Source of the DNA: a virus
Reading direction: 5' to 3' (one strand)
Virus record (IMG/VR): IMGVR_UViG_3300007541_000156
Coordinates: 1-27,329 of that record
DNA: 27,329 bases
In this document: piece by piece, positions 1 to 27,329 of the stretch
Position numbering within the stretch: position 1 is the first letter of the stretch
Layout of the letters: the number at the start of each line of letters is the position of its first letter
Position numbers and translations under genes: made by a program
The notes under the pieces: generated by a model
The model's input: the letters and a program-made list of their open reading frames with translations, nothing else
The model's database searches: none
Told to the model about the DNA's origin: nothing

Positions 1-279
1 ATGATTTATACAGACAGTAGATACGCAGAGGGTCAGCTAATTAAGACCTATGACGCTCGTAAAAACAACTACTCCCTAGCTGTTGCACGAGAAATCCCCA
101 CATCGTCTTCCGAGTTCTATTACTACACGTGGGCTACCCGTGACCGCATTGATTTATTGGCACATCGTCTATTAGGTAGTGCGGATTTGTGGTGGAAAAT
201 CATGGACTTTAATCCTGAAATTGGAAACGCATTTGATATTGCCCCAGGAACAGTATTAAGGATTCCTAGTGGCAAGTAA
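1..279 (+). CDS. Baseplate wedge protein, LysM/gp53-like
   Basis: This 92-residue protein probably belongs to the baseplate. Its C-terminal half, with DLWWKIMDFNPEI and then PGTVLRIP, follows the pattern of LysM-like modules in small tail proteins such as P2 gpX and T4 gp53. Those join the wedge or the tail tube end to the hub. The ATG is the first base of the window, so an upstream extension cannot be excluded, but the length fits the family. The gene overlaps the next one by 11 bases and heads a run of baseplate genes, which supports the call. The family recognition is from sequence pattern only. Confidence 0.7.
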   Translation: MIYTDSRYAEGQLIKTYDARKNNYSLAVAREIPTSSSEFYYYTWATRDRIDLLAHRLLGSADLWWKIMDFNPEIGNAFDIAPGTVLRIPSGK

Positions 280-1681
280 AGCAGTAGGTAAGTTTAGAAA
301 TGGCACGCAATTCAGGCTGTCATTTCCTACTTTGCCAAACCTGTCTGTACAGCCTCTTTCTATAGAGCTAATTCAAAAGCAAGGTCATCACGATGTTTTA
401 GTGGTGGAATATGCCAGCACTAGTAATTACTGGTTTAAAAGATTAAAAACAGGAATACCTGTTCAATTTTGGTGGCAGCAAGGTTCGAGAAGCAGGTCAT
501 GGGTTGGCTACATTTCAACTGTTTCCAAGAAAACTGCAGGACAGCAAGAACGCCCTCTAAAGATGTACTGCGTGGGAGCATCGTTTAAGTTTAAAAACAA
601 CAAACCACGAGTATTTAAAAACAAAACAATATCTGAGGTCGTTGCTCTTTTAGCAAAAGAACAAGGATTTAAGTTTGTCGGTGAAAATCACCCGCTTAGA
701 TACTCGCAGATGTCTATTTCTGGAGAAAGCTATTGGGAGTGGATTCAGAAAGCCGCAAAACGCATTGGGTATTTTGCGTACATCGAAGGAATGGCGCTGG
801 TATTTAAACCAGTAGATAAAGTTTTAGACGAAGCATCTACGGACGTTCCTCTAATGCAGTTTTGGGGATTTTCACGCCCAACGTCTCAGTACCAACTAGA
901 TAGAACTCTGGACTCTATCGAGGTTTTGAGCGGAGAGTATGTGGAAGACGGTTTTTCTCATAGAACAGTAAAACAAGTTGGTGGTGTAGACCCAATTACT
1001 AATAAAAAGTATTTTTACAGCTCTAGCCCTAAGACAACTGGAACATCAATGAGGCAAAACACCAGTGACGTTTTGTTTAATGACCAGCAGTATGACCGTG
1101 TAATAAACAGTAGAACATCAGCCCAGTACAACGCCGTGGCTGAGGCACATCTTTCTCGTTTTAACTTGCCAGCTAAATTGATTGGGCAAGGTGACCCTCG
1201 AATCTCTCCTTTTAAAATGCTTTATGTTGAGGGAACGGGAGAAGAAACAGACGGCTACTGGCTAATTAGAACTGCTAAGCACGTCTTTAGGCGAGGCGGT
1301 CACTACGGAATTGAAATTACTGCAGCTACGGATGGTTTGGGGCCAAACCGAGTAACTGCAAAAAGACGGGGAACGTATTCGGGTCAAAATACTTCGAGAA
1401 CAACTAACTACCTTAATACCAGGGGTGTGGGAACATTAAACTTTGACCAATTACTTTCAAACGCAACCTACACCACAGACTCTAGGGGTACTTACGCTCA
1501 AGTCAGGTTGAACCAAACAAACTACAGCTCAGCTGAGACAATTGTTCTGGAAAATAAAGTGGACGTCAATTCGCTTATTGCTTCCAAACAAACGGGAGCT
1601 ATACAAGGAGCAATCCGTACTCCTACGAATTGGAAGTCTAAGTACTTAGGAACTCCATTTAAGAAGAGTAGGTGTCAATAA
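269..1681 (+). CDS. Baseplate hub protein, gpD/gp27-like
   Basis: This 470-residue protein resembles the late-control gpD / T4 gp27 / VgrG-N family, which forms the trimeric hub at the tail tip. Family-like stretches include VFKNKTISEVVALLAKEQGF (about residue 112) and the following YWEWIQKAAKRIGYFAYIEG, the usual spacing of the gpD core. The start is a GTG at 269 inside the end of the previous gene; no earlier in-frame start gives a sensible protein. The C-terminal 100 residues, rich in Thr, Asn and Tyr, are less conserved-looking. The next gene begins in a TAATG overlap at 1681. The neighbouring gp25, gpJ and spike genes support a hub role. Confidence 0.75.
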   Translation: MASKAVGKFRNGTQFRLSFPTLPNLSVQPLSIELIQKQGHHDVLVVEYASTSNYWFKRLKTGIPVQFWWQQGSRSRSWVGYISTVSKKTAGQQERPLKMYCVGASFKFKNNKPRVFKNKTISEVVALLAKEQGFKFVGENHPLRYSQMSISGESYWEWIQKAAKRIGYFAYIEGMALVFKPVDKVLDEASTDVPLMQFWGFSRPTSQYQLDRTLDSIEVLSGEYVEDGFSHRTVKQVGGVDPITNKKYFYSSSPKTTGTSMRQNTSDVLFNDQQYDRVINSRTSAQYNAVAEAHLSRFNLPAKLIGQGDPRISPFKMLYVEGTGEETDGYWLIRTAKHVFRRGGHYGIEITAATDGLGPNRVTAKRRGTYSGQNTSRTTNYLNTRGVGTLNFDQLLSNATYTTDSRGTYAQVRLNQTNYSSAETIVLENKVDVNSLIASKQTGAIQGAIRTPTNWKSKYLGTPFKKSRCQ

Positions 1682-2088
1682 TGGCTATTTCTGAAATGAC
1701 TATTTCACTGCCGTTTGGCATAAGTGACTTTGGCGGCGTTACCTCTACGACTAATCAAGAAAAGATTTGGGCTGACCGTGTTAGGTCAGTTGTGGGAACA
1801 TCAGTGCAAGAGCGGGTCATGAGACCAGCTTTTGGAACCGAGATTCCTCGTACGCTGTTTGAGACAGAAGAAGTCATGAGCACTCGCATTGAAGAAGAGA
1901 TTTCTCAAGCATTTACTTCGTATCTTCCACTTTTAACCTTAGACAGTGTTTCCGTGGAGTTTGATTCTAGGGTGGATGTAATTACTGCAACCATCATCTA
2001 CGAACTACCTAACGAAGAAGAAGCAACTGTTTCTATAGGAATAGCCACAGTTTCAAATGACCAGCCAATTAGTGAGGTATTACAGTAA
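1681..2088 (+). CDS. Baseplate wedge protein, GPW/gp25 family
   Basis: This protein of about 135 residues matches the gp25/gpW baseplate wedge family, which joins the wedge to the sheath-initiating end of the tail. The diagnostic central part is the RPAFGTEIP segment (equivalent to the EPR-type motif), followed by an acidic helix (EEEISQAF) and a C-terminal beta strand pair typical of the family. I chose the ATG at 1681, which overlaps the upstream TAA stop, because the next gene junction (2088) uses the same TAATG layout. A GTG at 1672 would add three residues. The adjacent gpJ-like gene is the usual neighbour. Confidence 0.85.
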   Translation: MAISEMTISLPFGISDFGGVTSTTNQEKIWADRVRSVVGTSVQERVMRPAFGTEIPRTLFETEEVMSTRIEEEISQAFTSYLPLLTLDSVSVEFDSRVDVITATIIYELPNEEEATVSIGIATVSNDQPISEVLQ

Positions 2089-3965
2089 TGGTCGCTCAAG
2101 TAAGTAACATTCCAACAGCTGTCGACTATACGAGTCGTGATTACTACTCGTTAAGAGATGAGCTTATCGCACGAGTAAAAGCACGTGTAAATGTTGTTGA
2201 TGCTAACAGGCAATGGACGGGCGAAGACCCCGCTGATTTTGGTGTGGCCCTCATTGAGGCGTTTGCCTACATGGGTGACATTGTCAGCTATTACATCGAC
2301 CGAATTGCAAACGAAACATATCTGCCTACGGCAACCCAGCGCAAAAACATTATTAATCTAGCTAATATCTATGGATATTTGCCATCAGGCTATCGCTCAG
2401 CTGTTACAACCATTCAGTTCACCAATACAGACACCTCCGCTGTTGTGCTGCCTGCTAACACTCAGCTTTTGGCAGAGGTTATTTGTGATGATGTTGTAGA
2501 ACAGCTTATCTTTACAACTTCTGAAGAAGTCACTGTTCCTGCGCTGGTGGGAGGTGTTGCGGGAACTGCAACCGTCTCTGCTACCCATGGAGAGGACGTT
2601 TCTCTCCGTGCTGAGAACCTCTCTACTGGTGGGAACGACATTGCTGGTGAATTTTTGGGAACGTCCAGCGGTGCTCCAAACCAGATTTACACGCTTGCTG
2701 AAAACCAAGTTGTTGAGGGTTCCATTGTGGTGTACGTACAAAACGGTGATTTGTATGAGCCATGGGAGCAGGTAATTCACCTTGCAGATTATGGTCCGAG
2801 AGATGCTGTGTACTCACTACGTCTTGACGAAGATAACTTTGTTAGCGTTGTTTTTGGTGACGGTGTTTCTGGTGCTATTCCAAACATTTATGCAGGTATT
2901 AAAGCTGTGTACTCAGTTGGAGGCGGAGAAGTAGGAAACATTGCTACTGGACTTGTAACTGACTTCTTGAGCGTTCCTGGCAAGACTGAGTCTGAGGTAG
3001 CTGACATTGCAGCGTTGGTAACTCTTACAAACACCACTGTTGGTATTGGTGGTGTTGACCCAGAAAGCAACGACTCTATTAGGCAGAACGCCCCCAAACT
3101 ATTGAGCGCATTTAACAGGGCTGTTAGCCTCGCTGATTATGCCGAGCTTGCTTTGGGAGTTACAAATGCTGGAAAGGCTAAGGCTGAGGCTGAATCTCCA
3201 ACGTCTGTAACGCTTTACGTTGCACCTCAAAGAAACGTAGGAAGTCTTGATGCTTTCCCTGGCTTTAATGCCACAGGAGCAGTTGTAACTAGTGAGTGGA
3301 CAACTCTAAGAGATGATGTTCAGGAGTTTATGACTGACAAGACTCAAATTGGTGTCTCTCTAACTGTTTCTCCACCAACGTACGTACCAGTGAACGTAAG
3401 TCTGACCTACGCTACGCTGCCACAGTATGACGCAGCGGTAGTAGAACAAGAAATAAAGAACACACTATTGACAGAGTTTGATTATGCAAACCTAGACTTT
3501 GGTAGAAACATTACTCCTGAAGACATTGAGTTTGTTCTAAAACAGGTTGATGGGGTTCGTTGGGTTCAAGTGGCCTCTGTTGTAAGAGCCTCCAATCAGC
3601 CCGTAGGTATCACGTCTCTGCTTGGAGACCCTGACGAAATCTTTGTATTCCAAGAAACTGGAATTACTATTGCAGCGGCTTCTAGTGATGCGACTCTTGC
3701 CTCGCTTACAGTGCCTGGAGGCACAACTCTTAGCCCAACATTCAACAGTGGCTTCTACAGCTACAACTTGTTGAACGTAACTACTAACCAGATTACGTTG
3801 ACACCTGCAGCTACGGAAACAAACGCAAAAATTACAATTAATGGCAATGCAGTTGCTACTCCAATTGACACTCCTGCTGGTGGGGTCACAAACATTGCAA
3901 TTGTAGTTACTGCTAATGACAACAGCACAGTCAAGGTATACAGCGTCACAGTATCGAGGCCGTAG
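2088..3965 (+). CDS. Baseplate J-like protein with C-terminal cadherin-like domain
   Basis: This 625-residue protein is a gpJ/gp6-type baseplate wedge protein. The N-terminal region has the typical DYTSRDYYSLRDELI opening and an early segment ADFGVALIEAFAYMGDIVSY. The middle contains FGDGVSGAIPN, a hallmark of the Baseplate_J family. From about residue 535 a separate beta-sandwich follows. Its pattern LASLTVPGGTTLSPTF, then SYNL, and a terminal VKVYSVTVSRP is that of the bacterial cadherin-like beta-sandwich family (PF12733). Such add-on domains are often surface-exposed and may bind carbohydrate or neighbouring tail parts. The start overlaps the upstream stop (TAATG), and the next gene starts in the TAG stop. 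Confidence 0.85.
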   Translation: MVAQVSNIPTAVDYTSRDYYSLRDELIARVKARVNVVDANRQWTGEDPADFGVALIEAFAYMGDIVSYYIDRIANETYLPTATQRKNIINLANIYGYLPSGYRSAVTTIQFTNTDTSAVVLPANTQLLAEVICDDVVEQLIFTTSEEVTVPALVGGVAGTATVSATHGEDVSLRAENLSTGGNDIAGEFLGTSSGAPNQIYTLAENQVVEGSIVVYVQNGDLYEPWEQVIHLADYGPRDAVYSLRLDEDNFVSVVFGDGVSGAIPNIYAGIKAVYSVGGGEVGNIATGLVTDFLSVPGKTESEVADIAALVTLTNTTVGIGGVDPESNDSIRQNAPKLLSAFNRAVSLADYAELALGVTNAGKAKAEAESPTSVTLYVAPQRNVGSLDAFPGFNATGAVVTSEWTTLRDDVQEFMTDKTQIGVSLTVSPPTYVPVNVSLTYATLPQYDAAVVEQEIKNTLLTEFDYANLDFGRNITPEDIEFVLKQVDGVRWVQVASVVRASNQPVGITSLLGDPDEIFVFQETGITIAAASSDATLASLTVPGGTTLSPTFNSGFYSYNLLNVTTNQITLTPAATETNAKITINGNAVATPIDTPAGGVTNIAIVVTANDNSTVKVYSVTVSRP

Positions 3966-4450
3966 TGCACACCGATTATTCAGGAGTTTATAGAGGAACG
4001 GTTTATAGTAACCGTGACCCCGCCAATCAGGGTCGTTTGAAAATTCAAATTCCTCAACTTCTGGCAGCTACTCCTACTGAGTGGGCTTGGCCTGTAACAG
4101 ATGAAATTGTGCAGAACAAACTCCCCGAAGTAGGTCAGGGTGTTTGGGTACTGTTTGAAGGTGGAAACATTGACTTTCCTATATGGCTAGGAGTTTTTGG
4201 AAAACCTCAAACTTCAGGGTCTCGAATGTATGTGGGGTCGTTACCAAGCGACTCTTACCCAGCAACAATAGTTACATCAGCTGGATTTAGTGGAAAACTG
4301 CACCTTCAATTAATAGACACTTTGATTGCCCTAGCAAATGCAGTAAACACATTAGAAACAGACGTGTCTACTTTGCAGGGTCAGGTGTCTAGTTTGCAAT
4401 CAGACGTAACTGATTTGCAGACTAGAGTGACAAATCTAGAGGGCGCATAG
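3965..4450 (+). CDS. Baseplate spike OB-fold protein (gp5/VgrG-like) with coiled coil
   Basis: This 161-residue protein has an N-terminal OB-fold of the gp5/VgrG type at about residues 5-85. Characteristic stretches are NQGRLKIQIP, EVGQGVWVLFEGGN and PIWLGVFG, which correspond to the strands of the spike OB domain that sits under the hub. Residues about 110-159 form a heptad-repeat coiled coil (LETDVSTLQGQVSSLQSDV and onward) that probably trimerises the spike in place of a beta-helix. There is no lysozyme domain. The start is a GTG sharing its G with the upstream TAG stop. It follows the J-like gene, and 52 bases separate it from the next gene. Confidence 0.75.
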   Translation: MHTDYSGVYRGTVYSNRDPANQGRLKIQIPQLLAATPTEWAWPVTDEIVQNKLPEVGQGVWVLFEGGNIDFPIWLGVFGKPQTSGSRMYVGSLPSDSYPATIVTSAGFSGKLHLQLIDTLIALANAVNTLETDVSTLQGQVSSLQSDVTDLQTRVTNLEGA

Positions 4451-4502
4451 CAAGTAAAAAGGCCAATATCAGGCGAAAATAGAGTGAAGCTTAGGAGATT
4501 AC

Positions 4503-4940
4503 ATGGCTGCGTCCTATCCCATTTCAATTAAGACGTTTGTAGCTAAAGTAAACCTTCAGGACCTAGTCGTTGCTGAAGACGTTAACGGCGTCTATGACGA
4601 AGTAACTGCCATTGAAACACAGCTTGGTGCGGGTGGAGTAGCGACTAGCGATACTTGGGGTTCATACACCTTTAGTTCTGCGACAACTAACTGGGGTTCT
4701 TTGCGCCTCAGATTGCGCAACATTGAAGCAGGTGTTTACACCGCTGTTACTGCTCGTGTCAGCACAACAGGGGGGTCTACTGTTGTCCCCTCTAGTGCAA
4801 GCACTAAGGGCGTCATTATTAAAGGCGCTGCTAGTCAAACCGCAAACTTGCTTGAGTTCCAGAACTCTTCGGGAACGGTTACTGGTAGCGTAAATGCCGC
4901 AGGTGCGTTTGTCGGAGTAGTTGACGGCGGAACTGCTTAA
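4503..4940 (+). CDS. Putative tail fibre or tail-tip structural protein
   Basis: I cannot assign a firm family to this 145-residue protein. Its C-terminal third, with GVIIKGAASQTANLLEFQN followed by SSGTVTGSVNAAGAFVG, is a pattern often seen in phage tail fibre and appendage proteins, where strands lead into a trimeric shaft. The N-terminal part (residues 1-60) is a polar helix-strand mix. It has its own AGGAG ribosome binding site after the only 52-base gap in the baseplate cluster. Its position between the spike and the gpI-like gene supports a structural role at the tail tip. Confidence 0.5.
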   Translation: MAASYPISIKTFVAKVNLQDLVVAEDVNGVYDEVTAIETQLGAGGVATSDTWGSYTFSSATTNWGSLRLRLRNIEAGVYTAVTARVSTTGGSTVVPSSASTKGVIIKGAASQTANLLEFQNSSGTVTGSVNAAGAFVGVVDGGTA

Positions 4941-4949
4941 GAGGTTTAA

Positions 4950-5939
4950 ATGGGTATTTATAGTGTTGCAGTATATGGAGTAGACAAATATGGTGAGGCT
5001 CCTCGTCTTGCGTACTCTGTAGCCCCATTCTTAGCATCAGCTACCACATACAACTCTGTAGAGCTTTCTTGGACTCAGCCTGAGGGAGACTACACAAGTC
5101 TTCGTCTTGTAAGAAGTCAAGATGGGTACTCAGAAACAGAAGAAGACGGAGTTATTCTTTGGGAGTGGCTTGACACGTCGGGTGAGCCACGCATCACTAC
5201 ATTTACCGATGAGCCAGAAGCGGTTTCTAGTCCCCTAGTTAGCGGACGCTTTGCTTATTATACGATTTGGGCTCTTAAAGACACAGGTACTTGGACTAAC
5301 ACTGGAGAAGTGGTCACTGTGGTGCCAGCTCCTCACGCATCTTCAGTTCCAGGCAATACATCCTTGATTTCTACTCAAGAAAAATTGATGGACTACTTGC
5401 CTAGGGTATACACATCTAGAACACAATCTCCTCTCGATGTGGTTGACCCTGATTCAGAGCTTTACAGATTTATGTCTGCGTTTTCATTCACTCTTGATGA
5501 GTTGCTAACTCTTGCAGACAACATTTTGCCAGATGAGTCTGGAAGATTTTTAGGTCCTGCGCTAGTTGATTTGGGTGCGCAAGAACTCGGATTTGCTTAT
5601 GACCCATACTTGCCAGTTAAAAACAAGAAACGACTAGTACGTGAGGGTATTGATATTTTTGCGTACAAAGGAACTGCTAATTCAGTTGCTTCTTATGCGG
5701 AGAGCCTCACGGGGTTTGCTCCAACGCTGACTGTCTCTCCAAATTTAATGCTGGGACTTGCAGACAGCACGTTCTATAAAAGCACAGGATTCTGGTACCC
5801 AACAGGCGATTGCACGCTGTCTCTAGAAACAACTATTCCTACGGTTACTACAAGCACCGAAACTAACACGATGGACCTTCAGTATTGTGCTCGTGCAGAG
5901 ATTTCAACAGCAGGAGCTGGACTTAAAAACGGAGACTAG
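4950..5939 (+). CDS. Tail protein, P2 gpI-like, ends at an in-frame amber codon
   Basis: The first 329 residues of this frame contain an N-terminal fibronectin-III-like beta domain (about residues 10-125) and then a P2 gpI-like baseplate domain (about residues 145-260), seen in the region from PDSELYRFMSAFSFTLDELL to KKRLVREGIDIFAYKGTANS. The gpI family connects baseplate to fibres. After this, a jelly-roll-like domain begins (from about residue 275) and is cut in mid-domain by TAG at 5937-5939. The same frame stays open for a further 485 codons. The mid-domain break strongly suggests that the true product spans 4950-7394 (814 residues counting the amber position). The start has a weak upstream AAGAGG. 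Confidence 0.8.
   Translation: MGIYSVAVYGVDKYGEAPRLAYSVAPFLASATTYNSVELSWTQPEGDYTSLRLVRSQDGYSETEEDGVILWEWLDTSGEPRITTFTDEPEAVSSPLVSGRFAYYTIWALKDTGTWTNTGEVVTVVPAPHASSVPGNTSLISTQEKLMDYLPRVYTSRTQSPLDVVDPDSELYRFMSAFSFTLDELLTLADNILPDESGRFLGPALVDLGAQELGFAYDPYLPVKNKKRLVREGIDIFAYKGTANSVASYAESLTGFAPTLTVSPNLMLGLADSTFYKSTGFWYPTGDCTLSLETTIPTVTTSTETNTMDLQYCARAEISTAGAGLKNGD
5937..5939 (+). other. In-frame amber codon inside the gpI-like tail gene
   Basis: TAG lies between codons for LKNGD and NPVTRGIPVDF. Reading on in the same frame gives continuous, domain-like protein with no frameshift, until the TAG at 7392-7394. No start codon with a ribosome binding site lies just downstream. TAG is used as a normal terminal stop by many genes here (for example at 3963, 13905, 15561 and 17629), so the code is not globally reassigned. 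The codon could be a programmed read-through site, a suppressor-dependent site, a real nonsense mutation, or a single-base assembly or population error (CAG, AAG, GAG, TAC or TGG are all one base away). Confidence 0.85.
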
Positions 5940-6026
5940 AACCCTGTAACTCGGGGTATTCCAGTTGACTTTAGTAATGAGTATACGTTTAGTTATTACA
6001 TTAAAACAGATACTGGAACTATCGAT

Positions 6027-7394
6027 GTGACTCCAAGTATTAGTTGGTATGACTATAAGGGAACCCTTCTTTCCACCGTGACTGCTGCCAGCGCCTCAAC
6101 AGCCACCACGTCTTGGTCGCAACAGTCTTTTACGGCTACAGCCCCAGGTGAAATTTACGAAGTAACTCAGTATGCAGTTGTGAGTGACACAGTTACTCTC
6201 ACCACCTCTAGTGCACACCTTTTCTTGGTTGGAGACAACATTGAAGTAGTAGGTGTAGATTCTGAAGTAGACGGTGTCTTTACAGTTACTGCAAAAACAA
6301 GTACAACAGTTAGCTATGACTTAGAGCCAAACACACCTGCACTTAACGTAGCAACCACAGCGGTTTCAAATGCAACAGTTGCCCCCGACGATAACCCCGC
6401 TGTGTACGCCAGTGTTTATCTAGAGTTCGATGACACAGGCACTGCGTATCTTGATTTAGTACAGTTTGCTGATTCTTCTGTCTCAGATTATGACGAAGCT
6501 CGTGCTGTAGAAGTTTTCTTAGAGCCAAGTAAAACAAACTTTTTAACTAACCCCACCTTTAATTCAGGAAACACTAGTGACTGGACAGTAGACGCAGACA
6601 GCTCTACGTACGAGACAGTAGATAGCCGAGATGTTCTGACAATTGTCGCTAATGCTGGTGCTGAAAGTTCTATTGCTGCTTCTACAGCTGCTGTTACAAC
6701 GGGTAAGTATTACACGTTCTCTATTTACGCAAAGATGGTAGGACTTACCGTAACTGCTGCGACGGTCGCTTCAAACGTTGCAACCATAACTCTTTCCGCA
6801 AGTCCTGCTTGGCAAGTTGGAGACACTATCTCAGTCAATGACGTGAGCGCAAGTCTTAATGGTGAGCATGAAATAACGGCAATTAGTGGCAACCAAGTTT
6901 CTTATGCAGTGGATGCTCCTGACCAAACAGTGTCTCTTTCAGGAAGTCCTAGAGCATGTCGTCCAGAAACAATGAATCTAAAAGTAGACGCATATGACAC
7001 TGTAGACAGTGCTGTTACGGATACTCGGACATCAGAAGACTTTTTGTTTACTGATAGTTGGGCAAGATACAGCACTACGTTATTTGTAAACCTCAGTAGC
7101 AACGCCACGAGACTTGATGTTTCAGTTGTAGGAGATACAGCGGGATGTTCTATGAGCTTTGATGATGCCCAAGTAGAAGAGTCATATTTGCCCACAGATT
7201 ATTTCGATGGTTCTTTCCCAGTAGCTTATGGAGCTGTCTGGGAAGGTACGGCTCACGATTCAGCCTCACACATCTATCCAAATAAGGGCGGCAAGCTAAT
7301 TCGGTTGAAAGAAAACCTAAAAGAATATTTGCCAATCAATACGGCATATCGAATTAGAACGTATGCGGGACTCGAATATTCGGTTCTTCCATAG
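6027..7394 (+). CDS. C-terminal part of the tail gene after the amber codon, carbohydrate-binding-like
   Basis: This open frame is in the same phase as the gpI-like gene and is really open from 5940; the GTG at 6027 is only the first possible start and has no ribosome binding site, so independent translation is unlikely. The protein holds two beta-sandwich modules of the CBM4/9 or jelly-roll type (for example NEYTFSYYIKT just before this start, YYTFSIYAKMVG, and LDLVQFAD). Each module carries an inserted subdomain of about 75 residues. The two inserts are similar to one another. The final segment (from about 7165, LPTDYFDGSFP and then ASHIYPNKGG) is typical of phage proteins that decorate fibres. 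A receptor or glycan-binding role is inferred. Confidence 0.7.
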   Translation: MTPSISWYDYKGTLLSTVTAASASTATTSWSQQSFTATAPGEIYEVTQYAVVSDTVTLTTSSAHLFLVGDNIEVVGVDSEVDGVFTVTAKTSTTVSYDLEPNTPALNVATTAVSNATVAPDDNPAVYASVYLEFDDTGTAYLDLVQFADSSVSDYDEARAVEVFLEPSKTNFLTNPTFNSGNTSDWTVDADSSTYETVDSRDVLTIVANAGAESSIAASTAAVTTGKYYTFSIYAKMVGLTVTAATVASNVATITLSASPAWQVGDTISVNDVSASLNGEHEITAISGNQVSYAVDAPDQTVSLSGSPRACRPETMNLKVDAYDTVDSAVTDTRTSEDFLFTDSWARYSTTLFVNLSSNATRLDVSVVGDTAGCSMSFDDAQVEESYLPTDYFDGSFPVAYGAVWEGTAHDSASHIYPNKGGKLIRLKENLKEYLPINTAYRIRTYAGLEYSVLP

Positions 7395-7421
7395 TAGAAT
7401 ACCGCTATGGACCTTCTACTA
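7388..7421 (+). promoter_or_regulatory. Two overlapping inverted repeats over the start of the membrane protein gene
   Basis: Two perfect inverted repeats overlap. TCCATAG (7388-7394) pairs with CTATGGA (7405-7411), which buries the ATG at 7407. TAGTAGAA (7392-7399) pairs with TTCTACTA (7414-7421), which leaves the ATG in a 14-base loop. The left arms share bases 7392-7394, so the two stems are mutually exclusive in RNA. The gene has no clear Shine-Dalgarno sequence. Start-site stem-loops are known to time holin translation in lambda; a similar role here is inference. Confidence 0.5.
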
Positions 7422-7673
7422 ATAGTTGTTGTTGCGGGCATGGCTACAGGCTATGTCACAGAGTTAGCCTCATCTCTCACAGCTAGTTGGTGGTCAACTA
7501 GCATTACTAAAAGAGTGTTGACTATACCCTTGGGGGTATTGTTTAGTTGGCTACTCGGAGTTAATGGTTTGGCCCTTGTTGTCACTGCTCCAGCTGCTGG
7601 TTTTTTGGCACTAGTAGTTATGTCGATAATTAATCGGCCTGTCGTAGTCACAGGTGGTAATCGTCGACTATGA
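7407..7673 (+). CDS. Small membrane protein, holin candidate
   Basis: This 88-residue protein is almost entirely hydrophobic. It has probably three membrane segments at about residues 2-24, 35-52 and 54-74, separated by short polar turns, and ends in a basic tail (NRPVVVTGGNRRL). Size and layout fit a phage holin of the three-segment type, and it follows the last tail gene by only 12 bases. No endolysin is visible in the window to confirm a lysis cassette, so it could equally be another small phage membrane protein. The start region shows competing hairpins (7388-7421), which would suit a product that must be made at a set time. Confidence in the gene is higher than in the role. Confidence 0.55.
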   Translation: MDLLLIVVVAGMATGYVTELASSLTASWWSTSITKRVLTIPLGVLFSWLLGVNGLALVVTAPAAGFLALVVMSIINRPVVVTGGNRRL

Positions 7674-7674
7674 T

Positions 7675-7693
7675 GACGTGCTATGTGCACGTC
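7675..7693 (+). promoter_or_regulatory. Inverted repeat enclosing the initiator start codon
   Basis: GACGTGC (7675-7681) and GCACGTC (7687-7693) are perfect 7-base arms around a 5-base loop that contains the ATG at 7683. The gene has no obvious Shine-Dalgarno sequence. The element could be a translational hairpin or a dyad operator for autoregulation; both are inference. Confidence 0.4.
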
Positions 7694-8702
7694 TGAAGAA
7701 AAGTTCTTTACTCCTCTCTCCGCAAGTGAGTACCGTCTTCTAGACGTTCTATGCCTGCTATCTAAAGACGGCGTTGCTACTCCAACTATGGAAGAGCTTG
7801 CTAGAAACACCCAATCCAGCGAAGAGTCTGTTCGGCGTGCGCTCCGCAAGCTTGAAGAAGTTGGGCTACTAAAAGTTGAGCGTACTAAGCGCAACTTTGG
7901 TAAGTTCAATTACAACAAGTATTTCCTACTCTCACCATCCCACAAAAATGTGGATTTACCATCCCACAAATCTGTGGAAGAGAGTGTGGAACCATCCCAC
8001 AAAAATGTGGGGTCAACACATGACCATATCTATAGTAATGATATAGATAACAATAAAGAAATAAAGACTACGTCTTTATTTATGTTCGAGCCCGAACATA
8101 AAAGGAGAACGAAGGAGATTGTTTTGAAAGGATGGCAAGATGATGACGCCGAGTTATCTGGTTTTGGCTTATTCGATGATGAAGTACCAGCTTCCAAGAA
8201 ACCAGAGAAAGTCAGTAAGCGTTCTTCTAAGACCCGCAACCTTCGTCCTCAAGAAGAGTGGACTGCTTTAGACGTTGCTGCGGAGTTTGCTTCTAAGGTG
8301 TACGCCAAGCTCCCTGGGGCTATGAACGTAGTCAACACCGTGCAGTTGCAAAAGATACTCAGCAAAAACAGGAAGCAGTTCAACCTGACTCCAATTATTG
8401 AGCTGGAAGTTATGCGATTGTTTTTAGAGGACAACTGGTTTAAAACTAGTGCAAGAAGCTACCCTCAGTATGTACAGGGACGATTCCTAAAGTTTTTCAC
8501 CAGCCATTTGTCTGAAGCTCTAAAAAATCTTGGACTACATTCTGACCTAAGCATCACCGAGGAACACGCAATGTCAGCCTCTGGTCCTGAGTTCGTGTAT
8601 GCTTCTGACGGAACGAAATTTGACAACTCGATGCCAGGGCGGTATGACTTAATGCGTTATGAGGAAAAACTCAGGAGGGCAAATGACTCAGCAGCTAAAT
8701 AG
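7683..8702 (+). CDS. Winged-helix replication initiator-like protein carrying the putative origin
   Basis: This 339-residue protein starts with a winged helix-turn-helix at about residues 10-85 (SEYRLLDVLCLLSK, then TMEELARNTQSSEESVRRAL, a recognition helix and a wing ending FNYNKYFLL). Residues about 84-155 form a low-complexity linker with three PSHK(N/S)V peptide repeats. The C-terminal domain, about residues 190-295, is helical. This order (DNA-binding head, linker, C-terminal partner-binding domain) and the DnaC-like loader directly downstream match phage replication initiators of the lambda O / DnaD-like kind. The linker coding DNA holds three iterons and an AT-rich stretch with inverted repeats. 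A role as a plain transcription regulator is possible but less likely. It overlaps the loader gene by 20 bases. Confidence 0.7.
   Translation: MCTSEEKFFTPLSASEYRLLDVLCLLSKDGVATPTMEELARNTQSSEESVRRALRKLEEVGLLKVERTKRNFGKFNYNKYFLLSPSHKNVDLPSHKSVEESVEPSHKNVGSTHDHIYSNDIDNNKEIKTTSLFMFEPEHKRRTKEIVLKGWQDDDAELSGFGLFDDEVPASKKPEKVSKRSSKTRNLRPQEEWTALDVAAEFASKVYAKLPGAMNVVNTVQLQKILSKNRKQFNLTPIIELEVMRLFLEDNWFKTSARSYPQYVQGRFLKFFTSHLSEALKNLGLHSDLSITEEHAMSASGPEFVYASDGTKFDNSMPGRYDLMRYEEKLRRANDSAAK
7934..8010 (+). repeat. Three 20-base iterons with internal dyad symmetry
   Basis: The copies are at 7934-7953, 7958-7977 and 7991-8010. Copies 1 and 3 are identical (ACCATCCCACAAAAATGTGG); copy 2 differs at two positions (AAATC instead of AAAAA-T register). 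Each contains CCACA and TGTGG arms around 4 bases, a dyad suited to a dimeric protein. Start-to-start spacings are 24 and 33 bases, both multiples of three, so the peptide repeat PSHK(N/S)V is kept in frame. A lone GTGTGGA half-like site lies at 7984-7990. Confidence 0.85.
7934..8102 (+). other. Putative replication origin inside the initiator gene
   Basis: Three iterons (7934-8010) are followed directly by an AT-rich block: in 8027-8083 only 11 of 57 bases are G or C. Three perfect inverted repeats sit in and beside that block. TATCTATA / TATAGATA is at 8027-8049, AAATAAAGAC / GTCTTTATTT at 8059-8081 with a 3-base loop, and TTTATGTTCG / CGAACATAAA at 8079-8102 with a 4-base loop. Iterons plus an adjacent easily melted stretch within the initiator gene is the arrangement of lambda ori within gene O. 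The sequence pattern is seen directly; the origin function is inferred. Confidence 0.65.
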
Positions 8703-9396
8703 CCTGCAGAGACACTGGATACTAACAGGGGGGAACATTCCAAATCGTTTTATTGGAATGAAGCCCGAAGATGTAAAGCAGCGTGTAGGAGGGTTCTCTC
8801 CAGAAATTGAGTTTTGGCTAGACGATGTTTTAGATGGCAAGGTTATAAAGTCAGTCGGAGGCATCGGAAAAACTGGTGTAGGACTTTTGTTTGATGGTGG
8901 CCCTGGGTTAGGCAAGACAACACACGCAGTTGTAACCTTGCTAGAACTTATTAGACGTCTGCCTCAAAACGAAGCAGAGGGGCGAAAAGTTTTTGGGTAT
9001 TCCGCTTTGGATTACAACCGCAGTGCTCGACCTATTTACTACATGACTTTTCCAGATTTCTTAAATAGAAAGAAGTCTATGTTCGACGCAGAGCCAGAGC
9101 AGAAGAAAGAACTTCAACTGGAAATGGACGGTTTTCATGGACGCTCTGCCCTAGACCACTTAAATGTCAGAGTGTTGGTGTTAGATGACCTTGGCAAAGA
9201 GTATGGTTCTGAATACAACACAACAGGATTTGACGAGATACTTCGGTCTCGTTACGATAAGGCTCTACCTACAATTGTTACCACGAATACTCCGAGGGAA
9301 CAGTGGGCTAGAAAATATGGAGATGCAATGGGTAGTTTCGTACATGAGGCGTTTAAACGTGTCATAATAGGGACTACGGATTTGAGGAGGAATTAA
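8683..9396 (+). CDS. DnaC/IstB-type AAA+ ATPase, helicase loader
   Basis: This 237-residue P-loop ATPase shows Walker A GGPGLGKTT at residues 72-80 and Walker B VLVLDDLGKE with D168-D169. These are typical of DnaC/IstB-type AAA+ proteins. A later TIVTTNTPREQW fits sensor 1, and a basic C-terminal helix (HEAFKRV) with the arginine finger region follows. Phage proteins of this kind load the replicative helicase. The DnaB-like gene lies about 0.7 kb downstream and the initiator-like gene overlaps upstream. I chose ATG 8683 because AGGAGG (8673-8678) sits five bases before it; an in-frame ATG at 8659 lacks such a site. Confidence 0.8.
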   Translation: MTQQLNSLQRHWILTGGNIPNRFIGMKPEDVKQRVGGFSPEIEFWLDDVLDGKVIKSVGGIGKTGVGLLFDGGPGLGKTTHAVVTLLELIRRLPQNEAEGRKVFGYSALDYNRSARPIYYMTFPDFLNRKKSMFDAEPEQKKELQLEMDGFHGRSALDHLNVRVLVLDDLGKEYGSEYNTTGFDEILRSRYDKALPTIVTTNTPREQWARKYGDAMGSFVHEAFKRVIIGTTDLRRN

Positions 9397-9704
9397 TGAA
9401 AGAGTTTACTGTGGAGTCAGACTGGAGAACAGTTCAGCTATTTTTGACCAAAGAGTATGTAGCAGAAGTTGAGGTTAACTCTGCTGACAATAGAGAGGTC
9501 CGCTGCAACTGCAAGGGCTACCTAAACTTCAGTCGATGCAATCACGTAAAGTATGTCAAGAAGCACATGCAGGGCAACAACGGTCACTACACAATTAAGA
9601 TTCCACAAGAAGTTGACGAAGACTTGGCTGAGATGGCCATGACAGATTCTGAAATGTTTCGTCAGTTCATTATCGACTACGCAAAGGTAGAGGTCTTAGA
9701 TTGA
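9396..9704 (+). CDS. Small SWIM zinc-finger protein
   Basis: This 102-residue protein carries the SWIM pattern CxC...CxH: C37 and C39 in RCNCKGYLNF, then C48 and H50 in SRCNHVKYVKKHM. SWIM fingers bind zinc and usually contact DNA or protein; in host proteins they occur with SNF2 helicases and recombination factors. The C-terminal 40 residues form an acidic helix-rich tail. AGGAGG stands before the ATG, which overlaps the loader stop codon (TAATG). Its place between the helicase loader and the DnaB-like helicase gene, with a SNF2-type helicase further on, suggests a replication accessory role. The exact function is unknown. Confidence 0.65.
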   Translation: MKEFTVESDWRTVQLFLTKEYVAEVEVNSADNREVRCNCKGYLNFSRCNHVKYVKKHMQGNNGHYTIKIPQEVDEDLAEMAMTDSEMFRQFIIDYAKVEVLD

Positions 9705-10120
9705 GAAACGGGGATATCTCTAACGAGACCCCGCCCCGAATCATTGTGACGATTGACGTAGCCGTTCAATCAGAAGTAGACGAAGTCAAGCCACTTTTCG
9801 GCAAAGCTAGGGCAACTCGCAAGATAACTGCGCTAAACAACTCTCAGTTATCTCGACTCTGGAACGCTTCATTTCAATACGGACTTGCTGTAGAGCTGGC
9901 TGCTTTTGAAGCAGACGGCTGGACTCAGGAAAGCGTAGATAAACTTATGACTCGCCTAGATAATCGTGGTGGAAACCCGTTTAACTATGCTGAGCTATAC
10001 TCAACTTTTCAAGACTTAGTTGGAGAGCTACCATACAGAACCAATCTGAAAGCAGTGATAGATTTATCTGATAGGGTTGCACGATATGGGTCTTGGGGGC
10101 TTGACCTAAACAACTTGTAG
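9701..10120 (+). CDS. Hypothetical protein in the replication cluster
   Basis: I do not recognise this 139-residue protein. The first 30 residues are polar, with a short beta segment (PRIIVTIDVAV). From about residue 40 it is helical, with several conserved-looking aromatic and acidic positions (LSRLWNASFQYGLAVELAAF). There are no cysteines, membrane segments or nucleotide-binding motifs. The start is a TTG at 9701 that overlaps the upstream TGA by four bases, with AGAGG nearby. It is translationally linked to the SWIM protein and lies directly before the DnaB-like helicase, so a role in replication is likely by context only. Confidence 0.6.
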   Translation: MRNGDISNETPPRIIVTIDVAVQSEVDEVKPLFGKARATRKITALNNSQLSRLWNASFQYGLAVELAAFEADGWTQESVDKLMTRLDNRGGNPFNYAELYSTFQDLVGELPYRTNLKAVIDLSDRVARYGSWGLDLNNL

Positions 10121-10128
10121 GAGGGTAC

Positions 10129-11388
10129 GTGGCACACGACAACGAGTACAGGCTCGTAAGCAAGGTCATTGCTGACCGTGTAATTATCCCTGTCATTGAG
10201 CGTGGCATTCAAGACAGCTGGATTGTAGACGATGAGCTTCGTCGTGTATGGAAGTTTGTGCGTGAGCACTACGCCTCGTACCGTGAGGTTCCGACAGTTG
10301 TCGCAGTCACCGATAATTTTCCTAACTTCAAGTGTTTAAAAGTTGAAGACACTCTTGAATACCTACTTGACAAGATGGTTGAGTTTCGGAGACGAACACT
10401 CACTCGCAATGGTCTTGAACTTGTTATCGAAAAAATCGAAAAGAATGACCACGAGTCTGCTCTAAACGAAATGAGCAAGACCATAACCGTGGTCAACACC
10501 CAAGGAGTCATTGGTACTACTCACGTAGACTTGACTAAAGACCCTGACATTCGATTTCATGAATACGAGAGCTTGCAGAACCACGAACTGCTGGGAGTTC
10601 CAACGGGCTTTGAAAAGATAGATGAAGCCACCGCAGGGTTACAAGGTGGTCAGCTAATCACTGTTATTGCTCCTCCAAAAACTGGTAAATCTCAAATCGC
10701 CTTGAAGATGGCAATAAACGTACATCAAGCAGGCAAGATTCCCATGTTTCAGTCTTTTGAGATGAGCAACCGTGAGCAGTCACAGCGTCACGATGCGATA
10801 CGAGCGCACATCTCCAGTGCCCGTCTTCGAAGAGGAAAGCTAAACGCTACCGAAGAACAGCGGTACAGCGATTTACTAGAAACCATGAAAGACGAGCATC
10901 CGTTTCACCTAGTAGATGCTGTCAACGGATTAACTATTGATTCTTTAGTTGCCAAAGGCGAGCAGCTGAACCCCGACATCATGTTTGTCGATGGTGTATA
11001 CCTGATGCTTGACCAAGTAACTGGAGAGTCAAATACTCCGCAAGCACTAACGAACATTACCCGTGGGCTAAAGAGAGTAGCTCAAAAACTAGACATTCCT
11101 ATCGTAATTACAACTCAGACCTTGCTCTGGAAAATGCGTGGGGGCAAAGTTACTGCAGACTCAATCGGTTACTCATCTTCGTTCTTCCAAGATTCAGATG
11201 TTATTTTGGGTCTTGAACCGATTGAAGACGACGAAGAGTTGCGACTTCTAAAGATTGTTCAATCTAGGAATTGCCCACCTTCCGAAACTACTATTACTTG
11301 GAAGTGGGACACGGGCTGCTTCCACGATGAAATTGAAGACGAAAACTGCACGTACTGCACTCCGTGGGGAGGGTCTACCTTTGTATAA
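10129..11388 (+). CDS. dnaB: DnaB-type replicative helicase
   Basis: This 419-residue protein has a DnaB-like C-terminal RecA-fold helicase domain. It shows Walker A PPKTGKS with K187, the following MFQSFEMS strand (the usual SLEM region), Walker B IMFVDGVYLM with D288, and IPIVITTQ before the final motifs. The N-terminal 130 residues are helical, as in the DnaB N-domain. The protein is a little shorter than bacterial DnaB. The GTG start has a strong AGGAGGG eight bases upstream. It would unwind DNA at the fork together with the loader (8683-9396) and the primase whose start overlaps its stop. The C-terminal DENCTYC tail is an oddity that may bind metal weakly. Confidence 0.85.
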   Translation: MAHDNEYRLVSKVIADRVIIPVIERGIQDSWIVDDELRRVWKFVREHYASYREVPTVVAVTDNFPNFKCLKVEDTLEYLLDKMVEFRRRTLTRNGLELVIEKIEKNDHESALNEMSKTITVVNTQGVIGTTHVDLTKDPDIRFHEYESLQNHELLGVPTGFEKIDEATAGLQGGQLITVIAPPKTGKSQIALKMAINVHQAGKIPMFQSFEMSNREQSQRHDAIRAHISSARLRRGKLNATEEQRYSDLLETMKDEHPFHLVDAVNGLTIDSLVAKGEQLNPDIMFVDGVYLMLDQVTGESNTPQALTNITRGLKRVAQKLDIPIVITTQTLLWKMRGGKVTADSIGYSSSFFQDSDVILGLEPIEDDEELRLLKIVQSRNCPPSETTITWKWDTGCFHDEIEDENCTYCTPWGGSTFV

Positions 11389-12379
11389 CATCGAGAGAGT
11401 TCTTGAAGCTTTAGACATTGACTACACAGAGAGGGGCGACAACGCTCAAGCTCTATGCCCAATGCACGAGAGAATCACAGGAAACGTAGACCACAACCCA
11501 TCGTGGTACATCCACCTAGAGACTGGGCAACACATTTGTTTTTCTTGTGGCTATAAAGGGGGTATTCTACAGCTGGTCTGTGACATTAAAGAGTTTTATG
11601 TACAACTTTGGCAAACCACAGAATACGACTACAACTCTGCTCGTTCTTGGATTGCTGGAGCAGCTGAAATAACGATTGAAGAATTAAAAGAAAAGCTAAC
11701 CAAACTGCCAGAGTATGTTGCTCCCCCTCCACGGCCTATTGGAATGTCGGAAGCTCGTCTGGCAATTTATACAGAGCCAACAGACGAAGCACTCGCTGCT
11801 CGCAACATAACTAGAGAGGCAGCAGAGCACTACGGAGTTCTGTGGAACAAAAATACGCACACATGGATACTCCCTTTGCGAGAACCCGACACTAACAAGT
11901 TGATGGGGTGGCAAGAAAAAGGCACGGTAGATAGAACCTTTAACAATCGTCCAATGGGCCTACAAAAATCTAAAACACTATTTGGTGTGCAAGTCCAGCG
12001 TGAAGAAGGGGCCATAGTAGTGGAGTCACCCCTAGATTGCTTGCGCATGCACTCTGCGGGGTACACAGGGGCTGTTGCTACCTGTGGAGCTGTTATAAGT
12101 GAGGCTCAAGCAAAACTTTTGCGACGTTCTGATAAAATAGTTGCAGCCTTTGACAACCCCAACCTTGACACTGCTGGAAGAAAAGCATCTGAGCAGTTAC
12201 GCACATTTGCAAGGAAATATGGGTTAAATTTGTTCTTCTTCAACTATGGAGACACAACCAAGAAGGACCCAGGCGAAATGACTGACGAAGAAATTCGTTG
12301 GGGGATTTTGAACGCCAAGTCCGCAATTCTGGGGGAGTCAGCTTATGTTTCTAGGAACGCTGAAACCATATCAGGTTGA
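11381..12379 (+). CDS. DnaG-type primase with CHC2 zinc finger and Toprim domain
   Basis: This 332-residue protein has a CHC2-type zinc finger near its N-terminus (C26, H29, C53, C56) and a Toprim domain after residue 205. The Toprim Glu is in VVESPLD (E215), and the acidic pair is in FDNPNLDTAGRKA (D258 and D263), where the usual D-x-D spacing is widened. It lacks a helicase-binding C-terminal domain. The frame is open further upstream to an ATG at 11255. However, that would lie 134 bases inside the helicase gene, while TTG 11381 has GGGGAGGG eight bases before it and gives an 8-base overlap. That start also places the zinc finger at the normal distance. It would lay primers for the family-A polymerase. 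Confidence 0.8.
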   Translation: MYNIERVLEALDIDYTERGDNAQALCPMHERITGNVDHNPSWYIHLETGQHICFSCGYKGGILQLVCDIKEFYVQLWQTTEYDYNSARSWIAGAAEITIEELKEKLTKLPEYVAPPPRPIGMSEARLAIYTEPTDEALAARNITREAAEHYGVLWNKNTHTWILPLREPDTNKLMGWQEKGTVDRTFNNRPMGLQKSKTLFGVQVQREEGAIVVESPLDCLRMHSAGYTGAVATCGAVISEAQAKLLRRSDKIVAAFDNPNLDTAGRKASEQLRTFARKYGLNLFFFNYGDTTKKDPGEMTDEEIRWGILNAKSAILGESAYVSRNAETISG

Positions 12380-13907
12380 AGCAGTAGACAAGATGGTTGC
12401 GCAAAAGCGCATCCTTGTTGCTTATGAAATGGGCTTAGGGAAAACCCCTATGACGATTGCAGCCATTGAAGAGCTTCGCACTCAAGGCAAGATGACTAGA
12501 ACAGTACTTGTACTTTGTTTAGCATCTTTAAAATACCAGTGGCAAAAAGAAATCACTAAGTTCAGTGACTCTTCATCATTAGTAATTGATGGCACAAAAG
12601 TGCAGCGAGTCAAACAGTACGCTGAACTGGTCGATAACGATTACGTAATAATGAATTATGAACAGGTAGTAAATGACTGGGACACTATTAAGACTGCTGA
12701 GTTTGATGCAATCATTTGTGACGAAGCGACCGCCATCAAAGGCTTCAGGGCGAAGCGAGCTAAAAAGGTCAAAGAGCTTGCTAAGACTGTAGCTATAAAG
12801 TACGCCTTAACAGGCACCCCTATAGAGAACGGCAAACCCGAAGAAATCTACAGCATTATGCAGTTTGTAGATACCACGGTACTGGGACGCTTTGATTTAT
12901 TTGATAAAGCATTCATTGTTCGCAATCACTGGGGAGGCGTAGACCGCTACAGAAACCTAGACGTGCTTCATCGCACCCTGTCTAAGTGCTCTGTGCGTAA
13001 GTCTCAAAAAGACGAAGATGTAAAGCCGTATCTACCCGACGCTATTTATCGTGAACCAATCTTGGTTTCATTTGATACAAAATCTAAGGGAGTATATGAC
13101 GTAATTGCATCTGACCTTATGCAGCTGCTGCTAGACGCCCGAGAAACCTTTGGTGCGTCATTTAACCTAGCAGCCCACTACGGACAGTTCTCAGCAGACG
13201 ACCCAATGAACGAGCTGCGGGGGCAAATTATGTCAAGAATTACAGCAATGAGAATGCTGTGTTCTAGTCCAATTGTGCTGCAAAACAGTGCTACCGCATT
13301 TGACATGGACGCTGGAGGCAGTGCGTACGCCCACTCTTTGGGCGACATGATTTACACGATTAAACAATCGCCCAAGCTAGACACCACTATTACATACATA
13401 AAAGACCATTTAGATATAGACCCGTCATACAAAGCAGTTATTTTTGCGTCATACCTGGATTCTGTTCGAGTCATCGTTGACCGCCTAACTGCTGCTGGCT
13501 ATAACGCAGTTCGTTATACGGGTCAAATGAATGCAAAACAAAAGGAAGAGGCAAAGATTGCATTTCAAACCACAGAAGACATTAGAGTCTTGGTCAGCTC
13601 AGACGCAGGAGGCTACGGTGTTGACCTTCCCCAAGCAAACCTCCTTCTCAACTACGACCAGCCGTGGTCCTCAGGACTCTCGGTTCAGCGCAACGGTCGT
13701 ATCAATCGTGCGTCCAGTACATGGCCCAGTATCACGATTCAAGACATTCTTATGAAAGATTCAATTGAACAACGCCAGTATGATATGTTAAGACAGAAGG
13801 GAAATGTTGCTGAGGCAATCTTGGATGGAACCAACATTAACTCACGGGGTGGCGTTGACCTTACGGTTGGAAGTCTTATAGACTTTTTAACTAACAAACT
13901 AATTTAG
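12345..13907 (+). CDS. SNF2-type DNA helicase/translocase
   Basis: This 520-residue protein has all the main superfamily 2 motifs of the SNF2 class. Walker A is YEMGLGKT with K33. Motif II reads ICDEATAIK (DEAT where DEAH or DEGH is common). Motif III is ALTGTPIEN. Motif V is SSDAGGYGVDLP, and motif VI is QRNGRINR with its arginine fingers. Phage members of this family are thought to remodel forks or protein-DNA complexes; no nuclease domain is fused here. The ATG has GGGGGAG upstream and overlaps the primase gene by 35 bases. The stop codon TAG is part of the AGGAGGG site for the next gene. Confidence 0.85.
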   Translation: MFLGTLKPYQVEAVDKMVAQKRILVAYEMGLGKTPMTIAAIEELRTQGKMTRTVLVLCLASLKYQWQKEITKFSDSSSLVIDGTKVQRVKQYAELVDNDYVIMNYEQVVNDWDTIKTAEFDAIICDEATAIKGFRAKRAKKVKELAKTVAIKYALTGTPIENGKPEEIYSIMQFVDTTVLGRFDLFDKAFIVRNHWGGVDRYRNLDVLHRTLSKCSVRKSQKDEDVKPYLPDAIYREPILVSFDTKSKGVYDVIASDLMQLLLDARETFGASFNLAAHYGQFSADDPMNELRGQIMSRITAMRMLCSSPIVLQNSATAFDMDAGGSAYAHSLGDMIYTIKQSPKLDTTITYIKDHLDIDPSYKAVIFASYLDSVRVIVDRLTAAGYNAVRYTGQMNAKQKEEAKIAFQTTEDIRVLVSSDAGGYGVDLPQANLLLNYDQPWSSGLSVQRNGRINRASSTWPSITIQDILMKDSIEQRQYDMLRQKGNVAEAILDGTNINSRGGVDLTVGSLIDFLTNKLI

Positions 13908-13917
13908 GAGGGTACCT

Positions 13918-14361
13918 ATGGCGAGAGTTGCTCCAGAAGAGCCTCGTGAGTTTTACGACCCGAACGACTTCAATAGTCAGGTACGGGAATTTGTTCGTCT
14001 CAAGGAAACTATTGATTCCCTTGATAAGCGTCAGAAAGAATTGCGTGACCAGCTTATGGCTGTCCTTGATGAGGATGGCTATGAAGATGAGAAGGGCAAT
14101 GTTCTCTACGAGTTTGACGCTCCTATCGACGGTGTTGTCAGACTAGAAAAGCAGCGTCGTGCCACTCGTAAGTTAGACGAAACGAGAGCAGAAGAAATTA
14201 TTGAGACACACAGCCTTGGAGAAGACGTCTACAAGATGGTGCGAGTAATTGATGAAGACGCTCTAATGGCTGCTTTTTACGATGGTAAACTAACTGAAGA
14301 GGAACTAGATGAGATGTTCCCCGTAAATGTTGTTTGGGCACTGAGAACTCCTAAGAAGTAA
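13918..14361 (+). CDS. Hypothetical acidic coiled-coil protein
   Basis: This 147-residue protein is not recognised. Residues about 18-50 (FNSQVREFVRLKETIDSLDK and onward) predict a strong coiled coil. Residues about 50-85 look like strands around a GNVLYEFDAPIDG turn, and the C-terminal half is acidic and helical (TEEELDEMFPVNVVW). Its composition resembles small phage proteins that bind replication enzymes, but no motif settles this. It has AGGAGGG within the previous stop codon and a one-base gap to the MerR-like gene, so it is in the same operon. Confidence 0.65.
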   Translation: MARVAPEEPREFYDPNDFNSQVREFVRLKETIDSLDKRQKELRDQLMAVLDEDGYEDEKGNVLYEFDAPIDGVVRLEKQRRATRKLDETRAEEIIETHSLGEDVYKMVRVIDEDALMAAFYDGKLTEEELDEMFPVNVVWALRTPKK

Positions 14362-14362
14362 T

Positions 14363-14851
14363 ATGCCAGGAATGCGAAGCGAAGATGAGATTCTTCGTGC
14401 GTTTGAGGGGCTAGACACAGCCCCAGGGTCCCGCCATGCTCGTCGAGACCCAACTGAGCGTTCCGAACAACAGCGTAAAAAAGTTTTCACAGGCTCCAAT
14501 GGTTGGGATGAAAACCCAATCATAAAGACTGTGAATGGAATAGAAACTGAACTCTTTACTATTGGTGCGCTAGCACAGGCACTAGAAAAAGAGATTGTTA
14601 CTGTTCGTCTGTGGGAGAAGAAGGGTTACATTCCTATCGCTCCCTATCGCCTCCGCTCTAAATCACTTAACGGTAAAAAAGTTGGTGGTAACCGTGTATA
14701 CACACGGGAACTTATCGAAATAACTATCGAAGAGTTTGAGCGTCGTGGACTTATTGGGTCTGCACGTGTAGAGTGGAACAAGCTTCGTGACCTGACCTAC
14801 ACCTTGGTGGAGAGATGGTCACAAGCTACCAAACAAAATCGAGAGTCATAA
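14363..14851 (+). CDS. MerR-like helix-turn-helix protein
   Basis: This 162-residue protein has a MerR/excisionase-like winged helix at about residues 62-128. ELFTIGALAQALEKEIVTVR forms the HTH, LWEKKGYIPIAPYRL the first wing, and GGNRVYTRELIEI the typical wing-2 and following helix. The N-terminal 50 residues are polar and probably disordered. There is no C-terminal effector domain, so it is more like a phage regulator or an architectural DNA-binding protein than a metal-sensing MerR. It starts one base after the previous stop and is followed by a 43-base gap before the ssDNA-binding-like gene, where a regulatory site could lie. Confidence 0.65.
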   Translation: MPGMRSEDEILRAFEGLDTAPGSRHARRDPTERSEQQRKKVFTGSNGWDENPIIKTVNGIETELFTIGALAQALEKEIVTVRLWEKKGYIPIAPYRLRSKSLNGKKVGGNRVYTRELIEITIEEFERRGLIGSARVEWNKLRDLTYTLVERWSQATKQNRES

Positions 14852-14894
14852 GACCTCACATCCATATGAGAGCGCAAGCCTCAAGAAAGAAATC

Positions 14895-15563
14895 ATGACA
14901 ATACAAAATCCAGCAGTCGCAGCAAGCGACTACGAAAACGACCTCTACATTGAGGACACCCCAGACGCTCCAGCAGCTCACGGAACCACCGTGCAGGCAG
15001 GCTGGGACGCTGCAACCGATGTACTCACTCCGAAGAAGTCTGGTGATTACCCCACCGACTTCCGTTTCTCGGAAGAGCTACAGCTTGTTCGTTTCCTAGA
15101 GAACGAGCCATTTGCCGTTTACGAACAGCACTGGGTAGAAAAAGAGGGCAAGAAGTCATACGTGGCTCTTGGAGAAGATGACCCACTGACTGTGATAGCA
15201 GGCTTGAAGCCACGCCCAAAGTTTGCTTTCAACATCCTTAACCTTTCGGCAGATACGCCAGAGGTTCAGGTTTTGACTGCCCCAACCAGCCTTGCCCGTA
15301 TGCTCCGTGCAGCGAATGACGACCCACGTCGTGGTCCGCTTACGAAGTACTACTGGGCAGTATCCCGCTCAGGCATGGGACCTTCAACCACGTTCACCCT
15401 TGACCGTGTGAAGCCCACTGACCTGCAAGAAGAGTGGAACCTATCCCCAGAGACTATTGAGGAGGTCGCTAAGAACGCCCCCCGATACGACTCCTCCATT
15501 ATCAAGGTCGCTTCCTATGAGGAGCACCAGCAGATTGCTAGACAGCTAGTTTCTGTAGGATAG
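14895..15563 (+). CDS. Probable single-stranded DNA-binding protein, gp32-like
   Basis: This 222-residue protein resembles the core of T4-gp32-like ssDNA-binding proteins found in many actinobacteriophages. Suggestive stretches are FRFSEELQLVRFLENEPFAV, FAFNILNL and YYWAVSRSGMGPSTTFTLDR, which would be OB-fold strands. The first 45 residues are acidic and low in structure. Zinc-binding cysteines that gp32 uses are absent; where they would be expected, around EDDPLTVIAGLKP, there are none, and the whole protein contains no cysteine. It lies between the replication genes and the polymerase, which suits such a role. The codon use is richer in C-ending codons than its neighbours, which suggests strong expression. 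Confidence 0.5.
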   Translation: MTIQNPAVAASDYENDLYIEDTPDAPAAHGTTVQAGWDAATDVLTPKKSGDYPTDFRFSEELQLVRFLENEPFAVYEQHWVEKEGKKSYVALGEDDPLTVIAGLKPRPKFAFNILNLSADTPEVQVLTAPTSLARMLRAANDDPRRGPLTKYYWAVSRSGMGPSTTFTLDRVKPTDLQEEWNLSPETIEEVAKNAPRYDSSIIKVASYEEHQQIARQLVSVG

Positions 15564-15574
15564 TTTCACACTAC

Positions 15575-15626
15575 GGGGAGGCCGTAAACCACATCTCCAG
15601 TACCCCCTTTTGTTTACGGTCTCCCC
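15575..15626 (+). promoter_or_regulatory. Long imperfect hairpin in the polymerase gene leader
   Basis: GGGGAGGCCGTAAAC (15575-15589) can pair with GTTTACGGTCTCCCC (15612-15626). That is 15 base pairs with a single G-T wobble and a 22-base loop. No T-run follows it, so it is not a standard intrinsic terminator. The stem ends 13 bases before the ATG at 15640, four bases ahead of the AGGGG ribosome binding site (15631-15635). The C-run in the loop (15603-15607) is complementary to that site. A role as a translational control or processing site is inferred. Confidence 0.55.
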
Positions 15627-15639
15627 AACTAGGGGCATT

Positions 15640-17631
15640 ATGAATCTAATTACAACAGACGAGCAGCTTCAAGAATTTGTTGAGTATTACTCCAAAGTTG
15701 AAGCATTTGCTTTTGACGTAGAAACCATTGGTAAGCGTCGTGCGCATCCTGTTGTCAATGATGTAGCTTGGATTTCCTTCGCAACAGAAGGCAGAGTAGA
15801 TGTTATTCCTATGGGCCACCCAAACGGTGACTTTGAGTTTTATACTAAACCACTATTAAAAGCAGGCAAAGAGCGCATCGACAAGGGCAAGCCCCTAACA
15901 GACACCCACTTTTCAAAGAACAAAGAGCGTTGGGTTCCTCAGTTTAGTGACCCTCCCACTCAGCTACTGCCCGCTACAGTTTTCTCTGCTATTCGTCCCC
16001 TCATGTTTGGGAAGCAACTAAAGATTGGTCACAACGTTAAGTTTGACCTGAAGTCTGTTGCAAAGTACTACAGAGGACAAGTACCTACAAAGCCTTATTT
16101 TGACACTTTGATGGCTGGAATCATTGTTAATAACCTGAACCGCAACATGCTTAGCCTCAAAGAGTCCGTGAAGCGAGAGCTGAGCATCGAGATTGAAAAG
16201 GGAGTAGGAGAGGATATCTCTCAGCACTCTTTTGACGATGTTGCTAAGTACTCCGCAATTGATGCCGAAGTAACTTGGAAGTTATACAAAGTTTTAAACT
16301 CTAAGCTTGATGATAACCTCCAAAAGGTTTGGAGACTGGAGATGGATGTTCTCGGTGCGCTTTGTGACATGGAGCTTACTGGCGCTCCTATCGATGAAGA
16401 ACAGCTACAGTTTCTATCAGAGCAGATAACGGAAGACTTAGAAAAGGCAAAAGCAAAAGCGTTCAAAGAAGCTGGCGAAGCTTTTTCGATTAACTCTGTT
16501 CCCACTAAACAGCTTTTACTTTTTGGAGGAGACAAGCCTCGCCTTAAACCAAACATTAAGTTTAGAAACTCCTTAACCCCTAAAGGCAAAGAGTTGGTGA
16601 AAGCAGGTAAGGACGTTGACTACAGCTCCTATTCTGTTAGCTCAGATGCTTTAGAGCCGTTCAGGGGCAAAGACACTTTGGTTGACGCTCTTTTGGAATA
16701 TCAGGATTTAAATAAACTCCTTACAACGTATGTGACCCCGTACACAGGGGGAACTATAACTAGAACCACCAACGGCAAAGAGCGACAAGTAGAAAAAGAC
16801 AGCCTGTTAATCAACGGCAGGGTGCATACCAAGTTCAACGCTCACGGTGCTGACACTGGAAGGTTTAGTTCTAGTGAACCAAACTTGCAGAACATCCCCT
16901 CTTCAGGAGATTACGGCAAGCTAGTTCGCAACTTGTTTATTGCACCCCCAGGGCACAAGCTTGTTGTTGCTGACTATTCGCAGATTGAGCCCCGAATTAT
17001 TGCTGCTTTTTCTAGAGACGAGCGATTGGTAAATAACTATTTAACTGGCGGAGATATCTACACCACGATTGGTGACACAATGGGAGTAGACCGCAAGGTA
17101 GGAAAGATGCTAGTTCTAGCAATTTCGTACGGAGTTGGCCCCGACAAGATTGCGTCTTCTATTGGCTGTTCAATAAAAGAGGCCCAAGACTTGATGAATC
17201 GATTTGAAGCAAAGTTTTCATCAATTAAAAAGTATAAAGCAGCAGTTATTCGCCGTGCTAAAGAGCAGCGACCAATGCCGTTTGCATCAACCATTTTTGG
17301 TAGGCGACGTTATATCCCTGAGCTAAAGAGTAAGGAATATTCCTTACTAGCTAGAGCAGAGCGTCAAGCTTTCAACACAGTTATTCAGGGTTCTGCAGCA
17401 GACATAATGAAGTTGGCATTAGTGCGTGCCCATTCCTGCTTTATTAGCGAACCTAGTGTTAATCTAATCCTCACAGTTCATGACGAGCTGGTAACTGTAA
17501 CACCAGAAGACAGGGTGGAAGACGTGGTAACTGCTATTAGAACTTCTATGGAAGATATCAAACTCCAACAGATGATTGTGCCCCTAGTTGCTGACATCCA
17601 TGTTGTCGACAAGTGGGGAGAAGCTAAATAG
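15640..17631 (+). CDS. polA: Family-A DNA polymerase with proofreading domain
   Basis: This 663-residue protein is a T7/Pol I-type replicative polymerase. The N-terminal 3'-5' exonuclease has DVE (D26, E28), IGHNVKFDLK and YSAIDAEV, so proofreading looks intact. Polymerase motif A is VVADYSQIEPR with D445. Motif B is RKVGKMLVLAISYG, and motif C is VHDE with D615. There is no 5'-3' exonuclease domain. In motif B the residue equivalent to E. coli Phe762 is Leu493, a variant known from many environmental phages. I chose ATG 15640 because AGGGG precedes it; a TTG at 15610 would begin inside the hairpin. The frame ends in a TAG that overlaps the next GTG. Confidence 0.9.
   Translation: MNLITTDEQLQEFVEYYSKVEAFAFDVETIGKRRAHPVVNDVAWISFATEGRVDVIPMGHPNGDFEFYTKPLLKAGKERIDKGKPLTDTHFSKNKERWVPQFSDPPTQLLPATVFSAIRPLMFGKQLKIGHNVKFDLKSVAKYYRGQVPTKPYFDTLMAGIIVNNLNRNMLSLKESVKRELSIEIEKGVGEDISQHSFDDVAKYSAIDAEVTWKLYKVLNSKLDDNLQKVWRLEMDVLGALCDMELTGAPIDEEQLQFLSEQITEDLEKAKAKAFKEAGEAFSINSVPTKQLLLFGGDKPRLKPNIKFRNSLTPKGKELVKAGKDVDYSSYSVSSDALEPFRGKDTLVDALLEYQDLNKLLTTYVTPYTGGTITRTTNGKERQVEKDSLLINGRVHTKFNAHGADTGRFSSSEPNLQNIPSSGDYGKLVRNLFIAPPGHKLVVADYSQIEPRIIAAFSRDERLVNNYLTGGDIYTTIGDTMGVDRKVGKMLVLAISYGVGPDKIASSIGCSIKEAQDLMNRFEAKFSSIKKYKAAVIRRAKEQRPMPFASTIFGRRRYIPELKSKEYSLLARAERQAFNTVIQGSAADIMKLALVRAHSCFISEPSVNLILTVHDELVTVTPEDRVEDVVTAIRTSMEDIKLQQMIVPLVADIHVVDKWGEAK
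17329..17348 (+). repeat. Perfect 20-base palindrome inside the polymerase gene
   Basis: AGTAAGGAATATTCCTTACT is a perfect, spacer-free palindrome (10-base arms). It encodes K-S-K-E-Y-S-L-L between motif B and motif C of the polymerase. In 27 kb of random sequence, fewer than 0.05 such palindromes would be expected (27329 divided by four to the tenth). It may be a protein-binding dyad, or a codon accident. Confidence 0.7.
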
Positions 17632-18062
17632 TGTTTTGGAATCGTAGACGGAAAAATCCTGACCTTACTCTGACTGAGATTACTTCCAGACTACGTGGGT
17701 TTATTCTCGACTCGCAGATAAACAATGCCCACGAAATTAGCGTTATTCTAGGGTGTGCTATTACCAGTGAAGAGGTGGCTGAAAAAGAGGAAGAAGAGAG
17801 CGAAAAGCGAGTAGACGCTATCTCTTATCTATTTCCTCTAATTTATGCTCACGCCCACGCATTGTCTGAGGGAGCCACGTCCTTTCAGCGTCAAGCCCTT
17901 CCAAGCCTAGGAGAGATGCCAAACATCCCCGAAGAAGTTTGGATTGAATCAAGAAAACTAATGGAGCAAGTATCAGTAGCTGCGCTGGTTGGAAGTATCT
18001 CGCAACTAGTAGATATGGGCCTCCTTGAAGTTCCAAAGATGAGGAAAAAGAATGGGATATAG
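17631..18062 (+). CDS. Hypothetical protein after the polymerase
   Basis: This 143-residue protein is not recognised. It is helical, with a basic first 12 residues (MFWNRRRKNPDL), a highly acidic helix at about residues 48-60 (EEVAEKEEEESEKR) and a C-terminal helix pair (EEVWIESRKLMEQVSVAALV) that may form a small interaction domain. There are no catalytic or metal-binding motifs; a single cysteine is present. The GTG start shares its first G with the polymerase TAG stop, so it is translationally coupled to it. That suggests a polymerase accessory protein, but this is by position only. Confidence 0.6.
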   Translation: MFWNRRRKNPDLTLTEITSRLRGFILDSQINNAHEISVILGCAITSEEVAEKEEEESEKRVDAISYLFPLIYAHAHALSEGATSFQRQALPSLGEMPNIPEEVWIESRKLMEQVSVAALVGSISQLVDMGLLEVPKMRKKNGI

Positions 18063-18426
18063 CGAAGACTGGTGGGCAAAAAAGCTCGCCAACAACTCTA
18101 ACACTCCACGAGAAATACCCTCAGCCCCACCGTCGCAACAGCCGATGACTAGGTTTGAGCAACCAACCGCTACTAATGACCCCGCTGCTAAGGCCCAGAG
18201 TGCAAAGCTCACAGACTCCTGTCCCGATTGTGGTTCAGCCAATTATTTTGGTATTCAAGGCTCTAGACCACGGTGCTATGAGTGCGGCTACCCAATGGAG
18301 CAATCTGGAAGTCGTTATGGAGCATTAGCGGGTGCTAATGTTGAGGGAGACACTAAGTCTGCACAAGGCAACGACACTAGAAACAACTACAATCCACAAG
18401 AAGTGATTGGGAGGATAGATGGATAA
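18052..18426 (+). CDS. Zinc-ribbon protein with disordered N-terminus
   Basis: This 124-residue protein has one zinc ribbon at residues 57-78: C57-P-D-C60, then RCYEC with C75 and C78. The first 50 residues are Pro-, Ser- and Gln-rich (about residues 19-45) and probably disordered. The C-terminal tail is Asn- and Gly-rich. Phage zinc ribbons of this kind are usually DNA- or RNA-polymerase-binding adaptors, but no partner is shown here. The ATG lies 10 bases inside the preceding gene and the next gene overlaps it by 8 bases, so the group from 17631 to 18794 is a tight translational chain leading into recA. Confidence 0.65.
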   Translation: MGYSEDWWAKKLANNSNTPREIPSAPPSQQPMTRFEQPTATNDPAAKAQSAKLTDSCPDCGSANYFGIQGSRPRCYECGYPMEQSGSRYGALAGANVEGDTKSAQGNDTRNNYNPQEVIGRIDG

Positions 18427-18604
18427 CACAATGTTTAAAACCATTCCACTAGAAACAGCCGTGGAATACCACACGTTTGCTGCCGAGCGTGGCAGGAATG
18501 CAGGAAAGATTGAAGAGCACAAGCGAATTATGGACCTTCTAAAAAAGAAGGGTATGTATGACGCAATTATGGTGATAAAAAAGGCTGATGAGCAGGCTTC
18601 CTGA
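18419..18604 (+). CDS. Small helical protein, GRxxGxxxEHxRI type
   Basis: This 61-residue protein has a helix with the pattern ERGRNAGKIEEHKRIMDLLK (residues 20-39) and a second helix near the end. The same kind of segment, a Gly-Arg/Gln-rich turn followed by Glu and an RI or MI pair, appears in the products of 18588-18794 and 19821-20048. Small proteins like these are common in actinobacteriophages and have no known role. It has its own GGGAGG site and overlaps both neighbours (8 and 17 bases), so I believe it is a real gene despite its size. Confidence 0.6.
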   Translation: MDNTMFKTIPLETAVEYHTFAAERGRNAGKIEEHKRIMDLLKKKGMYDAIMVIKKADEQAS

Positions 18605-18794
18605 TTTAGATTACGTATTCGAACCTGACGATAATCAAGAAAAGATTGCCGATGCATGGATTGCAGAAGGTCGCCGTCAGGAGCGTCACCGTATTTTAAC
18701 CCTTATTGAGCTAGACTTACTAACAACACCAGACATAAAGAGAAGACTGGAGGCACTAGTCTATGGAGGCTATGAAAATGTCCCTAAACCCTGA
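18588..18794 (+). CDS. Small helical protein, second copy of the type
   Basis: This 68-residue protein has EGRRQERHRILTLIELDLL at about residues 25-43, which resembles the preceding small protein and the one after recA. An acidic N-terminus (DLDYVFEPDDNQEKIADAWI) comes first. It starts 17 bases inside the previous gene with only a weak AAGG site, and its end overlaps the recA start region, so it is probably translated by coupling. Function is unknown. It contains no cysteines or membrane segments. Confidence 0.55.
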   Translation: MSRLPDLDYVFEPDDNQEKIADAWIAEGRRQERHRILTLIELDLLTTPDIKRRLEALVYGGYENVPKP

Positions 18795-19818
18795 TGCTCA
18801 GAGAGTAATTGCCGAGCTAAACAAGCGGTTTGGAGCAAGCACCGTTGTAATCGGAAGTGACATTACTTCTGACCTAACCCCAAGAATGACCACAGGGTCT
18901 ACTACTTTCGACTATGTACTAGGCGGAGGATTCCCAGGAAACCAGTGGAACGAACTTATTGGAGAACCATCTCACGGAAAGACTGCTATTGCACTGAAGT
19001 GCATCGCAGCCAACCAAGCAGAAAACCCAGAGTTCACTACGGTCTGGGTCGCTGCTGAGCAGTGGGTTCCAGAATACGCAGAGATGTGTGGCGTAGATAC
19101 TGACCGTATAATAGTTGTTGAGACCAACATTATGGAAGAAGCGTATGACGCAGTCATCGCATTCGCAGAGTCCAAGGCTGTAGACGCAATCGTCATCGAC
19201 TCGCTACCAGCACTTGTTCCTTCTCCAGAGAGTGAGAAGAACATGGATGAAATGACTGTTGGTCGTGGAGCACTGCTTACCAACAAGTTCTTCCGCAAGG
19301 CTGGAGCTGCCATGAAGCGGTCTCTTACCGAAGACGAGCGTCCTGTTCTAGGCATTGTAATTAACCAGTACCGCATGAAGATTGGTGTAATGCACGGAGA
19401 CCCACGCACTACCCCTGGTGGCGAGGGCAAGAACTACGCATTCTTTACTCGCTCAGAGGTTCGCCGTGACGAGTGGATTGAAGAGGGCACAGGCGTAAAC
19501 AAAGTGCGTGTAGGTCAGCGTATAAAAATTCGCACTATTAAAAACAAGACAGCACCTCCACAGCGCATTGCATACGTGGATTTTTACTTCCAAGACAGCG
19601 GCATTTATTCAGCAGGTGACTATGACTTTGCTAAGGAGGTTGCTGCAATGGCAATCGTCAAAGAAGTTGTAGACCGCAGAGGTGGCTGGATTTACCACGG
19701 AGAGAGAAAGTGGCAAGGACAGGAAGCCTTTGTTGCTTCTTTGCGTGAAGAGGTCGACTTAGTGTCAGAGCTACGTGCTAGAGTATTAGAAGTATCAAAC
19801 ACACCAATAGGAGGGTAA
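18778..19818 (+). CDS. recA: RecA-family recombinase
   Basis: This 346-residue protein is a RecA/UvsX-type strand-exchange ATPase. Walker A GEPSHGKT is at residues 62-69, and the Walker B strand AIVIDSLPALVPS follows. PRTTPGGEGKNYAF is the L2-like DNA-binding region, and the RIKIRTIKNKTAPP stretch follows as in RecA. It coats ssDNA and pairs homologous strands during repair and recombination-dependent replication. Two starts are possible: ATG 18778 with GGAGG at 18765-18769, or ATG 18763 with GGAGG at 18749-18753. I prefer 18778 for its spacing, but the extra five residues cannot be excluded. The stop codon is embedded in the AGGAGGG site of the next gene. Confidence 0.9.
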   Translation: MSLNPDAQRVIAELNKRFGASTVVIGSDITSDLTPRMTTGSTTFDYVLGGGFPGNQWNELIGEPSHGKTAIALKCIAANQAENPEFTTVWVAAEQWVPEYAEMCGVDTDRIIVVETNIMEEAYDAVIAFAESKAVDAIVIDSLPALVPSPESEKNMDEMTVGRGALLTNKFFRKAGAAMKRSLTEDERPVLGIVINQYRMKIGVMHGDPRTTPGGEGKNYAFFTRSEVRRDEWIEEGTGVNKVRVGQRIKIRTIKNKTAPPQRIAYVDFYFQDSGIYSAGDYDFAKEVAAMAIVKEVVDRRGGWIYHGERKWQGQEAFVASLREEVDLVSELRARVLEVSNTPIGG

Positions 19819-19820
19819 CT

Positions 19821-20048
19821 ATGGGGCACATGAAGGACTTGTACACAGAGCAGGAAGAAACTCTGTACGAGGAGTACCTTGAGTCACAGCGCAATGAGTT
19901 GCGACTGGAGGGTCAGAGAGAAGCTTGCCTAATGATTAAGTATGACTTAGACAAAAAGTATGAGTCACTTACTCTTTGGGCAAAGCCGTCAGAAGCAGGA
20001 CCAACTGCTCTGAGGGAAGCAATTGAGATTGTGGAGAAGTATCTTTAG
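19821..20048 (+). CDS. Small helical protein, third copy of the type
   Basis: This 75-residue protein is strongly acidic in its first half (TEQEETLYEEYLESQRNELR). It then carries LEGQREACLMIKYDLDKKY, resembling the two small proteins upstream of recA, and a C-terminal helix (LREAIEIVEKYL). It is preceded by AGGAGGG, which is part of the recA end, and its TAG stop overlaps the GTG of the next gene. Function is unknown; the duplication of this type around recA is discussed as a finding. Confidence 0.6.
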   Translation: MGHMKDLYTEQEETLYEEYLESQRNELRLEGQREACLMIKYDLDKKYESLTLWAKPSEAGPTALREAIEIVEKYL

Positions 20049-20365
20049 TGAAATCTGAAGGACAGAAGCACTCTCGAAAGCACGAGAACCGTCTATCAAA
20101 GGTGATAGGCGGCTCCCGTACTGCAGCATCAGGGGCATTTTGGTCACGTAAGGGAGATGTGCGTTCTGAAGAGTTGTTGGTTGAGCATAAGTGGACTGGA
20201 AAAAAATCCAAGACCATTCAATCGACAGAGCTAAAGAAGATAACAACTGAAGCTATCTTAGACGGCAGAGTGCCAGTGTTCGGACTTCATTTGGATGGGG
20301 AGAATTACGTGATTCTTCTAGAAACCGACCTAATGGAGTTAGTGCACAAGGCATATGATAAATGA
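20048..20365 (+). CDS. PD-(D/E)XK nuclease-like protein, possible Holliday junction resolvase
   Basis: This 105-residue protein has the layout of small PD-(D/E)XK nucleases. ASGAFWSRKGDV includes D37, and LLVEHKW gives the E-x-K pair (E46, K48), followed by the TELKKITTEA helix. The SGA...KGD plus VEHK pattern is common in a phage nuclease family that cuts branched or recombining DNA, so a resolvase-like role is the best guess. The GTG start at 20048 shares its G with the TAG stop upstream. It lies next to recA and the Cas4-like gene, and the WhiB gene starts 11 bases before its end. Specificity cannot be told from the sequence. Confidence 0.65.
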   Translation: MKSEGQKHSRKHENRLSKVIGGSRTAASGAFWSRKGDVRSEELLVEHKWTGKKSKTIQSTELKKITTEAILDGRVPVFGLHLDGENYVILLETDLMELVHKAYDK

Positions 20366-20696
20366 AGAAAGATTAGACCATTCTTGGAGAGAACGGGCAA
20401 GGTGCCAAGGTGCTGATACAGAGATTTTCTATCCCCCTAGGGATAAAGAACGGTACAGCGAAATTGCTGCAAAAGCAAAAGAGTACTGTAATGGTGCTAA
20501 GGGCACCTCTCCCTGTCCAGTTCGTGCTGAATGTTTTTGGGATGCCATCGTTACAGATGAGCAACATGGCATCTGGGGCGGCATGTCTCATCGGGAACGG
20601 AATGCTTTCATTAGAAAATGGCAGAAGAAGTACCAAGGAAAACTAACTCTTAAAGAATACGTATACCAAGAACGAGGAGGAACCAGTTGGCAGTAA
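20355..20696 (+). CDS. whiB: WhiB-family Fe-S transcription regulator
   Basis: This 113-residue protein is a WhiB-like regulator. The cluster cysteines are C17 (RARC), C45, C54 (PCPVRAEC) and C60. The beta turn HGIWGGMSHRERN follows, then a basic helix (FIRKWQKKYQ). WhiB proteins bind a [4Fe-4S] cluster, pair with the host primary sigma factor and control genes; phage copies such as TM4 WhiB can repress host whiB genes. Oddly, C45 and C54 are separated by eight residues, whereas host WhiB proteins usually have two. Its presence indicates an actinobacterial host. The ATG overlaps the nuclease gene, and the next gene starts 10 bases inside its end. Confidence 0.85.
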   Translation: MINEERLDHSWRERARCQGADTEIFYPPRDKERYSEIAAKAKEYCNGAKGTSPCPVRAECFWDAIVTDEQHGIWGGMSHRERNAFIRKWQKKYQGKLTLKEYVYQERGGTSWQ

Positions 20697-21529
20697 CGAA
20701 GACGGACTTGCAAAAGTTCTTAGACGCTAAGAAAACCAACCGAAGACTAGTAGGAGACGTTGAGCGTCATTTGCTGTCACGGCCACTAGGAGAACGTAGA
20801 ACAGACGTTCTACATCCCTCTGAGATAATTAAGAGAGACTGGTGCAGACGAGCCTCATACTTTTTGTTAAAAGGCCACACCAAGATTCAGACTCGACCAA
20901 ACTTACGCCTTCAATCAATCTTTGACGAAGGACACGCAATTCACGCCAAGTGGCAGAATTGGTTTTATGAGATGGGTGTGCTGCACGGCCAGTTTAAGTG
21001 TCAAGCCTGTGGCAAGCTGACGTGGGGAACCAGCCCTGACATCTGCGAGATTTGTCAGAGCCGAAACCTTGTGTATGCCGAAGTAACTTTGGTAGATGAT
21101 GAGTTGCGTATTGCAGGGCACACAGACGGTTGGATTAAAGGCATTGGTAACGACTGCTTGATTGAGATTAAATCAATTGGGCCAGGAACCATTCGTAACG
21201 AAAATCCTGACCTTTTCCGTGATTCGCCTGATTTCATGGCTGCTTGGAAGAACGTTCGTCGTCCATTTAACTCGCACTTACTGCAGGGTCAGGTCTATTT
21301 AGAGTTGATGAAGAGAATGGGGCACAACGTTAATGAGATTGTGTTCTTATACGAGCTGAAAGCAGACCAAGACTATAAAGAGTTTGCTATCAAACCTGAC
21401 TATGAGCTTGTTCGCCATGTATTTGATGGAGCTAAAAAAGTAGTAGATGCAGTAAACAACAACGAAGTTCCTCGATGCAATAACAATTTGGGTGGCACCT
21501 GTCCTCAGTGTGAGGGGTATGACGAGTAA
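20687..21529 (+). CDS. Cas4-like Fe-S exonuclease with inserted zinc ribbon
   Basis: This 280-residue protein has the RecB/Cas4 nuclease layout. A first cysteine is C53 (DWCRR), then GHAIH with H83, D147 in AGHTDGW, the E160-x-K162 pair in IEIKS, and Q200 in LLQGQVYL. A C-terminal Cys trio (C264, C272, C275) completes a likely four-cysteine Fe-S cluster. Between the His and Asp motifs lies an extra C-x2-C...C-x2-C set (C105, C108, C120, C123), a zinc ribbon not typical of Cas4. Cas4-like phage nucleases make ssDNA ends for recombination; no CRISPR genes are near, so a CRISPR role is unsupported. The TTG start has AGGAGG six bases before it. Confidence 0.8.
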   Translation: MAVTKTDLQKFLDAKKTNRRLVGDVERHLLSRPLGERRTDVLHPSEIIKRDWCRRASYFLLKGHTKIQTRPNLRLQSIFDEGHAIHAKWQNWFYEMGVLHGQFKCQACGKLTWGTSPDICEICQSRNLVYAEVTLVDDELRIAGHTDGWIKGIGNDCLIEIKSIGPGTIRNENPDLFRDSPDFMAAWKNVRRPFNSHLLQGQVYLELMKRMGHNVNEIVFLYELKADQDYKEFAIKPDYELVRHVFDGAKKVVDAVNNNEVPRCNNNLGGTCPQCEGYDE

Positions 21530-21993
21530 TGACAACAGAGATTAACACCACGGCAGGCTCTATCTGGAAGTCCAAGAGACCAGACTTTGACAATGTTGAA
21601 CTGCCAAACGATATAACACTGTTAAATAGTGAACAACTGGGCGAGAAGTTTACTCAGCTCACCGCATGGGCAGATTACGCAGCATCGGAAGTTGCTCATG
21701 CCCAGATAGCCGAGAGAGAAGCCCAGCGGAGACTTTCTCTAAAAGAAAACACGCTATTAGTACAGAAGCTAGGCTCAGGACTTAAGGGCGAGAGAGTAAC
21801 TCTGGTAAAGGCTCAGATAGCAATTGACCCAGATGTTTTAGACCTTTCTCAAGAATATGAGAACCGATATGCCTACAGAAAGCTCGTTGAAATGACTCTC
21901 CACAACTATGAGAGAGATTTAGCACTGGTATCCAGAGAATTAACTAGAAGAAGCAATGATTTGAGGTCAACTAGAAAAGAATGGTCCCTATAA
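21529..21993 (+). CDS. Hypothetical coiled-coil protein
   Basis: This 154-residue protein is almost wholly helical and probably a coiled coil from about residue 32 to the end (for example ASEVAHAQIAEREAQRRLSL and NYERDLALVSRELTRRSNDL). The first 30 residues are flexible. There is no recognisable enzyme or DNA-binding motif and no cysteine. Its ATG overlaps the Cas4-like stop (TAATG), so the two are made together. A scaffold or partner for the Cas4-like nuclease is a plausible guess, no more. Confidence 0.6.
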   Translation: MTTEINTTAGSIWKSKRPDFDNVELPNDITLLNSEQLGEKFTQLTAWADYAASEVAHAQIAEREAQRRLSLKENTLLVQKLGSGLKGERVTLVKAQIAIDPDVLDLSQEYENRYAYRKLVEMTLHNYERDLALVSRELTRRSNDLRSTRKEWSL

Positions 21994-22034
21994 TGGAGTC
22001 TCATTTTCCCATTTCAATCCCTAGGAGACCCCTC

Positions 22035-22319
22035 ATGCAGGTTACTGTTTACACCACCCCATCTTGCCCACAATGCGAAATGACCAAGAAGGTTCTCAAC
22101 AAGGGAAACATTCGCTATAACATCGTAGACCTTTCTACGGATGAAAAGGCAATGGAGTATGTAAAGCAAGACCTCGGCTATGCTTCAGCCCCAGTTGTAA
22201 TGGCTGGTAAAGAGCACTGGAGCGGGTTCCGCCACGGTTATCTACAGAACCTCATAAAGATTGTACACGGCGAGGAAGCTCACTCAAAGCCTGCTCAAAA
22301 GGAAACAGTAGCGGCATAA
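22035..22319 (+). CDS. Glutaredoxin/NrdH-like redoxin
   Basis: This 94-residue thioredoxin-fold protein has the active site TPSCPQCEMTK with C11 and C14 and the cis-Pro region SAPVV, followed by GFRHGYLQNL. The pattern is that of NrdH or glutaredoxin, which reduce ribonucleotide reductase. No ribonucleotide reductase gene is in this window, so it may serve a host or distant phage reductase. I chose ATG 22035 because AGGAG stands upstream (22023-22027) and the fold starts at once; an ATG at 21981 would add 18 non-family residues and overlap the previous gene. Confidence 0.8.
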   Translation: MQVTVYTTPSCPQCEMTKKVLNKGNIRYNIVDLSTDEKAMEYVKQDLGYASAPVVMAGKEHWSGFRHGYLQNLIKIVHGEEAHSKPAQKETVAA

Positions 22320-22321
22320 CA

Positions 22322-22870
22322 ATGTCTTATAGGTGGGCATACTCTTTAACTCCAGCTGAGGAGGCGATTGCAGCACGGGTTGGCTGGGAGAGACAGCTGC
22401 CTATGCTGGGTCAACCTGAGCGCAACCGCAACTATTCAGAAGGAGACATCTGGGAAGCGTGGCAGCACATGATAGCTGCCGCAGCAGAATTGGCTGCCGC
22501 TCGAATGTTTGGTTTAGAAGACTTTGTTCCACATGTAAACACGTTTAAAAACAAGTTAGACATCCCTGGGTATGAAGTCAGATACTGTTTTACAAAGGCT
22601 ACCAGTCCTAAATATTCTCTTAGATTTAAAAAGGGAGTAGATGACCCAAATGAAATTTACATTTTGATGGTCGGAGGACCTGAAGAAAAAACCAGACGTA
22701 ATCCTAATGACGGGTATAAGTCCCCACCATTTCGTGCTATTGGATGGAAACTAGGCGCTGATTGCACAGCTTCCAACTACTTAGCTCCATATGGTGTTGA
22801 TAACTACGCCGTACCAGTAACTGATTTAAACGAGATGACTGAGCTGCCAGAAATGAGTCTGCATGACTGA
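22322..22870 (+). CDS. Hypothetical protein, possible PD-(D/E)XK-like fold
   Basis: I do not firmly recognise this 182-residue protein. It has an opening helix pair (EAWQHMIAAAAELAAARMFG) with E56, then KLDIPGYEVRYCFT with D80 and E85-V-R87, then strand SLRFKK and a final FRAIGWKLG. That order of helix, Asp and E-x-R/K is similar to a group of actinobacteriophage proteins and weakly to PD-(D/E)XK nucleases, but the Lys is replaced by Arg. It starts two bases after the redoxin stop, and the RuvC-like gene begins in its last codons. A DNA-processing function is plausible from context only. Confidence 0.6.
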   Translation: MSYRWAYSLTPAEEAIAARVGWERQLPMLGQPERNRNYSEGDIWEAWQHMIAAAAELAAARMFGLEDFVPHVNTFKNKLDIPGYEVRYCFTKATSPKYSLRFKKGVDDPNEIYILMVGGPEEKTRRNPNDGYKSPPFRAIGWKLGADCTASNYLAPYGVDNYAVPVTDLNEMTELPEMSLHD

Positions 22871-23444
22871 AAAGCGATTCGGAGGCGGACTTTCCACAGG
22901 AGCAGTTGTTTCTTTGGGGATTGACCAGTCCCTCACAGGATTCGCTTTCAGTGCCGTTGATACTTCAGACCCATTTAATCATATTACTTGGGTATACAAA
23001 TCCCCTCACAGAGGCGTACAGCGCCTCTCAGACATACGTCTGTGGATGCATTCTAGGCTGTCATTTTTAAGAGATAGCGACCACACCATTCATGATGCTG
23101 CCATGGAACGAGGAGTTCTCGCTAGTCCATCTTCGTTGCCCCTAGGAGAGCTAGCGGGCCTAGTTAAACTGACTCTTTGGGATTACTTACCCCCAGGTAG
23201 TAAACCCCGTGTTCCATTACAGGTTGCGCCTATGTCACTCAAGAAGTTTGCTACAGGCAAAGGCAACTCTAAAAAACAAGAGGTACTTTTGCAGATTTAC
23301 AAGCGTTGGGGAGTTGAGTTTAATGACGACAACGCTGCCGACGCCTACACCCTTGGACGTATGGCTACAGGGTATTACATCAACCAAACTGAGCAAGAAG
23401 TGCTCGAAAAGATACTCAATGGAGATTACCGAGATTCAGAGTAG
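22863..23444 (+). CDS. RuvC-like resolvase
   Basis: This 193-residue protein follows the RuvC / RNase H-like pattern. GIDQSLTGFAF carries the first Asp (D21), AAMERG the Glu (E82), and NDDNAADAY the last acidic pair (around D156 and D160). PMSLKKFATGKGNSKKQEVL lies where RuvC has its basic DNA-binding loop. It would cut Holliday junctions or other branched DNA before packaging. The start overlaps the preceding gene by eight bases. It ends 60 bases before the SpoVS-like gene, the last of the DNA-metabolism cluster. It is longer than minimal phage RuvC proteins by its polar first 15 residues and its C-terminal tail. Confidence 0.75.
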   Translation: MTEKRFGGGLSTGAVVSLGIDQSLTGFAFSAVDTSDPFNHITWVYKSPHRGVQRLSDIRLWMHSRLSFLRDSDHTIHDAAMERGVLASPSSLPLGELAGLVKLTLWDYLPPGSKPRVPLQVAPMSLKKFATGKGNSKKQEVLLQIYKRWGVEFNDDNAADAYTLGRMATGYYINQTEQEVLEKILNGDYRDSE

Positions 23445-23460
23445 GTTTTCTGTCACCATA

Positions 23461-23491
23461 GTTGTCGAGGATGGCGCATAATATCGACAAC
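23461..23491 (+). promoter_or_regulatory. Inverted repeat upstream of the SpoVS-like gene
   Basis: GTTGTCGA (23461-23468) and TCGACAAC (23484-23491) are perfect 8-base arms with a 15-base spacer in the 60-base gap between the RuvC-like and SpoVS-like genes. No T-run follows, so a simple terminator is unlikely. It could be an operator or a leader hairpin. Confidence 0.4.
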
Positions 23492-23504
23492 GAAGGTACA
23501 TAAA

Positions 23505-23801
23505 TTGAGTGAAATTGAAAACGCAACAGGAGTAACAGAAGAGCCGTTTCTACGAGTCTCGGCGGGCTCCAACCCACAATCAGTAGCATCCGCCATTGCA
23601 CACGCAGTATACGACAGTAGAACAGTCAAGTTGCGAGCTGTAGGCGCAGGTGCAGTTAATCAGGCAGTTAAAGCAATTGCAATTGCAAGAGGGTACTCCG
23701 CCCCCCGTGGTCTAGACCTCACCTGCAAACCAGGATTTACAACCATTGAGTCCAGGGATGGCGAGATAAGTGCCATCATTTTTACCGTTACAGCAAGCTA
23801 A
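23505..23801 (+). CDS. spoVS: SpoVS-like DNA/RNA-binding protein
   Basis: This 98-residue protein matches the small SpoVS family. The opening FLRVSAGSNPQSVASAIAHA, the central LRAVGAGAVNQAVKAIAIAR and the final ISAIIFTVTA are all hallmarks of the family. SpoVS is related to the Alba fold and is thought to bind nucleic acid; in Bacillus it affects sporulation and cell division. A phage copy might coat DNA or act as a regulator. The start is a TTG at 23505 with AAGG upstream. It stands alone between two inverted repeats, so it may be its own transcription unit. Confidence 0.8.
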   Translation: MSEIENATGVTEEPFLRVSAGSNPQSVASAIAHAVYDSRTVKLRAVGAGAVNQAVKAIAIARGYSAPRGLDLTCKPGFTTIESRDGEISAIIFTVTAS

Positions 23802-23809
23802 TTCTTCCG

Positions 23810-23829
23810 TATTCTGGTATTACAGAATA
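23810..23829 (+). promoter_or_regulatory. Inverted repeat at the start of the right-end gene group
   Basis: TATTCTG (23810-23816) and CAGAATA (23823-23829) are perfect 7-base arms around GTATTA, in the 45-base gap before the ATG at 23847. ATTCT occurs three times (23801, 23811 and 23829). No T-run follows, so an operator or leader element seems likelier than a terminator. Confidence 0.4.
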
Positions 23830-23846
23830 TTCTAAGGAGTCTATTA

Positions 23847-24341
23847 ATGGCTAAATGGACTGACATGGGTCACGCCATGCGCCGTCGTGTTGGTGCCCCT
23901 TCAAGTCACCTTGAGTCTGCAGGCCCAACTTCGGGCAGAATGCATGACACTGCTGATGAGCAGTACGAAACCGCCAAGCAGCAAAACAGCCCAAGAGCTT
24001 CTGTAGGCGATGAGCCAATGGGTTCAGACGAATACATTGAAAACTCAATGTCTCCTAGCCAAGACGCAGACGATTACACAGGAAAGGCGGCACCTTCTAT
24101 GCACGGAATGTATCCGAAGAAGAACACGCAGTCCCAAGACCCCACCATTATGAACAAGGCCAACCGCAAGAACGCGGCCTACAGCGAGCGCATGGGTGCT
24201 AGCTACAGAGTTTCTGTGCCGTACACCCCAACCGTTGACCCTAACGCAGGTCCAACGATGGCAAATGCTCGCATTGTTCCCTCAGTTCAGGGTCGTCAGA
24301 ACCCTAACTTCCAGGGTGGTATGTCCGACTCAATGTACTAG
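23847..24341 (+). CDS. Hypothetical polar, disordered protein
   Basis: This 164-residue protein is rich in Met, Ser, Pro, Asn and Gln and is probably mostly disordered. The N-terminus is basic (MAKWTDMGHAMRRRVG), followed by an acidic middle (DEPMGSDEYIENSM), then a segment with SYRVSVPYTP. No domain, cysteine or membrane segment is seen. It has a good AAGGAG site and follows an inverted repeat, so it may head the right-end gene group. The composition, and the similar products that follow, suggest virion-associated or head-assembly proteins, but this is inference. Confidence 0.6.
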   Translation: MAKWTDMGHAMRRRVGAPSSHLESAGPTSGRMHDTADEQYETAKQQNSPRASVGDEPMGSDEYIENSMSPSQDADDYTGKAAPSMHGMYPKKNTQSQDPTIMNKANRKNAAYSERMGASYRVSVPYTPTVDPNAGPTMANARIVPSVQGRQNPNFQGGMSDSMY

Positions 24342-24349
24342 GAGTTACA

Positions 24350-24634
24350 TTGAACGCTAACGGCAGTGCTTCGTACGCTCAGCTACGTGCTGGCGTAAAA
24401 GCAAAGGCAGATTTTTCTGGATTTGACCAAAACCAGTATCAAGCTGCCCCTTCTGCCGCATCCGCTGGACCTGGGCATTCCGAGGGAACCATGGGTTCCA
24501 CCCAGTTTATTTTTACAACTAAAGAGCTAGCTGGAGGCAAGCCCGCCTCATACAGCCAAGCTACTTCTACAAGTGTTTACGGCGCTCGCATGAGCACTCC
24601 CACCACCAACCCTGCGAAACCTCTAGGAGACTAA
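24350..24634 (+). CDS. Hypothetical Ala/Ser/Gly-rich protein
   Basis: This 94-residue protein is rich in Ala, Ser, Gly and Thr (for example AAPSAASAGPGHSEGTMGST) and lacks a recognisable domain. It starts with a TTG at 24350, five to six bases after a TAGGAG site. It lies eight bases after the preceding gene, and its stop is followed directly by the next ATG. A small virion-associated protein is one possibility. I am fairly sure of the gene because of its spacing and ribosome binding site, not of its function. Confidence 0.55.
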   Translation: MNANGSASYAQLRAGVKAKADFSGFDQNQYQAAPSAASAGPGHSEGTMGSTQFIFTTKELAGGKPASYSQATSTSVYGARMSTPTTNPAKPLGD

Positions 24635-25162
24635 ATGCCTGGAGATTACAACTCATTTGCTCCCAACCAGAACTGGCAGTCTCTGGGTGGCGGAGGATTT
24701 TATGGGTATAACAATCAGGGTGGGCAGGGAATGCCCATTGCACGTTCAGACCTTGATGCTATCCGCATTGGAACAGGTAGGGTACCGTCCGCCGAATATC
24801 CAGATGGGTACCTCGGCACTATCCGCAGCCGTCGTGATGACCGCCTGTTGGATAGCATCAAGTCAAAAGTTAATCAGAAGGCATATCAGCGAGGTGTTCA
24901 CAAAGGTGAGCGTATTGAGCCAAGCATGTACTTCTGGACCTCAGAGTTTAATGCTGATTCTGGTATTAAACGACAGATGAGGGCAAAATACGACAGCAGT
25001 GCTGGAGTGTACAGGGTTCCCCGTTCTGCTCCAAAAACATCGTTAACCCCAGCCCCACATCTTGTAAATGACGGAAAAGCAAACATGCGCCACGATGCTC
25101 CAGGCGAGATAAACGTTCGCAGAGCAGATGCCATGGGTTATTTAAGGCCAGTGTGGAAGTAG
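24635..25162 (+). CDS. Hypothetical protein with Gly/Asn-rich N-terminus
   Basis: This 175-residue protein begins with a Gly- and Asn-rich segment (SLGGGGFYGYNNQGGQGMPI), which looks flexible. A more folded-looking core follows (about residues 35-125), with RSRRDDRLLDSIKSKVNQKA and PSMYFWTSEFNAD. The C-terminus is Pro-rich and ends RPVWK. The composition is typical of minor structural proteins of phages, but no family is recognised. It has AGGAG before its ATG and one base to the next gene's ATG. Confidence 0.6.
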   Translation: MPGDYNSFAPNQNWQSLGGGGFYGYNNQGGQGMPIARSDLDAIRIGTGRVPSAEYPDGYLGTIRSRRDDRLLDSIKSKVNQKAYQRGVHKGERIEPSMYFWTSEFNADSGIKRQMRAKYDSSAGVYRVPRSAPKTSLTPAPHLVNDGKANMRHDAPGEINVRRADAMGYLRPVWK

Positions 25163-25163
25163 T

Positions 25164-25547
25164 ATGTCAGGCTATAACGTTCCAGCAGGACAACAGATTG
25201 ATGGAGTCTACGACCACACAAAGCCGTGGCGTAGCGGTATTCCATCAGATGTAGTAAAGCCAAAATGGACATATACAGGTCCATGGGCCACCAATGAGCA
25301 AAGATTAACTCAGCAGGCCCTGGCAGTTGCCACTATTCCAGGAGCGCAACTACAGCAGTTAGTTCGCCCACCTTTGCCACAGATTCGATTGTTTCCAGAC
25401 CGTTTTGGATATGGAGACAGACGTCAGCCCGAAATTGACGATGTAGTCAGTATCGACAGAGTTTACACGGAGCCAAGGGTTTCGTGGTATTCAGGCGGTG
25501 TGGGAAGTTACTCAGGTGCTTCCCGTAACGGATTGCAAGAGATATAA
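25164..25547 (+). CDS. Hypothetical protein, probably structural
   Basis: This 127-residue protein is rich in Pro, Gly, Tyr and Arg, with segments such as HTKPWRSGIPSDVVKPKWTY and RLFPDRFGYGDRRQPEIDDV. It has no cysteines and no obvious domain. Its place in a run of small polar proteins with nearly no gaps, and its Tyr- and Gly-rich end (SWYSGGVGSYSGASRNG), suggest a minor virion component. I cannot name it further. Confidence 0.55.
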   Translation: MSGYNVPAGQQIDGVYDHTKPWRSGIPSDVVKPKWTYTGPWATNEQRLTQQALAVATIPGAQLQQLVRPPLPQIRLFPDRFGYGDRRQPEIDDVVSIDRVYTEPRVSWYSGGVGSYSGASRNGLQEI

Positions 25548-25555
25548 GGATATAA

Positions 25556-26584
25556 ATGTCTAAAGAACATTTTGATGCTGGTAGTGGTGAAGGCCGTGAC
25601 CTAGGAATTATCCCTCCTTCAAGGGGACCTGAGCCTGATGTTATGCCCCTAGAACGCAACAGGGCAAAGTCTACTGGCGTATTTAAGGCCAAAGAACAGA
25701 TGGAGACGGGTGGGTCTATTCAATCGGAAGAGACTGTAGTTGAGCGTGAAACCCCCACTCCAAGCAGGACACGTGAGGTTCGTCCTCAGAAAATGCAGCG
25801 TGGTTCTTCCAAAGCTACGATGCCTACCAAGGCAGTGGCAAGCAATCTGTCGTACCTACACACTGCCTATTCAACCATTATTAACAACGCCAGAAGCGTA
25901 CGTAGTTTGTCTGACTCAGACCACGATGCTCTAGATTATGCAACTGCAAAGCTTGATTCTGCAGGGCGAAGCCACCGTTTAGCGCACGACGAGGGACGCC
26001 TAGGAACAAACACCATGGACAGAGACGTGACACATGGACATCTGCAAGACATGGCAGCTTCATTGCGGGAAGTTCACAAGACGCTAAAAAACTCAGGAGT
26101 TGCCAGAAAGTTGGCACAGCACAATCTCCACGCTGAAATGCCTAACGAAGCCCACGTAGATTCGATGGTTCAGCACGCATACAGTCTCCCCCGTCAGGGT
26201 CGTAAAGGTGTTACAGGTGTAACCAAGCCGTATAAAGAAGTAAAGTTTGGCAGAGGCAACATTCCAGGCGAAGCTATTGATGATGAGTTCCTAGCTCGTG
26301 CTAAAGAAGCGGGTGGAACAGAGCACGTTGGTGTTAAAAAGCTAGAAGCAGGCCGTGGAACACCTAGAGGTAAAGGAAAATTGGGACCAACAGCAGACGC
26401 TGAAGTAAACCCAAAGCGCCGTGGCAGCGGTCGTCGTATTGACACTCGTTTTAGTTCTGATGCTAACAAAATAGGTAAAACACCGAGGTTTGGTGAAGGT
26501 GGCGGAACAAAGAAGATAACAGGCCCCACTCAGCTTCCCCCTAAGCGTAGTGAAGGTCGTGGAGGACGTGGAGGCGCTGTCTAA
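25556..26584 (+). CDS. Hypothetical basic protein with central helical domain
   Basis: This 342-residue protein has disordered ends and one folded-looking part. Residues about 92-185 form a helical domain with many His and Asp (SYLHTAYSTIINNA, then DSDHDALDYATAKLDSAGRS). The N-terminal 90 residues are charged and Pro-rich, and the last 120 are Gly-, Lys- and Arg-rich (RGRGG-type). The basic, flexible C-terminus would suit nucleic acid binding or packing in the virion. AAGGA precedes the ATG, and its TAA overlaps the next ATG. The function is unknown. Confidence 0.6.
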   Translation: MSKEHFDAGSGEGRDLGIIPPSRGPEPDVMPLERNRAKSTGVFKAKEQMETGGSIQSEETVVERETPTPSRTREVRPQKMQRGSSKATMPTKAVASNLSYLHTAYSTIINNARSVRSLSDSDHDALDYATAKLDSAGRSHRLAHDEGRLGTNTMDRDVTHGHLQDMAASLREVHKTLKNSGVARKLAQHNLHAEMPNEAHVDSMVQHAYSLPRQGRKGVTGVTKPYKEVKFGRGNIPGEAIDDEFLARAKEAGGTEHVGVKKLEAGRGTPRGKGKLGPTADAEVNPKRRGSGRRIDTRFSSDANKIGKTPRFGEGGGTKKITGPTQLPPKRSEGRGGRGGAV

Positions 26585-27081
26585 TGGCGGAGCGTAAGCG
26601 TAGTACAAACAAGCGAGCTATTCGTGAAATGGCGTCAGCTGCGCAAACACCAGAAGCCCCAAAGCCAGAAACGCCAAAGTCCCCTACAGCTGGTTATAGT
26701 ATTTCATCAAAAGAACAGGCAGAAGCAGCCGCTCCATTCCACCCACGAGCTAAAAAGAGTTTGGGGTACCGCAACCGTGAACTTATGATTGGAAAGCAAG
26801 AAGCTCAGGCAGCAGATGAGCGCAAACTAGCTGCCTATAAAGCAAGCAGAGATTCTTCACGTCAAATCACTGACCGAGAAGAAAGACTCAAAGCAGCCAA
26901 GCAGCGTCCTCAACCACCCGCTCGTGGAAACAATAGAAAACTATTAACTAAGCCAAAGTTTCCTAAATCAAAGTCATCAAAAGCAGCGTCCTCCTCGACC
27001 GAAGACCGTTTGAAAGACATTGATGCTGAAATGAAGTTTAAGCAGAGTAGAGCAAGCGAATTTAATAAGCGATTGAAGTAA
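26584..27081 (+). CDS. Hypothetical Lys/Ala-rich basic protein
   Basis: This 165-residue protein is very basic and rich in Ala, Lys, Pro and Ser. It has a Pro-rich block (about residues 20-35, QTPEAPKPETPKSP) and later charged helices (REERLKAAKQ, EDRLKDIDAEMKFKQSRASE). It is probably largely disordered, with possible coiled-coil segments. The start overlaps the previous stop (TAATG). It resembles neighbouring products in composition, suggesting a shared virion or nucleic-acid-binding function, but nothing is certain. Confidence 0.55.
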   Translation: MAERKRSTNKRAIREMASAAQTPEAPKPETPKSPTAGYSISSKEQAEAAAPFHPRAKKSLGYRNRELMIGKQEAQAADERKLAAYKASRDSSRQITDREERLKAAKQRPQPPARGNNRKLLTKPKFPKSKSSKAASSSTEDRLKDIDAEMKFKQSRASEFNKRLK

Positions 27082-27083
27082 TC

Positions 27084-27329
27084 ATGGCAGACCTACGTAA
27101 AATTAGACAACAACAGTTTGCTGCTAAAGAACGGGCAACGCAAAAGCAACAGCAAGTCCAAGTACAAAAAGCCGCAACTCAACGTGAGAACCAGGCAACA
27201 ATTGATGCCACAATTGAAAAGCACGGTTCTGCAGGACACCATGAACATGTATTACACTATGCAGCGGAGGCGTTGAATAATGCAGCAACGCAGTTGCGCA
27301 TGAAAGAATACAAAGACACCAGAAGTCAA
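27084..27329 (+). CDS. Partial hypothetical protein, cut by the window end
   Basis: The ATG at 27084, two bases after the previous stop, opens a frame with no stop for 82 codons to the window end. It begins MADLRKIRQQQFAAKERATQ, a long Gln-, Ala- and Lys-rich helix, probably a coiled coil. It then shows GSAGHHEHVLHYAAEALNNA, a helical His-containing segment loosely like the core of the 25556-26584 product. The rest lies outside the window. Confidence 0.55.
   Translation, partial: MADLRKIRQQQFAAKERATQKQQQVQVQKAATQRENQATIDATIEKHGSAGHHEHVLHYAAEALNNAATQLRMKEYKDTRSQ

Follow-up and report, generated by a model that had tools for sequence, protein, structure and literature searches.

In phage lambda the origin is embedded midway along gene O and is made up of an AT-rich tract and four iterons that are themselves inverted repeats (PMC7466680, PMC6022878); its unwinding requires the iterons, the AT tract, and supercoiling (PMC7466680). 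A comparable arrangement is found in plasmids of the RepA_N type, such as pSK41, in which an N-terminal winged helix binds repeats located centrally in its own gene and the initiator possesses an origin-encoded linker and a helical C-terminal domain; the chimeric initiator of pPR9 carries the HTH_36 domain (pfam13730) (PMC5703833). The literature cited here leaves unsettled how the opened DNA is handed over to the helicase or primase, and what role is played by the palindrome beside the AT-rich tract of lambda. The locus described below appears to be an embedded origin of this kind, belonging to a large family of environmental phages and lying beside two hairpins conserved in shape.

The window, i.e., the whole stretch of DNA analyzed (positions 1 to 27,329 of IMG/VR record IMGVR_UViG_3300007541_000156), is a 27-kb piece of tailed-phage DNA, its left part carrying baseplate genes and its right part replication genes, as judged from Pfam and PHROG matches. 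The initiator gene (7683..8702, plus strand) codes for an O-like winged-helix protein of 339 amino acids (aa). Its end is overlapped by the start, at 8683, of a gene for a DnaC-like helicase loader (8683..9396, plus strand; PHROG 50, E 3.2e-24; IstB_IS21, PF01695), which agrees with the placing of the loader directly downstream in an earlier, sequence-only reading of this DNA. Genes for a DnaB-like replicative helicase (10129..11388; PF03796, E 1.5e-28; PHROG 19) and a DnaG-type primase with a zinc ribbon and a Toprim domain (11315..12379; Pfam and PHROG matches) follow on the same strand. Positions 9396-9704 encode a protein of 102 aa whose CxC...CxH pattern recalls a SWIM-type zinc finger; the protein is kept beside the loader in relatives and has no Pfam match. 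Among cultured phages, the baseplate J and loader proteins point to Streptomyces phages, e.g., BRock and LuckySocke (30-37%), and a WhiB-like gene (PF02467) is present at 20355-20696; taken with the likeness of the baseplate to that of Streptomyces phages, the latter suggests that the host is an actinobacterium. The genes upstream of the loader in the BRock/LuckySocke-type phages do not resemble the window initiator. A comparison of this protein with cultured phages (INPHARED) returned only a 24% match over a stretch of Brevibacillus phage Emery, none of the INPHARED records with lambda O were matched by it, and no relatives were found in bacterial genome contigs.

The initiator matches HTH_36 (PF13730; 28.0 bits versus a cut-off of 25) and PHROG 678, "replication initiation O-like" (E 1.7e-11), and the matches to the O-like PHROG profiles fall mainly on its winged helix and linker. 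AlphaFold, supplied with a 40-row alignment, predicts an ordered winged helix (approximately 7683-7940), a disordered linker with a pLDDT below 50 (residues 87-164, i.e., 7941-8174), and an ordered, helical C-terminal domain (8175-8699), all on the plus strand. The repeats are coded in exactly that linker, where they had been placed previously. The winged helix aligns with many other winged helices, including the plasmid initiator chains 4pt7, 4pql, and 5kbj (Z 8.8-10.1), and the fold search of the initiator gave little beyond "winged helix." With its centrally placed putative origin, N-terminal winged helix, origin-encoded linker, and helical C-terminal domain, the window initiator is like those of the RepA_N plasmids, and its winged helix is of the HTH_36 type present in the pPR9 initiator (PMC5703833). 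It differs from them in having no RepA_N family match (PF06970 was absent from the 21 Pfam families listed for it at E up to 0.1) and in being part of a phage that encodes a DnaC-like loader and a DnaB-like helicase itself.

Relatives were drawn from the IMG/VR contigs with the initiator as the query (3 close contigs), with the loader (18), and with a profile built from ten initiators (80). About 80 distinct initiator open frames were extracted, from which 49 representatives with less than 85% identity were retained; several of the contigs are 91-95 kb in length. The five nearest genes referred to below are those of the window, L001, L002, L005, and L029.

Three 20-bp iterons, each with a CCACA-N4-TGTGG dyad, lie on the plus strand of the initiator gene at 7934..7953, 7958..7977, and 7991..8010. 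Iteron 1, with the dyad CCCACA-AAAA-TGTGG, is conserved in L001, L002, L005, and L029; repeat comparison showed iteron 2 to be 90% identical and iteron 3 identical to it, in agreement with the original description of three dyads, two of them the same. Their spacing of 24 and 33 is in multiples of three, and the protein accordingly contains in-frame SHKNV repeats, as had also been pointed out. Directly 3' of the last iteron is a TCAACA box (8013..8018, plus strand) recognized by family comparison: almost every member of the main clade has TCAACA or TCCACA adjoining its last iteron, often as TCAACAGCTG. The sequence-only reading had named loss of the iterons at synonymous positions in relatives as a refutation; these positions are instead largely kept, the same-codon rate at identical residues of the five nearest genes being 0.88 in the iterons and box versus 0.42 in the winged helix and 0.51 in the C-terminal part.

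Farther out in the family, the iterons fall into the classes CCACA/TGTGG, GTTTCA/TGAAACA, TTGGCA or CTGGCA, and CCTC/GAGGCA. The type of the recognition helix matched the iteron class in 30/30 representatives of three classes (for L001 and L002, the final iteron was given its class by eye): E-[ST]-x-R-R is paired with TGTGG (n = 10), R-T-T-x-[WFY]-R with TGAAACA (n = 13), and R-E-[ST]-x-R with GGCA (n = 7). In a tree built only from the C-terminal part, and hence without the recognition helix, helix type and iteron class underwent 7 changes each, and the independent pairs on well-supported branches all went in the same direction, their number being too small for a significant sign test. Since helix type and iteron class change together, comparative evidence supports the N-terminal winged helix as the reader of the iterons, the role for which it had been proposed.

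The box is followed by a TpA-rich tract (8019..8058, plus strand), delimited by synonymous codon choice, which we regard as a putative unwinding element (DUE). It overlaps the AT-rich block reported earlier, which does contain only 11 G or C in 57 nucleotides (nt) from 8026 and is the lowest-GC 57-mer of the whole window. Across the family, the gap between the TCAACA/TCCACA box and the hairpin described below as hairpin A measures 34-76 nt (median, 49) and is 68% AT, versus a gene mean of 53%. Codon usage in the tract departs strongly from that in the rest of the same genes: AGT makes up 75% versus 11% of Ser codons, ATA 65% versus 11% of Ile, TTA 61% versus 10% of Leu, and GCT 94% versus 36% of Ala. 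TpA steps recur at successive codon boundaries, with 103 phased pairs compared to 43.1 +/- 6.4 under an AT3-matched synonymous null, and phased TpA density is 6.29 per 100 nt in the tract and 0.14 in the remaining gene. Codon choice in the tract is thus under selection for TpA steps, and since no step stacks more weakly than TpA, the tract fits an unwinding element. In one relative (L061:2487-3530), ten consecutive TA-N triplets (TAGTAATAATAGTAATAGTAATAGTAGTAA) come right after TCAACAGC, resembling the DnaA-trio of bacterial oriC. A DnaA-trio was considered for the tract and rejected: the excess of TAG/TAA is real, but the third base of the phased TA-N is about equally A, C, or G. Because that base is unrestricted across the family, we read the tract as TpA steps.

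Three successive perfect inverted repeats had been reported after the iterons. All three are present, and the last two are kept in the family, but the first, a stem-loop of 8 bp with a loop of 7 found by inverted-repeat search (8027-8049, plus strand, within the TpA tract), is not retained in relatives and folds no better than chance (z = -1.9; 13/200 shuffles as good). The second, hairpin A, immediately follows the tract (8059..8081, plus strand) and reads AAATAAAGAC-TAC-GTCTTTATTT, with a stem of 10 bp and a loop of 3; on the complementary strand the loop is C-GTA-G. It was identified by inverted repeats, covariation, and folding. Its folding beats all 200 shuffles (z = -8.7), a perfect 10-bp stem arose anywhere in the initiator gene in 2/400 codon shuffles, and the same-codon rate over it in the five nearest genes is 1.00. 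Hairpin A is present in 34/49 nonredundant representatives at the same site and in the same reading frame, with perfect Watson-Crick stems of 8-11 bp, mostly 10. The loop is TTC in 20 and TAC in 14 of them, always preceded by AC and followed by GT, so that its complement in all 34 is C-GAA-G or C-GTA-G, i.e., C-GNA-G. The hairpin is missing from the other 15 representatives, eight of which fall in one distant clade, and is therefore not indispensable to every member.

The letters of the hairpin A stem vary widely, whereas their pairing does not: among the 26 distinct sequences, 97.7% of cells pair and 57 are changed on both sides. The covariation score is 0.582, against 0.141 +/- 0.023 for shuffles and at most 0.122 for slid controls, in rows that were preselected for having a stem. 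A scan with the DNA pattern TCAACAGCTG-N38-68-ACTWCGT, which is free of any stem or protein requirement, returned stems that were bimodal in length, either 2-5 bp (103 matches) or 9-11 bp (16 matches), with none between; 15 of the 16 long-stem matches are in the initiator family of the window. A 9-bp TAC-loop hairpin, GACCTCGAC-TAC-GTCGAGGTC, was also seen behind TCAACAGCTG in L131 near 3760-3830; it does not belong to the initiator family, lies in no long open reading frame, and is probably due to chance. Synonymous draws given each peptide produced an equally long stem at the site of hairpin A with P values of 5e-5 to 6.5e-4 per gene, the genes not being independent, and on the tree its pairs 3 to 10 need about 51 pair-type changes in total.

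Hairpin B, ATGTTCG-AGCC-CGAACAT (8082..8099, plus strand; 7 bp), was found by inverted repeats and folding and is the shortened form of the third repeat, which at full length spans 8079-8102, with 10 bp and a loop of 4. The repeats at 8059-8081 and 8079-8102 share 3 nt, and both can form only if the latter shrinks to 8082-8099; its full length needs fraying of hairpin A. This third stem folds better than all 200 shuffles (z = -10.7). A second hairpin of 5-8 bp, richer in GC, is located 0-5 nt past hairpin A in nearly all of the 34 representatives. Given the peptide, it is weak on its own in many genes, with a probability of about 0.25 in several, and strong in others, with one below 0.01; summed over genes it is clearly below chance, in a sum uncorrected for kinship. 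Conserved and covarying, the twin hairpin is a genuine property of a large family of phages. A second, distant clade of initiators (L008, L012, L014, L016, L094, L096, L103, L108, and L120) is without hairpin A and retains CCATTAGTACCTAATAG, about 25 nt after which another covarying hairpin is found, e.g., TGAAACC-GAA-GGTTTCA or TTGAATCC-AAAG-GGATTCAA; in this clade an extra gene separates the initiator from the loader. Another phage contig (G003; L261:9410-9436, minus strand of the initiator orientation) carries a perfect 12-bp inverted repeat, AAGTTATCCACAGGCTGTGGATAACTT, consisting of two head-to-head DnaA-box-like sequences and followed by a 13-bp GC-rich hairpin.

The stem-loops had been said to go beyond the lambda layout, and this was true in part. 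In the lambda record itself, ATTCGTCAGA-GAAT-TCTGGCGAAT, with one mispair in ten, lies some 40 bp beyond iteron 4 (39158-39181), and O genes of P22-like, Erwinia, and Proteus phages have inverted repeats of the CCCC...GGGG type after the AT-rich part. Lambda-type O genes and the window family thus share dyad iterons, a box (the short motif ACACAAAAGA after the last iteron in the lambdoids, TCAACA in the window family), an AT-rich tract, and a palindrome, in this order midway along the initiator gene, which is followed by the loader or helicase gene. The sequences themselves differ: in the INPHARED comparison the window initiator gave no sequence match to lambda O, and neither the iterons, nor the box, nor the tract is alike. 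The palindrome of lambda is imperfect and has another loop, whereas the stem of the window family is perfect, covaries in dozens of phages around AC-T[AT]C-GT, and is followed at once by a second hairpin, unlike in lambda. Twin hairpins are likewise not described for RepA_N in the excerpt of PMC5703833 used here. The fold of lambda P is, to our knowledge, unrelated to that of the DnaC-like loader, and the position of the loader is a functional parallel. Taken on the sequence comparison, which supports the earlier proposal of an origin within the initiator gene, the stretch near 8 kb is very probably the phage replication origin, set in the codons for the linker of the initiator, and it is very likely an embedded iteron origin of the lambda-O/RepA_N-like kind. 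GC skew in four relatives of 91-94 kb is weak, tracks gene direction, and does not switch at the initiator.

How the hairpins act can be approached through their loop. In phage N4, a C-GNA-G loop governs the supercoil-driven extrusion of promoter hairpins at physiological supercoiling, and the letters of the stem are free as long as they pair (PMC4496689). The loop and the freedom of the stem letters recur in hairpin A. The N4 hairpins, however, are promoters with short stems at three early sites, whereas hairpin A is a single 10-bp site inside the initiator gene, and no evidence of a virion polymerase was found in the window phage, unlike in N4. Hairpin A occurs once per genome in the four 91-94 kb relatives, which argues against an N4-like promoter class, and this class was rejected. 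Nicking, another function suggested for the stem-loops at the outset, was dropped, as the genes examined included no HUH nickase. We think it fairly likely that the hairpins act as DNA structures within the origin. That they act in the mRNA, in place of an origin or in addition to one, by pausing translation, guiding RNA processing, or controlling the loader gene, is unlikely in our estimation: both strands fold equally well on paper, and L055 has a G-T in place of one outer pair of hairpin A, but the site is always just past the iterons and TpA tract rather than at the start or end of a gene. We know of no extra-stable RNA loop of the UAC or UUC type closed by C-G, and neither an Rfam match nor a terminator-like tail was found at hairpin A or B, while the complement of the loop is the C-GNA-G of the DNA rule (PMC4496689); for these reasons DNA structure is favored over RNA. 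The general lack of G-T pairs was not used as an argument for DNA, since the stems were found by strict pairing. As DNA folding energies are alike on the two strands, the assignment of the structure to the complementary strand derives solely from the loop rule. A plasmid parallel is offered by RSF1010, where iterons lie near the short stem-loops ssiA and ssiB, which are exposed by helicase unwinding and read by the plasmid primase RepB' (PMC4234260). The DnaG-type primase of the phage, which encodes its own loader and helicase as well, might in the same way begin leading-strand synthesis at the hairpins. We consider this rather unlikely, because the reader in RSF1010 is a dedicated plasmid primase (PMC4234260) and that of the phage is DnaG-type by family match, and because the two hairpins are in tandem within the gene, facing the same way and not opposite strands.

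Three further explanations were weighed. Perfect hairpins can arise and be repaired through template switching (PMC8794818), and an origin, often single-stranded, is a likely place for it, so that the covarying stems might be a functionless by-product of mutation; this appears quite improbable, as it leaves unexplained the invariant AC-T[AT]C-GT core, the stems of exactly 10 bp in most representatives and their bimodal lengths, and a frame and site fixed across deep branches. Perfect symmetry would also suit a double-stranded binding site for a dimeric protein, dimeric winged helices being common, yet only the AC...GT beside the loop is invariant and the outer half-sites vary freely while staying symmetric, which is unlike a sequence-specific operator and makes such a site very improbable. 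That the DNA pattern merely follows from a feature of the peptide (SHKNV and K/N-T-T/S motifs) is barely credible and already contradicted: the repeats do keep the reading frame, and there is conservation of the residues coded by the hairpin loop, but the linker is predicted to be disordered, synonymous sites are frozen exactly at the iterons and hairpin A, and the stem is very unlikely given the peptide.

With the hairpins taken as DNA structures, the origin may be envisaged to work as follows. Dimers of the N-terminal winged helix would bind the dyad iterons, a step supported by the joint change of helix and iteron, and the binding would strain and melt the adjoining TpA-rich tract (8019-8058), to which the codon bias points. 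The two hairpins at the far edge of the tract, whose pairing is attested by covariation, would then fold on separated or supercoiled strands, the C-GNA-G loop on the complementary strand of hairpin A presumably letting so small a hairpin extrude. Finally, the folded strand could keep the bubble open and mark the point at which the primase, or else the DnaB-like helicase with its DnaC-like loader, engages. We judge the explanation as a whole, from iteron binding through tract melting and hairpin folding to replisome entry, to be likely. Within it, the specific notion that the hairpins serve as an entry or priming site for helicase or primase is possible, although we would place it somewhat short of even. 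More tentative still is the idea of a distinct class of embedded phage origin, in which selection maintains a one-turn hairpin with an extrusion-prone C-GNA-G loop plus a second hairpin at the edge of the unwinding tract, and a DNA structure, not a sequence, tells the replisome on which strand and where to load; its corollary is that the lambda palindrome would be the same device in a decayed or diverged form.

The twin hairpin sets this probable origin apart as a variant of the embedded iteron origins and not just another member of them. The family amounts to an experiment in natural mutagenesis, in which the stem letters vary over dozens of phages while pairing, loop rule, site, and frame remain constant; because the stems are interchangeable, a role as DNA structure can be tested by swapping them. 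The link between helix type and iteron class, in turn, allows the specificity of an origin in these phages to be predicted from its sequence.
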